Source: Oscillospiraceae bacterium (GTDB taxonomy: Bacteria > Bacillota > Clostridia > Oscillospirales > Ruminococcaceae). From it: a stretch of 64,000 nt of DNA. The translations under genes and the position numbers were made by a program. Positions 1 through 64,000 of this stretch are shown here, in pieces. Numbering within the stretch: position 1 is the stretch's first letter; each line of letters begins with the position of its first letter. A model generated the notes under the pieces. It saw only the letters and a list, made by a program, of their open reading frames with translations. It had not been told where the DNA came from and did not search any database. The DNA is taken from contig JAAYNJ010000024.1 of NCBI GenBank assembly GCA_012520915.1, positions 1-64,000 of the forward strand, in the 5' to 3' direction.

Positions 1-2734
1 CCGTTATCTCAAGCTCGATATATTTAGGATCCACACCGCTTTCCTTTATAACCCTTGTAAAATCGGAAATGAAATTTTCCCCATCAAACTGCACAATCGA
101 CAGGTTTACCGAAACTCTAAGGGGAGGGAACCCTTTTTCAACAAGCTCTTTCTGCTCTTTTAACGATTCTTCAAGCACCCAGAGTCCGACATCATAAATC
201 AGTCCCGTCTGTTCGAGTATGGGTACAAATCTGTTGGGAGGAATTCTTCTGTTGTCGTCGGTAGTCCATCTGAGAAGAGCTTCAATTCCCACAGTTTTTT
301 CGGTTTCGCAGCTTATCTGAGGCTGAAACTCCAGTAAAAATTCTTTATTCTCAAGCGATCGGAAGAGCTTGTTCGTGAGTTGCGTGGTCTCCGCGATATC
401 GCCCTCAAGTCTGTCGGTATAGATGACATAGTCCCTTTCAGTATTTCTCGCTTCATAAACTGCCAAATCTGCGCTCTTTAAAAGTGAATCCGCATCCATT
501 CCGTGATCGGGATAAACGGATATCCCGATGCGTGCGATTACAAATAACGCCTCGACCCCCGATTCCGTAGCTATCGGATGAGAAAAAGAAGACAGCAGTA
601 TTCCTGCACATTCATCTATCTGCTCGGCGACTGTTACTTCGGATAATACGACGGTAAAGCTTCCTTCTCCCGTTCTCGACAAATAGCAGCAGTCCTTCAA
701 CAGATTTTTCAGAACATTAGCCGATTCTATCATTACCTGTTCGCCCACGGCGTGGCCGAAGGTGTCGTTTATCATCCTCAGATTCTCGAGTTCTATCTCC
801 AAAACCGCTATTTTATTATCTTCTTTATTATCGGATATCATTTCCGTCAGTTTTCTTTTCAGCATGTTTCTGTTTGCAAGTTTCGTAACTTCGTCGAAAT
901 ATGCGAAGTTATATAACATCTCTTCGTAAAGAAGCTTTCTCCTCGCATCTCCGAGGATATTTGCAATAATTTTTAAAAAGTGCAGCCGGCCTTCCGTAAA
1001 TCTTCTATCGCTTTTCTCACAGTACTCAGTGACAAAAATCCCGGACATGCTGTTATCGACCGTAATCGGCAGTGCGAAGAATGACTTTATTCCTCTCGAT
1101 AGGAAAAAGCTTTTTTGATATTCGGTTTCTTCAAAAGAAATACCTGTTAAATCTTCACAAAGCATAGGGGCGTTTTGAGCTATCAATGACTTTAATATCG
1201 GCAAATCCGATGTTTTAAGCTTCATACCCGCCTTAAAGGGAGATGATTTATTCCTGGGATCTTTTACATACATATTCATGAATGTTGCGTCTTTGTAATC
1301 CGCGCCGAATCTGATTATATATGCATAGTCGAACCTTAATATTTCGGAAATTATTTCCAACATCTTGTCAATTTTTTCTTTGCCGTTTTCACTGCTGATG
1401 GAAATAAAACTGGAGGAAACTTTTTCAAGCATTTCCTGTTCCCTTGAAAACCTTTGATAACCCTGCAGTTTTGATTTGTATTCATTCGAGAGGTATCGCA
1501 CGGCATAGAAGGAAAGCGAGATAATAATAATTCTTTTTAAATAATGCTCACCGTCGATAATAACTTCCACCCTCGGGTAAAGTATCCAAAGAACTATCTG
1601 AGTCAGCAGGACTGCCCCTAAAAAGATGAGCGCATGAACTTCACTGTTAAAGACAACCGTAAACAGGAGAATTATTATATAAGCAGACCATATCGTTACC
1701 GCTGCAGTTCTGATGTTGGTAATTATAAAGAAAAACATGCCGATTATGCCTGTTATCAGAAAGACGGTATTCTGTACGGCGGGATTTTTTATTATATACG
1801 GCACAAACCTTAAAGTTACGCCGAAAACAAACACGGAAAAGGCGAGAATAAACTCGGGCACTATATCATTCCCGGCAAGAAAATACCCCGTATAAAATGA
1901 CCCCAATGCGCCGGCTATATATGCAGCGGTAGCAGTTTCGAACAAACGGAATCTGCTTTCTTCCGATATAGCAATCCCCGATAAACTGCCGGAAACTGCG
2001 GGCGAGAATTCCTCCCTCTCTCTATCGAGAAGAATGCCGTGTTTTTTTAATGTCCTGTATAAAACGTATGTGGGAACAAACAAAAATGTGATTGCGATTT
2101 TCGGAATCCGGATTAATCCCAGATATTCAGGCATAATATCCGTTATCGTACCCGCAATAAAGGGGAAAATCATGGATAAAATAAAATGTCTCACCTGACG
2201 CCTGAGAGGGGATTTGGGCTCAAGCTTTCTCAACCAGCGGATAAGCAATGTAAAAGTAATGGATAAATAAATAATGTAGTATGTATTGATCCAATGCTGC
2301 CCTAAATTTGCGGGGAGCGTATTTCTCCATCCGAAATCGGTCTGCTCCATTTTATACTGTTTTTCCGCAAGAATTCCGTAGGGCGCAAATAAAATTATAT
2401 TTATTGCAGCGGGCAGGTAGAATAGAATTATTTTGCCGGTGCTTTTCGGCCGGAATCTGCTGTTTGTCATGATTAAGGTAAAATGCAGGAGAATGTTATA
2501 AAAAACGCCCCAGCCGAAAACGGATAAACATGCCCAAAAAGCGCTGAACTCAGCGGTCGGCGCCGAGTTTGAAATCGAACATGTAAATGCCCAGACAGCC
2601 ATTGAGCTTGTTAATACTAAAAACAGCCTGTTGGTACCGCTCTTTGTGTTGGAAGCAACCGTATAGGCGCCTAATACCATATAAAAAAAACCTAAAAGGA
2701 AAAATATGGTTGACAGTATGAGACTGTATTTCAT
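1..2734 (-). CDS. Membrane GGDEF/EAL protein, 3' end cut by window edge
   Basis: About 911 residues are visible; by comparison with the paralogue at 6323-9421 roughly 120 C-terminal residues lie outside the window. The start is ATG at 2734, with GGGAGGA seven bases upstream. Order: a multi-helix membrane region (about residues 1-400, resembling the histidine-kinase N-terminal 7TM type plus further helices), a GAF-like segment (about 430-590), a degenerate GGDEF domain (GEGSF at about 689) and an EAL domain (GIEALLRW at about 815). The EAL part retains its first glutamate and the acidic LEIT segment, so c-di-GMP hydrolysis is plausible; the GGDEF motif is too altered for cyclase activity and may be regulatory. 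I checked the frame at the start, the GGDEF and the EAL positions and it is continuous. The input signal is unknown. Confidence 0.85.
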   Translation of the reverse strand, partial: MKYSLILSTIFFLLGFFYMVLGAYTVASNTKSGTNRLFLVLTSSMAVWAFTCSISNSAPTAEFSAFWACLSVFGWGVFYNILLHFTLIMTNSRFRPKSTGKIILFYLPAAINIILFAPYGILAEKQYKMEQTDFGWRNTLPANLGQHWINTYYIIYLSITFTLLIRWLRKLEPKSPLRRQVRHFILSMIFPFIAGTITDIMPEYLGLIRIPKIAITFLFVPTYVLYRTLKKHGILLDREREEFSPAVSGSLSGIAISEESRFRLFETATAAYIAGALGSFYTGYFLAGNDIVPEFILAFSVFVFGVTLRFVPYIIKNPAVQNTVFLITGIIGMFFFIITNIRTAAVTIWSAYIIILLFTVVFNSEVHALIFLGAVLLTQIVLWILYPRVEVIIDGEHYLKRIIIISLSFYAVRYLSNEYKSKLQGYQRFSREQEMLEKVSSSFISISSENGKEKIDKMLEIISEILRFDYAYIIRFGADYKDATFMNMYVKDPRNKSSPFKAGMKLKTSDLPILKSLIAQNAPMLCEDLTGISFEETEYQKSFFLSRGIKSFFALPITVDNSMSGIFVTEYCEKSDRRFTEGRLHFLKIIANILGDARRKLLYEEMLYNFAYFDEVTKLANRNMLKRKLTEMISDNKEDNKIAVLEIELENLRMINDTFGHAVGEQVMIESANVLKNLLKDCCYLSRTGEGSFTVVLSEVTVAEQIDECAGILLSSFSHPIATESGVEALFVIARIGISVYPDHGMDADSLLKSADLAVYEARNTERDYVIYTDRLEGDIAETTQLTNKLFRSLENKEFLLEFQPQISCETEKTVGIEALLRWTTDDNRRIPPNRFVPILEQTGLIYDVGLWVLEESLKEQKELVEKGFPPLRVSVNLSIVQFDGENFISDFTRVIKESGVDPKYIELEIT

Positions 2735-2799
2735 ATTTATTCCTCCCGATGCAGAGTCTTATTCCCGATACTTGTTAAAATTATCACGAACTGTCTTAC

Positions 2800-2828
2800 A
2801 TTATATATAACAATTCGGATATATGAAA
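2800..2828 (-). promoter_or_regulatory. Possible promoter of the GGDEF/EAL gene at 1-2734
   Basis: On the minus strand a perfect TATAAT (2800-2805) lies about 65 bases before the start codon. The -35 at 17 bp spacing is weak (TTTCAT, 2823-2828). Confidence 0.35.
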
Positions 2829-2923
2829 GCAAAAAAACATTCAAATTTTATAATCACGAAATAATTATTAATTACTTTAATATAAACTACGGATTTTGTC
2901 CATTAAACGAAGAACCCCAAAGA

Positions 2924-3016
2924 CCCTCAGAATTCGAGGGGGGTGGTGAAGGCGAAGCCTGAACCGGGGGAGAAAAAAACAACAAAGCGCAGTTTGTCCT
3001 GACGACGAGGGAGGGA
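2924..3016. repeat. Intergenic GC-rich repeat, copy A
   Basis: Contains CCCTCAG, then a G-rich stretch ending GAACCGGGGGAG, then CAAAGCGCAGTTTGTCCTGA and CGACGAGGG. The same order, with small changes, recurs at 3501-3622, where the tail reads CAAAGCGAAGTTTGTCCTGA then CGACGGGGGGAG. Imperfect, non-coding and confined to this interval within the window. Confidence 0.6.
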
Positions 3017-3021
3017 TAATT

Positions 3022-3075
3022 CATACTTTTGACTGCAAAAGTATGCAAAACATGGGGAGTTCCGACTCTCCCCAT
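3022..3075. repeat. Two adjacent hairpins
   Basis: First: CATACTTTT (3022-3030), six-base loop, AAAAGTATG (3037-3045), a perfect 9-bp stem. Second: ATGGGGAG (3052-3059), eight-base loop, CTCCCCAT (3068-3075), a perfect 8-bp stem. Neither is followed by a clear T-run, so they are listed as structural repeats and not as terminators. Confidence 0.55.
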
Positions 3076-3274
3076 ACCCCTAAACGGATTTAAGCTTCGG
3101 CTGAAAAGTTTTAACTCGATTAGCTGATTTTTTTGCTTTTTTAAAGACGGGTAGTATTTTCGTACGAATAAGAAAGATAAAGCCTCACCGAGAACTTTTC
3201 TAAACGCCGATGCGATTATTATTTAAAGGTTTAATAAAATAATAATTTACTTAATATTATAAATAGCCAAAAAG

Positions 3275-3360
3275 CCCCCCCTCAGACTACCTGTGCTCTG
3301 TGAGTACCTGTGCCCTGCGGGTACGAGGGAAGTGAATACCGCAAAGTGACAAGCGAAAGA
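3275..3360. repeat. Intergenic GC-rich repeat, copy B
   Basis: CCCCCTCAGACTACCTGTGC begins a copy with a partial internal duplication: GTACCTGTGCCCTGCGGGTA repeats the preceding CTACCTGTGCTCTGTGAGTA. It continues as CGAGGGAAGTGAATACCGC and ends with GACAAGCGAAA. The beginning and end match copy C (3501-3650). Confidence 0.6.
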
Positions 3361-3414
3361 GCATTACATTGTAACAAGCTTCTTATAAATAGAATGAGTA
3401 TATCTAAATTTCTA

Positions 3415-3467
3415 CCCTCCCTCAGGTTTCTTCGAAACCAGCTCCCTCGGTCAGAGGGAGCCTCAGG
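3415..3467. repeat. Hairpin-rich repeat segment
   Basis: CCCTCCCTCAGG is followed by a GGTTTC-TTC-GAAACC hairpin (3425-3439) and then GCTCCCTC-GGTCA-GAGGGAGC (3441-3461, perfect 8-bp stem), closing with CCTCAGG. The CCTCAGG boxes at both ends and the paired stems look like a small repetitive element of the kind scattered between genes in gut Clostridia. That comparison is from memory and not from a search. Confidence 0.55.
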
Positions 3468-3500
3468 AAAAGGTTTTAGCTTTAGCGAATAGCTACAAAG

Positions 3501-3650
3501 CCCCCCTCAGATAACCTGTGCCCTGTGGGTACGAGGGGGGTGGGTCGGCGGAGTCGAGCCGGGGGGAGTGATAAAATATCTATTTGAACAAAGCGAAGTT
3601 TGTCCTGACGACGGGGGGAGTGAAGACCGCGGGGAGACAAGCGAAATATG
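3501..3650. repeat. Intergenic GC-rich repeat, copy C
   Basis: The longest copy: CCCCCTCAGATAACCTGTGC, CCTGTGGGTACGAGGGGGG, GTCGGCGGAGTCGAGCCGGG, then GTTTGTCCTGACGACGGGGG and GACAAGCGAAA. It carries both the front half seen in copy B and the GTTTGTCCTGACGACG tail seen in copy A, so copy C may be the full unit and A and B truncated ones. Confidence 0.6.
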
Positions 3651-3661
3651 TTCGCGTTAAA

Positions 3662-3694
3662 AACTTAATCCCCTCGAAAGAAGGGGACTAAGTT
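3662..3694 (-). terminator. Terminator of the ZnR-TPM gene pair
   Basis: A 13-bp stem with one mismatch (3662-3674 with 3682-3694, 7-base loop) contains an AGGGG/CCCCT core. Read leftwards it is followed by GTTTTT. It lies 45 bases after the stop codon at 3740. Confidence 0.65.
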
Positions 3695-3739
3695 GCAAAT
3701 TATATGTTGCTTTTATCCTCTTAATAATTCGTTTATCCG

Positions 3740-4537
3740 TTAAAAAGAGTGACCGCCGGAGCTTCCGCCCCCGCCTCCTCCGCCGCCTCCGCCGCCTCCG
3801 CCTCCGCCGGAGGATGAGGAATCGGAGTGACGGCTTCTTCTCTGCGATATCATAACCGGGTTTATTACTTTGATAAAATCGGTTCTGTCCGCAATACCTG
3901 CGCCTTCGACTACCTGCTTTCTGTCGATTTCCCTAATCGAAACATTTCTCTTTCTGTTTATTGTAACCAATAAAAAGTTAATCAATAAACCGAGACCTGC
4001 GGCCATGAGCGCATTTGTCACATGTCTCATCGGTACGGATATCTTTCCGCCTCTAAGGAGTATTAAAACTTGATTGAAAGCCTCGTTTGCGCATTCGAAA
4101 TACTCTTCTTTACTTGCGAATTTATAGATGTTGTCGGTAATCTCGTACGATCTCGTGTTGTTTATCGTCTTTGCAAAACTGCCGTCGGAGTAGAACTGAA
4201 TCATTCTGTTGTCCATGTCTATCAGGAAAAGCGTTCCGGATTGAGCACCGAAAAGCGTGAAGTATGTGTTTTCCGCGAGATACTCCGCCGTATGTATATT
4301 TTCATTGACGGTGACAAAAGCCGCATGTCCGTACTCCGTCACTTCTTTCATATTCGCGAGCAGCTGCTCCTCTTCAATTTCGCTGAGAAGATCCGCGGAA
4401 TCATCGATTACGACCATATTGCCGTTATCGGCGGTGTACTTTAATAACTGTTCTCCGTTTGCAAAAACGGGAACCGTAATAATAAACGCAACAATAAATG
4501 TGAGCAGTATCGCAAGATATCTTTTTTTATTTACCAT
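3740..4537 (-). CDS. TPM-domain membrane protein with poly-Gly tail, YdjH-like
   Basis: 265 residues. A signal peptide (about 1-26, ending VFANG) precedes a TPM (YgcG-like) domain at about 36-155, a membrane helix at about 172-193, a charged linker and a tail of 15 consecutive glycines (244-258) ending SSGGHSF. An exported TPM domain, one helix and a Gly/Ser-rich C-terminus are typical of YgcG/YdjH proteins. Its start lies 11 bases inside the end of the zinc-ribbon gene upstream, so the two are co-translated. In B. subtilis YdjH works with the zinc-ribbon membrane protein YdjG in a membrane-stress complex, and the same order here suggests an equivalent complex. The biochemical function of this TPM domain is not known. 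Confidence 0.8.
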   Translation of the reverse strand: MVNKKRYLAILLTFIVAFIITVPVFANGEQLLKYTADNGNMVVIDDSADLLSEIEEEQLLANMKEVTEYGHAAFVTVNENIHTAEYLAENTYFTLFGAQSGTLFLIDMDNRMIQFYSDGSFAKTINNTRSYEITDNIYKFASKEEYFECANEAFNQVLILLRGGKISVPMRHVTNALMAAGLGLLINFLLVTINRKRNVSIREIDRKQVVEGAGIADRTDFIKVINPVMISQRRSRHSDSSSSGGGGGGGGGGGGGGGSSGGHSF

Positions 4538-6122
4538 GGTCCGCGCCCTCCCTTCTGAAGAAGTCCGGAACAGGTCTGGTGGTCAGATAGTTCAAATAAT
4601 TAATCATTGAAATCATGTTGCCCAGCATTGCCAAAAAACAGAGAATTGCCAATCCGTAGTACCAGTAATCGTATGCGGGGTTAAATACCCATATTATCAA
4701 TCCCGTTCCGAGTGCTAAAATCCCGATAAGCATCGGTATGAAAGCGGTCTTTTTTTCAATTTTCGAAATTCTTCCGAGCATCAATATTAAAAGAATAATC
4801 TGGATAAATAAAGCTATGGCATAGACCGGCGAAGTAATTATATTGCCTATGATGTAGAAAGGAAAATCCATCTTTACAAAAATGAAGACTAACACCACTA
4901 AAAAGAGAAATGCGGATACTCTGCGCATGGGATTTTTTCTTCCGGCTGATACGGGTTTTTTCCTTACCTGTTTATCTTTATTGAAATGCACATTTCCCAC
5001 ATCGAAAATATGATTTTCTCTGTAATAGATTTTTTTGATTTCACTTGAAAGAACGATGGAAGATATTATCAGGAAGACGGCGGCGATTAAAGAGATTGTT
5101 TTCGGAAGTATAAACATCGGAATAAACGACAAAATTAAAAACAAAACGGCTGTCATAATTCCAGAAACCCTGAAAAACGCCTTTTTATCAACCGGGATGT
5201 CCATAGAAAGTTTTCCTGTCTGACCGTTCATAACGGAATATGCCACCCTGTTCTTGTTTTTCCATGTCAGGAACCAAACCGGAAAGAGGTCAACCTTGTA
5301 CCTGAAACCGCTGATGCCGGTCAGCATTTTTTTCTCCTGATAATCTCTCGGAGCCGTGACTTTAACGCCTCCGGCTCTTTCGCCGATGTCGCTGTAGAAT
5401 GCTTCCACAGCCGTTTCCTCAACCGTATCGGCGTAGGTTTCGGGGGGAGTTGTCAGTTTATCCGAATAAAATCCGGCGATATATGCCTCGTTAAAGTCTC
5501 TCTGTTCACTTGTGTTGAAAGGGGAGATTTCTCTCGCGATGCTGTCGTCGAACATAGCCGATGCATCAAAGCTCATGCCCTTTACAGTTCCGCCTACTGC
5601 GGTGTCTATCACATATTCCTCGTGATAATCCCAATTGCCCTTTGTATATTTTTTAGTTGCATTTAGCCTGAGAGCGTTCTCCGGAATGTCAACCTCATAA
5701 CTCAGATAGGGGATGTATATGCCTCTGAAGTCGTTTATATGCCTGCCTTCTTTGAGTTCCTTCGGAACATATATGCGCGTTTTAAGAGCGTCCTCATAAG
5801 TTTTTACAGCATTTTCCTTTGAAATCTTAAACGGAATTATCCGCGCGGGTTTTACTGCCTCCTCCTGCTTCATTGTAAGATTTGATTCGCCCCCGCAGTA
5901 TGAGCAGTAAGCGACCGTCTGGTCGTCGGGAGCGGAAAGCTCGGCCCCGCAGTCCGGACAACCGTATATCGTTACCGTGTAGGTATCTTTACTTACTTCC
6001 GCTTCGTTCGAAAGAGTGTAGTCCTCGATTTGCATATCGCTTTCGCAGTAACTGCATTTCAGGGATTGCGTCGGCACCTGAAAGGCCATTTTACCCCCGC
6101 ATGAGGGACATTTAACAGCCAT
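4527..6122 (-). CDS. Zinc-ribbon multi-pass membrane protein, YdjG-like
   Basis: 531 residues. Two zinc ribbons sit at the N-terminus (C5xxC8 with C23xxC26; C55xxC58 with C73xxC76). A long soluble region of about 220 residues follows, then about six hydrophobic segments between residues 315 and 515. ATG at 6122 is preceded by AGGAGG. The arrangement resembles TFIIB-type zinc-ribbon membrane proteins such as B. subtilis YdjG, although this protein is longer. It overlaps the TPM-domain gene by 11 bases. No pspA-like (YdjF) or SPFH-like (YdjI) partner is in the window. The ribbons could bind a partner protein or nucleic acid; the sequence does not say which. Confidence 0.75.
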   Translation of the reverse strand: MAVKCPSCGGKMAFQVPTQSLKCSYCESDMQIEDYTLSNEAEVSKDTYTVTIYGCPDCGAELSAPDDQTVAYCSYCGGESNLTMKQEEAVKPARIIPFKISKENAVKTYEDALKTRIYVPKELKEGRHINDFRGIYIPYLSYEVDIPENALRLNATKKYTKGNWDYHEEYVIDTAVGGTVKGMSFDASAMFDDSIAREISPFNTSEQRDFNEAYIAGFYSDKLTTPPETYADTVEETAVEAFYSDIGERAGGVKVTAPRDYQEKKMLTGISGFRYKVDLFPVWFLTWKNKNRVAYSVMNGQTGKLSMDIPVDKKAFFRVSGIMTAVLFLILSFIPMFILPKTISLIAAVFLIISSIVLSSEIKKIYYRENHIFDVGNVHFNKDKQVRKKPVSAGRKNPMRRVSAFLFLVVLVFIFVKMDFPFYIIGNIITSPVYAIALFIQIILLILMLGRISKIEKKTAFIPMLIGILALGTGLIIWVFNPAYDYWYYGLAILCFLAMLGNMISMINYLNYLTTRPVPDFFRREGADHGK

Positions 6123-6322
6123 AAATCCTCCTCGTGAAACCGTAAATTATGATGTCTGAATACATAATAATATGAAATCAATACCTTTTACAATAACATG
6201 AGACAATATCCTATATAAATTTAAAGAGGGCTTTTTTATGATTTGCACTAAAAAAGACGACGCCGGATATACCCTTTGCCGTCAGTTTTAAATAATGTCT
6301 TAATGATTGATAAAGCGCCTGA

Positions 6323-9300
6323 TTAAGCGGATTCTTCTTTGAGAAATTCTTCCAATGCCTGCGGTGATAGCGGTTTTGAATAATAGTAGCCCTGTATCTC
6401 ATCGCAGATTATGCTTTTGAGAAAATCCGCCTGCTCTTTTGTTTCCACGCCTTCAGCCGTAACGTTCGCTTTGAAAATACGGGCCATTGAAACAATATTT
6501 TCAGTTAATTGAGCACCTTCGCCCCCTGAATCGATGAAATCTATGATTTCCTTGTCTATTTTCAATCTGTCAAAAGGCACCATTTTTAACCGGCTTAACG
6601 TAGAGTAGCCTCTGCCGAAATCATCTATAGACAAACGCACTCCCAACCCTTTCAACGCGTATAATTTTTTAATCACATCCTCGGGGTCTTTGGAGAACAA
6701 ACTCTCTGTGATCTCCATCTCGATATATTTCGGGTCAACACGGCTTTCCTCAATGACTTTTGCAAAATCGGAAATAAAATCATCATTTTCAAATTGCACA
6801 ACCGACAGGTTTACCGAAATGCGAATGGGAGCAAATCCCTTTGAAATAAGCCTGTTATGTTCTTTTAGCGCTTGTTTCAGCACCCAGAGTCCCACATCGT
6901 AAATCAATCCGGTCTGTTCGAGGATGGGAATAAATCTATCCGGCGGCACTCTCCTGCCGTCGGTCGTCCACCTGAGCAAAGCTTCAATCCCGGTGGTTTT
7001 TTCCGTTTCACAGCTGATTTGAGGTTGAAACTCCAAGAAAAACTCTTCGTTTTGAAGCGATTTAAAAAGCCTGTTCGTGAGCAGGGTGTTTTCCGCAATG
7101 TGGTCTTCCAATTGATTTGCATAAAAAACAACATCCTCATTGTTTCTAATCGCTTCATATCCCGCCAGATCGGCGTTTTTAATAATAGTTCTTACGTCTT
7201 TTCCGTCATCCGGATACACGGATACGCCTATGCGGGGAACAACAAATAAAGCTTCTATCTCCAGATCGGTAGATATGGGATTGGAAAAAGCGGCAATCAA
7301 TCTGTTTGCGCAGGCTTCTATCCGTTCTGTGCTTTCCACGTCGGGTAAAAGAACGGCAAACTCCCCGTCGTTTGTTCTTGCGAGAGTGCATGAGGTCGAC
7401 AGGAGATCTTTGAGAATTGCCGCGGATTTCAACATTACCTGCTCGACCATATTATGGCCATAGGTGTCCTTAATCATCCTCATGTTCGAGAGTTCAATAT
7501 TTAAAACCGCAATTTTTCCCGTTTCTTTTTTGTCGCTTATACATTCCTCAAGCGTTTTTATAAACATGCTCCTGTTAGCCAATTTTGTGGTTTCATCAAA
7601 ATAAGCGACGTCATATATCATTTTTTCGTACAGAGTCTTCTTTCTTGAATCCCTCAAAATATTTATAAGCATGTTAAAAAAATAAGAACGGTTTTCGCTG
7701 ACGTTTTTATTGCTCCCATCGTAGTATTCAAAGACAAGCATTGCTTCTATTTGTTCTTCGATCTGCAACGGAAATGCAAAAAAGGAGTTTATACCTCTTG
7801 TAATTAGGAAGTTCCTCGTTCCCTCGCACGTATTAAGGGGGTTGTTTATGATGTCTTCACACTTCAATGGCGTGCCGCGCTCAATCAGAGCTTTTGCCAA
7901 GGGCAGATCGGCTGTTTTTAATTTCATTCCCGGGTGATAGGGAAGTGAATCGCTCTCATTATTTTTCGAATATGTGCTGAGAACATTTGCATCCTCATAA
8001 CCCGCACTGAATTTAATCAAATATGCGTAATCAAAGTCAAGAACTTCGGCGGACATTTCCAGCATATTGTCAACCTTATGCCGGACGTTTTCACTGCTGA
8101 CCGTAATAAAACTGGTGGAAATGGTTTCAATAACCTGTTGCTCTTTTATAAGCTTTTTGTGAGCCTCAAGCTTTATTGTATATTCGTTTGCCAATTGTCT
8201 CACGGCAAAATAAGTGAGTATGACGAGAGCGACTCTTGTCAGATAGGCATTTGCATCAATGATGACGGTGACATCCGGGTAAAATATCAAAAAAGCAATT
8301 TGAATTAGTATTACCAATCCGGTATAGATAGTGAGATGGATTTTACTGTCGAGGATGACGGTAAACATGAAGAACAATATATATATCGACCATATCGTCA
8401 CCGCGCCCGTTTCGACATTTCTTTGCATAAGATAAAATAAACTGAGCGCTCCCGCAATAAGAAACAGGGTATTCTGAGTGGTATGGTTTTTCGTAATGCG
8501 CGGTATAATTCTTATGAAAAGTCCAAGTGATAATAAAGCTCCGGAGAGGAGAAGCTCATCTACCGAAGTTCTTTTCATAGCAAAATATCCTATGAAAAAC
8601 GATACCGAACTGCCTGTAATAAAAATGGATGCGACCGTTCGGAACATGCGAAACCGGTCTGCGTCTGCGAGCTGATTGCTTTTTAGAGACACGGATACTA
8701 CAACGGGTTTTTCAAGAAGCAGGCCTGACTTTCTCAATGTTGAAAAGAGCATTGCTACCGGGACCATCAGATATACTACGGTTAATTCGGGAAGAGGCCC
8801 TTTTCCGAGAATGTCGGGTATCGTTTCCGTTGATATTCCCATGACGAGAGGGAAGCATAAGGATAACAGGAAATATGCCGCCTGCCGCTTTTGAGGGTCG
8901 TTTGGTTCAAGTTTTCTCCACCATCGAATAAGCAATAAAAAAAGAACGAAGGTAAACACAAGGTAATATGTTATATACCAGATGTTGCCCGCGTTGACAG
9001 GTAGTATGTTTAACCAGCCTATATCGGTTTTCACCATTTGAAATTGTTTCTCCGCCAGAAATCCGAAGGGAGCAAAAAGAAGTATATTTATCACGGCAGG
9101 CAGATAAATTATGGTGAGCACGATAAACTTGTTTAATCTAAATTTGGTTCTTGTAAGGAGAATAACAAAGTGGAGGAGGATACTGTAAAAAATTCCCCAA
9201 CCGAAGACGGAAAGACATCCCCAAAATACGCTTTCTTCCGGCGTGGGTGCTGAAACCATAACGGAAAATGCGCACGCCCAGCAAGCCATTGAAGCCATAA

Positions 9301-9421
9301 GGACTATATACAATAAGTTAATCCTGCTTTTTACGTTTTTATCTGTTGCATAAGTGCCGAATCCCATATACATGAAACCGCAGACAAAATACAGAATCGA
9401 CAATAACAAAGTATAATCCAT
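6323..9421 (-). CDS. Membrane GGDEF/EAL protein, probable c-di-GMP phosphodiesterase
   Basis: 1032 residues, paralogous over its whole length to the partial gene at 1-2734. N-terminal helices (about 1-400) resemble a histidine-kinase 7TM sensory region with a second helix bundle. A GAF-like domain (about 430-580), a GGDEF domain with the motif changed to NDGEF (about 687) and a C-terminal EAL domain follow. EAL landmarks are all present: EALLRW (about 812), NLSVVQF, EITES, DDFGRGYS, FDRLKID, AEGVET and QGYYYSKP. Expected activity is therefore hydrolysis of c-di-GMP to pGpG at the membrane, with the GGDEF part possibly sensing GTP. ATG at 9421 is preceded by AAGAGG. The ligand of the membrane region is unknown. 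Confidence 0.88.
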   Translation of the reverse strand: MDYTLLLSILYFVCGFMYMGFGTYATDKNVKSRINLLYIVLMASMACWACAFSVMVSAPTPEESVFWGCLSVFGWGIFYSILLHFVILLTRTKFRLNKFIVLTIIYLPAVINILLFAPFGFLAEKQFQMVKTDIGWLNILPVNAGNIWYITYYLVFTFVLFLLLIRWWRKLEPNDPQKRQAAYFLLSLCFPLVMGISTETIPDILGKGPLPELTVVYLMVPVAMLFSTLRKSGLLLEKPVVVSVSLKSNQLADADRFRMFRTVASIFITGSSVSFFIGYFAMKRTSVDELLLSGALLSLGLFIRIIPRITKNHTTQNTLFLIAGALSLFYLMQRNVETGAVTIWSIYILFFMFTVILDSKIHLTIYTGLVILIQIAFLIFYPDVTVIIDANAYLTRVALVILTYFAVRQLANEYTIKLEAHKKLIKEQQVIETISTSFITVSSENVRHKVDNMLEMSAEVLDFDYAYLIKFSAGYEDANVLSTYSKNNESDSLPYHPGMKLKTADLPLAKALIERGTPLKCEDIINNPLNTCEGTRNFLITRGINSFFAFPLQIEEQIEAMLVFEYYDGSNKNVSENRSYFFNMLINILRDSRKKTLYEKMIYDVAYFDETTKLANRSMFIKTLEECISDKKETGKIAVLNIELSNMRMIKDTYGHNMVEQVMLKSAAILKDLLSTSCTLARTNDGEFAVLLPDVESTERIEACANRLIAAFSNPISTDLEIEALFVVPRIGVSVYPDDGKDVRTIIKNADLAGYEAIRNNEDVVFYANQLEDHIAENTLLTNRLFKSLQNEEFFLEFQPQISCETEKTTGIEALLRWTTDGRRVPPDRFIPILEQTGLIYDVGLWVLKQALKEHNRLISKGFAPIRISVNLSVVQFENDDFISDFAKVIEESRVDPKYIEMEITESLFSKDPEDVIKKLYALKGLGVRLSIDDFGRGYSTLSRLKMVPFDRLKIDKEIIDFIDSGGEGAQLTENIVSMARIFKANVTAEGVETKEQADFLKSIICDEIQGYYYSKPLSPQALEEFLKEESA

Positions 9422-9590
9422 AACCTCTTACCGATAAGAATTTGCACCGCATACCTCAGATATATTCGTTCTTGCTTTTGATTCTAAAAAGGTTCGATGC
9501 TCTTTGCATTTTGTGAAATTTAAGCACATATATTATATATAAATATATAATTGTTTCAAGTTAATTCTTCTTTTGCCGAACATAAAAGAA

Positions 9591-9622
9591 GCAGTTATCG
9601 ATACTTCGGTATCGATAACCGC
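9591..9622. terminator. Terminator downstream of tRNA-Thr, possibly bidirectional
   Basis: A 14-bp stem with one G-T pair (9591-9604 with 9609-9622) closed by TTCG. On the minus strand, 12 bases after the tRNA CCA, it is followed by TTCTTTT; on the plus strand by GTTTTTGTTCTT. Confidence 0.7.
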
Positions 9623-9633
9623 GTTTTTGTTCT

Positions 9634-9708
9634 TGGAGCTACTGGTCGGAATCGAACCGACAACCTGCTCATTACGAGTGAGCTGCTCTGCCATTGAGCC
9701 ACAGTAGC
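9634..9708 (-). tRNA. tRNA-Thr (anticodon CGU)
   Basis: 75 bases including an encoded CCA. The acceptor stem GCTACTG pairs with CAGTAGC, the anticodon stem GCTCA/TGAGC closes loop CTCGTAA (anticodon CGT, reading ACG), and the T-loop is TTCGATT. Discriminator U fits threonine. It has its own promoter (9722-9750) and terminator. Confidence 0.95.
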
Positions 9709-9721
9709 TTAATCGAAGTTT

Positions 9722-9750
9722 ATAGTATCCAGTTTGCACGGATTAGTCAA
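9722..9750 (-). promoter_or_regulatory. Promoter of tRNA-Thr
   Basis: TTGACT (9745-9750), 17-bp spacer, TACTAT (9722-9727) on the minus strand. The expected start site is about 7 bases before the mature tRNA 5' end. Confidence 0.75.
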
Positions 9751-9768
9751 GGGCAAAGAAATTTAATG

Positions 9769-9797
9769 ATTACAAATTTGAATGTTGGTGTTATAAT
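9769..9797 (+). promoter_or_regulatory. Promoter of the SGNH hydrolase gene
   Basis: ATTACA (9769-9774), 17-bp spacer, TATAAT (9792-9797). It is divergent from the tRNA promoter. Confidence 0.6.
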
Positions 9798-9821
9798 TTA
9801 TCCTAACGGAGGTTTTTGAAT

Positions 9822-10706
9822 TTGGAAGTTACGGTAAAGAGAGAAAATTTTTTCAGAACCCTTTTTAGAGGTTCCATTCCGGTTCTTTTAGCCGGAGTGG
9901 TGTTTTTTGGCGCCATCTTATTCAAAGACAGACTTGAGGCGATGAACGGTAAAAAGATTTTTTCCGAAAATATACCTCCGTCAAAACCGATGTTGGTTCC
10001 GACAATCGCAGTGGAGCCGGAACCGGAGATGGAGAATTTCGGCGTTGAACTGGAAGCTTCCTCCGAAGTGGGGGACGAGTATTTTGCGGATGCGGCTTTT
10101 GTCGGAGATTCCCTCACCGAGGGTTGGAAAATATATAATGTGGGTCAGCATTTTGAAGTTATGTCAATGAAGGGGCTAAACCCGAGAACCGCACAATCCC
10201 AGCCGGTCTATTTGACGGCCGACGGAAGAAATCTAATAGTTTCGGAGGCGGTAAGCTATCTTGGAACGAGAAAAGTCTACATCATGCTGGGACATAACGG
10301 TCTGAACTATTCCGAACCCGAAGTGCTTATTGAAGGCTACGCGGGCTTGGTGGACCAGATTAAATTTACAAATCCGGATACAAACATCATACTCCAGTCG
10401 GTTCCTCCAGTAACCGCAGATCTTGCCGCCAGAAATTCAAGCTATGTCAAGGAACGGGTCGCATACTACAACGACCTTATTAAACAGCTCGCCATTGAAA
10501 AGGGCATATACTTTCTCGATACCTATTCCGCTTTGGCGGGTGAAGACGGTTATCTTGTCAGAGAATATAATGCAGGCGACGGCATGCACCTTTCGCCTTC
10601 GGGGTATTCCGCCTGGTTCAGCTATCTTAAGACGCATACCGTAAGGGGGAACACTCTCTTTATCCTCGATAAGGAAGGCAGGATAGTTCCGGTCAGAGCA
10701 GAATAA
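9822..10706 (+). CDS. Membrane-anchored SGNH/GDSL-family hydrolase
   Basis: 294 residues from TTG at 9822. This start is chosen because GGAGG (9808-9812) lies nine bases upstream; an in-frame TTG at 9816 is too close to it. An N-terminal helix (about 16-37) anchors the protein, then a Pro/Glu-rich linker leads to an SGNH domain. The visible catalytic blocks are FVGDSLTEG (Ser97), LGHNG (Asn159, in place of GxND) and DGMHLSPSGY (Asp253, His256). The family hydrolyses esters, often acetyl groups on cell-wall sugars, so an extracytoplasmic O-acetylesterase is a reasonable guess but the substrate is not shown. The gene is monocistronic, between its own promoter and a strong terminator. Confidence 0.82.
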   Translation: MEVTVKRENFFRTLFRGSIPVLLAGVVFFGAILFKDRLEAMNGKKIFSENIPPSKPMLVPTIAVEPEPEMENFGVELEASSEVGDEYFADAAFVGDSLTEGWKIYNVGQHFEVMSMKGLNPRTAQSQPVYLTADGRNLIVSEAVSYLGTRKVYIMLGHNGLNYSEPEVLIEGYAGLVDQIKFTNPDTNIILQSVPPVTADLAARNSSYVKERVAYYNDLIKQLAIEKGIYFLDTYSALAGEDGYLVREYNAGDGMHLSPSGYSAWFSYLKTHTVRGNTLFILDKEGRIVPVRAE

Positions 10707-10717
10707 TTTTTATAAAC

Positions 10718-10754
10718 AAAACCGGTCTGTACTTGAGTTGCAGACCGGTTTTTT
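10718..10754 (+). terminator. Terminator after the SGNH hydrolase gene
   Basis: AAAACCGGTCTG pairs with CAGACCGGTTTT, followed by more T. The convergent gene at 10756-10980 ends two bases beyond it and may use it in the other direction. Confidence 0.85.
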
Positions 10755-10755
10755 A

Positions 10756-10980
10756 TTACAGTGAAAAGTCGACGGGATCCATCTCGGGAATCTTTGGAGG
10801 TTCCTTCGGAGTTCTTCTTACGGGAGAATATTTAAATTTTTTACATCTGAAATACGGAGACACGACACCAATACGCGAGCAGAGCACCATTTCATGATCC
10901 GCAGCGTCTTTGCCGTATTCGCAATATTCGCATGCCGGAGTGATATTTGAACTGAAGAGTTTCGATTTCTTTTTACACAA
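10756..10980 (-). CDS. Small Cys-rich conserved-looking protein, unknown function
   Basis: 74 residues, basic and Pro-rich at the end. Four cysteines in the pattern CEYC...C...C (positions about 17, 20, 34, 46) could hold one zinc or Fe-S site. The ending DPVDFSL and the block VVSPYFRCKKF look like conserved family motifs I recall from hypothetical proteins of Clostridia; I cannot name the family. Start ATG at 10980 has GAGG eight bases upstream and a good promoter at 11011-11038. It is convergent with the SGNH gene and divergent from phoH. Confidence 0.7.
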   Translation of the reverse strand: MCKKKSKLFSSNITPACEYCEYGKDAADHEMVLCSRIGVVSPYFRCKKFKYSPVRRTPKEPPKIPEMDPVDFSL

Positions 10981-11010
10981 AATATACCTCGCTGATTATT
11001 CTTTTTTATG

Positions 11011-11038
11011 ATTATACATTCAACAATTAAAAAATCAA
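11011..11038 (-). promoter_or_regulatory. Promoter of the small Cys-rich protein gene
   Basis: TTGATT (11033-11038), 16-bp spacer, TATAAT (11011-11016) on the minus strand, about 30 bases before the start codon. Confidence 0.6.
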
Positions 11039-11134
11039 GAAGCGTAAAGTAGAGTTAAAAAGTATAATAATATAAAATAAAGACATATTTTATCATATTA
11101 TATCAAATATTTCGTAATATTCTCACAAAATATC

Positions 11135-11162
11135 TTGTTTTGTAACGTCAGTATGATATAAT
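11135..11162 (+). promoter_or_regulatory. Promoter of the phoH-ybeY-era-recO-mutS2 operon
   Basis: TTGTTT (11135-11140), 16-bp spacer, TATAAT (11157-11162) with an extended TGA in front. It lies 31 bases before the phoH start; the DNA upstream is very AT-rich. Confidence 0.7.
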
Positions 11163-11193
11163 GCTTGTTTAATAAATATAGAAAGGTTGCTTA

Positions 11194-12174
11194 ATGGTCG
11201 AAAGAGAAATTGAAATGCCGAGCCAGGAAATTGCTAAAGCAATTTATGGAAATCTGGACGGAAATTTAGATTACATTGAGCGGGAATTTTCCGTTGTCGC
11301 CACCGGCAGAGGGTGCAATTTAGTTCTCGTGGGAGAGCCGGATTGCGTCGATGCCGCTCAGCGAACCGTGGAAGCAATGAAAACGTTGCTTAAAACAAAC
11401 GGAACTTTAGACGAACAGGCCGTAATCTATGCCGTAAAGCTCGCAAAATCAAAAGAAGACGGCGACTTGACAAAGCTCAACGGCTCAACGATCGTAGTTA
11501 CAAACAGAGGAAAAGCCGTTAAGCCGAAAACTGTCGGGCAGGAAAGATATGTCGAAGCTATCAGAAATAATTATATAGTTTTCGGTGTGGGTCCCGCCGG
11601 TACGGGAAAAACCTATCTGGCGGTTGCCATGGCGGTAAAAGCGCTTAAGAACCACGAAATTACAAGGATAATTCTTACAAGACCTGCCGTGGAAGCGGGG
11701 GAGAGTCTCGGGTTTCTCCCGGGAGACCTTCAGAATAAAGTCGATCCCTATCTCAGACCGCTCTACGATGCTCTGTTTGATATGATGGGTGCGGAAGGGT
11801 ATCAGAAACAGCTCGAGAGAGGCGTTATTGAAGTGGCCCCTCTTGCATATATGAGAGGAAGAACGCTTGAAAACGCATTCGTCATTTTGGACGAAGCGCA
11901 AAACACAACCCGCGAACAGATGAAGATGTTCCTGACCAGACTCGGTTCCGGATCAAAGATGGTCGTTAACGGCGACGTGACGCAGATCGACCTGAGTGAT
12001 AACAAGGTTTCCGGTTTGGTGGATGCCATGAAGGTATTAAAAAACATTAACGGAATTGAAAAAGTTCTGTTTACCGAAAAGGATGTTGTCCGCTTTAAGC
12101 TCGTTGCGGATATCGTAAAAGCTTATGAGAAGGACACCTTGAGGAGACAGGGAGGAAAGAGACATGGCCAATAA
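11194..12174 (+). CDS. phoH: PhoH-family ATPase
   Basis: 326 residues, the usual length for PhoH/YbeZ. The N-terminal 110 residues form the small accessory domain, followed by a P-loop ATPase: GPAGTGKT at about 131-138, DEAQN (Walker B region), and NGDVTQIDL as sensor motif. PhoH proteins are RNA-associated ATPases linked to YbeY and ribosome quality control; the exact reaction is unsettled. ATG at 11194 follows GAAAGG. The last 11 bases overlap ybeY, the expected partner gene, supporting a shared role in rRNA maturation or decay. First gene of a six-gene operon. Confidence 0.93.
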   Translation: MVEREIEMPSQEIAKAIYGNLDGNLDYIEREFSVVATGRGCNLVLVGEPDCVDAAQRTVEAMKTLLKTNGTLDEQAVIYAVKLAKSKEDGDLTKLNGSTIVVTNRGKAVKPKTVGQERYVEAIRNNYIVFGVGPAGTGKTYLAVAMAVKALKNHEITRIILTRPAVEAGESLGFLPGDLQNKVDPYLRPLYDALFDMMGAEGYQKQLERGVIEVAPLAYMRGRTLENAFVILDEAQNTTREQMKMFLTRLGSGSKMVVNGDVTQIDLSDNKVSGLVDAMKVLKNINGIEKVLFTEKDVVRFKLVADIVKAYEKDTLRRQGGKRHGQ

Positions 12175-12661
12175 AGTCTATATTACCGATGCTCAGACGA
12201 AGGTAAAAGTTCCGTCCGGAACAAGACTCCTTATAAGAAGGTGTTGTAATGCCGTTGTTGAGAATGAGAATTTTCCATACTCCGTTGAGGTCAGCGTAAC
12301 GCTTATCGACAACGAAGAGATAAAAAAGCTCAATGAGGAATACCTTAATAAGTCTTATCCGACGGATGTTTTGTCTTTTCCGCTGTATGAAGACGGCAAC
12401 TTTGATGATATTCCCAAAGATATTGAGATTGTGCCGCTCGGCGACATCGTGATTTCCATTGAAAAAGCGGTGGAGCAGGCTGAAAAGTTCAACCATTCGC
12501 TACAGCGCGAAGTCGGCTACCTGATGGTTCACGCCATGCTTCATCTTTTCGGATACAATCACGAGGAGGGCGGACTGCGCGAAGTCCACATGAGGGAGAA
12601 AGAAGAAACCGTGCTTAAGCAACTCGGTCTTTCAAGGGGATTTAACTATGTTTTGGAGTAA
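12164..12661 (+). CDS. ybeY: Endoribonuclease YbeY (rRNA maturation)
   Basis: 165 residues. The zinc-binding signature HAMLHLFGYNHEE (H-x3-H-x5-H) is intact near residue 125, preceded by the family block PTDVLSFP. YbeY is a single-strand endoribonuclease needed for 16S rRNA 3'-end maturation and 70S quality control. It starts inside the end of phoH and is followed after five bases by era, whose product also binds the 16S 3' end. In many Firmicutes dgkA and cdd sit between ybeY and era; both are absent here. Confidence 0.95.
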   Translation: MANKVYITDAQTKVKVPSGTRLLIRRCCNAVVENENFPYSVEVSVTLIDNEEIKKLNEEYLNKSYPTDVLSFPLYEDGNFDDIPKDIEIVPLGDIVISIEKAVEQAEKFNHSLQREVGYLMVHAMLHLFGYNHEEGGLREVHMREKEETVLKQLGLSRGFNYVLE

Positions 12662-12666
12662 AGCGA

Positions 12667-13566
12667 GTGTTTGAATCTAAATTATTGGTTGCGGCAATAG
12701 TCGGAAAACCCAATGTCGGAAAATCGACGCTCATGAACCGGTTTATCGGAGAGGATTTGGCGATAATCTCGTCAAAACCTCAGACAACGAGAAATCGCAT
12801 AATGGGCGTTTTAACTATTGACGAATTGCAGTATATATTCCTTGACACGCCGGGATTTCACAAGCCGAAAAACAGACTGGGCGACAGAATGCGCCGTTCG
12901 ATTGTCGATTCGCTCGATGACGTCGATGTTATACTCTTCGTAACCTATCCCAAGGAAGACCTTGATGCGATTGAAATAGAACTTTTGAATATGATAAAGG
13001 CGAGAGAGACGCCTTATCTGCTTGTAATAAATAAATCCGATATTGCAAAAGATAAAGAAAAACTTCGTTTGTGGGAGAAAGAGATATCGGAAAGGTACGG
13101 CTTTTCCAAAGGTATAAGCCTGAGCGCTCTCAACGGTGAAAATGTCGATTTGCTTTTCGACGGGTTGGGGAAATATGCAAAAGAAGGACCGCATCTGTTT
13201 GAAGAGGATGCCCTGACTGATCAGCCGGAACAATTTATAATCTCCGAAATTATGCGGGAAAAACTCTTAAACAACTTAAGACAGGAGCTCCCGCACGGGT
13301 GCGCGGTTTATGTAGAGAATATGCAAAGAAGGGAAAAATCCGACATCATTGATATTTCCTCGGTCATAGTTTGTGAAAAGAAATCGCATAAAGGAATGAT
13401 AATCGGAAAAGGCGGACTGCAACTCAAAAAAATCGCGAGCGAGGCAAGAATAGACATCGAAAAGTTCCTGGACAGCAGGGTTAACCTTTCCTGCTGGGTA
13501 AAGGTTAAGGAAGACTGGAGAAACAACGAAACGGCAATAAACGAATATTTTCAGGGTTTTAATTAA
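12667..13566 (+). CDS. era: GTPase Era
   Basis: 299 residues from GTG at 12667, chosen for the GGAG eight bases upstream. GTPase motifs: GKPNVGKS (about 13-20), DTPG, NKSD, followed by a C-terminal KH domain with IIGKGG near residue 245. Era binds the 3' end of 16S rRNA and checks 30S assembly in the cytoplasm. Translationally close to ybeY (5 bases) and directly followed by recO with no gap. Confidence 0.97.
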   Translation: MFESKLLVAAIVGKPNVGKSTLMNRFIGEDLAIISSKPQTTRNRIMGVLTIDELQYIFLDTPGFHKPKNRLGDRMRRSIVDSLDDVDVILFVTYPKEDLDAIEIELLNMIKARETPYLLVINKSDIAKDKEKLRLWEKEISERYGFSKGISLSALNGENVDLLFDGLGKYAKEGPHLFEEDALTDQPEQFIISEIMREKLLNNLRQELPHGCAVYVENMQRREKSDIIDISSVIVCEKKSHKGMIIGKGGLQLKKIASEARIDIEKFLDSRVNLSCWVKVKEDWRNNETAINEYFQGFN

Positions 13567-14337
13567 TTGACAAAAAGAATTTCAATAGACGGACTGGTAA
13601 TTTGGGAAACAAAAACTTCTGATGCCGATAAAGTGATTACCGTGCTTACCGGCAACGGGGTTATCTCCTGCTATGCAAGAGGTTCCTTAAAACCCGGCGG
13701 CAAACTGACTTCCCCCTGTGATTTGCTGAGCTTTTCAAATTTTGAGCTCTACTCCGGGAAGAATATGTACACCGTTGTCGATGCAAAGTCGAACATCAAA
13801 TTCAACGCCCTTTCCATCGATATCGAGAGATATTCACTTGCCGTCTATTTTTGTGAACTTATAAGATTTTTAGCCCCTGTAGATGACTATGCAGGGGAAT
13901 ATTTGGGTCTGATGCTCAATTCCCTCCATCTGTTAAACGAGGGCAAAAAAGATTTAATGATTGTAAAAGCCGTATTTGAATTGAGAATGATGACCCTCTG
14001 CGGCTATATGCCGGATCTTGACGGATGCAATCGTTGCGGAGTTGCGCTGTCGCCTGAAATCTGTTTCGATTTTATAGCGGGGAACTGGTACTGCCGAAAT
14101 TGTATAAACTCGGCGGGACTGTCGGCGAACTGCAGCAGTTCGGTTCTTTTGGCGATGAAGCACATAGTTGAAGAAGATGCTTCAAAGATATTTTCATTCT
14201 CGCTCCCGGAGGATAAATTGAGGGTGTTGAATAAAATAACATCCGATTTTGTCGAAACACAGAGCGACAGGAAATTCAGGACGCTTGAATATTTCAGGAG
14301 CATCTCAAAAGACGGATATTTTGTGGAGGAAAGCTGA
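13567..14337 (+). CDS. recO: DNA repair protein RecO
   Basis: 256 residues. TTG at 13567 begins immediately after the era stop codon, so translation is probably coupled. An N-terminal OB fold precedes a helical domain with a zinc knuckle: CNRC at about 156-159 and CRNC about 20 residues later. RecO loads RecA onto SSB-coated single-stranded DNA together with RecR. Overlaps mutS2 by one base (TGATG). Confidence 0.92.
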   Translation: MTKRISIDGLVIWETKTSDADKVITVLTGNGVISCYARGSLKPGGKLTSPCDLLSFSNFELYSGKNMYTVVDAKSNIKFNALSIDIERYSLAVYFCELIRFLAPVDDYAGEYLGLMLNSLHLLNEGKKDLMIVKAVFELRMMTLCGYMPDLDGCNRCGVALSPEICFDFIAGNWYCRNCINSAGLSANCSSSVLLAMKHIVEEDASKIFSFSLPEDKLRVLNKITSDFVETQSDRKFRTLEYFRSISKDGYFVEES

Positions 14338-16715
14338 TGAAAAACGATATAATGCGGTACTCGGAGCGTATTGAATTTGAAAAGATTATCGATTCCGTCA
14401 GCGAAATCGCAGTCAGCGAAGATGCAAAAAACAAAATAAAAGGCATTATTCCGATGACGGAAAAGGAAAACGTCGAAAACGAGCTTCGATTGACCGGAGC
14501 GGTTTTTGATATGCTTCAAAAAGGCGGGTATCCGGGAATTTCATCAGTATCCGGTATAACCGAAATCGCTGTCCGATCGAGAAAAAGCGGCATTCTGTCG
14601 ATGGGAGAACTGCTTAAAGTCCGAAAAATGCTCAGAAACTCCGAAACGCTTCAGAAATGGTACTTATCATTCGGCGAAAAATCTGAAGTAAAACATCTGT
14701 TTGAAAACTTATATACGGATAAAACCCTTGAAAGAGACATCTACGACTCGATATTGAGCGAGGAGGAAATCTCCGATAATGCGAGCAGGGAACTTGCGTC
14801 CGTAAGGGCTAAGATATCGAAAATGGAGTCTTCGATTCGCGACAAACTCAACGACATTATAAAGTCGGGAGAAACAAATAAATACTTAAGCGACTCCGTG
14901 GTTACAATGCGGGGCGGCAGAATGGTGGTTCCTGTAAAAGCGGAACACAGAAACGCCATTAAAGGCCTCGTGCTGGACGTCTCGCAGAGCGGATCGACAT
15001 TTTTTGTGGAACCCGAGGCGGTCGTCGAAACAAACATTAAAATCATGGAGCTGAAGGCGGAGGAACAAAGGGAAATCGACCGGGTTTTAATGAAGTTTTC
15101 GACAAGAGTCGCCGACATATCATTTGAACTTGAGAGAAGTTTCTATTCGTACATACATATAGATGTATTGCTTGCGAAGGCGGAGTATGCTTTTTTGACG
15201 AGGTCGGTGGTTCCGAAAGTTAATTCCGACGGCGTGATCAAACTGAAAAAGGCAAGACATCCGCTTATACCGAAGGAAACCGTCGTGCCTATAGATATCG
15301 AAATAGGTGAAGACTACGACCGGCTGATAGTTACCGGTCCGAATACCGGAGGAAAAACGGTTAGTCTCAAGACGGTCGGGCTGCTCACCCTCATGGCGAT
15401 GTCGGGAATTATGATTCCCGCGGAAGAGGAGAGCGAGATATCGGTATTTGAAAACATACTCGTCGATATCGGAGATGAACAGAGTATCGAACAGAGTCTC
15501 TCGACATTTTCCGGTCATATAAAGAACATAGCGGAGATTCTCGATATTGCTAACGACAAATCTCTTGTATTGCTCGACGAACTCGGAGCGGGAACCGACC
15601 CTGCGGAAGGAGCCGCGCTTGCGGTTGCGATTCTTGAAAGGCTCGGAGAAAAGAACAGCAAGGTCATAGCGACCACACACTACGGAGAGCTTAAGATTTA
15701 TGCGACCGAAACGGATAGGGTGGAAAATGCCAGTTCGGAATTTGATCTTAAAACGCTTAAACCCACATACAGACTAATTGTAGGCATGCCGGGAAGGTCC
15801 AACGCTTTGGTCATAGCAAAAAGGCTCGGATTTGACGACGAACTCATCGAGTCGGCGCAGGGCAATATGGATAAAGGCCGGATGCAATACGAGGCGGCGA
15901 TAGAAAAAGTTGAAAAGATCAAAGACGAACTGAACAGAAAAAAGAATGTCGCGGAACGCGAGATAAAAAAAGCGAAGGAAGCTTATAGAAAAGCAAAAAG
16001 CGAATCCGATACGTTGATTGAGGAATCGAAGAAGGAATATGACAGAGCGGTTTACAGATCGAAACAGCTCATGCTCGATGTGGAAGCCACCGCGGAAAAA
16101 CTTATGGGCGAATTGAGGGAGATAAAAAACAGCGGGGAAAGCGACTCCGCCATGAAAAGAACGAGGGATATATTAAAAAAAGATCATTTCGATGTAAAAT
16201 TCGACAGAATTTGCGATGATATATCCGACGACCTTTTGCCTGTAGATAAAATTATAGTAGGGGACAGGGTGTTTTCCACCGAACTTTCGAGTGTATGCGA
16301 GATAATATCAGACGTCGATGAAGGTGGAACCGTTGAAATTCTCGCCGGTTCCTTGAAAATGCGCGTAGACTGCGATTCGCTCAGACAATTGAAAAAAAGT
16401 GAAACTAAAGTTAAAAACACCGGGGTATTGCCTAAAAAACAGAGAACAGTTACTGCAAATGTCGGCAGAAGGAGCGGAAATGAGCTGAATTTAATCGGAA
16501 AAAGATTGGATGAGGCGATGATAGAGCTTGAACTATTTTTAGACAATGCTATACTAGGAAATCAAAATACTTTGTATATTATCCACGGCAAGGGAACCGG
16601 CGTACTGCGCGAGGGAGTAACCGATTTTCTCAGACGACATAAAGGAATAAAGAATTTCCGTCAGGGAAGTTTCGGAGAAGGCGACAGCGGGGTTACCGTT
16701 GTGGAACTTAAATAA
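14337..16715 (+). CDS. mutS2: Endonuclease MutS2
   Basis: 792 residues, standard for MutS2. A core/clamp region precedes the ATPase with GPNTGGKT (about 334-341), DELGAGTDP (Walker B) and THYGELK; a long Lys/Glu coiled coil covers about 515-600; the C-terminal Smr domain (about 715-792) carries LNLIGKRLDEA and HGKGTGVLREG. MutS2 lacks mismatch recognition; it is implicated in suppressing recombination and in rescuing collided ribosomes. Starts with a one-base overlap of recO. The Smr HGKGTG loop is intact. Confidence 0.96.
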   Translation: MKNDIMRYSERIEFEKIIDSVSEIAVSEDAKNKIKGIIPMTEKENVENELRLTGAVFDMLQKGGYPGISSVSGITEIAVRSRKSGILSMGELLKVRKMLRNSETLQKWYLSFGEKSEVKHLFENLYTDKTLERDIYDSILSEEEISDNASRELASVRAKISKMESSIRDKLNDIIKSGETNKYLSDSVVTMRGGRMVVPVKAEHRNAIKGLVLDVSQSGSTFFVEPEAVVETNIKIMELKAEEQREIDRVLMKFSTRVADISFELERSFYSYIHIDVLLAKAEYAFLTRSVVPKVNSDGVIKLKKARHPLIPKETVVPIDIEIGEDYDRLIVTGPNTGGKTVSLKTVGLLTLMAMSGIMIPAEEESEISVFENILVDIGDEQSIEQSLSTFSGHIKNIAEILDIANDKSLVLLDELGAGTDPAEGAALAVAILERLGEKNSKVIATTHYGELKIYATETDRVENASSEFDLKTLKPTYRLIVGMPGRSNALVIAKRLGFDDELIESAQGNMDKGRMQYEAAIEKVEKIKDELNRKKNVAEREIKKAKEAYRKAKSESDTLIEESKKEYDRAVYRSKQLMLDVEATAEKLMGELREIKNSGESDSAMKRTRDILKKDHFDVKFDRICDDISDDLLPVDKIIVGDRVFSTELSSVCEIISDVDEGGTVEILAGSLKMRVDCDSLRQLKKSETKVKNTGVLPKKQRTVTANVGRRSGNELNLIGKRLDEAMIELELFLDNAILGNQNTLYIIHGKGTGVLREGVTDFLRRHKGIKNFRQGSFGEGDSGVTVVELK

Positions 16716-16727
16716 TGGGAGATTGAT

Positions 16728-18158
16728 ATGAGAACAGTTAAAATTTGCGACACGACAATGAGGGACTGCGAACACTCAACCGAATTCAACATGAGTGTCA
16801 GGGAAAAGACCGAAATAGCAAAACAGCTCGAAAGACTCGGTGTTGACATAATCGAAGTCGGCGCCGATTGCGATGCTGCGGCGGATATATTGAAGGCTTT
16901 GGAAACTACCTTGTTTTCGATAGCCTGCTATCCCGACATGATTGAGTCGGATTGTATAAAAACGTACCTTTCGGGCGATAAAAAGGGCAGAATAAATCTT
17001 CTTTTCAGCAGAAGAAAATCCGTGGACCCCGAAGAAATAAAATCTCTGGTAAAAACCGTCAAATCAAACGGCTTTAAAGTGCAGCTTACGGCGAACGCTC
17101 TGAATATGAGCTCCGAGGAGTACAGAAAAGCATTTATCAAGGCCGCCGAAGAAAATGAAGCGGACAGTATTTGCGTGTATGACGATATTGGTTACAGCAA
17201 CCCCTTCGAGTTTTTTGAAATAGTGACTTCGATTATTTCCATGACCGACCTTCCCGTAGCCGTTAAATCCAAAAACGATCTCGGAATGGCTGTTGCCAAC
17301 GTCCTTGCGGGTGTAAGGGCCGGAGCCGTTACAGTTGAGTGCAGCGTCAACGGCCTCGGGAGACGTGCCGGAAATGCCGCACTTGAAGAAGTAGTTATGG
17401 CTTTAAAAGCGAGAAAGGATTTTTACAACTGCGATACCGCGATAAACACAAAACTCCTCTTCAGAACCGGCAAGATGGTCTCCACCGTCGTCGGTCTGCC
17501 CCTTTCGGGAGGAAAGGCGATTATCGGAGACAAGGCGTTGTTGAATTTCGATCTTGAGATTCCTGAAACGGCTAATTTTGCCGCAATTAAACCCGAAGAT
17601 GTCGGTATAATAAGAAACAGCCTGGTTCTCGGCAAAAGAACGACCGAATCGGTTTTCGAAGAGAGGGTGGAGGAACTCGGTTATCTTCTGAGTCCGAAAC
17701 AGCTCGATAAGGCTTACAAAGAATTTTTAAAGCTTGCAGACAAAAAACCGGTCGATGACAGGGATATTGAAGCAATGCTTGCCCCGTTTGAAGCGGAAAG
17801 CGAGTCGAATTTTACTCTTGAAAACTTTGTTATAAATTCCGGTTCGATGATTCCTTCCACCGCAACGGTTATTCTCAATGTAGCCGGCGAGAACATCACG
17901 AATGTTGCCACCGGATACGGCCCGGTCGACGCCGCTTTCAAGGCAATTGACGCGGTTTCCGGAATTGACGTGTCTCTCGAAGATTTTTCGCTTCATTCGG
18001 TTACAAGCGGTGAGGATGCACTCGGCGATGCGGTCTTAAAAATCAAATACAATGACAAGATACTCACCGGAAGAGGCGTGAGCACCGACATAGTGGAAGC
18101 TTCGATAAGAGCTTACATAAACGCCATAAACAAAGCTGCCGTAATCGCATCGGAATAA
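16728..18158 (+). CDS. 2-isopropylmalate-synthase-like protein lacking the HxH metal site
   Basis: 476 residues. The TIM-barrel start reads CDTTMRDCEH (canonical DTTLRDGEQ). NGLGRRAGNAALEEVVMAL and a C-terminal LeuA-type regulatory domain (about 365-476, with GYGPVDAAF and GRGVSTDIVEAS) clearly place it in the IPMS/homocitrate/citramalate synthase family. The metal-binding H-x-H is replaced by K180-S-K182 before NDLG, confirmed in the codons at 17265-17273. The gene lies 12 bases after mutS2 with no leucine-pathway neighbour. It may be a catalytically altered or regulatory paralogue; leucine synthesis by this protein should not be assumed. A terminator follows. Confidence 0.85.
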   Translation: MRTVKICDTTMRDCEHSTEFNMSVREKTEIAKQLERLGVDIIEVGADCDAAADILKALETTLFSIACYPDMIESDCIKTYLSGDKKGRINLLFSRRKSVDPEEIKSLVKTVKSNGFKVQLTANALNMSSEEYRKAFIKAAEENEADSICVYDDIGYSNPFEFFEIVTSIISMTDLPVAVKSKNDLGMAVANVLAGVRAGAVTVECSVNGLGRRAGNAALEEVVMALKARKDFYNCDTAINTKLLFRTGKMVSTVVGLPLSGGKAIIGDKALLNFDLEIPETANFAAIKPEDVGIIRNSLVLGKRTTESVFEERVEELGYLLSPKQLDKAYKEFLKLADKKPVDDRDIEAMLAPFEAESESNFTLENFVINSGSMIPSTATVILNVAGENITNVATGYGPVDAAFKAIDAVSGIDVSLEDFSLHSVTSGEDALGDAVLKIKYNDKILTGRGVSTDIVEASIRAYINAINKAAVIASE

Positions 18159-18171
18159 TCTCAAAAGCATT

Positions 18172-18203
18172 AAAAGCTCTTCCGAAAACGGAAGAGCTTT
18201 TTT
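18172..18203 (+). terminator. Terminator of the phoH...IPMS-like operon
   Basis: AAAAGCTCTTCCG, loop AAAA, CGGAAGAGCTTTT plus further T: a perfect 13-bp stem starting 13 bases after the stop codon. Confidence 0.92.
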
Positions 18204-18269
18204 GACGGTATTAAAACGGCAATATTAATAATATTTTATTGCGTATTTATAAATATTTATTATCGGTTA

Positions 18270-18298
18270 TTGTCATTATTCACCAAGTGTGATAATAT
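18270..18298 (+). promoter_or_regulatory. Promoter of rpsB-tsf
   Basis: TTGTCA (18270-18275), 17-bp spacer, TAATAT (18293-18298). It leaves a transcribed leader of about 108 bases before rpsB. Confidence 0.7.
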
Positions 18299-18304
18299 AT
18301 TTGG

Positions 18305-18413
18305 GCAATTCGCACATCGGATATATATCGGGCATGTGCCGCAGATGATATAAAATGCGGTGCCCGGGGTTTAAGTCCGGTGGAGGATAAAACAAATTTA
18401 AAAGGAGAATTTT
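18305..18413 (+). promoter_or_regulatory. Structured rpsB leader, candidate S2 autoregulatory site
   Basis: The leader contains a two-part hairpin: GGGCA (18330-18334) pairs with TGCCC (18361-18365), and CCGCA (18339-18343) pairs with TGCGG (18356-18360). The left strand carries a four-base bulge TGTG and the right strand none; the loop is 12 bases. GGGTTTAAGTCCGG follows. S2 operons are often feedback-regulated by S2 binding the leader; the bulged helix is a natural candidate, but the assignment is inference. Confidence 0.5.
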
Positions 18414-19220
18414 ATGTCAGTAGTATCCATGAAGCAACTTTTGGAAGCGGGTGTTCATTTCGGTCACCAGACCAAACGCTGGAATCCCAAAATGGCGGAG
18501 TATATATTTACCGAGAGAAACGGTATCTATATAGTCGACCTGCAGAAAACCGTGAAAATGCTTGAAACAGCCTATAATTTTGTCAGAGACACGGTGATGG
18601 ACGGCGGCAAGATTTTGTTTGTCGGCACGAAAAAGCAGACGCAGGAATCCATAAAAGAAGAAGCCGTACGTTGCGGTATGCACTATGTAAATGCAAGATG
18701 GCTCGGCGGCATGCTCACAAATTTCAGAACGATAAGAAACAGAGTTGAGAGAATGGACAATCTCAAAAAGATGAGAGAGGACGGAACTTTCGACCTTTTG
18801 CCGAAAAAAGAAGTTACCAAGCTGGAACTCGAGATAGAAAAGCTGGAGAAATATCTCGGCGGAGTTAAAAACATGACCGAATTGCCTGCGGCGATTTTTG
18901 TGATCGATTCGAAAAAAGAACATATAGCCGTTTCCGAAGCAAGAAAACTCGGTATACCCATCGTAGCGATTGTCGATACAAACTGTGATCCGGATGAAGT
19001 GGACTATGTAATACCCGGAAACGATGACGCCATAAGAGCGGTCAGATTGATATCCGCCACAATGGCCGACGCATGTCTTGAAGGAAGACAGGGCGAGCAG
19101 TTTGAAGACGAATACGAGCTGGATCTCAGGAAAGACGATGATGAAAAGCCCGATGTCGACGAAGTCGATGAAGTTGAAGAAGTCGAGCCTAAAGAGCTTT
19201 CCGAATCCGATTCCGAATAG
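18414..19220 (+). CDS. rpsB: 30S ribosomal protein S2
   Basis: 268 residues. S2 landmarks are present: [12 protein letters not shown] near the start, [16 protein letters not shown] and the [11 protein letters not shown] block. ATG at 18414 has AAGGAG upstream. The last 40 residues are an acidic Asp/Glu-rich extension with a [11 protein letters not shown] stretch, longer than the tail of typical S2. The protein anchors S1 and the head/body junction in the 30S subunit. Followed by tsf after 66 bases, the usual pair. Confidence 0.97.
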
Positions 19221-19286
19221 GATAACGACCCGTAACGGCTTTTGATTATTTGGAGAATAAAAACTAACTGAACAGAGAGGAAATAT

Positions 19287-20192
19287 ATGTCATTCACAGC
19301 GAAAGATGTACAGGCGCTCCGCGAAATGACCGGAGTCGGTATGATGGATTGTAAAAAAGCTCTGACCGAAACAGGCGGAGACTTCGAAAAAGCGGTTGCG
19401 GTTCTCAGAGAAAAAGGACTTGCGGCGGCGGAAAAGAAGGCCGGAAGAATAGCGGCCGAAGGAATAGTCGATGTTGTCGTTAAAGACAATGTAGGAGCAA
19501 TAATCGAAATTAACTCTGAGACCGATTTTGTCGCAAAAAACGAAAAGTTCAGGGAATTCGTAAACATCTGCGCAAATGCCGTTATCGATCTTAATCCGAA
19601 GGATGTCGATGAATTGCTTGCCTGCGAGGTGAACGGGGAAACCATTGAAGAACAGTTAAGGGAAAAAATCCTCACAATCGGCGAAAACATAAAAATAAGA
19701 CGTTTTGAACGCTATGAAGGAATTCTGATACCTTATGTTCATGCCGGAGGAACGCACGCCGTTATAGTCAGCTTCGACGCCGACGAAAAGGTTGCGGAAA
19801 GTTTAGAGTTTATCGAATTCGGCAAAAATATAGCCATGCAGATAACCGCCGTTAATCCACTGTACCTTTTCAAAGAAGATATCCCTGCGGAAGTGCTTGA
19901 GAAAGAAAAAGAAATACTCATGAACCAGGCGATTAACGAAGGAAAACCTGCAAACATTGCCGAAAAGATGGTGGCAGGCAGAATAAACAAATATTATAAG
20001 GAAAATGTACTTGTCGAACAGCCTTATGTAAAAGACGATAAGATATCTGTCGGAAAGTATGTTTCACAGGAATCTAAAAATCTCGGGACCGAAATTGCAA
20101 TAAAGGCATTTACCAGATACGAAAAAGGCGAAGGTCTGGAGAAGAGGGACAGCTGTTCCTTTGCCGAAGAAGTTGCAGAGATGCAAAAATAA
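19287..20192 (+). CDS. tsf: Elongation factor Ts
   Basis: 301 residues. The N-terminal UBA-like domain has LREMTGVGMMDCKKAL, then the EF-Tu contact motif TDFVA (about residue 75). EF-Ts exchanges GDP for GTP on EF-Tu. ATG at 19287 follows GAGAGG. Last gene of the rpsB-tsf operon, closed by a perfect hairpin terminator. Confidence 0.97.
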   Translation: MSFTAKDVQALREMTGVGMMDCKKALTETGGDFEKAVAVLREKGLAAAEKKAGRIAAEGIVDVVVKDNVGAIIEINSETDFVAKNEKFREFVNICANAVIDLNPKDVDELLACEVNGETIEEQLREKILTIGENIKIRRFERYEGILIPYVHAGGTHAVIVSFDADEKVAESLEFIEFGKNIAMQITAVNPLYLFKEDIPAEVLEKEKEILMNQAINEGKPANIAEKMVAGRINKYYKENVLVEQPYVKDDKISVGKYVSQESKNLGTEIAIKAFTRYEKGEGLEKRDSCSFAEEVAEMQK

Positions 20193-20202
20193 TAAATCTT
20201 TA

Positions 20203-20234
20203 AATAAAACCGCAGAAATGCGGTTTTATTTTTA
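20203..20234 (+). terminator. Terminator after tsf
   Basis: AATAAAACCGCA, loop GAAA, TGCGGTTTTATT, then TTTT: a perfect 12-bp stem. Confidence 0.9.
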
Positions 20235-20279
20235 TGTTTATGTGACAAAAGCGGTACCGGAGTGAGTTTACATAATTGT

Positions 20280-20288
20280 TGCTATAAT
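20280..20288 (+). promoter_or_regulatory. Extended -10 promoter of the pyrH...polC operon
   Basis: TGCTATAAT at 20280-20288 is a perfect -10 with an extended TG element. At 17 bp spacing the -35 (GAGTGA) is poor, so the extended -10 probably carries the promoter. Confidence 0.55.
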
Positions 20289-20331
20289 GTAAAATGACAG
20301 TATTGAAAAACTTCGGTCGACGGAGGAAATG

Positions 20332-21039
20332 ATGCAAAAATATTCTCGTGTATTAGTTAAATTAAGCGGTGAGGCGTTGGCCGGAGGCAAGGGCAGCGGC
20401 CTTGATTACGAAACGGTGGTCAGGATATCAAAAGCAATAAAAGAGACCCACGACATAGGAACCGAAGTGGCTGTTGTTGTCGGCGGAGGAAACTTCTGGC
20501 GGGGCAATGACAACAAAGAATTCGACAGAACCAGGTCCGATCATATGGGAATGCTGGCTACGGTGATAAATGCTTTGGCGATAGCAGACGCTCTTGAGCA
20601 GCTCGGAGCGACGGTCAGAGTTCAGACAGCGCTTTTGATGACACAGGTTGCCGAGCCGTATATCAGAAACCGTGCAGTCAGACATCTCGAAAAACGCAGA
20701 ATCGTCGTGTTTGCCTGCGGAACCGGAAATCCCTTCTTTTCTACCGACACCGCTTCCGTTCTCAGAGCAGCCGAGATTGATGCGGATGTGATTTTGAAGG
20801 CGACGCAGGTCGACGGTGTTTACGACAAAGACCCGAAAAAATACCCCGACGCCGTACGTATGAATAAACTCAGCTTTACAAAAGTCCTGAGTGAAAATTT
20901 AAAGGTTATAGACTCTACTGCCGCAAGCATGTGCAGGGACAACAAGATACCGCTTCTCGTCTTTAATATCGATGACCCTAATAATATTCTGAAGGCGGTA
21001 ATGGGTGAAGAAATTGGAACTTTAGTAACGGAGGATTAA
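20332..21039 (+). CDS. pyrH: UMP kinase
   Basis: 235 residues from ATG at 20332; the ATG three bases earlier is only two bases from GGAGG and is less likely. Amino-acid-kinase fold with [25 protein letters not shown] (nucleotide binding) and [10 protein letters not shown]. It phosphorylates UMP to UDP, allosterically controlled by GTP and UTP in this family. Head of a nine-gene operon in which frr follows after three bases, a conserved arrangement. Confidence 0.96.
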
Positions 21040-21042
21040 GAA

Positions 21043-21597
21043 GTGACTGAGACATTAGCACCGTATGAAGAAAAAATGCAAAAGACTATCGGTTCGCTTA
21101 AAAATGAACTGGGAACGATTCGCGCCGGCAGGGCAAACCCCTCGGTACTTGACAGGTTGTTTGTAGACTATTACGGTACCCCGACGAAGATCAATCAATT
21201 GGCGTCGATTTCGGTTGCGGAAGCAAGAATGCTCGTAATACAGCCTTATGATCCTTCGGTATTGAAGGAGGTCGTAAAGAGTATTCAAATGTCGGACCTC
21301 GGAATAAACCCGATAGACGACGGAAAAACCATCCGGCTTGTATTTCCTCAACTCACCGAAGAGAGAAGAAAGTCCCTCGTTAAAGATGTAAAGGCAATCG
21401 GAGAAAACTCAAAGGTGGCAATACGCTCAATAAGACGTGAAGCTATCGACAAGTTTAAAAAGATGGAAAAAGCTTCCGAGATTTCCGAAGACGACCTTAA
21501 GGTTTTGGAAAACGAGGCGCAGAAGATTACCGATAAACACACCGGTGAAATTGACGATATAATCTCTGAAAAAGAGAAAGAGATAATGGAAATATGA
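21043..21597 (+). CDS. frr: Ribosome-recycling factor
   Basis: 184 residues from GTG at 21043, with GGAGG eight bases upstream. RRF motifs: RAGRANPSVLD, YYGTPTKINQLASI, and RSIRREAIDKFKK near the end. It splits post-termination 70S ribosomes with EF-G. Overlaps uppS by four bases (ATGA). Confidence 0.97.
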   Translation: MTETLAPYEEKMQKTIGSLKNELGTIRAGRANPSVLDRLFVDYYGTPTKINQLASISVAEARMLVIQPYDPSVLKEVVKSIQMSDLGINPIDDGKTIRLVFPQLTEERRKSLVKDVKAIGENSKVAIRSIRREAIDKFKKMEKASEISEDDLKVLENEAQKITDKHTGEIDDIISEKEKEIMEI

Positions 21598-22325
21598 CCC
21601 CGTCTAAAATCGAATCCGAAATCGATAAATCTTTAGTACCCGTCCATATCGGAATAATTATGGACGGCAACGGAAGATGGGCAAAAAAACGCAGACTCCC
21701 AAGGACGTCGGGACATTATAAAGGTGCCGAAGTCTTTAAAAAGATAACCCGATACTGTAAAAAAATAGGAATATCCGTTCTAACAGTTTTTGCCTTTTCA
21801 ACCGAAAACTGGCAGAGACCGAAGGAAGAAGTTAATTCGATAATGAATCTTCTTAGAACTTATCTCGTGGATGCCTTCGGTTTTAAAGACGAAAACATAA
21901 AAATAAGATTTATCGGGAACAGGGAAGCTCTCGATGAGGACATTGTCAAAAAGATGGAGGAACTCGAGAGCGTTTCAAAAGACTTTGACGGTATGACCCT
22001 GAATATTGCCGTAAACTACAGCGGCAGAACAGATGTTTTACAGGCTGCGAGGAGGTTGGCGGAATCAGTCAAAGAAGGTGCCCTTGAGGCCGAAAACATT
22101 GACGAAAAAGAGTTTTCAAAATATCTTTACACCTATCCCTGTCCCGATCCCGATTTGATAATCAGACCGAGCGGAGAATGTAGATTGTCAAACTTCATGT
22201 TATGGCAATCCGCATATACCGAATTTGTTTTTATGGATATTCTCTGGCCGGACTTTACCGAGAGGGATCTCGACAAGGCGATAGAGGAATATATAAACAG
22301 AGACAGAAGGTTCGGAAAAATCTGA
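21594..22325 (+). CDS. uppS: Isoprenyl transferase (undecaprenyl diphosphate synthase)
   Basis: 243 residues. cis-Prenyltransferase motifs: IIMDGNGRWAKKR, FSTENWQRP, and RPSGECRLSNFMLWQ (canonical RTSGEQRLSNF; the second position is Pro here). It makes the C55 lipid carrier for peptidoglycan from IPP and FPP. Starts inside the end of frr. Downstream cdsA and dxr supply membrane lipid and isoprenoid precursors, so the block is an envelope-precursor operon. Confidence 0.96.
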   Translation: MTPSKIESEIDKSLVPVHIGIIMDGNGRWAKKRRLPRTSGHYKGAEVFKKITRYCKKIGISVLTVFAFSTENWQRPKEEVNSIMNLLRTYLVDAFGFKDENIKIRFIGNREALDEDIVKKMEELESVSKDFDGMTLNIAVNYSGRTDVLQAARRLAESVKEGALEAENIDEKEFSKYLYTYPCPDPDLIIRPSGECRLSNFMLWQSAYTEFVFMDILWPDFTERDLDKAIEEYINRDRRFGKI

Positions 22326-22348
22326 GTAGATAAAATTAATTTGACATT

Positions 22349-23179
22349 ATGAAGAAAAGACTTATTTCTTCCGCCGTAGGCTTGGGTCTGCTGGCGGTTG
22401 TTGTATGGAAGTTTGAAGGACTGCTTTTAAATGCGATTCTGTTCATTGTCTGCCTGGCGGTTTCTTATGAAGTCGTTATGACTTTTGCGGGCGGAATGAA
22501 TTTACCGCTGATTTTTGTAGCGTCGATATTTTATGCCGTGAATTTATTTTTCGAGGTCGACCTAATCTACAGCTCTGCTGTTCTTATTTTTTCTTTCGGC
22601 GCCATAGCGACATTTTCAAAGGGCAAATTGAAAATCGTAAGAATTTTAGCTTCCGCTTTGATATTAATCCTCTTTTCAACCTGTTTTAATTCCATACTCT
22701 TTATAAGAGCAGATTCGGCGAATCCAGCCGACGGGAGATTTTTCTTTCTGTTCGGATTGGGACTTGCCTGGATAAACGATACATTTGCCTACCTGATAGG
22801 CAGAAAGTTCGGAAAAAGAAAATTGTGCCCCGCCATAAGCCCGAACAAGACAATAGAGGGATCTGTGGGAGGACTTTCTGTTTCGGTTATCATTCTCACT
22901 GCAATCTATTTCATCTATACAAAAGCATCTTCCTCATCTGTATTTTCCTCTTTTAATGATGTTTTATCTCTGATTGTTGTCGCGGTAATTATATTTATCG
23001 GCAGTCTGATTGAAATGACGGGCGATCTTATATTCTCGTGTATTAAGAGAGAGCTTGAAATTAAGGATTTCGGAAGAATAATGCCGGGTCACGGCGGGAT
23101 ATTGGACAGGTTTGACGGTGCGGTATTTACGGTAAGCTATATCGCTTTCTGTCTGTTTATATTTAATTCTTTAGTTTAA
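22349..23179 (+). CDS. cdsA: Phosphatidate cytidylyltransferase
   Basis: 276 residues with about eight membrane segments. The C-terminal CDP-alcohol signature reads SPNKTIEGSVGG and later MPGHGGILDRFDGA, with the metal-binding acidic residues kept. It makes CDP-diacylglycerol from phosphatidate and CTP at the membrane. ATG at 22349 lacks an obvious ribosome-binding site (23 bases after uppS), so expression may rely on translation of the gene before it. Confidence 0.95.
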   Translation: MKKRLISSAVGLGLLAVVVWKFEGLLLNAILFIVCLAVSYEVVMTFAGGMNLPLIFVASIFYAVNLFFEVDLIYSSAVLIFSFGAIATFSKGKLKIVRILASALILILFSTCFNSILFIRADSANPADGRFFFLFGLGLAWINDTFAYLIGRKFGKRKLCPAISPNKTIEGSVGGLSVSVIILTAIYFIYTKASSSSVFSSFNDVLSLIVVAVIIFIGSLIEMTGDLIFSCIKRELEIKDFGRIMPGHGGILDRFDGAVFTVSYIAFCLFIFNSLV

Positions 23180-23194
23180 TAATAAAGGAATACC

Positions 23195-24340
23195 ATGTCT
23201 GTAAAAAAGCTTTCCATACTCGGTTCAACCGGCTCAATAGGAGTTCAGGCGTTATCAGTGGTAGAAGATCTCAACATCGAAATAACGGCGCTTTCCGCAT
23301 ATTCAAATATAGATCTTCTCGAAAAACAGGTGAAAACCTTTAAACCGCGTTTTGTTTCCGTTACGGACGAGAAATCGGCGGATATTCTCAAAACGAGACT
23401 CAAGTCATGTGATGTAGAGGTTTTTTCCGGTGAAGAAGGTCTTCAAAGAATAGTTGAAGAGGACGACAGCGACACGGTACTGAACTCGCTTGTAGGTATT
23501 TCGGGTCTTCTTCCAACAATGGCGGCGATTAAGTCCGGAAAAAATATTGCTCTTGCAAATAAAGAGACCCTCGTTGCGGGCGGTAAGTTCGTCATGGCGG
23601 CTGCAAAAGATGGGAATATCTCAATACTTCCGGTTGACAGCGAACACTCGGCGATTTTCCAGTGTCTTGCGGGCGGCAGGAAATCCGAAGTTAAAAAGAT
23701 ATTTTTGACCGCATCGGGCGGACCTTTTTTCGGAATGTCAAAAAATGAACTTAAAAACGTGACGGTTGAAGACGCTTTAAGGCATCCCAACTGGTCTATG
23801 GGCAGGAAAATCACCGTGGACAGTGCAACTATGATGAACAAGGGTTTGGAACTCATTGAGGCAATGTGGCTATTTGATGTCAAGCCGGATGATATCGAAA
23901 TCGTCGTTCACAGACAGAGCATAGTCCACTCGATGGTCGAATTTATTGACGGTTCGGTAATTGCCCATCTCGGAGTTCCCGATATGAGAATTCCGATACA
24001 ATATGCTCTTACATATCCCGACAGGTTGATAACTTCCGTCGAACCGCTGACTGTCGAAAGAATGGCGAATCTCACCTTCGAGAAACCCGATTATGAAAAT
24101 TTCCCCTGCCTTACGGCAGCTGTTGAAGCCGCAAAAACAGGACTGACCGCACCATGTGTGGCGAATGCGGCGAACGAAGTGGCTGTTAAGTATTTCCTTG
24201 AAGGTAAGATTTCCTTTGTAAAAATAGGGGAAATCGTTTCCGATACGGTAAGAAATTTCAACCATTTCGAAGTTGAAGATATAAATTCACTATTGCAAGC
24301 CGACTCCGATGCGAGAGAGATGGCAAAAAAGTATATCTGA
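23195..24340 (+). CDS. dxr: 1-deoxy-D-xylulose-5-phosphate reductoisomerase
   Basis: 381 residues. NADPH site GSTGSIG near the N-terminus, LANKETLVAGG, metal and substrate motifs PVDSEHSAIFQCL, TASGGPF, HPNWSMGRKITVDSATMMNK. First committed step of the MEP pathway; with ispG downstream and uppS upstream it ties isoprenoid supply to wall synthesis. AAAGG precedes ATG at 23195. Confidence 0.97.
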   Translation: MSVKKLSILGSTGSIGVQALSVVEDLNIEITALSAYSNIDLLEKQVKTFKPRFVSVTDEKSADILKTRLKSCDVEVFSGEEGLQRIVEEDDSDTVLNSLVGISGLLPTMAAIKSGKNIALANKETLVAGGKFVMAAAKDGNISILPVDSEHSAIFQCLAGGRKSEVKKIFLTASGGPFFGMSKNELKNVTVEDALRHPNWSMGRKITVDSATMMNKGLELIEAMWLFDVKPDDIEIVVHRQSIVHSMVEFIDGSVIAHLGVPDMRIPIQYALTYPDRLITSVEPLTVERMANLTFEKPDYENFPCLTAAVEAAKTGLTAPCVANAANEVAVKYFLEGKISFVKIGEIVSDTVRNFNHFEVEDINSLLQADSDAREMAKKYI

Positions 24341-24353
24341 TTTTGGAGAAGTT

Positions 24354-25394
24354 ATGTCTGTAGTTTTGACTATTCTGGTTTCGGTTTTCCTCTTCGGAGT
24401 AATTATTTTCGTACACGAACTCGGTCACTTCATTACCGCCAAGCTCAGCGGTATAACCGTGAAAGAATTTGCCCTCGGAATGGGACCCGTCATATTTAAA
24501 AAAATTAAAAATAATACGCAGTATGCTCTGAGACTATTCCCGATAGGCGGTTTTGTCAGCATGGTAGGAGAAGATGAGGAGAGCGATGAAGAGGGTTCTT
24601 TCGGAAAAGCACCTGTCGGAAACAGGATACTTGTTGTGGTTTCGGGTGCGATAATGAACCTTGTTCTCGGTTTTTTAATAGTTGTCGGTCTTACGACATT
24701 CAGCAAAGGGGATCTTATAACCACCTCCACCATTGCGGAATTTAAAGCCGGCGCTGTTACAAAAGCCTCGGGTTTGCGTGAAGGCGATACCATAGTCTCA
24801 ATAAACGGCAGAAACATGTTTGTCGCAAACGATATAATCTACGAACTCACAAGAGTTAAGGGCAATGAAGCCGAAGTCACGGTTGAAAGGGACGGCGAAA
24901 AAGTTAAGCTCGAAGCTGTCGAATTCGATATAAAAGAGGGAAAAGACGGAATAAACGAGATAAATATAGACTTTTATATGTACGGCAGAGAGAAAACCGT
25001 GTTCAATGTCATTAAGGAATCCGGGTTGTGGACACTTTCCATAACAAGACTTGTTTTTGTATCACTGTTTGACCTGATAACGGGAAACGTGCCTATAAAT
25101 CAGCTGTCGGGTCCTATAGGCATAGTACAGCTAATCGGAGAAGCCGTTTCGGTCGATTTTTATGCGGTGTTTTACCTGGCGGCCATCATAACCATAAATC
25201 TCGGCGTAATGAATATTTTACCGCTTCCCGCACTCGACGGAGGCAGATTCGTCATACTTCTTATTGAGGCGATAACAAAGAGGAGATTGAACCCGAAATA
25301 CGAAGGCTATATTCATCTTGTCGGATTTGTTCTGTTAATAGCGCTTATGCTTTTTGTAACCTACAACGACATTTCAAAAATATTTAGCAGGTAA
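24354..25394 (+). CDS. rseP: RIP metalloprotease RseP (site-2 protease)
   Basis: 346 residues from ATG at 24354, chosen because GGAG lies 6 bases upstream; an earlier in-frame ATG at 24309 lies inside dxr and lacks a ribosome-binding site. First helix carries the zinc motif HELGH (about residue 20), followed by a PDZ domain (about 120-190) and the third zinc ligand in LPALDGGRF (about 290). It cleaves transmembrane segments such as anti-sigma factors. Placement between dxr and ispG is the standard Gram-positive order. Confidence 0.95.
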   Translation: MSVVLTILVSVFLFGVIIFVHELGHFITAKLSGITVKEFALGMGPVIFKKIKNNTQYALRLFPIGGFVSMVGEDEESDEEGSFGKAPVGNRILVVVSGAIMNLVLGFLIVVGLTTFSKGDLITTSTIAEFKAGAVTKASGLREGDTIVSINGRNMFVANDIIYELTRVKGNEAEVTVERDGEKVKLEAVEFDIKEGKDGINEINIDFYMYGREKTVFNVIKESGLWTLSITRLVFVSLFDLITGNVPINQLSGPIGIVQLIGEAVSVDFYAVFYLAAIITINLGVMNILPLPALDGGRFVILLIEAITKRRLNPKYEGYIHLVGFVLLIALMLFVTYNDISKIFSR

Positions 25395-25413
25395 AAATCC
25401 GGAGTTTTATAGT

Positions 25414-26460
25414 ATGAGTGGTAAAAAAAGAACAAAAATCGGAAATATCCATATCGGAAACGGCGAAAAAATAGCGGTCCAGTCGATGCTCAATTGCCGG
25501 TACGACGATGTGAAAGGTAATATCGAACAGTCTATAAGACTTGAGGAGTCCGGTTGCGATATAAACAGGGTAGCCGTACCCAATGAGGAAGCGCTGATTC
25601 TTATAAAGGAGATTAAATCTCATACATCCATGCCGCTGGTCGCCGATATTCATTTTGACTACAGGCTTGCGATTAAAAGTGTGGAAGCCGGCGCCGATAA
25701 AATCAGGATAAATCCGGGAAATATCGGGGGAATGGATAAAGTTAAAGCGGTGGTCGATTGTTGCCGGGAAAGAAATATTCCCATAAGGGTGGGGGTAAAT
25801 TCGGGATCTTTGGAGAAGGACATAGTTAAGAGAGACGGGGGATTTACCGCAAAAGGTCTCTTTGACAGCGCGATGAGAAGCGTTTCGGTTATCGAAAATT
25901 CCGGTTACGACAACATCGTTGTCTCGATGAAATCGAGCGATGTGAAAATGATGATAGATGCCTACAGACTGGCTGAAAAAAGCTGCATATATCCCTTGCA
26001 TTTGGGCGTCACGGAATCCGGCACAATGTCAATAGGGACAATTAAATCGGCTATAGGTTTAGGTGCGCTCTTGGCTGACGATATAGGAGACACCATCAGG
26101 GTATCGCTGACGGGAGATCCGGTAGACGAAGTGAGGGTTGCTAAAGAAATATTGTCGGCGCTCAAACTGACAAACGGTATAAATCTCATATCCTGCCCTA
26201 CATGCGGAAGAACATCCATAGATCTGATTGAAATTGCCGAAAAGGTTGAAAAAGCCGTGTCAAAAATGAAGACGTCAAAGAATATTACGGTAGCTGTAAT
26301 GGGATGCGCCGTAAACGGACCCGGAGAGGCAAGAGAAGCCGACGTCGGAATTGCCGGAGGACTTGATGATGCGGTTCTGTTTAAAAAAGGAGAAATAATC
26401 GGAAAACTTAAGGGGGATATCGCCGAAGCTCTGATATCCGAGATAAGGGAGATGTTGTAG
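25414..26460 (+). CDS. ispG: 4-hydroxy-3-methylbut-2-enyl diphosphate synthase
   Basis: 348 residues. TIM barrel with VQSMLN, VADIHFDYRLA, RINPGNIGG, and a C-terminal [4Fe-4S] domain with SCPTCGR and MGCAVNGPGE supplying the three cysteines. Penultimate MEP-pathway enzyme. The last base of the stop codon is the first base of the polC GTG, so the two are translationally coupled. Confidence 0.97.
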   Translation: MSGKKRTKIGNIHIGNGEKIAVQSMLNCRYDDVKGNIEQSIRLEESGCDINRVAVPNEEALILIKEIKSHTSMPLVADIHFDYRLAIKSVEAGADKIRINPGNIGGMDKVKAVVDCCRERNIPIRVGVNSGSLEKDIVKRDGGFTAKGLFDSAMRSVSVIENSGYDNIVVSMKSSDVKMMIDAYRLAEKSCIYPLHLGVTESGTMSIGTIKSAIGLGALLADDIGDTIRVSLTGDPVDEVRVAKEILSALKLTNGINLISCPTCGRTSIDLIEIAEKVEKAVSKMKTSKNITVAVMGCAVNGPGEAREADVGIAGGLDDAVLFKKGEIIGKLKGDIAEALISEIREML

Positions 26461-29400
26461 TGTCGAACACCTCAGCAAGAGAATTCTGGCCGGATTTTAA
26501 TTCGGGCGATACAAAGGTTAATGACGCAGTCGTTACCGGCGTTAAAATTAATCGAAATGACAAAACCGCAGTCATTTCGATTTTGTGTGATGAATTCTCG
26601 GAAGGGTTTGTAAAAGACCTTAGAAAATATCTCTCCTGCAAGTTCGGGGATTATAGCGTGTCTGTTGATGTTTCAAGCAAAACGGAGTTGTTCGACGAGA
26701 CATTTATCTTTCATATGGTTGATAAGTTGAAACAGAACGGTTATCCGATTAACGGTATTTTTGACGGCTGCGAAATCGACATTGACGGCGAGAGGGTATC
26801 CATAACCCTGATGCACGGCGGAAAGACCGTCTTGGATGGCATTGATTTCATATCTATTTTAAAAAGAGAAGTTACAAGAGTTTTCGATAAAGTCTGCGAA
26901 GTGGATATTTTTGTAACGGAAAAGAAAATAGACAATAATGCAAATAATGATAATATCGAACCCATACTTCTTCCTTCTCAGATGAAACCCGAAAGAAAAG
27001 CAGCGAAAAAGACCGTCAGAAAAAAATCAAAGTATTTGGATATCGTTGACAATAAATACGAAATGCTGTTGGGGAAAAGCATCAATTTCGAAAGAATTGA
27101 GCCTATAATCGATATTTCCGATAAAACAGGCAGATTTACAATATGGGGCGACCTTTTTTTCAAGGATGAATATGATGAATTCGATATACAGAAATCGGGG
27201 AGACCGAAAGTTTTCTCCATTTCCGATTTTACCGATTCAATGGATATCAAGTTATTCGGTGATGATATTTTAAAGGTTTTCGGCAGACTGAAAGAGGAAG
27301 ACACTCTCGTTGTAAACGGCGTTGTCAAATTTGACAGGTATGTTCAGGATTATGTCATGCAGGCGAGAAATATAGCAAGGGTCGAGAGGGAAAAGAGGAG
27401 TGATAACGCCCCGAAAAAGAGGGTGGAACTTCATCTTCATACAAACATGTCTGCTCTGGATGCGATTCCTTCTGCGGATAAAGCCATTCGTTTCGCTCAC
27501 AGACTAGGACACAGAGCGGTTGCAATAACAGACCACGGCGTGCTTCAGTCCTATCCGCAGGCATATGAAACCTTAAAGGCAATCAAAAAGGAAGACCCGG
27601 CTTCCGATTTTAAGGTAATTTACGGAATAGAAGCTTATTTTATTGACGATTCTTCATTGGCGGTCGTAGGGGAAACGGATTCCGATATCGGCGATGTAGT
27701 CGTATTTGATATAGAGACTACGGGATTACACCCGAATACCGATAAGATGACCGAGATTGCAGCGATTGAAATAATCGGCGGCGTTTTGGGAAGAAAGTAT
27801 TCTACCTTTGTAAACCCTGAAAGACAGCTTTCCCGAGAAATAATCAAAATGACCGGAATAACAAATGAGATGGTTGCCGATGCCCCAAGCGAGTCGGCGG
27901 CGCTGAATGATTTTCTCGATTTTGTTAACGGCCGGCCTCTTGTTGCACATAATGCGTCATTTGACGCCTCTTTTCTGAGAGCTGCGGCAAGGAGAGCAGG
28001 AAGAAAATTAGACAATACCTTTGTGGATACCTTGGAGATATCGCAGGGGCTGTTTCCGGAACTCAAGAGATTTTCTCTCGATTCGGTCAACTCTCATCTC
28101 GGATTGCCGAAATACACTTCGCACAGAGCGGAATTTGACAGTGAGGCCCTTGCACTTGTCTATCTGAACATCGCAGATTTGTTAAGGGCAAAGGGGGCCC
28201 GGAGACTTTCACAGATAGATACCGCATTGGGAAGCAGAAACATCAAAGCAAGACGCCCGAATCACATGATTCTCTTGGCTAAAAATACCGTGGGTCTTAA
28301 AAATCTCTACTATCTTGTTTCAAAATCCCATATGGATTACTTTTTTAAAAAGCCGCTCATACCTAAAAGCGAGCTGTTATCCCATAGGGAAGGACTGATT
28401 ATCGGTTCGGCTTGTGAACTCGGTGAGATTTTCTCCGCTTTCTTGGAAGGACTTGAAATGGAGAAGATCGAAAAGCTGGCGAAAAATTATGATTATCTCG
28501 AAATCCAGCCCGTAGAAAACAACAGATTTCTTGTAGACACGGGAAGTGTAAGGGATGAAGATGAGATAAGAAATATAAACCTCGAAATAGTAAGGATGTC
28601 TAAACGACTGGGAATTCCGGCGGTAGCGGCAGGCGACGTTCATTTTATCGAAAAAAACGAAGAAGTTTTCAGAAGGATTTTAATGCACAACCGCGGTTAC
28701 GAAGAGCACAGCAGATCGGCGGCGATGTATTTTATGACAACTGAAGAAATGCTGGAGGAGTTCTCCTATCTCGGTGAATTAGCCGAGGAAGTCGTGGTGG
28801 AAAATCCGAATAAAATCGCGGATATGATAGACCCCGATATGAGACCGATACCCGAGGGAACCTATACCCCCAAGCTTGAAGATGCCCACGAGCTGGTTAC
28901 CGGCTCGGTTGAAGCCGAGATTAAGAGGCGCTACGGCGGGAATGCCCCCGAATTGATTTTGAAAAGGGCCGAAAAAGAGATGGACTCCATAATAAAACAC
29001 GGATTTTCTTCTCTCTATGCGATTTCAAAAAAACTCGTGGACAAGTCAATGCAGGACGGCTACCATGTCGGTTCCAGAGGCTCTGTCGGTTCGTCATTTA
29101 TTGCCAACCTTCTCGGGATTTCCGAAGTAAACCCTCTGCCGGCCCACTATCTTTGTGAATGCGGATATATCGAATTTACCCCCGACGTTAAATCGGGATT
29201 CGACCTTGAAGATAAAAAATGTCCCGTCTGTAATAAGAATATGAAAGGTGACGGACATGATATACCGTTTGAAACCTTTTTGGGATTTGACGGTGATAAG
29301 GCTCCGGACATCGACCTCAACTTTTCCGGTGAATACCAGCAAAAAGCTCACAGATATACCGAAAAACTTCTGGGAGCGGATCATGTATTCAGAGCCGGCA

Positions 29401-30743
29401 CCATTTCGGTGCTGAAAGAGAAAACCGCAATAGGACTCGTAAAAAAATATCTCGAGGATAACGATATTGAACTCGGATCCGCCGAAGAGAAACGTCTTGC
29501 GTTCGGCTGCAGAGGTGTAAAGAGAACCACCGGTCAGCACCCCGGCGGTATGGTAATAGTCCCGAAGGGCATGGATATAAAGGAATTCACCCCCATCCAG
29601 CACCCGGCGGACTCAAAAGACAGCGGAATAATCACAACGCATTTCGCTTTCGACAGCCTCCACGACACGCTTCTCAAACTGGATATTCTCGGTCATGATG
29701 TCCCCACCATGTACAGGTACCTGGAAGAACTCTCGGGAATAAAGATTACCGATGTACCCATGAACGACAAAGCGGTATATGAGTTATTCACTTCGATCGA
29801 GCCTCTTGGAATAAAAAAGGGAGAAATAGGCACCGATGTCGGCACTTTGGGGATACCGGAGATGGGTACTTCATTTGTAGAACAGATATTAACCGATTCT
29901 AAACCGACCTGTTTTTCGGACCTTTTACAGGTTTCCGGTCTTTCACACGGCGTCAATGTCTGGACTAACAACGCAAAGGATCTTATAAACAACGGAACCT
30001 GCACAATCAACGATGTCATCGGTACCAGAGACGATATAATGGTCTATCTGATGAAGATGGGACTTGAAAACTCTCTTGCCTTTGATGTTATGGAAATTAC
30101 GAGAAAAGGAAATGCAGCCCGGCTGTTTGACGACAATATAATCTCCAAGCTGAGAAAAGTCGGCGTTCCGGACTGGTATATTGAGAGCTGTAAAAGGATA
30201 AAGTATATGTTCCCGAAGGCGCATGCCGCGGCATATGTATTGTCTGCTATCAGGATTTGTTGGTATAAGTTGTATAAACCACTTGACTATTATGCTACGT
30301 ACTTCACCGTGCGCGGAAAGGACATAGAGATTGATGCTGCGCTGGGGGGAGCGTCATATGCAAAAAAACAGCTGAAGCACATGAAAAAGACTCTGAACAG
30401 CTCATCTGATATAACGGATAAGGAGGAAGATTCCTACACCACCCTCCAGATAACCTGTGAAATGCTCTGCAGAGGTTTTAAGTTTCTTCCCGTGGATTTA
30501 TATAAATCCCATGCCGTAAAATATCTCAAGGAAAGAGGAGCTCTCAGACTGCCGTTTTCCTCAATCAAAGGGATAGGCGATAACGCGGCTTTAGCCATAA
30601 GCCGTGCAGCCTCGAAAGGGGGATATGTATCCGCCGACGAAATGCTCTCCCAACCGGGAATGACGCCGTCGATTATCGATGCGCTCGAAAACGCGGGAGC
30701 GCTCGGTTCTCTGCCGAGATCCAGCCAGGTTTCACTGTTTTAA
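26460..30743 (+). CDS. polC: DNA polymerase III PolC-type
   Basis: 1427 residues, standard PolC length, from GTG at 26460. Order: N-terminal domain and OB fold (to about 320), PHP domain with HLHTN (about 325), an inserted DEDDh 3'-5' exonuclease (VFDIETTGLHP about 415; HNASFDASFLR), PHP continuation, a Cys4 zinc knuckle (CECG...CPVC, about 898-920) and the polymerase core with GSRGSVGSSF and PDIDLNFSGEY (catalytic Asp pair about 950). It is the leading-strand replicase of low-GC Gram-positives, with proofreading on the same chain. Last gene of the pyrH operon; no terminator is visible before the next promoter. Confidence 0.98.
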   Translation: MSNTSAREFWPDFNSGDTKVNDAVVTGVKINRNDKTAVISILCDEFSEGFVKDLRKYLSCKFGDYSVSVDVSSKTELFDETFIFHMVDKLKQNGYPINGIFDGCEIDIDGERVSITLMHGGKTVLDGIDFISILKREVTRVFDKVCEVDIFVTEKKIDNNANNDNIEPILLPSQMKPERKAAKKTVRKKSKYLDIVDNKYEMLLGKSINFERIEPIIDISDKTGRFTIWGDLFFKDEYDEFDIQKSGRPKVFSISDFTDSMDIKLFGDDILKVFGRLKEEDTLVVNGVVKFDRYVQDYVMQARNIARVEREKRSDNAPKKRVELHLHTNMSALDAIPSADKAIRFAHRLGHRAVAITDHGVLQSYPQAYETLKAIKKEDPASDFKVIYGIEAYFIDDSSLAVVGETDSDIGDVVVFDIETTGLHPNTDKMTEIAAIEIIGGVLGRKYSTFVNPERQLSREIIKMTGITNEMVADAPSESAALNDFLDFVNGRPLVAHNASFDASFLRAAARRAGRKLDNTFVDTLEISQGLFPELKRFSLDSVNSHLGLPKYTSHRAEFDSEALALVYLNIADLLRAKGARRLSQIDTALGSRNIKARRPNHMILLAKNTVGLKNLYYLVSKSHMDYFFKKPLIPKSELLSHREGLIIGSACELGEIFSAFLEGLEMEKIEKLAKNYDYLEIQPVENNRFLVDTGSVRDEDEIRNINLEIVRMSKRLGIPAVAAGDVHFIEKNEEVFRRILMHNRGYEEHSRSAAMYFMTTEEMLEEFSYLGELAEEVVVENPNKIADMIDPDMRPIPEGTYTPKLEDAHELVTGSVEAEIKRRYGGNAPELILKRAEKEMDSIIKHGFSSLYAISKKLVDKSMQDGYHVGSRGSVGSSFIANLLGISEVNPLPAHYLCECGYIEFTPDVKSGFDLEDKKCPVCNKNMKGDGHDIPFETFLGFDGDKAPDIDLNFSGEYQQKAHRYTEKLLGADHVFRAGTISVLKEKTAIGLVKKYLEDNDIELGSAEEKRLAFGCRGVKRTTGQHPGGMVIVPKGMDIKEFTPIQHPADSKDSGIITTHFAFDSLHDTLLKLDILGHDVPTMYRYLEELSGIKITDVPMNDKAVYELFTSIEPLGIKKGEIGTDVGTLGIPEMGTSFVEQILTDSKPTCFSDLLQVSGLSHGVNVWTNNAKDLINNGTCTINDVIGTRDDIMVYLMKMGLENSLAFDVMEITRKGNAARLFDDNIISKLRKVGVPDWYIESCKRIKYMFPKAHAAAYVLSAIRICWYKLYKPLDYYATYFTVRGKDIEIDAALGGASYAKKQLKHMKKTLNSSSDITDKEEDSYTTLQITCEMLCRGFKFLPVDLYKSHAVKYLKERGALRLPFSSIKGIGDNAALAISRAASKGGYVSADEMLSQPGMTPSIIDALENAGALGSLPRSSQVSLF

Positions 30744-30758
30744 TCACATGGGATTTTG

Positions 30759-30787
30759 TTGTCTTTTAATTTATATCGTGTTAGTAT
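30759..30787 (+). promoter_or_regulatory. Probable promoter of the SufC/SufB-like pair
   Basis: TTGTCT (30759-30764), 17-bp spacer, TAGTAT (30782-30787), about 50 bases before the ATPase gene. Confidence 0.45.
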
Positions 30788-30835
30788 ACAAAATTAGTTT
30801 AATATGGATTCGTAATTGAACTTTGGAGAACATAT

Positions 30836-31567
30836 ATGTTGGAAATTAAAAATCTTTCCTTTGCGGTTGATACCGATAACGGAAATAAAAAAATAATTGA
30901 CGATGTCAGTTTTACCGTTGAGCGCGACAGTTATGTGGTGATTACCGGACCGAATGGCAGCGGTAAATCGACTCTTTTAAAACTCATAATGGGAATTGAA
31001 AAACCCACGGCAGGCAGGATAATTTTTGACGGAGAAGATGTCACCGGCTTGTCGATAACCGAAAGGGCTGAAATGGGAATGGGTTTTGCGTTTCAGCAAC
31101 CTGTCAGATTCAAAGGCATTACAGCGAAAAACCTCATTGATATTGCCGCAAAAAAGAAACTCTCGGTAGCAGAAGCCTGCAGGTACCTTTCAGCGGTCGG
31201 ACTTTGTGCCGCGGACTATATAAGGAGAGAGTTGGACTCAAGTCTTTCCGGCGGCGAACTCAAGAGAATAGAAATAGCCTCCGTCATCGCAAGGGAGAGC
31301 AAGCTGTCGCTCTTTGACGAGCCCGAGGCGGGGATAGATCTTTGGAGCTTTAACAGTCTGATAAACGTATTCGAAAATATGAAAAAGCGCACAAAAGGCG
31401 CAGTTATAATTATCTCTCATCAGGAGAGAATTCTTGACATCGCGGATACCGTGATTGTTATCGAAGAGGGAAAAATTTCTAAAATGGGATCCAAAAAGGA
31501 GATATTGCCGGGGATTTATTCACAACTCGAATCCTGTTGTCTCCTAAAGACGGCTGCCGGCGACTGA
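30836..31567 (+). CDS. Fe-S assembly ABC ATPase (SufC/SmsC type)
   Basis: 243 residues. Walker A GPNGSGKS, signature SLSGGELKRIEIASV, Walker B LFDEPEAGIDLW and H-loop SHQ are intact; FDEPEAGID is typical of SufC-like ATPases. It is expected to power cluster assembly on the neighbouring SufB/D-like scaffold in the cytoplasm. GGAG precedes ATG at 30836. Only this gene and one scaffold gene are present, with no sufS, sufU or sufD. That matches the minimal SufBC-like (SMS) system known in archaea and anaerobic bacteria; the sulfur source would be encoded elsewhere or be sulfide. Confidence 0.88.
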   Translation: MLEIKNLSFAVDTDNGNKKIIDDVSFTVERDSYVVITGPNGSGKSTLLKLIMGIEKPTAGRIIFDGEDVTGLSITERAEMGMGFAFQQPVRFKGITAKNLIDIAAKKKLSVAEACRYLSAVGLCAADYIRRELDSSLSGGELKRIEIASVIARESKLSLFDEPEAGIDLWSFNSLINVFENMKKRTKGAVIIISHQERILDIADTVIVIEEGKISKMGSKKEILPGIYSQLESCCLLKTAAGD

Positions 31568-31577
31568 GGAGTTTAGA

Positions 31578-32495
31578 ATGGATAAAAATTACATCGATGT
31601 ATTGGAGAAAATAGCCGATATAAGAGATTTTCCTGCCGGAGCATACAATATACGCTCGGACGGAAAAAGCATAGGAAAAAACGACAGTGAGAAAATCAAG
31701 ATAGAATTCAAAAAGGATGTTTCCGGACTGGATATTTACGTATCACCCGATACTGTCAAGGAAAGCGTTCATATCCCCGTTGTCATAGGCGAAAGCGGAC
31801 ATACCGAAACCGTCTATAACGACTTTCACATCGGCGACAACAGCGAAATTGTCATTATTGCCGGGTGCGGAATCCATAACTGCGGTGAACACGAATCAAA
31901 GCACGACGGAATTCATTCATTCCATGTGGGCAAAAACTGCAAGGTTAAATATATTGAGAAGCATTACGGATCGGGCGACGGCAAAGGTGAAAGAGTCATG
32001 AATCCCGTCACAAAGATCTATTTGGATGAAGGAAGCAAGCTTGAGATAGAAACCGTTCAAATTGAGGGAATTGACTCTACAAAGCGCGAAACATATGCGA
32101 AACTGTCTGACAACTCAACGGTCGTGATAAAGGAAAAGCTGATGACACACGGAAATCAGTTTGCCTCCACCGATTTCGAAGTGGATCTTGACGGATCGGA
32201 TTGCAGTGCGAGTTTAGTTTCGCGCTCGGTGGCTAAAAACAACTCAAAACAGGTCTTCTTTGCCAAGATGACCGGAAACAACAGCTGTCACGGACATTCC
32301 GAATGTGACGCAATCATTATGGACAACGCCTCGGTAAAGGCGGTCCCGGAAATTACGGCAAACCATGTCGATGCCTCGCTGATTCATGAAGCGGCAATAG
32401 GCAAAATCGCCGGTGAGCAGCTCATAAAGCTCATGACACTCGGGATGAGCGAAGCCGAAGCGGAACAGAAGATTATAGAAGGATTTTTAAAATAG
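31578..32495 (+). CDS. SufB/SufD-like Fe-S scaffold (SmsB type)
   Basis: 305 residues, much shorter than SufB (about 470-495). The C-terminal beta-helix core is clear: HGHSECDAIIMD, then the SufBD ending with HEAAIGKIAGEQ and a final GF. The position equivalent to the E. coli SufB cysteine thought to hold the nascent cluster aligns with alanine in the stretch PEITANHVD, where a histidine lies two residues later. A separate Cys/His-rich stretch (GCGIHNCGEHESKHDGIHSF, about 95-114, then KNC) could provide ligands. Ten bases after the ATPase gene; a strong hairpin follows. Assignment to SMS is from length and gene pairing. Confidence 0.85.
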   Translation: MDKNYIDVLEKIADIRDFPAGAYNIRSDGKSIGKNDSEKIKIEFKKDVSGLDIYVSPDTVKESVHIPVVIGESGHTETVYNDFHIGDNSEIVIIAGCGIHNCGEHESKHDGIHSFHVGKNCKVKYIEKHYGSGDGKGERVMNPVTKIYLDEGSKLEIETVQIEGIDSTKRETYAKLSDNSTVVIKEKLMTHGNQFASTDFEVDLDGSDCSASLVSRSVAKNNSKQVFFAKMTGNNSCHGHSECDAIIMDNASVKAVPEITANHVDASLIHEAAIGKIAGEQLIKLMTLGMSEAEAEQKIIEGFLK

Positions 32496-32509
32496 TATGT
32501 TAGAAAACA

Positions 32510-32541
32510 AGGACGCCTGCTTTAGTTTAAGCAGGCGTCCT
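32510..32541. terminator. Bidirectional terminator between Sms pair and RluD-like gene
   Basis: AGGACGCCTGCTT, six-base loop, AAGCAGGCGTCCT: a perfect 13-bp GC-rich stem. T-rich sequence follows on both strands (GATTATTTT on plus; TGTTTTC on minus). Confidence 0.85.
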
Positions 32542-32566
32542 GATTATTTTCGCAATAATCCTCGGA

Positions 32567-33535
32567 CTATTTTTTTGAATATCTGAGATTTTTGTCGGCT
32601 TTAAGAACTTTCAAAAGAAAAATATCCGTATTCACCTTAATGCTTTCACCCTTAAGATATTCCAAGGATCCGGTGATGTTTTCGGAAAATTTTATTCTGT
32701 AAGAAATCAGAAGCTGTCCTTTAACTTTACAATTTCTATTGAATTCTATGTCGCCGTATTTGTTGTCGCCTACTACGCCGCTTTTAAGATGCTTGAGATG
32801 GGCTCTTATCTGATGGCTCTTTCCCGTTAGCAGCTCCGCTTCGACTACCGGGATATTCCCGATTTTTTCATACAATCGAAATGAAGTTTCAATAACCTTG
32901 CTTCCCTTAATCATTTCGTCGCTCAGTGAAACGATGTTGTCGTCTTTATTTTTTAAAATATATGCGTGGTATCTTCCGTCTTTTGGGACTGGAGGAATTA
33001 CGGCTGCCAGATAAAACCGCCTTATCATTCCATCTCTGAAAAATCCTGTTATTTCTCTAAGTGCCGTTAAATTTTTGGCGGCAACAACTATTCCCTCGGT
33101 TCCTCTGTCCAGCCTGTTACAAATAGCCGGTTTAAAAGCAACGGACTCGCTCGGTGTATATTCACCGGTCGAAATCATGTGATTTATAAATCTCTCGGAT
33201 AGGGAATCTTTGGAACCTTTTGAGGGATGCGAAAGCAACCCCTTCGGCTTATACAAAACTGCGATGTTAATATCCGAATAAATGATATTCAGTTCCTTGT
33301 TTTGACCGATTTCGATCCCGTTTCGCGGGCTGAAGAAATTCTCCGGAATGAACAGAGAAATTATATCTCCGCTCGTCAGCCTTAAAGATGCATCGGCCTT
33401 TTTGCCGTTTACCCTTATTCGTTTTTTTCTCAGAAATTTGTACATTAAATTTTGAGGAAGAGAGGGGAGGATTTTGTTGAGATATCGGTTGAGGCGCTGG
33501 CCTTCATCCTGATGATTTACGGTGTATTCTTTCAC
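32567..33535 (-). CDS. RluD-family 23S rRNA/tRNA pseudouridine synthase
   Basis: 322 residues from GTG at 33535, preceded by AAGGTG. A longer in-frame extension would run across the divergent promoter into radC and is rejected. An N-terminal S4 domain (LNRYLNKIL; FLRKKRIRVNGKKA, about 10-70) is followed by the catalytic domain with NRLDRGTEGIVVAAKN carrying the catalytic Asp, and the C-terminal LLTGKSHQIRAHL block. The family isomerises uridines in 23S rRNA or tRNA. It resembles RluC/RluD, but the exact target base cannot be told from sequence. Confidence 0.9.
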   Translation of the reverse strand: MKEYTVNHQDEGQRLNRYLNKILPSLPQNLMYKFLRKKRIRVNGKKADASLRLTSGDIISLFIPENFFSPRNGIEIGQNKELNIIYSDINIAVLYKPKGLLSHPSKGSKDSLSERFINHMISTGEYTPSESVAFKPAICNRLDRGTEGIVVAAKNLTALREITGFFRDGMIRRFYLAAVIPPVPKDGRYHAYILKNKDDNIVSLSDEMIKGSKVIETSFRLYEKIGNIPVVEAELLTGKSHQIRAHLKHLKSGVVGDNKYGDIEFNRNCKVKGQLLISYRIKFSENITGSLEYLKGESIKVNTDIFLLKVLKADKNLRYSKK

Positions 33536-33544
33536 TTGTTCACC

Positions 33545-33579
33545 TTTTATAATATATTCGTATGTTGTATAATTGAGAA
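33545..33579. promoter_or_regulatory. Overlapping divergent promoters, RluD-like versus radC
   Basis: Minus strand: TTCTCA (33574-33579), 17-bp spacer, TATATT (33551-33556). Plus strand: TATAAT at 33568-33573 with a weak -35 (33545-33550). The two elements interleave, so polymerase binding to one should exclude the other. Confidence 0.5.
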
Positions 33580-33604
33580 CACTCGTTCTTGTTAGGAGAT
33601 GGAT

Positions 33605-34339
33605 TTGTCGGAGAATAACGAAAAAAAAGATTATATAAATCACAGAAACAGGGTGAGAAACAGGTTTGTGAAAGGCGGTTTTTATTCTTTTGAACCTCAC
33701 TCGGTTCTTGAAATGATGTTATTTTACTGCATACCCCGAAAAGATACCAAGCCGATAGCGAAGGAACTGCTTAAGGCTTTCGGGAGCTTTGACAGGGTGC
33801 TTGAGGCGGATATATCTGAACTTATGTCGGTAAAAGGGGTTGGTGAGCAGACGGCAATATATATCCGAATGATTCTTGAAAGCTACAAGTATTACGAAAG
33901 ATCAAAAACCGGCAAAAAGACTTTATTGAATTCAAGTGATGCGGCAAAAGAATATGCAAAATCGCTGTTCGGAGGCGAAGGCCGCGAAATATTCTATGTA
34001 ATATGTCTCGACTCGGAATTAAAGGTTATAAATTCAGTAAAACTGTCTGACGGAACTGTAAAGGGAGTTGCTTTTACAGTAAGGAAAGTTGTCGAAGTTG
34101 CCACTGCAAACAGGTCTTCATCGATAATGATAGCACACAATCATCCTTCAGGGTCAACAGAGCCGTCAAATGAAGATATTTCTTCAACAAAAAGGATTAT
34201 TTTCTCGACAGACTCAATAGATATCAATCTGATTGACCATCTTATTGTATCTCCGCCCGGGGAAGTTTTATCTATGGCTGAAGAAGGGATTATATCGAGG
34301 CTAAAAAACGAAATCAGGTGCTTGTCCAATGAAATTTGA
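33605..34339 (+). CDS. radC: RadC/JAB-domain protein
   Basis: 244 residues from TTG at 33605, which sits six bases after AGGAG; the ATG at 33599 directly abuts that site and is less likely. A helix-hairpin-helix region (about 40-95, [10 protein letters not shown]) precedes a JAB metalloprotease-like domain with [14 protein letters not shown], keeping both histidines and the aspartate. The biological role of RadC is unclear despite its DNA-repair name, but co-transcription with uvrB (11-base overlap) and uvrA supports a DNA-processing role here. Confidence 0.92.
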
Positions 34340-36287
34340 ACTCAAATCGGATTATTTACCCACAGGCGATCAGCCGCAGGCAATAGAAAAGCTCAGTAGC
34401 GGAATAGTTAGCGGTTTGAAGGAACAGGTTTTGATGGGCGTTACCGGTTCGGGCAAGACCTTTACCATGGCCAATATAATTAAAAACACCAATAAACCGA
34501 CACTGGTGCTTGCGCACAATAAAACACTTGCCGCACAGCTGTGCTCGGAGTTTAAAGAATATTTTCCCAACAATGCCGTCGAATACTTTGTAAGCTATTA
34601 CGACTACTATCAGCCTGAAGCATATATACCCTCTACCGACACATATATCGAAAAAGACAGCGCAGTAAATGACGAAATCGACAGACTTCGCCACTCCGCT
34701 ACCGCCGCTTTGTCCGAACGCAGGGACGTTATAATCGTCGCCAGCGTTTCATGTATTTATACCCTCGGAAACCCTATAGATTACAGAAACATGATTCTTT
34801 CGATAAGGCTGAACGGAAGCTATAAAAGAGACGATATATTAAAAAAACTTGTTGAAATTCAGTACGAGAGGAATGACATAGGGTTTGAGAGAAACCGTTT
34901 CAGAGTCAGAGGCGATGTTATTGAGATTTTCCCCGCATATAACAACGACAGGGCAATAAGAGTAGAGATGTTCGGGGATATTGTTGAGAGAATAAGTGAA
35001 ATAAATGTTCTTACCGGCGCATATGTAACAGATCTCAATCATGTTGCAATCTATCCGGCGTCACACTACATAACTCCGCGCGAAGTGATGAAGCTGAGGC
35101 TGAAGGAGCTGCAGAAGGAGCTTGACGAACGGGTTAGGGAATTTGTTTCCGAAGGGAAGTTAATCGAAGCCCAGCGCATTGCGCAGCGGACAAATTACGA
35201 TATCGAAATGCTCTCGGAGATAGGATTTTGCAAAGGTATTGAAAACTACTCAAGAGTGCTTGCGGGCAGACCGCCCGGAGCTGTTCCGTTCACATTGCTC
35301 GACTATTTTCCGGATGATTTTCTTATGTTTGTGGACGAGTCGCATGTCATGCTTCCGCAGCTTCGCGGTATGTACGGAGGAGACAGGGCAAGGAAGGAGA
35401 ATCTTGTCGAATTCGGGTTCAGATTGCCCTCCGCTTTTGATAACAGACCGCTCTCTTTCGAAGAATTCACCGAAAGAATAAATCAAGTCATCTACACCAG
35501 CGCCACTCCCGGTGAATATGAAAGAAGCCGTTCATCACAGATAGTCGAGCAGCTTATAAGACCCACCGGTCTAATCGACCCGAAGATTACCGTAAAACCG
35601 GTAGAGGGTCAGATAGACGACATAATTTCACTCATCAACGGCAGGGTTGCAAAAAGCGAAAGGGTGTTGATTACCACCCTGACCAAAAAGATGGCCGAAG
35701 ATTTGACCGACTATCTCACCGACCGCGGGATAAAAGTCAGATATATGCACCATGACATCGACACGATAGAGCGAATGGAGATAATTCGCGAACTGCGCCT
35801 CGGAAAATTCGATGTATTGGTTGGAATCAACCTGCTCCGTGAAGGGCTGGATCTTCCCGAAGTGTCGCTTGTCGTCATTCTCGATGCGGATAAGGAGGGC
35901 TTTTTGAGATCCGAAACATCTTTAATCCAGACTGTGGGAAGGGCGGCAAGAAATGTGAACGGAGAAGTTGTGATGTATGCCGATGCGGTCACATTGTCGA
36001 TGGAAAAAGCAATAGTTGAGACTGAAAGAAGAAGACGGATACAACAGGAATACAACATAAAACACGGAATAACACCCGTTTCAATAGTCAAGGATATAAG
36101 AGAGATTTTTGAAATATCCAGAAAGGAATTCGAAACAACCTCCGGTTTGAAACGATTGTCGCGGGCCGAGAAAAATGACTTAATCAAGAGAATGACAAAA
36201 GAAATGAAGAATGCGGCACAGCTGTTGGAGTTTGAATATGCAGCCGAGCTCAGAGATAAAATCGCCATGCTTAAGGAAGAGGATTGA
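34329..36287 (+). CDS. uvrB: Excinuclease ABC subunit B
   Basis: 652 residues. Walker A GVTGSGKT (about 39-46), the beta-hairpin [12 protein letters not shown], helicase motifs [14 protein letters not shown] and QTVGRAARN, and a C-terminal UVR domain (about 615-650). UvrB opens damaged DNA and recruits UvrC. Overlaps radC by 11 bases and uvrA closely; no uvrC in the window. Confidence 0.98.
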
Positions 36288-36289
36288 GA

Positions 36290-39115
36290 TTGTCGGTAGA
36301 AAATATAGTTGTTAAAGGTGCGAGAGAGCACAATCTGAAAAATATAGACCTCACCATACCCAGGGATAAACTTATAGTTATGACCGGAATTTCCGGTTCG
36401 GGAAAGTCTTCTTTGGCGTTCGACACGATTTATGCCGACGGTCAGCGAAGATATATGGAGAGTCTGTCTTCGTATGCGAGACAGTTTTTGGGACAGATGG
36501 AAAAACCTGATGTCGACTCTATCGAGGGTCTTTCTCCCGCTGTTTCGATAGATCAAAAAACGAGTTCTAAAAATCCGAGATCCACGGTCGGAACGGTAAC
36601 CGAGATTTACGATTATCTGAGACTCCTCTATTCACGTATAGGCATACCTCATTGTCCGATCTGCAAAAGAGAAGTCAAAAATCAGACTGTTGAACAGATA
36701 GTCGACGAAATAATGCAGTTGGAAAAGGGGACGAGATTTCAGGTTTTAGCTCCGGTTGTAAGAGGAAGAAAAGGGGAACATAAAAACGAAATTGCATCGG
36801 CTTCGAAATCTGGATTTGTCAGAGCTCGTGTAGACGGAGAAATCCTTTATCTTTCTGAGGAAATATCACTTGATAAAAACAGAAAACACAATATTGAAAT
36901 AATAGTCGACCGTCTCGTAATTGATGACGATATAGTGTCCCGGCTTCACGATTCGATAGAAACCTCGCTCTCGCTGAGCGGTGATGCGATTATAATCGAT
37001 GTAATAGACGGCGATGAAATTGTTTTTTCACGAAACTACGCCTGTCCGGAGCACGGAAGCGTAAACATCGGCGACATGGCTCCCCGAATGTTTTCGTTTA
37101 ATAATCCTTTCGGGGCATGCGAAACCTGCACCGGACTTGGAAGTTACCAAAAAGTCGACGCGGATCTCATTATCCCCAATACATCCCTGTCTATTAAGGA
37201 AGGCGGTATTAAAGCGCCCGGCTGGACATACAGCGACGGCAGTATAGCGAAGATGTATATAGACTCTATAGCCGCAAGCTACGGATTTAATGTGGATACT
37301 CCTATAAAGGATATACCTAAAACGGGGTTGGATGCCGTGCTGTACGGTACAAAGGGTAAAAAGTTCGAATTCAGAAGAGAAAACGAATTCGGGATAAGAA
37401 CCTTTAAAGGGAGCTTTGAGGGTATTATCAACAATCTTGAACGCCGTTATAAAGAGACTAACAGCGACTGGTCTAAAAATGAAATCTCCGCATTTATGAG
37501 CGATGAAATATGCCCTTCCTGTAAAGGAAAACGCTTAAAGCCCACATCATTGGCCGTTACGGTTAACGGTCTGGGAATCATGCAGCTGAGCGACTATTCG
37601 GTAGCCGAACTCGTAGAAATTTTTGACGGTTTTGAGCTTTCGGGAAAAGATGCAATCATAGGCGAGGGAATCATAAAGGAAATTAAAGAAAGGCTCGGTT
37701 TTTTAAACAATGTCGGGCTCGAGTATCTTACTCTTTCGAGAGCTTCATCCACGCTTTCAGGCGGCGAAAGTCAGAGAATTAGGCTGGCATCACAAATCGG
37801 TTCATCCCTCGTGGGTGTGCTTTACGTCCTTGACGAACCCAGTATAGGATTGCATCAGAAGGATAACAGAAAGCTGATTGATGCTTTAAAAAAGCTTCGT
37901 GATATAGGTAATACGCTTATAGTTGTTGAGCACGATGAAGAAATGATACGAAGTGCGGATTATATCGTCGATATCGGACCGGGTGCGGGAGTTCACGGCG
38001 GAGAGATTGTATGCACCGGAAGCATAGCGGACATTGAAAAATGTGAAAAATCAGTAACCGGAAATTACCTGTCCGGAAGAATGTCAATTGAAATTCCCGA
38101 AACAAGAAGAAAGGGGAACGGAAAACAGCTCGTCGTTTACGGTGCGGCGCAAAACAACCTCAAAAACATAGATGTCACTTTTCCCTTAGGCACCTTTACA
38201 TGTGTCACGGGTGTTTCGGGATCGGGAAAATCATCTCTGGTAAATGAGATACTGTTTAAAAAACTCAGCGCCGACCTCAACCGTGCCCGTACCAGACCCG
38301 GCAGCTTCAGGGACATCGCCGGTCTCGAGAACCTAGACAAAGTTATAGGAATAGATCAGTCCCCGATAGGAAGAACACCCAGATCGAATCCTGCAACCTA
38401 TACGGGAGTGTTTACCTTTATCAGAGAACTCTTTGCCTCGACAAATGAGGCAAAGCTTCGCGGATACGGACAGGGAAGATTTTCCTTTAATATAAAGGGC
38501 GGCAGGTGTGAAGCCTGTCAGGGTGACGGCCTGATAAAAATAGAAATGCATTTTCTGCCCGATATATATGTTCCCTGCGAGGTCTGCAAAGGCAAAAGGT
38601 ATAACCGTGAAACACTGGAAGTAAAATACAAGGGAAAATCAATATACGATGTTTTGGATATGACTGTCGTTGAAGCGATGAACTTCTTTGAAAACAACCC
38701 AAGAATATATTCAAAACTTAAGACAATATTCGACGTAGGTCTCGGATATATTAAGCTCGGTCAGTCATCAACAACCCTTTCGGGCGGAGAGGCGCAGAGA
38801 ACAAAGCTCTCGCTGGAGCTTTCAAAAAGATCCACCGGCAAATCGATATATATTCTTGATGAGCCAACTACGGGACTTCATTCCGCCGATGTGCACAAAT
38901 TGATAGATGTGCTGCAAAAACTTGTTGATAACGGCAATACCGTAATTATTATCGAACATAATCTCGATGTTGTTAAGACGGCGGATTATATCATAGATCT
39001 CGGACCGGGCGGCGGAGACAGGGGCGGGTATGTTATTGCGGCGGGAACTCCGGAGGAGGTTTCGCGTAATGAAAAATCGTATACCGGGGCTTTCCTCAGG
39101 AAGTACTGGAAATAA
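36290..39115 (+). CDS. uvrA: Excinuclease ABC subunit A
   Basis: 941 residues from TTG at 36290, seven bases after AGAGG; TTG at 36284 is possible and would add two residues. Two ABC ATPase halves: Walker [10 protein letters not shown] near residue 30 and GVSGSGKSS near 640; signatures LSGGE in each; zinc modules CPIC...CPSC and CEAC...CEVC. UvrA dimers find bulky DNA lesions and load UvrB. Last gene of radC-uvrB-uvrA. Confidence 0.98.
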
Positions 39116-39215
39116 CCTTAAAGTTGTCGTATAATTCTCAATTATGACGGTATTAATCAATATTATTTGTTTTGTGCCCGGATTTACATAAATCGGAATT
39201 GTTTTATCTTTCCGC

Positions 39216-39247
39216 AACAGCCTTCAAAATTCAAAGAGGCTGTTTTT
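39216..39247 (+). terminator. Terminator after uvrA, or attenuator before the ABC exporter
   Basis: AACAGCCT, 13-base loop, AGGCTGTT followed by TTT. It sits 100 bases after uvrA and only 24 bases before the exporter start. A TATAAT at 39130-39135 lies upstream of it, so a transcript from there would cross the hairpin before reaching the exporter. Confidence 0.65.
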
Positions 39248-39270
39248 ATTGCGGTTTATTCAGAGGAAAA

Positions 39271-41103
39271 ATGCAGAAAAAAAATACCGAAATCTATAAA
39301 AATCAAAGTTTCTTCAACAGCTATCTGATAAAAGATGCTTTTTACGGCTATAAAAGGTATCTTTTATTCGGATTTTTAGTTGTTGTGGGAGCGGTAGGGT
39401 TATCATTTTTAACACCGCTTGTAATAACATTCGTTATCGATTTTGTAATTTCAAATGAAGTTCCCGATATGCCCGGATTTCTCTTAAATATCGTAAAAGA
39501 GGCAGACAGAAAATATCTGCTTGATAATATCTGGATACCGGCACTGTTGATTGTTCTCATAACAATGATTGCGGGTATTTTCATATTTTTAAGATTGCGT
39601 ATCTCCGCCCAAATATCCGAAGGGGTTTCCAAAAGGCTCAAAGACAGACTCTACAGCCACATTCAGAATCTTCCTTATGATTATTTCAAACACATTTCCG
39701 CAGGGGATATCGTGCAGAGATGCACAAGTGATGTGGAAACTATAAGAAGATTTGTAAGTGTTCAGATGATGGAAATCTTAAGGACGCTTGTTATGATAGT
39801 CATTTCAATGACGGTCATGGTTTCGGTTGACTACAGAATGGCGCTGGTTTCTTCGTCTTTGCTGCCTATTCTCTTTATAATGTCCTTCCTGTTCTTTAAA
39901 AGCATTAAGTCCAAATTTACAATTTCCGATGAGGCTGAGGGCAGACTTTCCACTGTAATACAGGAAAACCTTTCAGGTGTTCGGGTTGTTAGGGCGTTCG
40001 GTCAGCAACAGGCTGAAGTCGATAAATTTGAAAAAGCTAACAGCGAGTTTAAAAAGGTGACGACAAAGCTTATAAATACAATGGCAAAATACTGGGGAGC
40101 TTCCGATATGCTCACCTTCCTTCAGATAGCGTTGACAGTGGTTGTCGGAACGCTTCTTGCTGTAAAGGGAGAACTGACGGTAGGCAACGTCATTCTCTTT
40201 ACAACCTATGTTTCCATGCTGGTATGGCCGGTCAAACAGATGGGCAGGATTCTAAGCGATTTCGGAAAAGCCGTGGTGTCTGTCTGCAGACTTGAGGAGA
40301 TAACGGATGAGGAGGAAGAGCGTGAGCCGGGACTGGCGCTAAAACCCGAAATAAAGGGGGAAATCCGATTCGAGGGAGTATGTTTCGGATATGAGGATTC
40401 CGACCACGAAGTACTCGAGGACATAACTTTTGAAATTAAACCCGGCGAAACGATGGCAATACTCGGCTCAACGGGTTCGGGTAAAACTTCCTTGGTGCAG
40501 TTAATACAGCGGCTTTACGAAGTTAACGGCGGAGCTATATACATTGACGGTGTCAATGTGAACGACATAGAACGTCATCATCTCAGAAACAACATCGGTA
40601 TTGTTCTTCAAGAGCCTTTCCTCTACTCGAAAACAATCATGGAAAATATAAAAATATCAAAGCCGGATATCTCCGACAGAGCCGTATATGAGGTGGCGAA
40701 CATCGCAGCAATTCACAACGACATTGAATCGTTTGAGAAAGGATATGAAACGGAAGTCGGCGAGAGAGGGGTGACCGTTTCGGGCGGACAAAAGCAGAGA
40801 ATTGCGATAGCAAGAACATTGATACAACAGGCTCCGATATTGATATTCGACGATTCGCTGAGCGCCGTCGATACCGAAACGGATAAGCGAATTAGAGAGG
40901 CTTTGCTGGAAAGACGTCAAAATACCACTACAATTCTGATTTCACACCGCATCGTCACCCTTAGCGAAGCGGATGTGATTATTGTTCTCGACAATGGAAG
41001 AATTGTCGAGAGGGGAAGCCACGACGAGCTGGTAAAGAGCGGCGGAATGTACAGTAAAATTGCAAGGATACAATCCGAATATGCAGATGAGGACTATGAA
41101 TGA
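39271..41103 (+). CDS. ABC exporter subunit with degenerate ATP site
   Basis: 610 residues from ATG at 39271 with GAGG upstream; an in-frame ATG at 39172 would add 33 residues encoded across the terminator hairpin and is rejected. Six membrane helices (to about residue 330) are fused to a nucleotide-binding domain: Walker A GSTGSGKT, signature VSGGQKQR, Walker B ending IFDDSLSAVD. The catalytic Glu after Walker B is Asp, while the signature is consensus. This is the usual pattern for the degenerate subunit of heterodimeric exporters such as BmrC or TM287. Overlaps its partner by four bases. Substrate unknown: drugs, lipids or peptides are all possible. Confidence 0.9.
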   Translation: MQKKNTEIYKNQSFFNSYLIKDAFYGYKRYLLFGFLVVVGAVGLSFLTPLVITFVIDFVISNEVPDMPGFLLNIVKEADRKYLLDNIWIPALLIVLITMIAGIFIFLRLRISAQISEGVSKRLKDRLYSHIQNLPYDYFKHISAGDIVQRCTSDVETIRRFVSVQMMEILRTLVMIVISMTVMVSVDYRMALVSSSLLPILFIMSFLFFKSIKSKFTISDEAEGRLSTVIQENLSGVRVVRAFGQQQAEVDKFEKANSEFKKVTTKLINTMAKYWGASDMLTFLQIALTVVVGTLLAVKGELTVGNVILFTTYVSMLVWPVKQMGRILSDFGKAVVSVCRLEEITDEEEEREPGLALKPEIKGEIRFEGVCFGYEDSDHEVLEDITFEIKPGETMAILGSTGSGKTSLVQLIQRLYEVNGGAIYIDGVNVNDIERHHLRNNIGIVLQEPFLYSKTIMENIKISKPDISDRAVYEVANIAAIHNDIESFEKGYETEVGERGVTVSGGQKQRIAIARTLIQQAPILIFDDSLSAVDTETDKRIREALLERRQNTTTILISHRIVTLSEADVIIVLDNGRIVERGSHDELVKSGGMYSKIARIQSEYADEDYE

Positions 41104-42935
41104 GCCAACAAATCGAAGTAACCGATGAAAAAATAATGGAAGAAAAAGTCAATCCGCAAATTTGGAAGCGGCTTATTAAATATGCCCTTAAATACAAGTC
41201 CGTGCTTTTCGGCGGAATAGCGGCAATGCTCATCGTAGCTCTAGCCGACATTTTATATCCTCTTTTAAACCGCTATGCCATTGATGTTTTTATTATCGAA
41301 AATGATTTGAGCAGTCTCGCTGCCTATATACTTTTATATATTGTTGTGATAGTTGTTCAGGGATTTTGTGTTAAGGGTTTTATTTCCAGAGCGGGCAAGC
41401 TGGAAATGTCAATGGCTTATGATATCCGAAAAGAAGCTTTTAAAAAGCTTCAACAATTGTCGATGTCGTTTTTTGACAAAACCGCCGTGGGCTACCTGCT
41501 CGCACGAATGATTTCCGATATCGGAAGAATAAGCGATCTTGTTGCCTGGGCAATGATTGACATAATATGGTCTGTATCCTTCGTTTTCGGAAGCGCGGTC
41601 ATGATGTTTTTCTTAAATCCTACACTTGCGCTTCTTGTTTTGTCTGTGGTTCCGGTGTTGACGGTTATATCGATATATTTTCAGAGAAGAATACTCCGCT
41701 GGCAGCGCAAGATCAGAAATACCAATTCGAAAATAACCGGTGCGTACAATGAGAACATACTCGGAGCAGTGACGACAAAGACACTCGTTCGCGAAGAGAA
41801 GAATTTTGAGGAATTTCGCGAACTGACAAAAAAGATGAGCGACTATTCCAAGAGGTCTGCCACACTCTCGGGCATTTTCTTTCCTCTTGTTCTGCTTCTC
41901 GGAAATATCGGAACCGCTTTGGCGCTTTATAAAGGAGTTAAAATATCTCAAATAGGCGGTATTACTCTGGGAACGCTTGCCGCTTTTATTCAGCTTTCCC
42001 GTCAGATGTTCGAACCCGTTCAGCAGATTGCAAGGATACTTGCGGAAATGCAGACGGCTCAGGCGTCTGCGGAAAGGGTTTTAACCCTCCTGGATACTGA
42101 GCAGGAAGTGGTTGATACGCCTGAAGTAATTGAAAAATACGGCGATGAATTCAATCCTAAAATTGAGAATTGGCCTGAGATAAAAGGTGATATTGAATTC
42201 AAAAATGTCGTCTTCAAATACAACAGGGGAGAGGTGGTGCTCGACGATTTCAGCCTGAAGATTAAAGCGGGAGAGACGGTGGCACTTGTCGGCGAAACGG
42301 GTGCGGGGAAAAGCACAATTTCAAATATCGTATGCAGGTTTTATGAACCCACCGAGGGACAGTTATTGATTGACGGAGTAGATTACAGAGAGAGGTCGTA
42401 TCTTTGGCTTCAGAGAAATCTGGGTTATGTTCTTCAGGTGCCTCACCTTTTCAGCGGTACAATAGCTGACAACATCAGATACCAAAAACCCGAAGCCACC
42501 GACGAAGAGGTTATAAGAGCAGCCAAATTGGTAAATGCCCATGAGTTTATTATAAATCAGCCCAAAGGCTATCAGACTGAAGTGGGCGAGGAGGGCGCCA
42601 AACTGTCAACCGGTCAGAAACAGCTTATTTCATTTGCTCGTATAATGATTTCCGACCCGAAAATCTTTGTGCTCGATGAAGCCACATCATCCATCGACAC
42701 CGAAACCGAGATGCAGATTCAGAAGGCGATAAAGGATGTCATGAAAAACCGGACCGGTATTATCGTCGCCCACAGACTTTCCACTGTGAGGAGCGCGGAC
42801 AGAATACTTGTCATATCACAGGGAAAAATTGTGGAAGAGGGAACCCACAAAGACCTTATGTCTTTAAAGGGGCGTTATTATGACCTTTATACGAATCAGT
42901 TTAAAGAGAGTCAGACTGTGAAAATAATCGGCTAA
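41100..42935 (+). CDS. ABC exporter subunit with active Walker B
   Basis: 611 residues. Membrane domain (to about 340), then Walker A GETGAGKS, signature LSTGQKQL (second Gly replaced by Thr), Walker B FVLDEATSSID with the catalytic Glu, and H-loop VAHRLST. It complements the preceding subunit: the consensus site would be built from this Walker A/B plus the partner's SGGQ, the weak site from the partner's Walker A/B plus this STGQ. Starts inside the stop of its partner (ATGA). Closed by a terminator shared with glnS. Confidence 0.92.
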   Translation: MSQQIEVTDEKIMEEKVNPQIWKRLIKYALKYKSVLFGGIAAMLIVALADILYPLLNRYAIDVFIIENDLSSLAAYILLYIVVIVVQGFCVKGFISRAGKLEMSMAYDIRKEAFKKLQQLSMSFFDKTAVGYLLARMISDIGRISDLVAWAMIDIIWSVSFVFGSAVMMFFLNPTLALLVLSVVPVLTVISIYFQRRILRWQRKIRNTNSKITGAYNENILGAVTTKTLVREEKNFEEFRELTKKMSDYSKRSATLSGIFFPLVLLLGNIGTALALYKGVKISQIGGITLGTLAAFIQLSRQMFEPVQQIARILAEMQTAQASAERVLTLLDTEQEVVDTPEVIEKYGDEFNPKIENWPEIKGDIEFKNVVFKYNRGEVVLDDFSLKIKAGETVALVGETGAGKSTISNIVCRFYEPTEGQLLIDGVDYRERSYLWLQRNLGYVLQVPHLFSGTIADNIRYQKPEATDEEVIRAAKLVNAHEFIINQPKGYQTEVGEEGAKLSTGQKQLISFARIMISDPKIFVLDEATSSIDTETEMQIQKAIKDVMKNRTGIIVAHRLSTVRSADRILVISQGKIVEEGTHKDLMSLKGRYYDLYTNQFKESQTVKIIG

Positions 42936-42947
42936 AAACGTTCAATA

Positions 42948-42979
42948 AAACAGCGCAGATTTCTCTGCGCTGTTTTTTA
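42948..42979. terminator. Bidirectional terminator, ABC exporter versus glnS
   Basis: AAAACAGCGCAGA, loop TTTC, TCTGCGCTGTTTT plus TT: a perfect 13-bp stem flanked by A on one side and T on the other, serving both convergent genes. Confidence 0.92.
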
Positions 42980-42999
42980 ATTGATTAATCTGATTATAT

Positions 43000-44673
43000 T
43001 TACCTTTTACTTTTGCTTATTTTAGCCCAACTGTCTTTTAATCCGACTATGCTGTTGAAGACATTGCCGTCTCTGCTGTCTCTTATAAAATATCCTATTC
43101 TGACAAATTGGAATCTTTCATCTATCGTCGCATCCTTGAGTGTAATTTCGAGTTTTGCATTCGGATAGACCGTGAGAGAATCCGGGCACAGATAGTCGCC
43201 GTATGTTTTGCCTTCGGGCATGTCGAGGACATTTTCAAGAGAAAACAGTCTGCCGTACATCCTGACCTCGCACGGGTAATTATTTTCACAGCTGACCCAT
43301 TGAATGGTTCCTTTTATCTTTCTTCCGTCGGAAGGATTCTTGCCAAGCGTATCGAAATCGACAGAGCAGTAGATTTCTTCTACCTCTCCTTCGTCATTGA
43401 GTTTAAAGTCATCGCATTTAATCACATATGAACCCATAAGTCTTACTTCTCTTCCGGGAGCCAGCCTGAAGTACTTTGGAGGAGGAGAAACGGAAAAATC
43501 TTCCTTCTCTATATATATTTCTTTGGAAAAGGGAACTTCTCTTCTTCCGGCGTTCTCGTCGCTCGGGTTGTTTTGCGGTCGCATAACCTCCGTTTTGTCT
43601 TCGGGATAGTTTGTTAAAATTACTTTAACCGGATCAAGTACAGCCATTCGTCTTTCTGCGGTTTGATTGAGCTCATCTCTTATGCAGTGTTCGAGAAGTT
43701 CAATATCGACGATGCTGTATGCCTTTGATATCCCGGCGGTCTCAATAAATTTAAAAATGGAGGAAGGAGTATACCCGCGCCTTCTCAATGCGTGAAGGGT
43801 CGGCATTCTCGGATCATCCCATCCGTCAACCACTCCGGTTTCCACAAGTGTTCTGAGATATCTCTTGCTCATAACGGTGTATGTCATATTCAGTCTTGCA
43901 AATTCATACTGATGAGGTTTTTCTCTCTCCGGTATCCCTATATTATCTACGACCCAATCATATAGCGGGCGATGATTTTCAAATTCTATAGAGCATAGAG
44001 AATGGGTGATTCCTTCAATAGCATCCTGTATAGGGTGGGCAAAATCATACAAAGGATATATGCACCACTCATCCCCCTGTCTATGGTGTTCCGCATGCAA
44101 TATACGGTAGATTATAGGATCTCTCATATTCATATTCGGGCTCTCCATATCGATTTTAGCCCTTAAAGTATAAGTTTCGTCCTCAAATTCTCCGTTTTTC
44201 ATCCTTTCAAACAGATCGAGATTTTCAGAAATCGGCCTGTCGCGATATGGGCTGCTTCTGCCCGGCTCCGTCAAACTGCCTCTGTACTCCCTTATCTCGT
44301 CCGGAGTCAGTTCGTCAACGTATGCTTTTCCGTCTTTTATAAGTTTTACCGCATAGTCGTAACAGTTCTGAAAGTAATCCGAACCGTAAAAAACTCCTCC
44401 GGTAGGTTCAGTTCCGAGCCACTTTAAATCTTCGAGAATCGCATCGACATATTCATCTTCTTCTCTGACGGGATTAGTGTCATCGTATCTGAGATTAAAC
44501 AGACCGCCGTATTTTTTTGCGGTTATATAGTTAATATAAATTGCCTTGGCGCTGCCGATATGGAGGTATCCGTTCGGCTCGGGCGGAAAACGGGTATGGA
44601 CGCTGTCGTGCCTGCCTTCTCTGTAATCCTCGTCAATGATGTCAAAAATAAAGTTTCCTGCATAATCACACAT
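43000..44673 (-). CDS. glnS: Glutamine--tRNA ligase
   Basis: 557 residues. Class I motifs: RFPPEPNGYLHIGSAKA (HIGH), VMSKRYL (KMSKS equivalent), plus the C-terminal beta-barrel anticodon-binding domain. It charges tRNA-Gln directly. Many Firmicutes lack GlnRS and use GatCAB transamidation, so this gene is informative about lineage or past transfer. ATG at 44673 follows AGGTG. Third gene of rnhA-mnmA-glnS, 41 bases after mnmA. Confidence 0.96.
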   Translation of the reverse strand: MCDYAGNFIFDIIDEDYREGRHDSVHTRFPPEPNGYLHIGSAKAIYINYITAKKYGGLFNLRYDDTNPVREEDEYVDAILEDLKWLGTEPTGGVFYGSDYFQNCYDYAVKLIKDGKAYVDELTPDEIREYRGSLTEPGRSSPYRDRPISENLDLFERMKNGEFEDETYTLRAKIDMESPNMNMRDPIIYRILHAEHHRQGDEWCIYPLYDFAHPIQDAIEGITHSLCSIEFENHRPLYDWVVDNIGIPEREKPHQYEFARLNMTYTVMSKRYLRTLVETGVVDGWDDPRMPTLHALRRRGYTPSSIFKFIETAGISKAYSIVDIELLEHCIRDELNQTAERRMAVLDPVKVILTNYPEDKTEVMRPQNNPSDENAGRREVPFSKEIYIEKEDFSVSPPPKYFRLAPGREVRLMGSYVIKCDDFKLNDEGEVEEIYCSVDFDTLGKNPSDGRKIKGTIQWVSCENNYPCEVRMYGRLFSLENVLDMPEGKTYGDYLCPDSLTVYPNAKLEITLKDATIDERFQFVRIGYFIRDSRDGNVFNSIVGLKDSWAKISKSKR

Positions 44674-44714
44674 AATTTCACCTGTAAAAAGAAGTTTACA
44701 TATTTATTAATTGT

Positions 44715-45740
44715 CTATTTTATAATACCGCCGGCAACAACAACATCTCCCCAATATATAACGGCGGATTGCCCGGGAGCAGCCACCGGCTTGTTATCAA
44801 AATATACCGTTATACTGCCATCGTTCAACTTCGGCCTGCAACGGTAAAAGTTCTTTGAATAGCGCGTTTTCGCTCTGTAGTTATTGTTTTCGGAAAATTT
44901 GTGAAAGGGGTTGATAATCGTATCGGTAAGCTTCAGCTCGGAGACCGGCAAGTCTTCAATCTCAGAGAGCACTACATCCGACCCGCTGATTTTCCTGACA
45001 TACAACCTCTTATCCGAAGAAACGCCGAGACCTCTCCTTTGACCGACGGTATAGTGTTCGATTCCTTTATGTTTGCCGAGTATTCTTCCGTCGTTGTCTA
45101 CAAAATTTCCTCTGACTCCGAAATAGCCGATACCGTTTATAAATTCAGCATGATTGTTTCCGTCAATAAAACAGATATCCTGGCTTTCGGGGTCTGATGC
45201 ACTCGAAAGATTTGACAATTCCGCCATTTTCACTACGTCGCTTTTTAAATGCTCGCCCAAAGGAAGAATCAGCCTGGACAATACCCGTTGCGGAAGTCGA
45301 TACAGAACGTAGCTTTGGTCTTTATCGGGATCTTTTGCGGTACCGATAAAACAGCCGTTATTTTTAATCACCCTGGCATAGTGTCCGGTTGCAATATAAT
45401 CGGCGGAGATTTGTTCAGAGTACTCCAAAAGGGATTTGAACTTGACCTTTTCATTGCATACGACACAAGGATTAGGTGTGATTCCTTTCGAATATGATTC
45501 CGCAAACGGGATTATAACACTGTTTTTAAAATCATTCCTGACATCCGCTATGTCAATTGAAATTGAAAGTTCATCGGCAGCTTTTCGGACTTTTGAAACA
45601 TCACCGAGATGTGACTCGGACATGATACAGAAGAATCCGCAAACCTCATATCCTGAAGCTTTCAACAGATTGCAGCTTATTGCCGAATCCACCCCGCCGC
45701 TTATCCCGAGGGCGACCTTTCCTTTTAATCCCGCCTTCAT
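44715..45740 (-). CDS. mnmA: tRNA-specific 2-thiouridylase MnmA
   Basis: 341 residues from ATG at 45740; TTG at 45746, overlapping the rnhA stop, is an alternative. PP-loop GISGGVDSAI near the N-terminus, catalytic cysteines in NPCVVCNEKVKF and DICFIDGN, and the C-terminal beta-barrel. It thiolates U34 of Lys, Glu and Gln tRNAs. Being followed by glnS is fitting, since tRNA-Gln is one of its substrates. Confidence 0.95.
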   Translation of the reverse strand: MKAGLKGKVALGISGGVDSAISCNLLKASGYEVCGFFCIMSESHLGDVSKVRKAADELSISIDIADVRNDFKNSVIIPFAESYSKGITPNPCVVCNEKVKFKSLLEYSEQISADYIATGHYARVIKNNGCFIGTAKDPDKDQSYVLYRLPQRVLSRLILPLGEHLKSDVVKMAELSNLSSASDPESQDICFIDGNNHAEFINGIGYFGVRGNFVDNDGRILGKHKGIEHYTVGQRRGLGVSSDKRLYVRKISGSDVVLSEIEDLPVSELKLTDTIINPFHKFSENNNYRAKTRYSKNFYRCRPKLNDGSITVYFDNKPVAAPGQSAVIYWGDVVVAGGIIK

Positions 45741-45742
45741 AT

Positions 45743-46180
45743 TCAAGTGGCCTTTTTTGACATTTCAACAGCCAAAGCATCGCATCTTTCGTTGAAAGGG
45801 TTGTCGTTGTGTCCCTTAATCCAGTGAATTCTCACATCGTGAAGCTCCAGCTGTACCAGAAGCTCCTCCCAAAGGTCAACATTTAGAACCTTGCCTCCGG
45901 TGAGTTTTTTCCAGCCTTTGGAACGCCAGGAAAATACCCACTTCTTGTTTACCGCATCCGAGACATATTTTGAATCGGTGTAGACATCAACCCTGACTCT
46001 TCTCTTTAATGCGCGAAGTCCTTCTATTACTGCGGTAAGCTCCATACGGTTGTTTGTGGTCTTTTCCTGTTTTCCGCAGATGACCTTTTCGTGTTCATTG
46101 TACCTCAATATTGCAGCCCATCCGCCGGGACCCGGATTGCCCGAACAGGCACCGTCAGTGTACAGCTCTACTCTCTCCAA
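45743..46180 (-). CDS. rnhA: Ribonuclease HI
   Basis: 145 residues from TTG at 46180, with a GGGGGG run seven bases upstream. Catalytic residues are visible: YTDGACSGNPGPGGW (Asp), NRMELTAV (Glu), YTDSKYV (Asp), and RCDALA (Asp). It removes RNA from RNA-DNA hybrids. First gene of the minus-strand operon; its promoter has an unusual palindrome over the -35. Confidence 0.96.
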   Translation of the reverse strand: MERVELYTDGACSGNPGPGGWAAILRYNEHEKVICGKQEKTTNNRMELTAVIEGLRALKRRVRVDVYTDSKYVSDAVNKKWVFSWRSKGWKKLTGGKVLNVDLWEELLVQLELHDVRIHWIKGHNDNPFNERCDALAVEMSKKAT

Positions 46181-46208
46181 AATACACCCCCCTACAACAA
46201 TATCATAG

Positions 46209-46237
46209 ATTATACAATAACTTTCTCCCTATAACAA
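46209..46237 (-). promoter_or_regulatory. Promoter of rnhA-mnmA-glnS, overlapped by a palindrome
   Basis: TTGTTA (46232-46237), 17-bp spacer, TATAAT (46209-46214) on the minus strand. The -35 is one arm of ATAACAA-TTGCGG-TTGTTAT (46231-46250, perfect 7-bp arms). Confidence 0.7.
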
Positions 46238-46338
46238 TTGCGGTTGTTATTGATTCCGATGGCTGATTGAGCCAAATACCGGATTTAATACAATATGAAT
46301 TTATCGACTGTTTCTTAATTGTTAAGTCCACCCGTTGC

Positions 46339-46366
46339 TTGACATTAATTACTGATAAGGTATATT
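46339..46366 (+). promoter_or_regulatory. Promoter of the RNase J...ftsH cluster
   Basis: Consensus TTGACA (46339-46344), 16-bp spacer, TATATT (46361-46366). The strongest promoter match in the window. Confidence 0.8.
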
Positions 46367-46485
46367 ATTCAATGTAATCTTTTGAATATAAAATGAAATT
46401 TAAAATAGATATAACACTATAAAATGTTCGTTGGCCTGCTATTTTTAGCGGGCTTGTCGTGCGTATAAATTTGGAGGTAAAATTT

Positions 46486-48459
46486 TTGGATACAAAGAAA
46501 GGCGCCGAAAAATCGAAATACGGTGCCAGAATAACCGCCGGTCTCTCCGACAACAAGAAACTTATCGCTGAGTCTTCCGGGAAAACGATAAAATCATCAA
46601 CTGCAAAACCGACAACTTCAAACAGAATCTCCGCGAGAAGAAAAACATCCGGAGGCGGTACTGCGCAACAAAAATCTTCTCCTGCAGCAAAAAGAATGTC
46701 CGGAACATCGGGGACAGTAAGCAGGAAGAGTACGGCAGGCAGGTCCGCTTCGAAAAAAAACGTTATCGGAACAAACCGTAGAAAATCCGTAAGGAAAAAT
46801 ACAGGAGTTATCCGTATTGTTCCGCTTGGCGGAATAGAAGAAATTGCCAAAAACATGACCATAATTGAAGCAGACGGCGAAATGATTATTGTCGACTGCG
46901 GAATGGGGTTTCCCGATAATGAGCTGTTCGGTGTGGATATTGTCATTCCCGATTTCAGTTATGTGATGGAGAACAGAGATAAAGTTAAAGGTCTGGTAAT
47001 AACACACGGACATGAAGATCATATAGGTGCCGTACCTTATCTTCTTAAAAACCTTAATTTGCCGGTTTACGGTTCACAGCTGAGCATAGGTCTTATCGAG
47101 GCAAAACTTGCAGAACACGGAATGTCCTCAAAAAATCTCAATGTTTTCAAGGCTTCCGATAGATTAAAGCTCGGAATGTTTGAGATTGAACCGATAAATG
47201 TAAATCATTCCATTCCGGATGCGATGGCGTTAGCCATAAGAACTCCTTACGGAACTATAGTCCACAGCGGAGATTTCAAGGTGGATTTCACACCTATCCT
47301 GGATGATGTAATTAATCTCAGACGATTCAGTGAGCTTGGAGATGAGGGGGTTTTGCTCTTTATGTGCGACTCCACAAATGCCGAAAAAGTCGGGCACAGC
47401 GTTTCGGAAAGGGCGGTAGGTGAAAGTTTCGAAAAACTCTTTTCCAGAGCACAGAACAAAAGAGTGATAATCGCATCATTTGCTTCAAATATTCAAAGAA
47501 TACAACAGATTCTCGATCTCGCTGAAGCAAAAAACAGGAAGGTTGCCATATGCGGAAGAAGTATGGAAAACTATACAAATATGGCTTCCAAACTCGGTTA
47601 TCTGAAAATACCCGAGGGGATTATAATAGGGATAAATGAAGTAGACCGATATAGAGATAAGGATGTCGTTATTATCACTACAGGCAGTCAGGGTGAGCCG
47701 ATGGCTGCGCTTTCCAGGATGGCAAACGGAAGTCATAGGCAAATATCAATAACGAAAGATGATTTCGTAATTATCTCCGCGACCCCGATTCCGGGAAACG
47801 AAAAGATGATAAACAAGGTGATAAATGAGTTGATGAAGCTGGGAAGTGAAGTTATTTACGAAACGATGTACGATGTGCATGCGTCGGGACATGCGTGCAG
47901 AGATGAAATAAAACTCATGTTGAATCTGATAAAACCAAAGTATTTTGTACCTATCCACGGTGAATATAAACATTTGAAGAAAAATATTGAAATTGCAGAG
48001 TCTTCCGGTATCGATCCCGGCAATATAGTGATGCCGGTTATCGGAGGCGTAATTGAAGTGAATGAAAATTCTATCAATAAAGCCGAAACTGTAATATCTG
48101 GAAGAATTTTAGTCGACGGTCTGGGCGTGGGCGATGTTGGAAGTTCGGTTCTCAAAGAAAGAAAACATCTTTCTCAATACGGTCTGATGGTGGTAGTATG
48201 CACCTATGACAAAACGCTCGGTGAATTCGTTTCCGAACCGGATATCATTTCGCGCGGATTTGTTTATGCAAAAGAATCGGATGAACTTTTTGAAGAGGCA
48301 AAGAGCGTAGTCGTAGATTTGTTGGAAGAGTATGAAAGAAGCAAGAGGAAGAAGAGCAGAAACACCTTTAAAAATGAAATTACCGATGAATTGTCAAAAC
48401 TTATGTATAAAAAAACCCGAAGAAGTCCGATGATTCTCCCTATAATTATGGAAGTTTAA
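46486..48459 (+). CDS. Ribonuclease J with basic N-terminal extension
   Basis: 657 residues from TTG at 46486, eight bases after GGAGG. An earlier in-frame GTG at 46459 has no ribosome-binding site. The first ~105 residues are a low-complexity Lys/Arg/Ser/Thr/Gly region, then the metallo-beta-lactamase core with THGHEDHIGA (about 172), a HSGDFKVDF block and the beta-CASP motifs, and a C-terminal domain. RNase J is the main 5'-3' exo/endoribonuclease of Firmicutes. RNase J proteins average about 555 residues, so the extension is the notable addition. Which paralogue (J1 or J2) cannot be decided; only one copy is in the window. Confidence 0.93.
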   Translation: MDTKKGAEKSKYGARITAGLSDNKKLIAESSGKTIKSSTAKPTTSNRISARRKTSGGGTAQQKSSPAAKRMSGTSGTVSRKSTAGRSASKKNVIGTNRRKSVRKNTGVIRIVPLGGIEEIAKNMTIIEADGEMIIVDCGMGFPDNELFGVDIVIPDFSYVMENRDKVKGLVITHGHEDHIGAVPYLLKNLNLPVYGSQLSIGLIEAKLAEHGMSSKNLNVFKASDRLKLGMFEIEPINVNHSIPDAMALAIRTPYGTIVHSGDFKVDFTPILDDVINLRRFSELGDEGVLLFMCDSTNAEKVGHSVSERAVGESFEKLFSRAQNKRVIIASFASNIQRIQQILDLAEAKNRKVAICGRSMENYTNMASKLGYLKIPEGIIIGINEVDRYRDKDVVIITTGSQGEPMAALSRMANGSHRQISITKDDFVIISATPIPGNEKMINKVINELMKLGSEVIYETMYDVHASGHACRDEIKLMLNLIKPKYFVPIHGEYKHLKKNIEIAESSGIDPGNIVMPVIGGVIEVNENSINKAETVISGRILVDGLGVGDVGSSVLKERKHLSQYGLMVVVCTYDKTLGEFVSEPDIISRGFVYAKESDELFEEAKSVVVDLLEEYERSKRKKSRNTFKNEITDELSKLMYKKTRRSPMILPIIMEV

Positions 48460-48489
48460 AATATAATCAGCAGAAAGGAAGGTTGTTTA

Positions 48490-50463
48490 TTGAAATTTAG
48501 AAAGAGAATAACCTATGAGATAGTGCTTGGAATTCTTATGGTTTGTTTTGTGATTCTCGCCACCTTCTCCGCTTTGCAAAACATATATCTTTCTGCTGTC
48601 TCCATTGTATTGTTTATTGCGACCTTTTTCCTGTTCTTTGTCCGTTCCGCCAAAATCAGGTCGAATATAACAAAGGTGCTTTTTTCCGAAGGAACCGGTA
48701 CCAAACAGAAATCGATGCTCAAATCGATGAATCTGCCTATAGTGATAACCGAAGCTTTCGGGAAAGTGCTCTGGTACAACGACCATTTTAAAAATCTGAT
48801 TCTCAAAGGAGAGGAAATTTTTCTTGAAGATATAAAGCACACCATAGATAATTTTAATGCAACGCTATCTTCCGAATCGGGAGGCAGCGAATATATAATA
48901 AACGGTAAACATTATCTTGCTTTTTCAGGTATCTCAGGCGATGACGACTCGCTTTTTGTCACATTTTTGATTGACGACGATTTCAGATTCAGGGAATCGG
49001 AAGAATATAAGAAAACCAGACCTTCGGTAATAATTTTCCTTATTGACAATCTTGATGAGATAGAAAGCGAATTGAAGGTAAGTGACAGCGCCGTGATTCT
49101 TTCCGAAGTAAACAGGATTTTGGAAAACTTTATCGGAAAAACCAGCGGTATTTTAATAAGAGGTTCCGCTAAACACTATATTGCGATAGTCGAAGAACAA
49201 CACATGGAATCAATTATCGATGACAGATTTTCCGTGCTTGACGAAATAAGAAACGTTGATACCGGAAGCATTCCGATTACATTGTCCATCGGGGTGGGCA
49301 GAGAGGGCGATACATTTAAGGAAAATAATCTTTCAGCCAAACAGGCTCTCGATATGGCTCTCGGACGCGGAGGCGATCAGGCCGCGTTAAAAACAAGAAA
49401 CGGCTATGTTTTCTACGGCGGAATGTCAAGGGAAATTGAAAAACGAAATCAGGTAAAGGCTAGAATTATCGCTTCCGCATTGACCGATTTATTTAAAGAA
49501 AGTGAAAACATAGTAGTAATGGGGCATAAAATGTCCGATTTGGATTCCCTCGGTTCCGCTTTGGGTGTCGCCAGAGCCGCCGCCATAACCGGTTGTGATG
49601 TGAATGTTCTTATAGATCCCAACCGAACCATGGCAAAAACTCTCTATGACAGGTACTGTAAAGAGGCGGATGAAAAACTGTTCATAACACCCTATGAAGC
49701 GCTTGATTATGTGGATGAAGAAACTCTTGTCGTGGTTGTCGACTGCCACACACCCGGACAGGTCGAAATGTCGGAAATTTTAAAAAGGACAAAAAATATT
49801 GCCGTTATTGATCATCACAGAAGAATGGTCGGTTATATTGACAACGCCGTTTTGTTTTATCATGAACCGTATGCTTCTTCATGCTGTGAAATGGTTGCGG
49901 AACTGTTGCAGCATATAGAAACCCCTGAAAAAATGCCTACAAAACTGGAGGCGGAGGGGATGCTTGCCGGCATTATGCTTGATACGAAAAACTTTGCCGT
50001 CAGGACCGGTGTTCGAACATTTGATGCCGCTTCCTACCTTAAACGGCTTGGTGCGGACACCATCGTGGCGAAGTCGTTTTTCTTCATTTCGATGGAAGAA
50101 TACAAGCACAGGTCGGAGCTCGTCTCCATGGCTGACGAGTATAGAGGATGCGCCGTCGTAATAGATGATCAGCTTCCCGAGAGCATGAGGGTTGTCATTC
50201 CTCAATCTGCCGATGATCTTCTGACGATTGAGGGTGTCGAAGCCTCCATAGTTGCGGTCAGAAGCAACAATGCCTATAATATATCTGCACGTTCTCTCGG
50301 GGGCTATAATGTTCAGATAATTATGGAACAATTAGGCGGCGGAGGACACCATACAACGGCCGGTGCCCGAGTAGAAAATGTTGATGAAGAGCTTTTAAAA
50401 AAGATGATACATAACGCAATAGACAGTTATTTGGAAAAAAACGAACACAGAATCAGCCGATAG
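48490..50463 (+). CDS. gdpP: c-di-AMP phosphodiesterase GdpP
   Basis: 657 residues from TTG at 48490 after GGAAGG. Two N-terminal membrane helices (about 9-50), a PAS domain, a degenerate GGDEF domain (about 170-300; the motif position reads GSAKHY), then DHH (KMSDLDSLGSA about 345; VDCHTPG; IDHHRR) and DHHA1 (GGGGHHTTAGA about 616). It hydrolyses c-di-AMP to pApA at the membrane, controlling potassium and wall homeostasis. Upstream of rplI and dnaB, the same order as in Bacillus. Confidence 0.95.
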   Translation: MKFRKRITYEIVLGILMVCFVILATFSALQNIYLSAVSIVLFIATFFLFFVRSAKIRSNITKVLFSEGTGTKQKSMLKSMNLPIVITEAFGKVLWYNDHFKNLILKGEEIFLEDIKHTIDNFNATLSSESGGSEYIINGKHYLAFSGISGDDDSLFVTFLIDDDFRFRESEEYKKTRPSVIIFLIDNLDEIESELKVSDSAVILSEVNRILENFIGKTSGILIRGSAKHYIAIVEEQHMESIIDDRFSVLDEIRNVDTGSIPITLSIGVGREGDTFKENNLSAKQALDMALGRGGDQAALKTRNGYVFYGGMSREIEKRNQVKARIIASALTDLFKESENIVVMGHKMSDLDSLGSALGVARAAAITGCDVNVLIDPNRTMAKTLYDRYCKEADEKLFITPYEALDYVDEETLVVVVDCHTPGQVEMSEILKRTKNIAVIDHHRRMVGYIDNAVLFYHEPYASSCCEMVAELLQHIETPEKMPTKLEAEGMLAGIMLDTKNFAVRTGVRTFDAASYLKRLGADTIVAKSFFFISMEEYKHRSELVSMADEYRGCAVVIDDQLPESMRVVIPQSADDLLTIEGVEASIVAVRSNNAYNISARSLGGYNVQIIMEQLGGGGHHTTAGARVENVDEELLKKMIHNAIDSYLEKNEHRISR

Positions 50464-50473
50464 GGAGGTATGA

Positions 50474-50914
50474 ATGAAGGTCTATCTGTTGGAAGATGTC
50501 AAGAGTAAAGGAAAAAAAGGCGAGATTATTGAGGTTTCCGAAGGATACGCCAGAAATTTTCTGATTCCGAGAAAAATTGCAAAAAAAGTTGACGCGAATG
50601 TTTTGAACGAAATTGCAAATAGAGAAAGCTCGGAGAAATTCAGACAGCAGCAGGAGCAGAAAGAAGCGGAAACGATTTTTAACAAAATCGACAAAAAGAC
50701 TTTTTCCATTAAAGCAAAATCCGGCACAGGTGATAAGCTTTTCGGTTCCGTAACGTCCAGAGAAATAGCAGCGGCAATCTCTGCGGCATCCGGATTTGAA
50801 ATTGACAGAAGAAAGATTCAACTTGACGAAGATATTAAAAAACTTGGAAAATATAATGTCGAAGTAAAGATTTATACCGATATTGTCGCTAATATCATTG
50901 TGAGTGTAGAGTAG
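50474..50914 (+). CDS. rplI: 50S ribosomal protein L9
   Basis: 146 residues. N-terminal VYLLEDVKSKGKKGEIIEV and GYARNFLIPRK are the L9 signature; a long connecting helix and C-terminal domain (GSVTSREIA) follow. ATG at 50474 with GGGAGG upstream, ten bases after gdpP. L9 sits at the base of the L1 stalk and affects frame maintenance. Confidence 0.97.
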   Translation: MKVYLLEDVKSKGKKGEIIEVSEGYARNFLIPRKIAKKVDANVLNEIANRESSEKFRQQQEQKEAETIFNKIDKKTFSIKAKSGTGDKLFGSVTSREIAAAISAASGFEIDRRKIQLDEDIKKLGKYNVEVKIYTDIVANIIVSVE

Positions 50915-50930
50915 TTTTTAAGGAGAAGTT

Positions 50931-52289
50931 GTGGCAGAGTATTCCGGTGTTCCCATTGAAATGCTTGGTATAAAACTACCGTTCAGCATAGAAGCCGAGC
51001 AGGCGGTGTTGGGTGCGATAATTGTCGATTCAAGAGCACTCTACGATGTCATGCCGATAATTTCCGCTGAAAACTTTTATAGCAGAATCAATAAGGAAAT
51101 TTATCAGGAAATGGCGCTGATGTTTTCGATGGGAAAACCTATTGACTTTGTCACGGTGCTCGAAGCGGTCAAGCTTGCGAATATATTTGAAAGCGAGCAG
51201 GAAGCCAAGAGATATTTATTTGAAATGGCGGAAACCGTTCCCACAATTTCAAATGTCGCAAGTTATGCAAAGATTGTCTATGATAAATATCTTCTCAGGG
51301 CTCTTATTACGGCCTCCAAAGACATTATGTATCATGCGAGCGAATCGCAGGATAGTGCATCTGCTTTGCTTGACCTTGCCGAACAAAGGATTTACGAAAT
51401 ACGAAGCGGAAAGAGCTCTTCCGAACTAATCAGGATTGATGCCGCACTGCTTGAGACTTTGGACTATCTGAATAAGCTGAGCGGCCCGGACAGACATAAG
51501 CTTGTTGGTTTAGAGACAGGGTTCGGACATCTTGACAAACTTATTACAGGGCTAAACAAAGCAGATCTCATAATCTTAGCGGCGAGACCCAGCATCGGAA
51601 AAACCAGTTTTGCACTCAATATTGCGACAAATGTCAGTAAAAAATACCCGGACAAAGCGGTCGTAATGTTTTCTTTGGAAATGACTCAAAGACAGCTTGT
51701 CGCGAGAGTTTTGAGCAGTGAAGCAAAGGTTTCGAGCCAGGCGTTCAGAACCGGGGAAATCGCGCCCGCTGATTGGAGAAGGATAGCGGAAGCGACGGAT
51801 CCTCTTGCGAGAGCCAATTTATATTTTGATGATACTTCAGGTATTTCGGTTCAGGAAATCAAGGCAAAGTCCCGCAGAATTAAAAATCTCGGATTAATAA
51901 TCGTCGACTATCTTCAGCTTATGAGTTCTCCCGGAAGAAGCGAATCCAGAGTTCAGGAAATTTCAAATATAACAAGAGCCTTTAAGATTATGGCAAAGGA
52001 GCTGGATGTTCCTATAATTTTGTTGTCTCAACTCAGCCGAAGCAACGAAAAACAAAGGCGTCGACCGATGTTGTCCGACCTCAGGGATTCCGGATCTATT
52101 GAGCAGGATGCGGATATAGTTTTGTTTCTGCACAGAGATATTGAAGAGGACGATGATGATAGTGCAACTAATAAAAATGAGGTTCTGTTAATGGTCTTAA
52201 AAAACAGAAACGGTGAGGTAGCAAACATCAGCCTTCAGTGGGACGGTCAGCATACAAAATTTTCTTCTACGGAATTTCGTTTTGATTAA
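50931..52289 (+). CDS. dnaB: Replicative DNA helicase DnaB
   Basis: 452 residues from GTG at 50931 after AGGAG. N-terminal primase-interacting domain (PFSIEAEQAVLGA about 16), linker helix, RecA-like motor with Walker A ARPSIGKT (about 218) and FSLEMTQRQL, DYLQLM, LSQLSR motifs. It unwinds DNA ahead of the replisome, whose polymerase (polC) is also in this window. Overlaps tilS by eight bases. Confidence 0.97.
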   Translation: MAEYSGVPIEMLGIKLPFSIEAEQAVLGAIIVDSRALYDVMPIISAENFYSRINKEIYQEMALMFSMGKPIDFVTVLEAVKLANIFESEQEAKRYLFEMAETVPTISNVASYAKIVYDKYLLRALITASKDIMYHASESQDSASALLDLAEQRIYEIRSGKSSSELIRIDAALLETLDYLNKLSGPDRHKLVGLETGFGHLDKLITGLNKADLIILAARPSIGKTSFALNIATNVSKKYPDKAVVMFSLEMTQRQLVARVLSSEAKVSSQAFRTGEIAPADWRRIAEATDPLARANLYFDDTSGISVQEIKAKSRRIKNLGLIIVDYLQLMSSPGRSESRVQEISNITRAFKIMAKELDVPIILLSQLSRSNEKQRRRPMLSDLRDSGSIEQDADIVLFLHRDIEEDDDDSATNKNEVLLMVLKNRNGEVANISLQWDGQHTKFSSTEFRFD

Positions 52290-53670
52290 TACTGTTAAAA
52301 ATACACTGTCAGAAAGCGGCACGGCTTTAGAGGGAAGAAATCTTCTACTTGCTGTCTCCGGTGGAGCGGACTCTATGGCCATGCTGCATTTGTTTGCAAA
52401 AAACAAATGCGAATTCGGTTATGCCTCTATCAGCGTTATTCACTATAATCACGGATTAAGGAATAAAGACAGCGATGAAGACGAAGAAGTTGTAAAGCGA
52501 TTCTGCAGAAAGCTCGATGTGCCGTTTAAATCACACGAAGGTAGACTGCTCGAGAGAAAAAAGCCGAAGGGACTCAGCATTGAGAGCTGGGCAAGAGAGG
52601 AACGCTATTTCGTATTAGAAAACGAGGCGTCCCTTAAAAATTCCCTGATATTTACCGCACATAATAAAAACGATTCCGTTGAAACGGTTATTTTTAATCT
52701 TCTGAGGGGAAGCGGACTCGGCGGACTTAAGGGTATCGGCAACAGGGGAAATATTGTAAGACCGCTTATTGATGTCGAAAGAAATGAGATAATAAAGTAT
52801 TGTGAGGCAAATGATGTCCCGTACAGAACGGATAAATCGAATTTTGAAAATCAGTATTCGAGGAACAGAATAAGAAACATTATTATTCCCGAAATGGGCA
52901 TTATCAATTCTTCCGTCATAAATAACATCTCAAGATTGTCAAGGAACATATCGGAAATTGATGATTTTCTCTTTTTCAAAGCCGAGAAGCTTTTGCAAAT
53001 GTCAAAAGTAATTATCGATGAAAAAGTATTCTTCGACTCCGAAATTCTCAATAATGCCGATAAAGTTGTTATCAAATACTGCATTCTCTCCATACTGGGA
53101 GACGAAAACAACAATCTTTCAAACAGAATAATAGAGGAGTGTTTAGCTGTAATATCGGGGAAGAAAAACGGTATTCAGATTTCGTCCTCAAAAGTATTTT
53201 TGAGAAAAGACAAATTTGTTTATTTGGACGGGTTAAATCCCAAAAGAAATAATTTTGAAAATAACTATAAAATTGTTTGCGAGATCGGAAAGAACGTGTT
53301 GCCTTCGGGGAGGACGATTTTTGTCGATAGATTTGACAACAATTCATCGGATATGGAAAATATGAACATATTTGAGTATCAAAACTCCGTTGATTGTGAT
53401 AAAATTATGGGTGTGTTATTTTTTAGAAGCAGAGAAAAGGGCGACTCATTCCGCTCTCTCAGAAGAAACAATACCAAAACTTTAAAAAAGCTGTTTAATG
53501 AAATGGGTGTAGATCCAGCTGTAAGATGGTGCTATCCGATTTTGACTGATGATGCCGGAGTAGTATGGGTGCTTGGTGAAGGGGTATCCGACAGAGTCAA
53601 GGTAAGTAAGTCGACAAAAGATTTTATTTGCATAAAAGATTATGGAGAGAATGATGCGAAACGACATTGA
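52282..53670 (+). CDS. tilS: tRNA(Ile)-lysidine synthase
   Basis: 462 residues from TTG at 52282 overlapping dnaB. PP-loop [12 protein letters not shown] near residue 26, [17 protein letters not shown], a linker, and a C-terminal domain with [10 protein letters not shown] and LKKLFNEM. It converts C34 of the AUA-reading tRNA-Ile to lysidine. Overlaps hpt by 17 bases; tilS-hpt-ftsH is the conserved Firmicutes block. Confidence 0.95.
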
Positions 53671-54187
53671 AAAAGTTCTGATTTCCTCTGAAGAGATATC
53701 AAAACGGATTGAAGAGATAGGCAAGCAGATAAGCCGGGATTATGAAGGAAAAGACCTTTTAATGGTCAGTGTCTTAAAGGGTTCTTTTATTTTTATGTCC
53801 GACCTTGTCCGTTCGGTGGACATTCCGCTTGAAGTTGATTTTATGATGGTTTCCAGTTATGTCGGTCAGGTCAGTTCCGGCGCGGTTAAAATTGTAAAAG
53901 ACCTCGATATACCTCTTGAAAACAAAGATATCCTGATAGTCGAGGATATACTTGACAGTGGCCGTACACTTGAATATATAAGCTCTGTTCTAAGAGTCAG
54001 AAACCCGAACAGCATTAAAATCTGCACATTGCTGGATAAGCCTTCAAGAAGAATTGCCAATATCAAGGCAGACTATATCGGCTTTGAGGTTCCTGATGAG
54101 TTTGTTGTCGGATACGGACTTGATTTCAATGAAAAATACAGAAACTTAAAATATATCGGTCTGCTAAAGCCGGAAATTTATAATTAA
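53654..54187 (+). CDS. hpt: Hypoxanthine phosphoribosyltransferase
   Basis: 177 residues from ATG at 53654, six bases after GGAGA; in-frame ATGs at 53642 and 53651 fit less well. The PRPP-binding motif [17 protein letters not shown] is intact (about 95-111), and the [12 protein letters not shown] and FVVGYGLDF blocks are typical. It salvages hypoxanthine and guanine. In Bacillus Hpt also associates with TilS or FtsH regulation; only the conserved gene order is evident here. Confidence 0.95.
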
Positions 54188-54208
54188 CCGAAAGCAAAGG
54201 ATTTTTTA

Positions 54209-56074
54209 ATGAACAACAAGAACAGAAGAAGTATACCTTTAATACTTTTCTTATTGGTGTCTTTATTCGCTTTATACATGATGGCGGGCAGGGACACATC
54301 GGGTGAACAGTATTTTGAGATTTTGGAAAAATTCAAAAAACACGAAGTATCATCTTTTTCCCTGAATCTGGGTTCGGGAAAGCTGCTGTACAACCTTAAA
54401 GACGAAGAGAGTTTTAACTACAAATATCAATATATAGTCCCTGATGTCGATCTTTTTATTTCCGATGTAAAAGATTACATCGAGGAGTACAACGAAGAGA
54501 ATCCGGATCAGCCTATGGAGTACAACTATCAGCCGCCGTCGAGTTTTTGGAGCACGCTCCTCTCGGTTATGCCCGGACTGATGTTGCTTGGCATGTTGGC
54601 TTTTTTCTACTACAACATGAGTCAACGCGGAGGCGGAAGTCCTTTCGGATCCGTGGGAAAAGCGAAGACCAAGACGGTACAGGACGAAGGTCGAAAGGCC
54701 TTTTTCTCTGATGTTGCGGGCGCTGACGAAGAAAAGATGGAACTTCAGGAACTGGTTGACTTTTTGAAAAATCCGGGAAGTTTCAATATGCTCGGAGCAA
54801 GTGTTCCAAAGGGAGTTTTGCTTATCGGCCCGCCGGGAACAGGTAAAACACTGTTGGCGAGAGCTGTTGCAGGCGAAGCGGGGGTTCCCTTCTTTTCGAT
54901 ATCCGGTTCGGACTTTGTTGAACTGTATGTCGGCGTCGGTGCTTCACGCGTCCGCGATTTATTTGACAAAGCAAGAAAAGCCAGACCAAGCATTATTTTT
55001 ATAGATGAGATTGATGCCGTCGGCAGACGCCGGGGAGCGGGACTCGGCGGCGGTCATGATGAGAGAGAACAAACTCTCAACCAATTATTGGTTGAGATGG
55101 ACGGATTCGGTGCCAATGAGGGAGTTATCGTTATCGCCGCAACAAACAGAGCTGATATTTTGGACCCTGCGTTGCTGAGACCCGGCAGATTTGACAGAGA
55201 AGTTTATGTCGGACTGCCTGATGTCAAAGGCCGTGAGGAGATATTAAAAGTTCACTCCAAAGGCAAACCTTTCGCACCGGATGTTAATCTTTCCACGATC
55301 GCAAAAACCACACCAGGATTTACAGGCGCCGATCTTGAAAACCTCCTCAACGAAGCGGCATTGCTCGCCGTACGAAATAAAAGAAAATCAATTACGCAGA
55401 CAGATATAGAGGAAGCTTCCATAAAGGTTCTTGCAGGCCCCGAAAAGAAATCCAAGGTAGTAACGGAAAAGGAAAGGAAACTGACGGCATATCATGAAGC
55501 GGGACATGCGGTTGCAACATACTTCGTTCAACCCGACATGCCTGTCCATCAGGTTTCCATAGTGCCCAGAGGAATGGCCGGAGGCTTTACAATGTCTCTT
55601 CCGAGTGAAGATCAGAATTTCGTAACTAAAAACCAGATGATAAACGAAATCACTTCGCTTTTGGGCGGAAGAGTTGCTGAAGATCTGGTGCTCGACGATG
55701 TGTCGACCGGCGCATCATCCGACCTCGAACGTGCAACTGCGATAGCGCGTGCCATGGTTACTAAATACGGATTTTCCGATAAGATGGGTCCAATCGTATA
55801 CGATTCCGAATCCAGTCAGGTTTTCCTCGGACGCGACTTCACTCAAAGCAGAAACTTTTCTGAAAAAGTTGCGGGCGATATTGATTCCGAAGTTCGTTAT
55901 ATAATTGAAAACTCCTACACAAAATGCAGGTCTGTATTGGAAGAGAACATCAATAAGCTTCACGAAGTTGCCGAAGCGCTTCTTGAGTTTGAAAAAATTG
56001 ATGCGGACAGCTTTAAAAAGATTATGGAAAATTCCTCCAATAAGGAACACCTCGAAAAAGAAGGTTTAAACTGA
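54209..56074 (+). CDS. ftsH: ATP-dependent zinc metalloprotease FtsH
   Basis: 621 residues. Two membrane helices (about 8-25 and 112-132) flank an extracytoplasmic segment; AAA+ module with GPPGTGKT (about 207-214), [12 protein letters not shown] and the [17 protein letters not shown] second-region block; zinc protease motif HEAGH (about 428-432). It degrades membrane and regulatory proteins. ATG at 54209 is 21 bases after hpt. Ends the RNase J operon with a strong terminator. Confidence 0.98.
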
Positions 56075-56075
56075 C

Positions 56076-56108
56076 AATAAAGCCGCTTCGCGAGGAAGCG
56101 GCTTTATT
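56076..56108 (+). terminator. Terminator after ftsH
   Basis: AATAAAGCCGCTTC, loop GCGAG, GAAGCGGCTTTATT: a perfect 14-bp stem beginning two bases after the stop. Confidence 0.9.
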
Positions 56109-56121
56109 TAATTCTATAAAT

Positions 56122-56150
56122 TTAATCACTTTTTAGTTTTGTGATATAAT
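56122..56150 (+). promoter_or_regulatory. Promoter of the topoisomerase pair
   Basis: TATAAT (56145-56150) with extended TGA before it; the -35 at 18 bp spacing is weak. Confidence 0.55.
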
Positions 56151-56178
56151 CAACGTATACTACATATTGGAGATATTG

Positions 56179-58161
56179 ATGTCAAAACTCAAAAAATATA
56201 CAAATGAAAGTATAAGTGCTTTAAAAGGTGCCGACAGAGTGAGAAAGCGTCCGTCGGTCATTTTCGGTTCGGACGGGATAGAAGGGTGCAAACAATCGGT
56301 CTTTGAAATTCTTTCAAATTCGCTTGACGAATCGAGAGAAGGTTTCGGAAAGAAGATAATTCTCACACATTACCTCGACAACTCAATTGAAATTGAGGAC
56401 TTTGGAAGGGGCATACCCGTCGATTACAACCAGCGCGAAAAGGAGTATAACTGGAAACTGCTGTTTTGCGAACTCTACGCAGGAGGAAAATATCAAAACC
56501 TTACCGAAAGCACCTACGAGTATTCGCTCGGTATAAACGGTCTCGGTCTTGCCGCAACACAGTATTCTTCAAGATATATGGATGTTGAGGTGAGATTCGA
56601 CGGTTTTCTTTACTTGCTGTCGTTTGAAAAGGGCGAACCCGTAAAAGACATGGAAAAACGTGAATATAAGGGTAAACAGACCGGGACAAAAATCAGATGG
56701 CTTCCGGATCTGGAAGTTTTTACCGAAATAGAAATTGAACCGGAGCACTTTGAAGATCTGCTAAAAAAGCAAGCCATTGTGAATGCCGGAGTTGAAATAA
56801 TCTATAGACGGGAGACAAAAAGCGGCTTTGACGAGCAGAGTTTCCTTTACCCGCACGGTATAGAGGATTATGTTTCCGAAACGGTGGGAGATGATACAAT
56901 AGGGTCCGTGATGTATTTTGAAGGCGAAAAGACCGGCAGGGACAGAAAGGACAAACCTGATTATAAGGTAAAGATGACTGCGGCTTTCTGCTTTACAAAT
57001 AAAATCCAAAGACTTGAATACTATCACAATTCCAGCTTTCTCGAATACGGAGGTTCTCCCGAAAGAGCTGTCAGAAGTGCTTTTGTATCACAGGTGGACT
57101 CAATAATAAAGGAGAGAGCTTTATACAGAAAAGACGAGTCGAAAATTACTTTTGCAGACATCGAGGATTGCCTGTTTTATATTTCATCTTCCTATTCCAC
57201 TGTGACAAGTTACGAAAACCAGACAAAAAAGGCTATTACGAACAGATTTATCGCACAGGCGCTAACCGAGTTTTTGAAGGAAAATCTTGAAGTCTATTTC
57301 ATTGAAAACAGGTTGGAGGCAGACAGAATCGCTGAGCAGGTTTTAGTAAACAAGCGCAGCAGAGAAAATGCCGAAAAAACGCGTTTAAACCTCAAAAAGA
57401 CTTTATCAATCGGATCCGATCTTACGAACAGAATAGCTAAATTTGTCAACTGCAGAAGCAAAGATCTTTCCCAAAGAGAAATTTATATTGTTGAAGGCGA
57501 TTCCGCTCTGGGCGCCTGTAAGCAGGCAAGAGATGCGGAGTTTCAAGCGATAATGCCTGTCAGAGGGAAAATACTCAACTGCTTGAAAGCCGACTACGGC
57601 CGGATTTTTAAAAACGACATAATAACCGACTTAATAAAAGTTCTGGGATGCGGTGTCGAAGTAAAATTGAAATCAAAAAAAGATATGTCAACCTTTGACC
57701 TCGAAAATCTCAAATGGAGCAAGGTTATAATCTGTACCGATGCCGATGTCGACGGATTTCAAATTAGGACATTGATACTTACCATGCTCTACAGACTTGT
57801 GCCGACTCTGATAAAAGAGGGTTTTGTTTACATTGCCGAGTCACCGCTGTATGAAATAGAATCGGGGGAAATGACCTATTTTGCATATTCGGAAGCTGAA
57901 AAAAATGAAATCTTAAAAGGTCTCGGCAAGTCGAAATTCACCATTCAAAGATCTAAGGGGCTTGGTGAAAACGAACCGGATATGATGTGGATGACGACTA
58001 TGAATCCTAAGACGCGCAGACTGATTAAAATCAAACCTGAAGATGCGGAAAGAACATTTGAAGTTTTCAATCTTCTGCTTGGTGACGATATTGCCGGAAG
58101 AAAAGAGTATATTTCCGTTTACGGTTCAGAATATCTTGACGACATCGATATTGTCGGTTAA
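56179..58161 (+). CDS. Type IIA topoisomerase ATPase subunit, ParE-like
   Basis: 660 residues from ATG at 56179, six bases after GGAG; an upstream in-frame TTG at 56167 overlaps the ribosome-binding site. GHKL ATPase: NSLDE, DFGRGIPVD (canonical DDGRGIP), GINGLGLAATQYSS (canonical GLHGVG), and QTKKAI as the QTK loop. Toprim: IVEGDSALG and TDADVDG are intact. It differs enough from standard GyrB/ParE (no GLHGVG) to represent the divergent topoisomerase pair found in Clostridia beside a normal gyrase. It would pass DNA strands using ATP, together with the next gene. Confidence 0.9.
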   Translation: MSKLKKYTNESISALKGADRVRKRPSVIFGSDGIEGCKQSVFEILSNSLDESREGFGKKIILTHYLDNSIEIEDFGRGIPVDYNQREKEYNWKLLFCELYAGGKYQNLTESTYEYSLGINGLGLAATQYSSRYMDVEVRFDGFLYLLSFEKGEPVKDMEKREYKGKQTGTKIRWLPDLEVFTEIEIEPEHFEDLLKKQAIVNAGVEIIYRRETKSGFDEQSFLYPHGIEDYVSETVGDDTIGSVMYFEGEKTGRDRKDKPDYKVKMTAAFCFTNKIQRLEYYHNSSFLEYGGSPERAVRSAFVSQVDSIIKERALYRKDESKITFADIEDCLFYISSSYSTVTSYENQTKKAITNRFIAQALTEFLKENLEVYFIENRLEADRIAEQVLVNKRSRENAEKTRLNLKKTLSIGSDLTNRIAKFVNCRSKDLSQREIYIVEGDSALGACKQARDAEFQAIMPVRGKILNCLKADYGRIFKNDIITDLIKVLGCGVEVKLKSKKDMSTFDLENLKWSKVIICTDADVDGFQIRTLILTMLYRLVPTLIKEGFVYIAESPLYEIESGEMTYFAYSEAEKNEILKGLGKSKFTIQRSKGLGENEPDMMWMTTMNPKTRRLIKIKPEDAERTFEVFNLLLGDDIAGRKEYISVYGSEYLDDIDIVG

Positions 58162-58181
58162 CTATATTTCGGAGGAATTTA

Positions 58182-60416
58182 TTGAGCAGTAAAAAGAGAA
58201 AAAAATCCGGTAAACCGGATATACATTTGGGTGAGAATGTCGAGATTGCAGGTGCCGGAATAACGATTGAATCGCCCATAACGGAGACACTCAAGGAAAA
58301 CTACATGCCTTATGCAATGAGTGTCATTGTTTCGAGAGCAATTCCGGAAATAGACGGGCTAAAGCCTTCGCATCGAAAACTGCTTTACACCATGCATCTT
58401 ATGGGACTCGGCAGCGGAAGCAGAACAAAGTCCGCAAACATAGTCGGACAGACCATGAAACTCAATCCGCACGGTGATCAGGCTATATATGAAACACTTG
58501 TGAGAATGTCGAGAGGGAATGAAACGCTCCTTCATCCTTATGTTGATTCAAAGGGAAATTTCGGAAAATGGTACAGCAGAGATATGGCTTTTGCCGCCTC
58601 GAGATATACCGAAGCGAAGCTTTCCGAAATTTCTGCGGAACTGTTTAAGGACATCGGAAAAGATACCGTCGATTTTGTCGACAACTATGACAACAGAATG
58701 AAGGAGCCGCGACTTCTTCCCGTTACTTTTCCCACAATACTTGTGAACTCCAATATCGGAATTGCTGTTGGTATGTCGAGTTCTATAAGTTCTTTCAATC
58801 TGGCGGAAGTCTGTGAGACGGTTGTGTCAATAATTAAAAATCCCGATCACAACATAACTTCAACCTTAAAAGCGCCTGATTTTCCCGGAGGCGGATATTA
58901 TCTGTTTGATCCCGAAGTTATGAAAGATGTTGTGGATGAAGGAAGGGGTTCTTTTAAAATAAGGGCCAGATATGAAGTCATCGGGAACAGTATTGAGATT
59001 ACCGAAATCCCCCCAACAACGACCGTCGAGGCAATAATAGACAAGATCTCCGAACTCATAAAGCAGGGTAAAGTTAAAGAAATTGCCGATATGAGGGACG
59101 AAACCGATATCAGGGGACTGAGAATTGCTTTGGATCTCAAAAGGGGAGTGAATGCCGGAAAGCTTATGAACAAACTCTTCAAACTGACAACCCTTGAAGA
59201 TAATTTTTCCTGCAATTTTACCGTTTTGATAGACGGAGCTCCGAGACAACTCGGTGTCAGAGATATTTTGAATGAATGGATTAGATTCAGAAGAGACTGT
59301 ATAAGAAGGAGAACCCAATTCGATTTGAACACAAAAGAGAGACGCGAGCATCTGCTAAACGGTCTCTCAAAAATTCTGCTCGACATTGATAAAGCGATAA
59401 AAATTATTCGTGAGACGGAAGACGAAAGAGAAGTTGTTCCGAATCTGATGATAGGTTTCGGTATAGATGAACTGCAGGCTGAATTTATCGCTGAAATAAG
59501 GCTCAGACAGCTTAACAGAGATTATGTTTTGAAGAGAATTGATGAGAGAAAAGGCCTTCAAACGGAAATTGCCGAACTTAGGGAAATTCTGCGCGATGAT
59601 AAAAAGATAGACAGGATAATAATGCGCGAACAGGCCGAGGTAGCGAAAAAGTTTGCAAAACCCAGGCGCACAAAAATTCTTTATGACTACGATGACGGCG
59701 ATTTTGACATAGAAGAAGAGCGTGAAGATTACCCCGTAAATGTGTTTTTCACTAAAGAAGGATATTTCAAAAAGATAACGCCTCTGTCTTTGAGAATGAG
59801 CTCCGAGCACAAGCTTAAGGATGGGGATGAAATCATCTATTCCGAACTCTGCAATAACAGCTCACACATTTTAGTTTTTACAAATCTGAGAAATGTCTAT
59901 AAATGCAGGGCTTTCGACTTTGAAGATAGCAAAGCAAGCGTCATGGGGGATTATCTGCCTTCTTCACTTGAAATGCAGGAAGATGAATTGGCCGTGGCAA
60001 TTGCCGTCACAGATGATTATTCTGGAAATATAATATTCTTTTACAAAGACGGAAAGGTATCTAAAACACCGTTGAACCTGTATAAAACAGTCCAAAACAG
60101 AAAAAAACTAACCTCATCATATAGCCCGAAATCCGAGATACGGTCTGTTTTCACACTGCAGGAAGATGAAGAGTTTGCTATATTCACCGGAAACGGAAGA
60201 ATGTTGTTGATAGACAGTTCTCTTATTGCAATGAAGATGTCAAGAGGTGTTCAGGGTAATCAGATAATAAAACTCAGAAAAGGTTTTGAAGTAGAGAACG
60301 TAAAAAAGATTTCTCAACTGGAGATATCAAATCCGCACAAATTCAGATCGAAAAATATACCTGCGGCGGGAGGAATAGTAAGAGAAGGGGATGTTTCCGA
60401 CAAACTACCGGAATAG
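58182..60416 (+). CDS. Type IIA topoisomerase DNA-cleavage subunit, ParC-like
   Basis: 744 residues from TTG at 58182 after GGAGG. The winged-helix domain contains IDGLKPSHRKLLY and the active-site Tyr in AASRYTEAKLSEI; the canonical R before the Tyr is kept. The tower and coiled-coil region run to about 500. The C-terminal half is short with one QGNQ-like, non-canonical GyrA-box, arguing for topoisomerase IV-type decatenation and not gyrase supercoiling. Twenty bases after the ParE-like gene. Confidence 0.9.
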   Translation: MSSKKRKKSGKPDIHLGENVEIAGAGITIESPITETLKENYMPYAMSVIVSRAIPEIDGLKPSHRKLLYTMHLMGLGSGSRTKSANIVGQTMKLNPHGDQAIYETLVRMSRGNETLLHPYVDSKGNFGKWYSRDMAFAASRYTEAKLSEISAELFKDIGKDTVDFVDNYDNRMKEPRLLPVTFPTILVNSNIGIAVGMSSSISSFNLAEVCETVVSIIKNPDHNITSTLKAPDFPGGGYYLFDPEVMKDVVDEGRGSFKIRARYEVIGNSIEITEIPPTTTVEAIIDKISELIKQGKVKEIADMRDETDIRGLRIALDLKRGVNAGKLMNKLFKLTTLEDNFSCNFTVLIDGAPRQLGVRDILNEWIRFRRDCIRRRTQFDLNTKERREHLLNGLSKILLDIDKAIKIIRETEDEREVVPNLMIGFGIDELQAEFIAEIRLRQLNRDYVLKRIDERKGLQTEIAELREILRDDKKIDRIIMREQAEVAKKFAKPRRTKILYDYDDGDFDIEEEREDYPVNVFFTKEGYFKKITPLSLRMSSEHKLKDGDEIIYSELCNNSSHILVFTNLRNVYKCRAFDFEDSKASVMGDYLPSSLEMQEDELAVAIAVTDDYSGNIIFFYKDGKVSKTPLNLYKTVQNRKKLTSSYSPKSEIRSVFTLQEDEEFAIFTGNGRMLLIDSSLIAMKMSRGVQGNQIIKLRKGFEVENVKKISQLEISNPHKFRSKNIPAAGGIVREGDVSDKLPE

Positions 60417-60502
60417 TTGCAGATGTTGCAAAACCGTATTTTCTGTGTTATCATTCCGTTTGCGATATATGTTTTTTATGTTCCTTCACTGGAGGTGGGG
60501 TA

Positions 60503-60754
60503 ATGGGAACTTTAGAAATAATTTCGGGAAGTCTGCTGATATTGAGCAGCATATTAATTGTGATAGCTGTTGTTTTGCAAAAACCCAAAGGAAGCGGACT
60601 GTCAGGCGCCATTATGGGTGGCTCAGACAGTGGTTTCGGAGGCAGATCTAAAGCAAAAAGCAATGAGGAAAAGCTTTCAAAGCTTACCAAGATATTGGCG
60701 GCTGTCTTTTTCGTGGTAACATTTATAGTTAATTTAATTGTTTTGTCTAAATAA
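60503..60754 (+). CDS. secG: Preprotein translocase subunit SecG
   Basis: 83 residues. Two hydrophobic helices (about 6-25 and 63-81) flank the family block VVLQKPKGSGLSGAI and a Gly-rich loop. It assists SecYEA. ATG at 60503 has GGAGG upstream. In many Firmicutes secG is followed by rnr and smpB; here a terminator and convergent rnpB follow instead. Confidence 0.93.
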   Translation: MGTLEIISGSLLILSSILIVIAVVLQKPKGSGLSGAIMGGSDSGFGGRSKAKSNEEKLSKLTKILAAVFFVVTFIVNLIVLSK

Positions 60755-60777
60755 TAAGCATATTCATTGATTAGAAT

Positions 60778-60805
60778 AAAAAAACAGCCTTCAGGCTGTT
60801 TTTTT
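60778..60805. terminator. Bidirectional terminator, secG versus rnpB
   Basis: AAAAAAACAGCC, loop TTCA, GGCTGTTTTTTT. The symmetric A/T flanks let it end both secG (plus) and RNase P RNA (minus, two bases after its 3' end). Confidence 0.92.
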
Positions 60806-60807
60806 AT

Positions 60808-61135
60808 GAGCAGATCTGTAAGCCGAGTTCTGTCGCGAATGACGATCTATCTGGTCCGCCCGTCGCCGGGTCGGATCTTGCCACGCTTCGGGGACGCAGG
60901 GCATGCTTAACCCCCATGTCGGTGTTGCTCCGGATAGGGTTTACATGGCCAATACAGTCGCCTGTATGCCGGTGAGCTCTTACCTCGCCTTTCCACCCTT
61001 ACCCAAATTTGGGCGGTATCTCTCTGTTGCACTATCCCTAAGGTTGCCCTCGGCTGCCGTTAGCAGCTATCCTGCCCTGTGGAGCTCGGACTTTCCTCGG
61101 GATTTTAATAAATCCCGCCGCCATTCAATCTGCTC
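60808..61135 (-). ncRNA. rnpB: RNase P RNA component, A-type
   Basis: About 328 bases on the minus strand. The P1 helix pairs GAGCAGAT at the 5' end with ATCTGCTC at the 3' end. Universally conserved segments are visible in order: GAGGAAAGTCCGAGCTCC (P4 5' strand region), ACAGAGAGATA, AGGGTGGAAA, and the 3' P4 region CAGAACTCGGCTTACAG. The fold matches the common A-type layout of Clostridia and not the B-type of Bacillus, judged by eye. It is the ribozyme that matures tRNA 5' ends. Promoter at 61142-61169. Confidence 0.93.
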
Positions 61136-61141
61136 ATACAA

Positions 61142-61169
61142 ATTATATCATAAGTTGAATTAATGACAA
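61142..61169 (-). promoter_or_regulatory. Promoter of rnpB
   Basis: TTGTCA (61164-61169), 16-bp spacer, TATAAT (61142-61147) on the minus strand, placing the start site at about 61135, the 5' end of P1. Confidence 0.8.
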
Positions 61170-61234
61170 TTTTAAATTTATGTTTGAATAATTATATTTT
61201 AAACCGGTGAATTCAAAAAACTGCAAAAGCCGTC

Positions 61235-61263
61235 TTGAAACGAAAGAGACAAAGTGATAGACT
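61235..61263 (+). promoter_or_regulatory. Promoter of gdhA
   Basis: TTGAAA (61235-61240), 17-bp spacer, TAGACT (61258-61263) with extended TGA. Confidence 0.55.
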
Positions 61264-61300
61264 AAAAAAATTAAAAATAATGTTTTAGGAGGGTTAATTG

Positions 61301-62557
61301 ATGAATACAAACCCATTAGAGAGTGCCCAGCTTCAGGTAAAGCATGCCTGCGACGTTTTGGGACTCGAACCGGCCGTATATGAACTGCTCAAGGAGCCGT
61401 TACGTGTTATTGAAATTTCAATTCCCGTGCGGATGGATGACGGCAGCACAAAAGTATTTAAGGGCTATCGCTCACTTCATAACGATGCCGTCGGCCCAGG
61501 TAAAGGCGGTATTCGTTTTCATCCTGCAGTAAATCTGGATGAGGTCAAAGCTTTATCCATCTGGATGACTTTCAAATGCGGCGTTACCGGTATTCCGTAC
61601 GGAGGCGCCAAGGGCGGCGTCACTGTTGACCCGAGAAAACTTTCACAAAGGGAGTTGGAAAATCTTTCCAGAGGATATATTCGCGGCCTTCACAAATATC
61701 TGGGAGAAAAAATAGATATTCCCGCACCTGATGTGGGCACCAACGGACAGATTATGGCGTGGATGGTTGACGAATATTGCAAACTTACAGGCAATTTTGC
61801 AGTGGGTGTATTGACGGGAAAACCCGTTCAGTGGGGCGGATCTTTAGGTCGAAACGAAGCCACCGGTTTTGGTGTTGCCGTTACTGCACGCGAAGCGGCA
61901 GCAAAGATGAACTTCGACCTCAGCGGAGCAAAAGTTGCGGTGCAGGGATTCGGCAACGTTGGAAGCTATACCGTCAAAAATTTCATCAAGTTGGGCGGTA
62001 AAGTCGTATCCATCGCCGAATGGGAGCCTAAAAACGGCACCTATGCGATCTACAATGAAGACGGATTTTCTTTTGAGGAGTTGCAAAGCTATTTCCAAAA
62101 GAATTCAAATCTTCTCGATTTCCCCGGATCCAAGGCCATCAGTCTTGATGAGTTCTGGGAGCTGGATGTTGATGTTATGGTCCCCGCGGCATTGGAAAAC
62201 GCCGTAGATGTCAAACAGGCCGAGGTAATAAAAGCAGGCCTGATTATCGAAGCTGCGAACGGTCCTGTAACTCCTTCCGCAGACGAAGTGCTTGCCCGTC
62301 GCGGCATAACCGTAACGCCTGACATTCTCTCCAATGCCGGTGGCGTAACGGTTTCATACTTCGAGTGGGTACAAAATCTTTATGGCTATTCCTGGACCGA
62401 GGCTGAAGTTGAGCAGAGGCAGGAAGAAGCAATGGTCAACGCTTTTGATGCCATTTGGAAAATTAAAGAGCAGTACAACTGCACCATGCGTGAAGCGGCT
62501 TATCTGGTATCGGTAAAAAAGGTTGCCGAGGTCATGAAGTTGCGCGGCTGGTATTAA
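61301..62557 (+). CDS. gdhA: Glutamate dehydrogenase
   Basis: 418 residues from ATG at 61301, seven bases after AGGAGGG. Short hexameric GDH type: GPGKGGIRFHP, YGGAKGGV with the catalytic Lys, PAPDVGTNGQIMAW, and the Rossmann motif VQGFGNVG (about 210). It interconverts glutamate and 2-oxoglutarate plus ammonia. Cofactor cannot be read reliably: GFGNVG followed by AEW may suit NAD. Monocistronic, with its own terminator. Confidence 0.96.
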   Translation: MNTNPLESAQLQVKHACDVLGLEPAVYELLKEPLRVIEISIPVRMDDGSTKVFKGYRSLHNDAVGPGKGGIRFHPAVNLDEVKALSIWMTFKCGVTGIPYGGAKGGVTVDPRKLSQRELENLSRGYIRGLHKYLGEKIDIPAPDVGTNGQIMAWMVDEYCKLTGNFAVGVLTGKPVQWGGSLGRNEATGFGVAVTAREAAAKMNFDLSGAKVAVQGFGNVGSYTVKNFIKLGGKVVSIAEWEPKNGTYAIYNEDGFSFEELQSYFQKNSNLLDFPGSKAISLDEFWELDVDVMVPAALENAVDVKQAEVIKAGLIIEAANGPVTPSADEVLARRGITVTPDILSNAGGVTVSYFEWVQNLYGYSWTEAEVEQRQEEAMVNAFDAIWKIKEQYNCTMREAAYLVSVKKVAEVMKLRGWY

Positions 62558-62582
62558 TAATTAAACGTTAAATGACGGTCCA

Positions 62583-62624
62583 AGACCTGTTGCGGAGCAG
62601 AATAAGTCCGCAACAGGTCTTTTT
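62583..62624 (+). terminator. Terminator after gdhA
   Basis: AGACCTGTTGCGGA, ten-base loop, TCCGCAACAGGTCT, then TTTT: a perfect 14-bp stem. Confidence 0.93.
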
Positions 62625-62682
62625 ACATTCGATAACGCGAAGCCGCTAATTAGCAAAAACAGCCTGTAATTATGCCAATCTA

Positions 62683-62717
62683 TTGTCATTCCGGTTGTGC
62701 TCGGTTGTTAATGACAA
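62683..62717 (+). promoter_or_regulatory. Operator-like inverted and direct repeats at the miaB promoter
   Basis: TTGTCATT (62683-62690) is an inverted copy of AATGACAA (62710-62717). Between the arms CGGTTGT occurs twice exactly ten bases apart (62692-62698 and 62702-62708). The right arm lies in the promoter spacer. Confidence 0.45.
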
Positions 62718-62733
62718 ACCGTGATGCTATAAT
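62705..62733 (+). promoter_or_regulatory. Promoter of miaB
   Basis: TTGTTA (62705-62710), 17-bp spacer, TATAAT (62728-62733) with extended TGC. Confidence 0.7.
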
Positions 62734-62786
62734 TAACTACGTATTTCAAATTGATGAAAGAGTGATAAACCATAGAGAACTGGACA

Positions 62787-64000
62787 TTGACAGAAGCAAA
62801 AAAAGCCTACATAAAAACATACGGTTGCCAGCAAAATCTAAGTGACAGTGAAAAAATATCCGGAGTTCTTTCCGACATGGGATATCTTTTGACTCCTGAA
62901 ACCGATGAAGCTGATATAATAATACTGAACACCTGTGCGGTAAGAGAATCGGCTGAGAAAAAAATCCTCGGTCATATCGGTGCATTGAAACCCCTTAAAC
63001 AGAAAAATCCCGACCTTATGATTGCAGTCGGCGGTTGTATGGTTCAACAACCTAATATCGCCGAAATAATTGAAAAGAAATATCCTTATGTGGATATTCT
63101 CTTCAGTACAAACTCTATCGATAAGCTGAGTTCGCTTATTGATTCTTTTCAGGAAACCGGTAAAAGACAATTTGATTCGCTGACTTCGGATATCTGTTTT
63201 GAAGGCATTCCGGTAAAGCGGGTTTCCGGTTACAGAGCGTTATTGCCGATAATGTACGGTTGTGATAATTTCTGCAGCTATTGTGCCGTTCCCAATGTCA
63301 GGGGCAGGGAGAGAAGCAGAACTGTGAAGAATGTTGTTTCCGAGTTCGAATCCATTGTCAACGCTGGTTACAAAGAGATAATGTTGCTCGGGCAGAATGT
63401 AAATTCCTATGGAAAGAATCTCGAGGAAGATGTTGACTTTTCCCATCTGTTAAGAAAATTAAATGATGTTGACGGTGATTTCAGAATTAGATTTATGACC
63501 TCTCATCCGAAAGATGCCGACATAAAACTTTTTGAGACTATAAGAGACTGTGAAAAGGTGAGCAGATGTATACATTTGCCGTTTCAATCCGGAAGCAGTC
63601 GGATACTTTCAAAAATGAACAGATCGTACAGTCGCGAAGATTATCTGAAACTCATTGATGATGCCAGAAGAATTATAGACGACGTAGTCTTTACAAGTGA
63701 TGTCATTGTAGGTTTTCCGGGAGAAACGGAAGAGGAATTTCTCGAGACGCTTGATCTGATAAAAAAAGTCGGCTTCTACTCGCTCTTTACCTTTATTTAT
63801 TCCAGAAGATACAATACCGAAGCAGCTCTCCTTCCCGATAATACCGATAGAAAAGGAAAGGTGGAAAGACTGGAAAGGTTGGTTGCTTTACAGAACGGCA
63901 TAACCGATAAATATAATGAAAAATTGGTCGGAACAATTCAAAGAGGCGTTGTCACCGAACAAATTTATACTGAAACCTACGAAGTAAGAATCGACAACAA
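62787..64000 (+). CDS. miaB: tRNA methylthiotransferase MiaB, 3' end beyond window
   Basis: About 404 residues are visible, from TTG at 62787 (AGAGA eight bases upstream; the frame is closed at 62766). UPF0004 domain with TYGCQQNLSDSE (canonical YGCQMN), LNTCAVRESAEKK and VGGCMVQQ giving the three auxiliary-cluster cysteines; radical-SAM motif CDNFCSYCAVP (about 160); a TRAM domain begins near the edge. It adds 2-methylthio to i6A37 of tRNAs. The N-terminal start codon is uncertain because no ATG is available. Confidence 0.93.
   Translation, partial: MTEAKKAYIKTYGCQQNLSDSEKISGVLSDMGYLLTPETDEADIIILNTCAVRESAEKKILGHIGALKPLKQKNPDLMIAVGGCMVQQPNIAEIIEKKYPYVDILFSTNSIDKLSSLIDSFQETGKRQFDSLTSDICFEGIPVKRVSGYRALLPIMYGCDNFCSYCAVPNVRGRERSRTVKNVVSEFESIVNAGYKEIMLLGQNVNSYGKNLEEDVDFSHLLRKLNDVDGDFRIRFMTSHPKDADIKLFETIRDCEKVSRCIHLPFQSGSSRILSKMNRSYSREDYLKLIDDARRIIDDVVFTSDVIVGFPGETEEEFLETLDLIKKVGFYSLFTFIYSRRYNTEAALLPDNTDRKGKVERLERLVALQNGITDKYNEKLVGTIQRGVVTEQIYTETYEVRIDN

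What the first reader, a model, noticed from the sequence alone, without database searches (positions are those of the whole stretch)
2924..3650. Cluster of GC-rich intergenic repeat copies in an AT-rich gap
Three copies (2924-3016, 3275-3360, 3501-3650) share modules: CCCTCAG, CCTGTGCCCTG.GGGTACGAGGG, GTTTGTCCTGACGACG and GACAAGCGAAA. They come in different combinations, with a further hairpin segment at 3415-3467. This mosaic suggests a mobile or recombining non-coding element family, with copy C as the likely full unit. No transposase is nearby.
Basis: seen in the sequence. Interest (0 to 1): 0.5.

Follow-up and report, generated by a model that had tools for sequence, protein, structure and literature searches.

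The report
Hairpin repeats tied to Vsr-like nuclease
The repeats between two genes are gene-less copies of a tiny mobile-element-like unit whose full version carries one small DNA-cutting enzyme (DUF559, related to the repair enzyme Vsr), which may be an unrecognised way for bacteria to spread short palindromic repeats.

Summary
The repeats are real and dispersed: copy C gives 32 matches (E<=1e-3) in the window's own 1.9-Mb genome, 23 of them on one 113-kb contig, C12. The unit is a dual-hairpin end (HP1-TG-variable hairpin-tail); two ends in inverted orientation (A...B) make an element of about 200 bp, such as 3273-3463 (its A half worn). On C12 the same ends bracket one 122-aa gene, DUF559, with a Vsr/I-Bth0305I nuclease fold. 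This is general in Clostridia: 35 of 44 DUF559 loci have flanking inverted repeats at or above the 99th percentile of control positions. Genomes with such repeats carry DUF559 in 29 of 40 cases, genomes without in 2 of 253 (p about 1e-28); the REP/RAYT enzyme (Y1) shows no such link in the same union (p 0.16). Similar arrangements occur in Alphaproteobacteria, Deinococcus and viral contigs, and two Deinococcus plasmids give a filled/empty gene junction. It works like REPIN/RAYT but the enzyme is unrelated. Shown: architecture, association, dispersal. Inferred: that DUF559 cuts the ends and mobilises them. The open-access searches run showed no paper linking DUF559 to transposons or palindromic repeats.

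The parts
2919..2975 (+). A end (HP1 - TG - HP2 GGTGAAGGCGAAGCCTGAACC - G-rich tail)
   Evidence: same HP2 as the A end of the DUF559-bearing copy on C12
2981..3016 (+). D half-end (hairpin ACAAAGCGCAGTTTGT - CCTGACGACG - tail)
3273..3463 (+). gene-less (non-autonomous) element: A end - spacer - B end; the A half has lost HP2 and tail
3273..3329 (+). HP1 of the A end, loop enlarged by two inserted mini-hairpins (CCTGTGCTCTGTGAGTA, CCTGTGCCCTGCGGGTA)
3330..3416 (+). spacer, shared with elements at C12:13886-13957 (82%) and C12:42375-42435 (85%)
3417..3463 (-). B end (the same plan on the other strand; HP2 GGTTTCGAAGAAACC)
3497..3571 (+). second A end, one mini-hairpin inserted in the HP1 loop
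3587..3624 (+). second D half-end
3012..3120 (+). separate repeated module between the copies; copies on C12, relation to the element unknown

Best explanation
The window repeats are non-autonomous (MITE/REPIN-like) copies and fragments of an element whose autonomous form is: dual-hairpin end A - one gene for a ~120-aa Vsr-like PD-(D/E)XK nuclease, DUF559 - inverted dual-hairpin end B (about 0.55 kb; copy G000:C12:45479-46024). Proposed working: when the DNA is single-stranded or extruded, the ends fold (HP1, HP2, and tail-to-tail pairing of CTCCCTC with GAGGGAG). DUF559 recognises the fold and nicks or cuts at the ends, and host replication or recombination copies the unit to another intergenic place. 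Copies without the gene are moved in trans. Recognition is partly structural, so HP2 can change sequence while keeping its pairing. Shown: anatomy, bracketing of the gene, covarying HP2, dispersal, genome-level association, high cross-family similarity of the gene, one filled/empty gene junction. Inferred: the cutting, the trans-mobilisation and the copying step.
For: Own genome: the same A and B ends bracket its only strong DUF559 gene. 35 of 44 DUF559 loci reach the 99th percentile of 220 control positions for flanking inverted repeats; with 150-bp flanks 28 of 44 exceed all 274 control ORFs. Repeat carriers among 293 class genomes have strong DUF559 in 29 of 40 cases, others in 2 of 253; genus level 14 of 21 against 8 of 160; Y1 transposase 28 of 40 against 153 of 253. 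G192: one DUF559 gene and 15 further copies of its right end. HP2 covaries. Nuclease fold. DUF559 up to 93% identical across families. Viral contigs: 13 of 20 scorable close relatives are bracketed, 0 of 56 distant ones. Deinococcus filled/empty junction.
Against: No base-exact empty site or target-site duplication was found; the G053/G083 comparison is a mosaic without a clean single insertion. 11 of the 40 repeat-carrying genomes lack a strong DUF559, G083 and G216 with several copies among them. Nine of 44 loci fall below the flank threshold, the window organism's own among them (score 26). Within the left-end set alone Y1 transposase is slightly enriched (24 of 31, p 0.04). Control ORFs on viral contigs include one of score 80, above 10 of the 13 bracketed loci. 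A DUF559 protein of Caulobacter is proposed to act in mismatch repair (PMC12907096, passages). None of 24 relatives in the 25-genome search, nor any of 40 in the 41-genome search, has the copy-C repeats.
Confidence: 0.65

Rival explanations
1. DUF559 is a homing-type endonuclease gene that invades the spacer of pre-existing palindromic repeats, which spread by another route. The gene is a passenger of the repeats, not their mover.
For: The closest solved folds include the homing endonuclease I-Bth0305I (3r3p). 11 of 40 repeat-carrying genomes lack strong DUF559. Repeat doublets occur in both tail-to-tail and head-to-head order.
Against: Almost no strong DUF559 gene occurs without the repeats: 2 of 31 genomes, and those two have a hairpin end at the gene itself. 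The distant DUF559-like relatives in viral contigs show no bracketing: 0 of 56.
Confidence: 0.2
2. DUF559 is a Vsr-like repair enzyme that tends the mismatches or hairpins of these palindromes; the link is maintenance, not movement.
For: Vsr kinship. HP2 is exchanged on a nearly constant backbone in G053/G083, as gene conversion or repair might do. Mini-hairpins are inserted in HP1 loops.
Against: Does not explain why the gene itself sits between two ends, nor the filled/empty junction in Deinococcus.
Confidence: 0.08
3. The repeats are REP elements moved by a RAYT (Y1 HUH transposase), with DUF559 as a chance neighbour.
For: The arrangement (inverted palindromes, doublets, mosaics, one linked gene) is that described for REP/RAYT (PMC2817692, PMC3116915; passages).
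Against: No Y1_Tnp match in the window's genome, nor in the repeat carriers G083, G129, G216 and G050 among others; no association in the union (p 0.16).
Confidence: 0.03

Closest known systems
REP / REPIN - RAYT system (Nunvar 2010 PMC2817692; Bertels and Rainey 2011 PMC3116915; abstracts and passages seen)
   Same: Short intergenic palindromes, inverted doublets, mosaics, a single linked nuclease gene flanked by two inverted repeats, gene-less copies outnumbering the gene
   Different: The enzyme is a Vsr-like nuclease, not a Y1 tyrosine transposase; each end has two hairpins, the second free to change sequence; no GTAG-type head was seen in the copies read
MITEs of DDE insertion sequences
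   Same: Gene-less copies with inverted ends, presumed to be moved in trans
   Different: The bracketed gene is DUF559, not a DDE transposase; no target-site duplication established
Vsr-fold (EDxHD) homing endonuclease I-Bth0305I, PDB 3r3p
   Same: Fold and sequence similarity of the enzyme
   Different: Here the gene is bracketed by inverted dual-hairpin ends that also occur without it in many copies

Membership tests
REP/REPIN-RAYT | linked gene is a Y1 (HUH) REP-associated tyrosine transposase | tested here: not met
   PF01797 absent from the window's genome and not associated with the repeats in the union (28 of 40 against 153 of 253, p 0.16)
REP/REPIN-RAYT | linked gene flanked by two inverted palindromic repeats that also occur dispersed without it | tested here: met
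   with DUF559 in place of RAYT:
REP/REPIN-RAYT | palindrome preserved while its sequence changes | tested here: met
   HP2: 96% of cells paired, covariation 0.73 against shuffled 0.20 (0 of 500); the counts of changed pairs and of further pair types are weaker (54 and 38 of 500 shuffles reach them)
MITE | target-site duplication and precise filled/empty sites | tested here: inconclusive
   filled/empty only at gene level in Deinococcus; mosaic without a clean site in G053/G083
DUF559 / Vsr-like PD-(D/E)XK nuclease | family profile, fold and conserved acidic/His residues | tested here: met
   PF04480 E 1.2e-30; predicted fold matches 3hrl and 3r3p; invariant E23, D50, E61, D63, H67 among others
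DUF559 / Vsr-like PD-(D/E)XK nuclease | cuts DNA | not testable with these tools
   needs biochemistry
known structured RNA (Rfam) | match to a curated model within 2750-3735 | tested here: not met
   no match at E<=0.1

The most novel reading that the evidence does not exclude
DUF559 defines a new class of transposase: a lone Vsr-fold nuclease that moves dual-hairpin palindromic repeats. It would be the hidden mover behind several of the commonest intergenic palindromes of bacteria: CTCCCTC types in Clostridia, CCCTCACCC-AACCCTCTCCC types in Alphaproteobacteria, CCCCTAAATCCCC types in Cyanobacteria and CCCCCTCCC types in Deinococcus (DUF559 genes beside or between such palindromes; that these palindromes are common is recall).
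Probability: 0.5. Interest if true: 0.95.

Novelty: categorically new. Interest (0 to 1): 0.85.

Why it matters
Many bacteria carry hundreds of short palindromic repeats of unknown origin (general knowledge); the mover described in the papers read here (Y1/RAYT) is absent or unlinked in this case. A one-gene, half-kilobase element built on a repair-type nuclease would add a new chemistry to DNA transposition, give a 'domain of unknown function' a job, and make the question of what spreads such palindromes directly testable by removing or expressing one 120-aa gene.

Tried and rejected
RAYT/Y1 origin: tested by family search and association, rejected. Purely local duplication: rejected by genome-wide copies. 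C12 as a foreign contaminant contig: its ClpB has its best matches (69-70%) in genomes of the window's own family, which speaks against contamination; but the one same-genus genome, 75% complete, shows no close copy (best 47%), so this is not settled. Known structured RNA: no Rfam match in the repeat stretch. Exact 24-mer of the A end in the collection of 84,980 species' genomes: one match, in an unrelated genome (the own genome may be left out there), so the A arm sequence looks near species-specific although the architecture is widespread. Empty site in the window's relatives: the neighbouring 265-aa gene has no match in the same-genus genome, so not testable. Empty site by G053/G083 synteny: the region is a mosaic of several repeat families without a clean single insertion. 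Empty site for G192: no other species of its genus is held. Base-exact target-site duplication: looked for by eye, none seen. Defence-system reading of DUF559: only weak PADLOC matches to nuclease models in two of three proteins, none in the third. RNAalifold on the A-end alignment found HP1 only, 7 pairs with almost no covariation; HP2 pairing was tested on B cores instead.

Full report
CHECK OF THE OBSERVATION. The stretch lies between two genes read leftwards: one of at least 911 aa that starts at 2734 and runs off the left edge (it reads like a GGDEF/EAL protein, my reading, no family search), and a 265-aa gene at 3740-4537. Copy C as a query gives 32 matches at E<=1e-3 in the window's own genome (1.9 Mb, 32 contigs, 96% complete): 23 on contig C12 (112,960 bp), 4 on C18 (the window's contig, near its start), 1 near the start of C20, 2 near the start of C30 and 2 within the last 5 kb of C32. 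Contig breaks at repeats may explain the end positions. The clustering on C12, where the gene described below also lies, may be local spread or an effect of assembly. Regular expressions find 13 A, 15 B, 3 C and 10 D units in the 187.6 kb read.

ANATOMY. Comparing the copies shows a basic end of about 50-60 bp: HP1 (AAAGCCCCCCTC...GAGGGGGG), TG, a second hairpin HP2 that differs between copies but stays paired (GGTGAAGGCGAAGCCTGAACC, GGTCGGCGGAGCCGAGCC, GATATGACGAAAGTCATATC), then a G-rich tail (GGGGGGAGGGA). That is the A end. The B end is the same plan on the other strand (GGCTCCCTC..GAGGGAGC-TG-HP2-CTGAGGGAGGGA). A and B with tails inward make a gene-less element. The window holds one at 3273-3463, with a worn A half. 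Its spacer recurs at C12:13886-13957 (82%) and C12:42375-42435 (85%), between A and B ends at the first place and before a B end at the second, so whole units appear to have been duplicated into different surroundings. Short hairpins (CCTGTGCCCTGTGGGTA type) are inserted singly or in tandem in HP1 loops. On 15 distinct B cores from several genomes HP2 pairs in 96% of cells, covariation 0.73 against 0.20 in shuffles and at most 0.09 when slid; two cruder measures are less extreme (54 and 38 of 500 shuffles reach them). Single-stranded DNA of the window element folds moderately better than shuffles (z -2.3; 4 of 200 shuffles do as well).

THE LINKED GENE. In the window's genome the same ends bracket one 122-aa gene on C12 (element 45479-46024). 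It is Pfam DUF559 (PF04480, E 1.2e-30), the only match in that genome at E<=1e-3. A stretch resembling the 3' end of a second such gene lies directly to its left, about C12:45390-45468 (my reading). The predicted structure (pLDDT 89) matches 3hrl (E 4e-6) and the homing endonuclease I-Bth0305I 3r3p (E 1e-4), and Vsr weakly (1cw0, 1vsr, E about 0.1). Across 39 aligned proteins R16, T20, E23, W27, Q41, D50-F51-Y52, E61, D63, H67, D76 and R92 are among the 17 invariant positions.

BRACKETING IS GENERAL IN THE CLASS. Of the 45 DUF559 matches at E<=1.5e-12 in 293 genomes (31 genomes) I examined 44 (30 returned loci, 14 fetched); the 45th, a fragment in G108, was not fetched. The inverted-repeat score between 350 bp upstream and downstream reaches the 99th percentile (28) of 220 shifted control positions in 35 of 44; the control maximum is 34. 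With 150-bp flanks 28 of 44 exceed every one of 274 control ORFs (maximum 28). In many loci the gene starts within a few bases of the left tail and its last codons run into the right end. Nine loci miss the threshold, the window organism's own among them (26); its two arms differ in sequence.

ASSOCIATION. Three searches of the same 293 genomes define repeat carriers: a B-end pattern (10 genomes; the reversed control pattern gave 0 in every genome listed), a right end from G192 (12 genomes) and a non-coding left end (31 genomes). In some searches at most 3 candidates per genome were scored, so copy numbers there are lower bounds. Strong DUF559 (including the G064 and G108 fragments) is present in 6 of 10, 12 of 12 and 22 of 31 carriers, against 25 of 283, 19 of 281 and 9 of 262 others. 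In the union it is 29 of 40 against 2 of 253 (p about 1e-28). The two exceptions have hairpin ends with other arms at the gene itself: G277 on both sides, G263 on the left only. Dropping genomes whose listed matches lie only beside DUF559 leaves 18 of 27 against 13 of 266, and 8 of 8 for when the query genome is dropped too. By genus the result is 14 of 21 against 8 of 160 (p 1e-10). Y1_Tnp gives 28 of 40 against 153 of 253 (p 0.16), though 24 of 31 against 157 of 262 (p 0.04) in the left-end set alone (all). The queries came from DUF559 elements, so their own genomes are positive by construction, and related genomes are not independent. A pattern for the window-type A end is matched in only 2 of 293 genomes, G000 and G216; G216 has no DUF559 match. 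In G192, with one DUF559 gene, its right end recurs at 15 further places (40 of 60 candidates scored); the 11 of these that were read show tail-to-tail and head-to-head doublets as well as single ends. G053 and G083 hold a near-constant element of about 106 bp with interchangeable HP2, some copies enlarged.

MOBILITY. DUF559 proteins are up to 93% identical between different families of the class (contamination of draft genomes cannot be excluded). In viral contigs (best 80 of 142 relatives kept) 13 of 20 scorable loci among the 24 closest have flanking inverted repeats of score 28 or more, against 0 of 56 of the others and 2 of 160 control ORFs, one of which scores 80. Of 38 plasmid and 2 phage records found I fetched 10 and 2; 7 of 12 score 28 or more, while 26 control ORFs reach at most 23 (gene borders set by eye where not annotated). 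In Deinococcus proteolyticus pDEIPR03 hpaE and an oxidoreductase gene overlap by 4 bp. In Deinococcus sp. NW-56 the same pair (oxidoreductase 80% identical) is 511 bp apart with a DUF559 gene between palindromes. pDEIPR03 carries its own DUF559 element (protein 87.5% identical) at the other end of the oxidoreductase gene, next to hpaB. This is a filled/empty junction at gene level, not a base-exact site.

INTERPRETATION. Shown: the repeats are dispersed units with two inverted dual-hairpin ends; full-length units carry DUF559; carriers of the repeats are mostly carriers of the gene, and nearly every genome with a strong DUF559 carries the repeats. Inferred: that the nuclease acts on the folded ends and thereby spreads the units. 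[quoted passage not shown] The enzyme is unrelated, so it is not filed as a member. A DUF559 protein of Caulobacter, VsrA, is proposed to act in mismatch repair (PMC12907096, passages), so not every DUF559 need be of this kind.

NOVELTY. In the open-access library DUF559 with transposon gives 0 papers, with repeats 4, with endonuclease 9, with palindrom 2, and Vsr endonuclease with extragenic palindrom 0. I judged these by title and start of abstract, reading passages of one (PMC12907096). None reports the link; subscription papers and preprints are not covered. 'Categorically new' rests on the inferred role of the enzyme. If that role fails, the finding falls to a new variant of REP-like repeats with a resident nuclease gene.

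Noticed in passing
window 3012-3120: A second repeated module (TTCATACTTTTGACTGCAAAAGTATGCAAAACATGGGGAG...) follows the first copy; three C12 places hold over 100 bp of it at 92-95%, shorter pieces lie at two more C12 places and one C30 place.
   Followed up: partly
G000:C12 about 57000-88000 (L033-L035): Between the two repeat-rich parts of C12 lies a stretch nearly free of the repeats whose genes read like an integrative conjugative element (naming is my reading, no family search).
   Followed up: no
G000:C12:96846-98894 and 99757-101652: Two similar large surface-type proteins (near-identical first 50 residues) lie next to repeat copies; several small lipoprotein-like genes at 31-39 kb also alternate with repeats.
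   Followed up: no
L236 (Picosynechococcus pAQ6), L234 (Sinorhizobium pSymB), L230 (Azospirillum): DUF559 genes lie among CCCCTAAATCCCC and CCCCTCACCC-AACCCTCTCCCC palindromes, which I recall as common dispersed repeats of cyanobacteria and proteobacteria.
   Followed up: partly
L118-L127, L047, L057 (G053, G083): Intergenic regions of this genus are mosaics of several repeat families, one inserted inside another's HP2.
   Followed up: partly
window 60803-61136 and 9637-9708: RNase P RNA (class A) and a tRNA, both on the minus strand.
   Followed up: no
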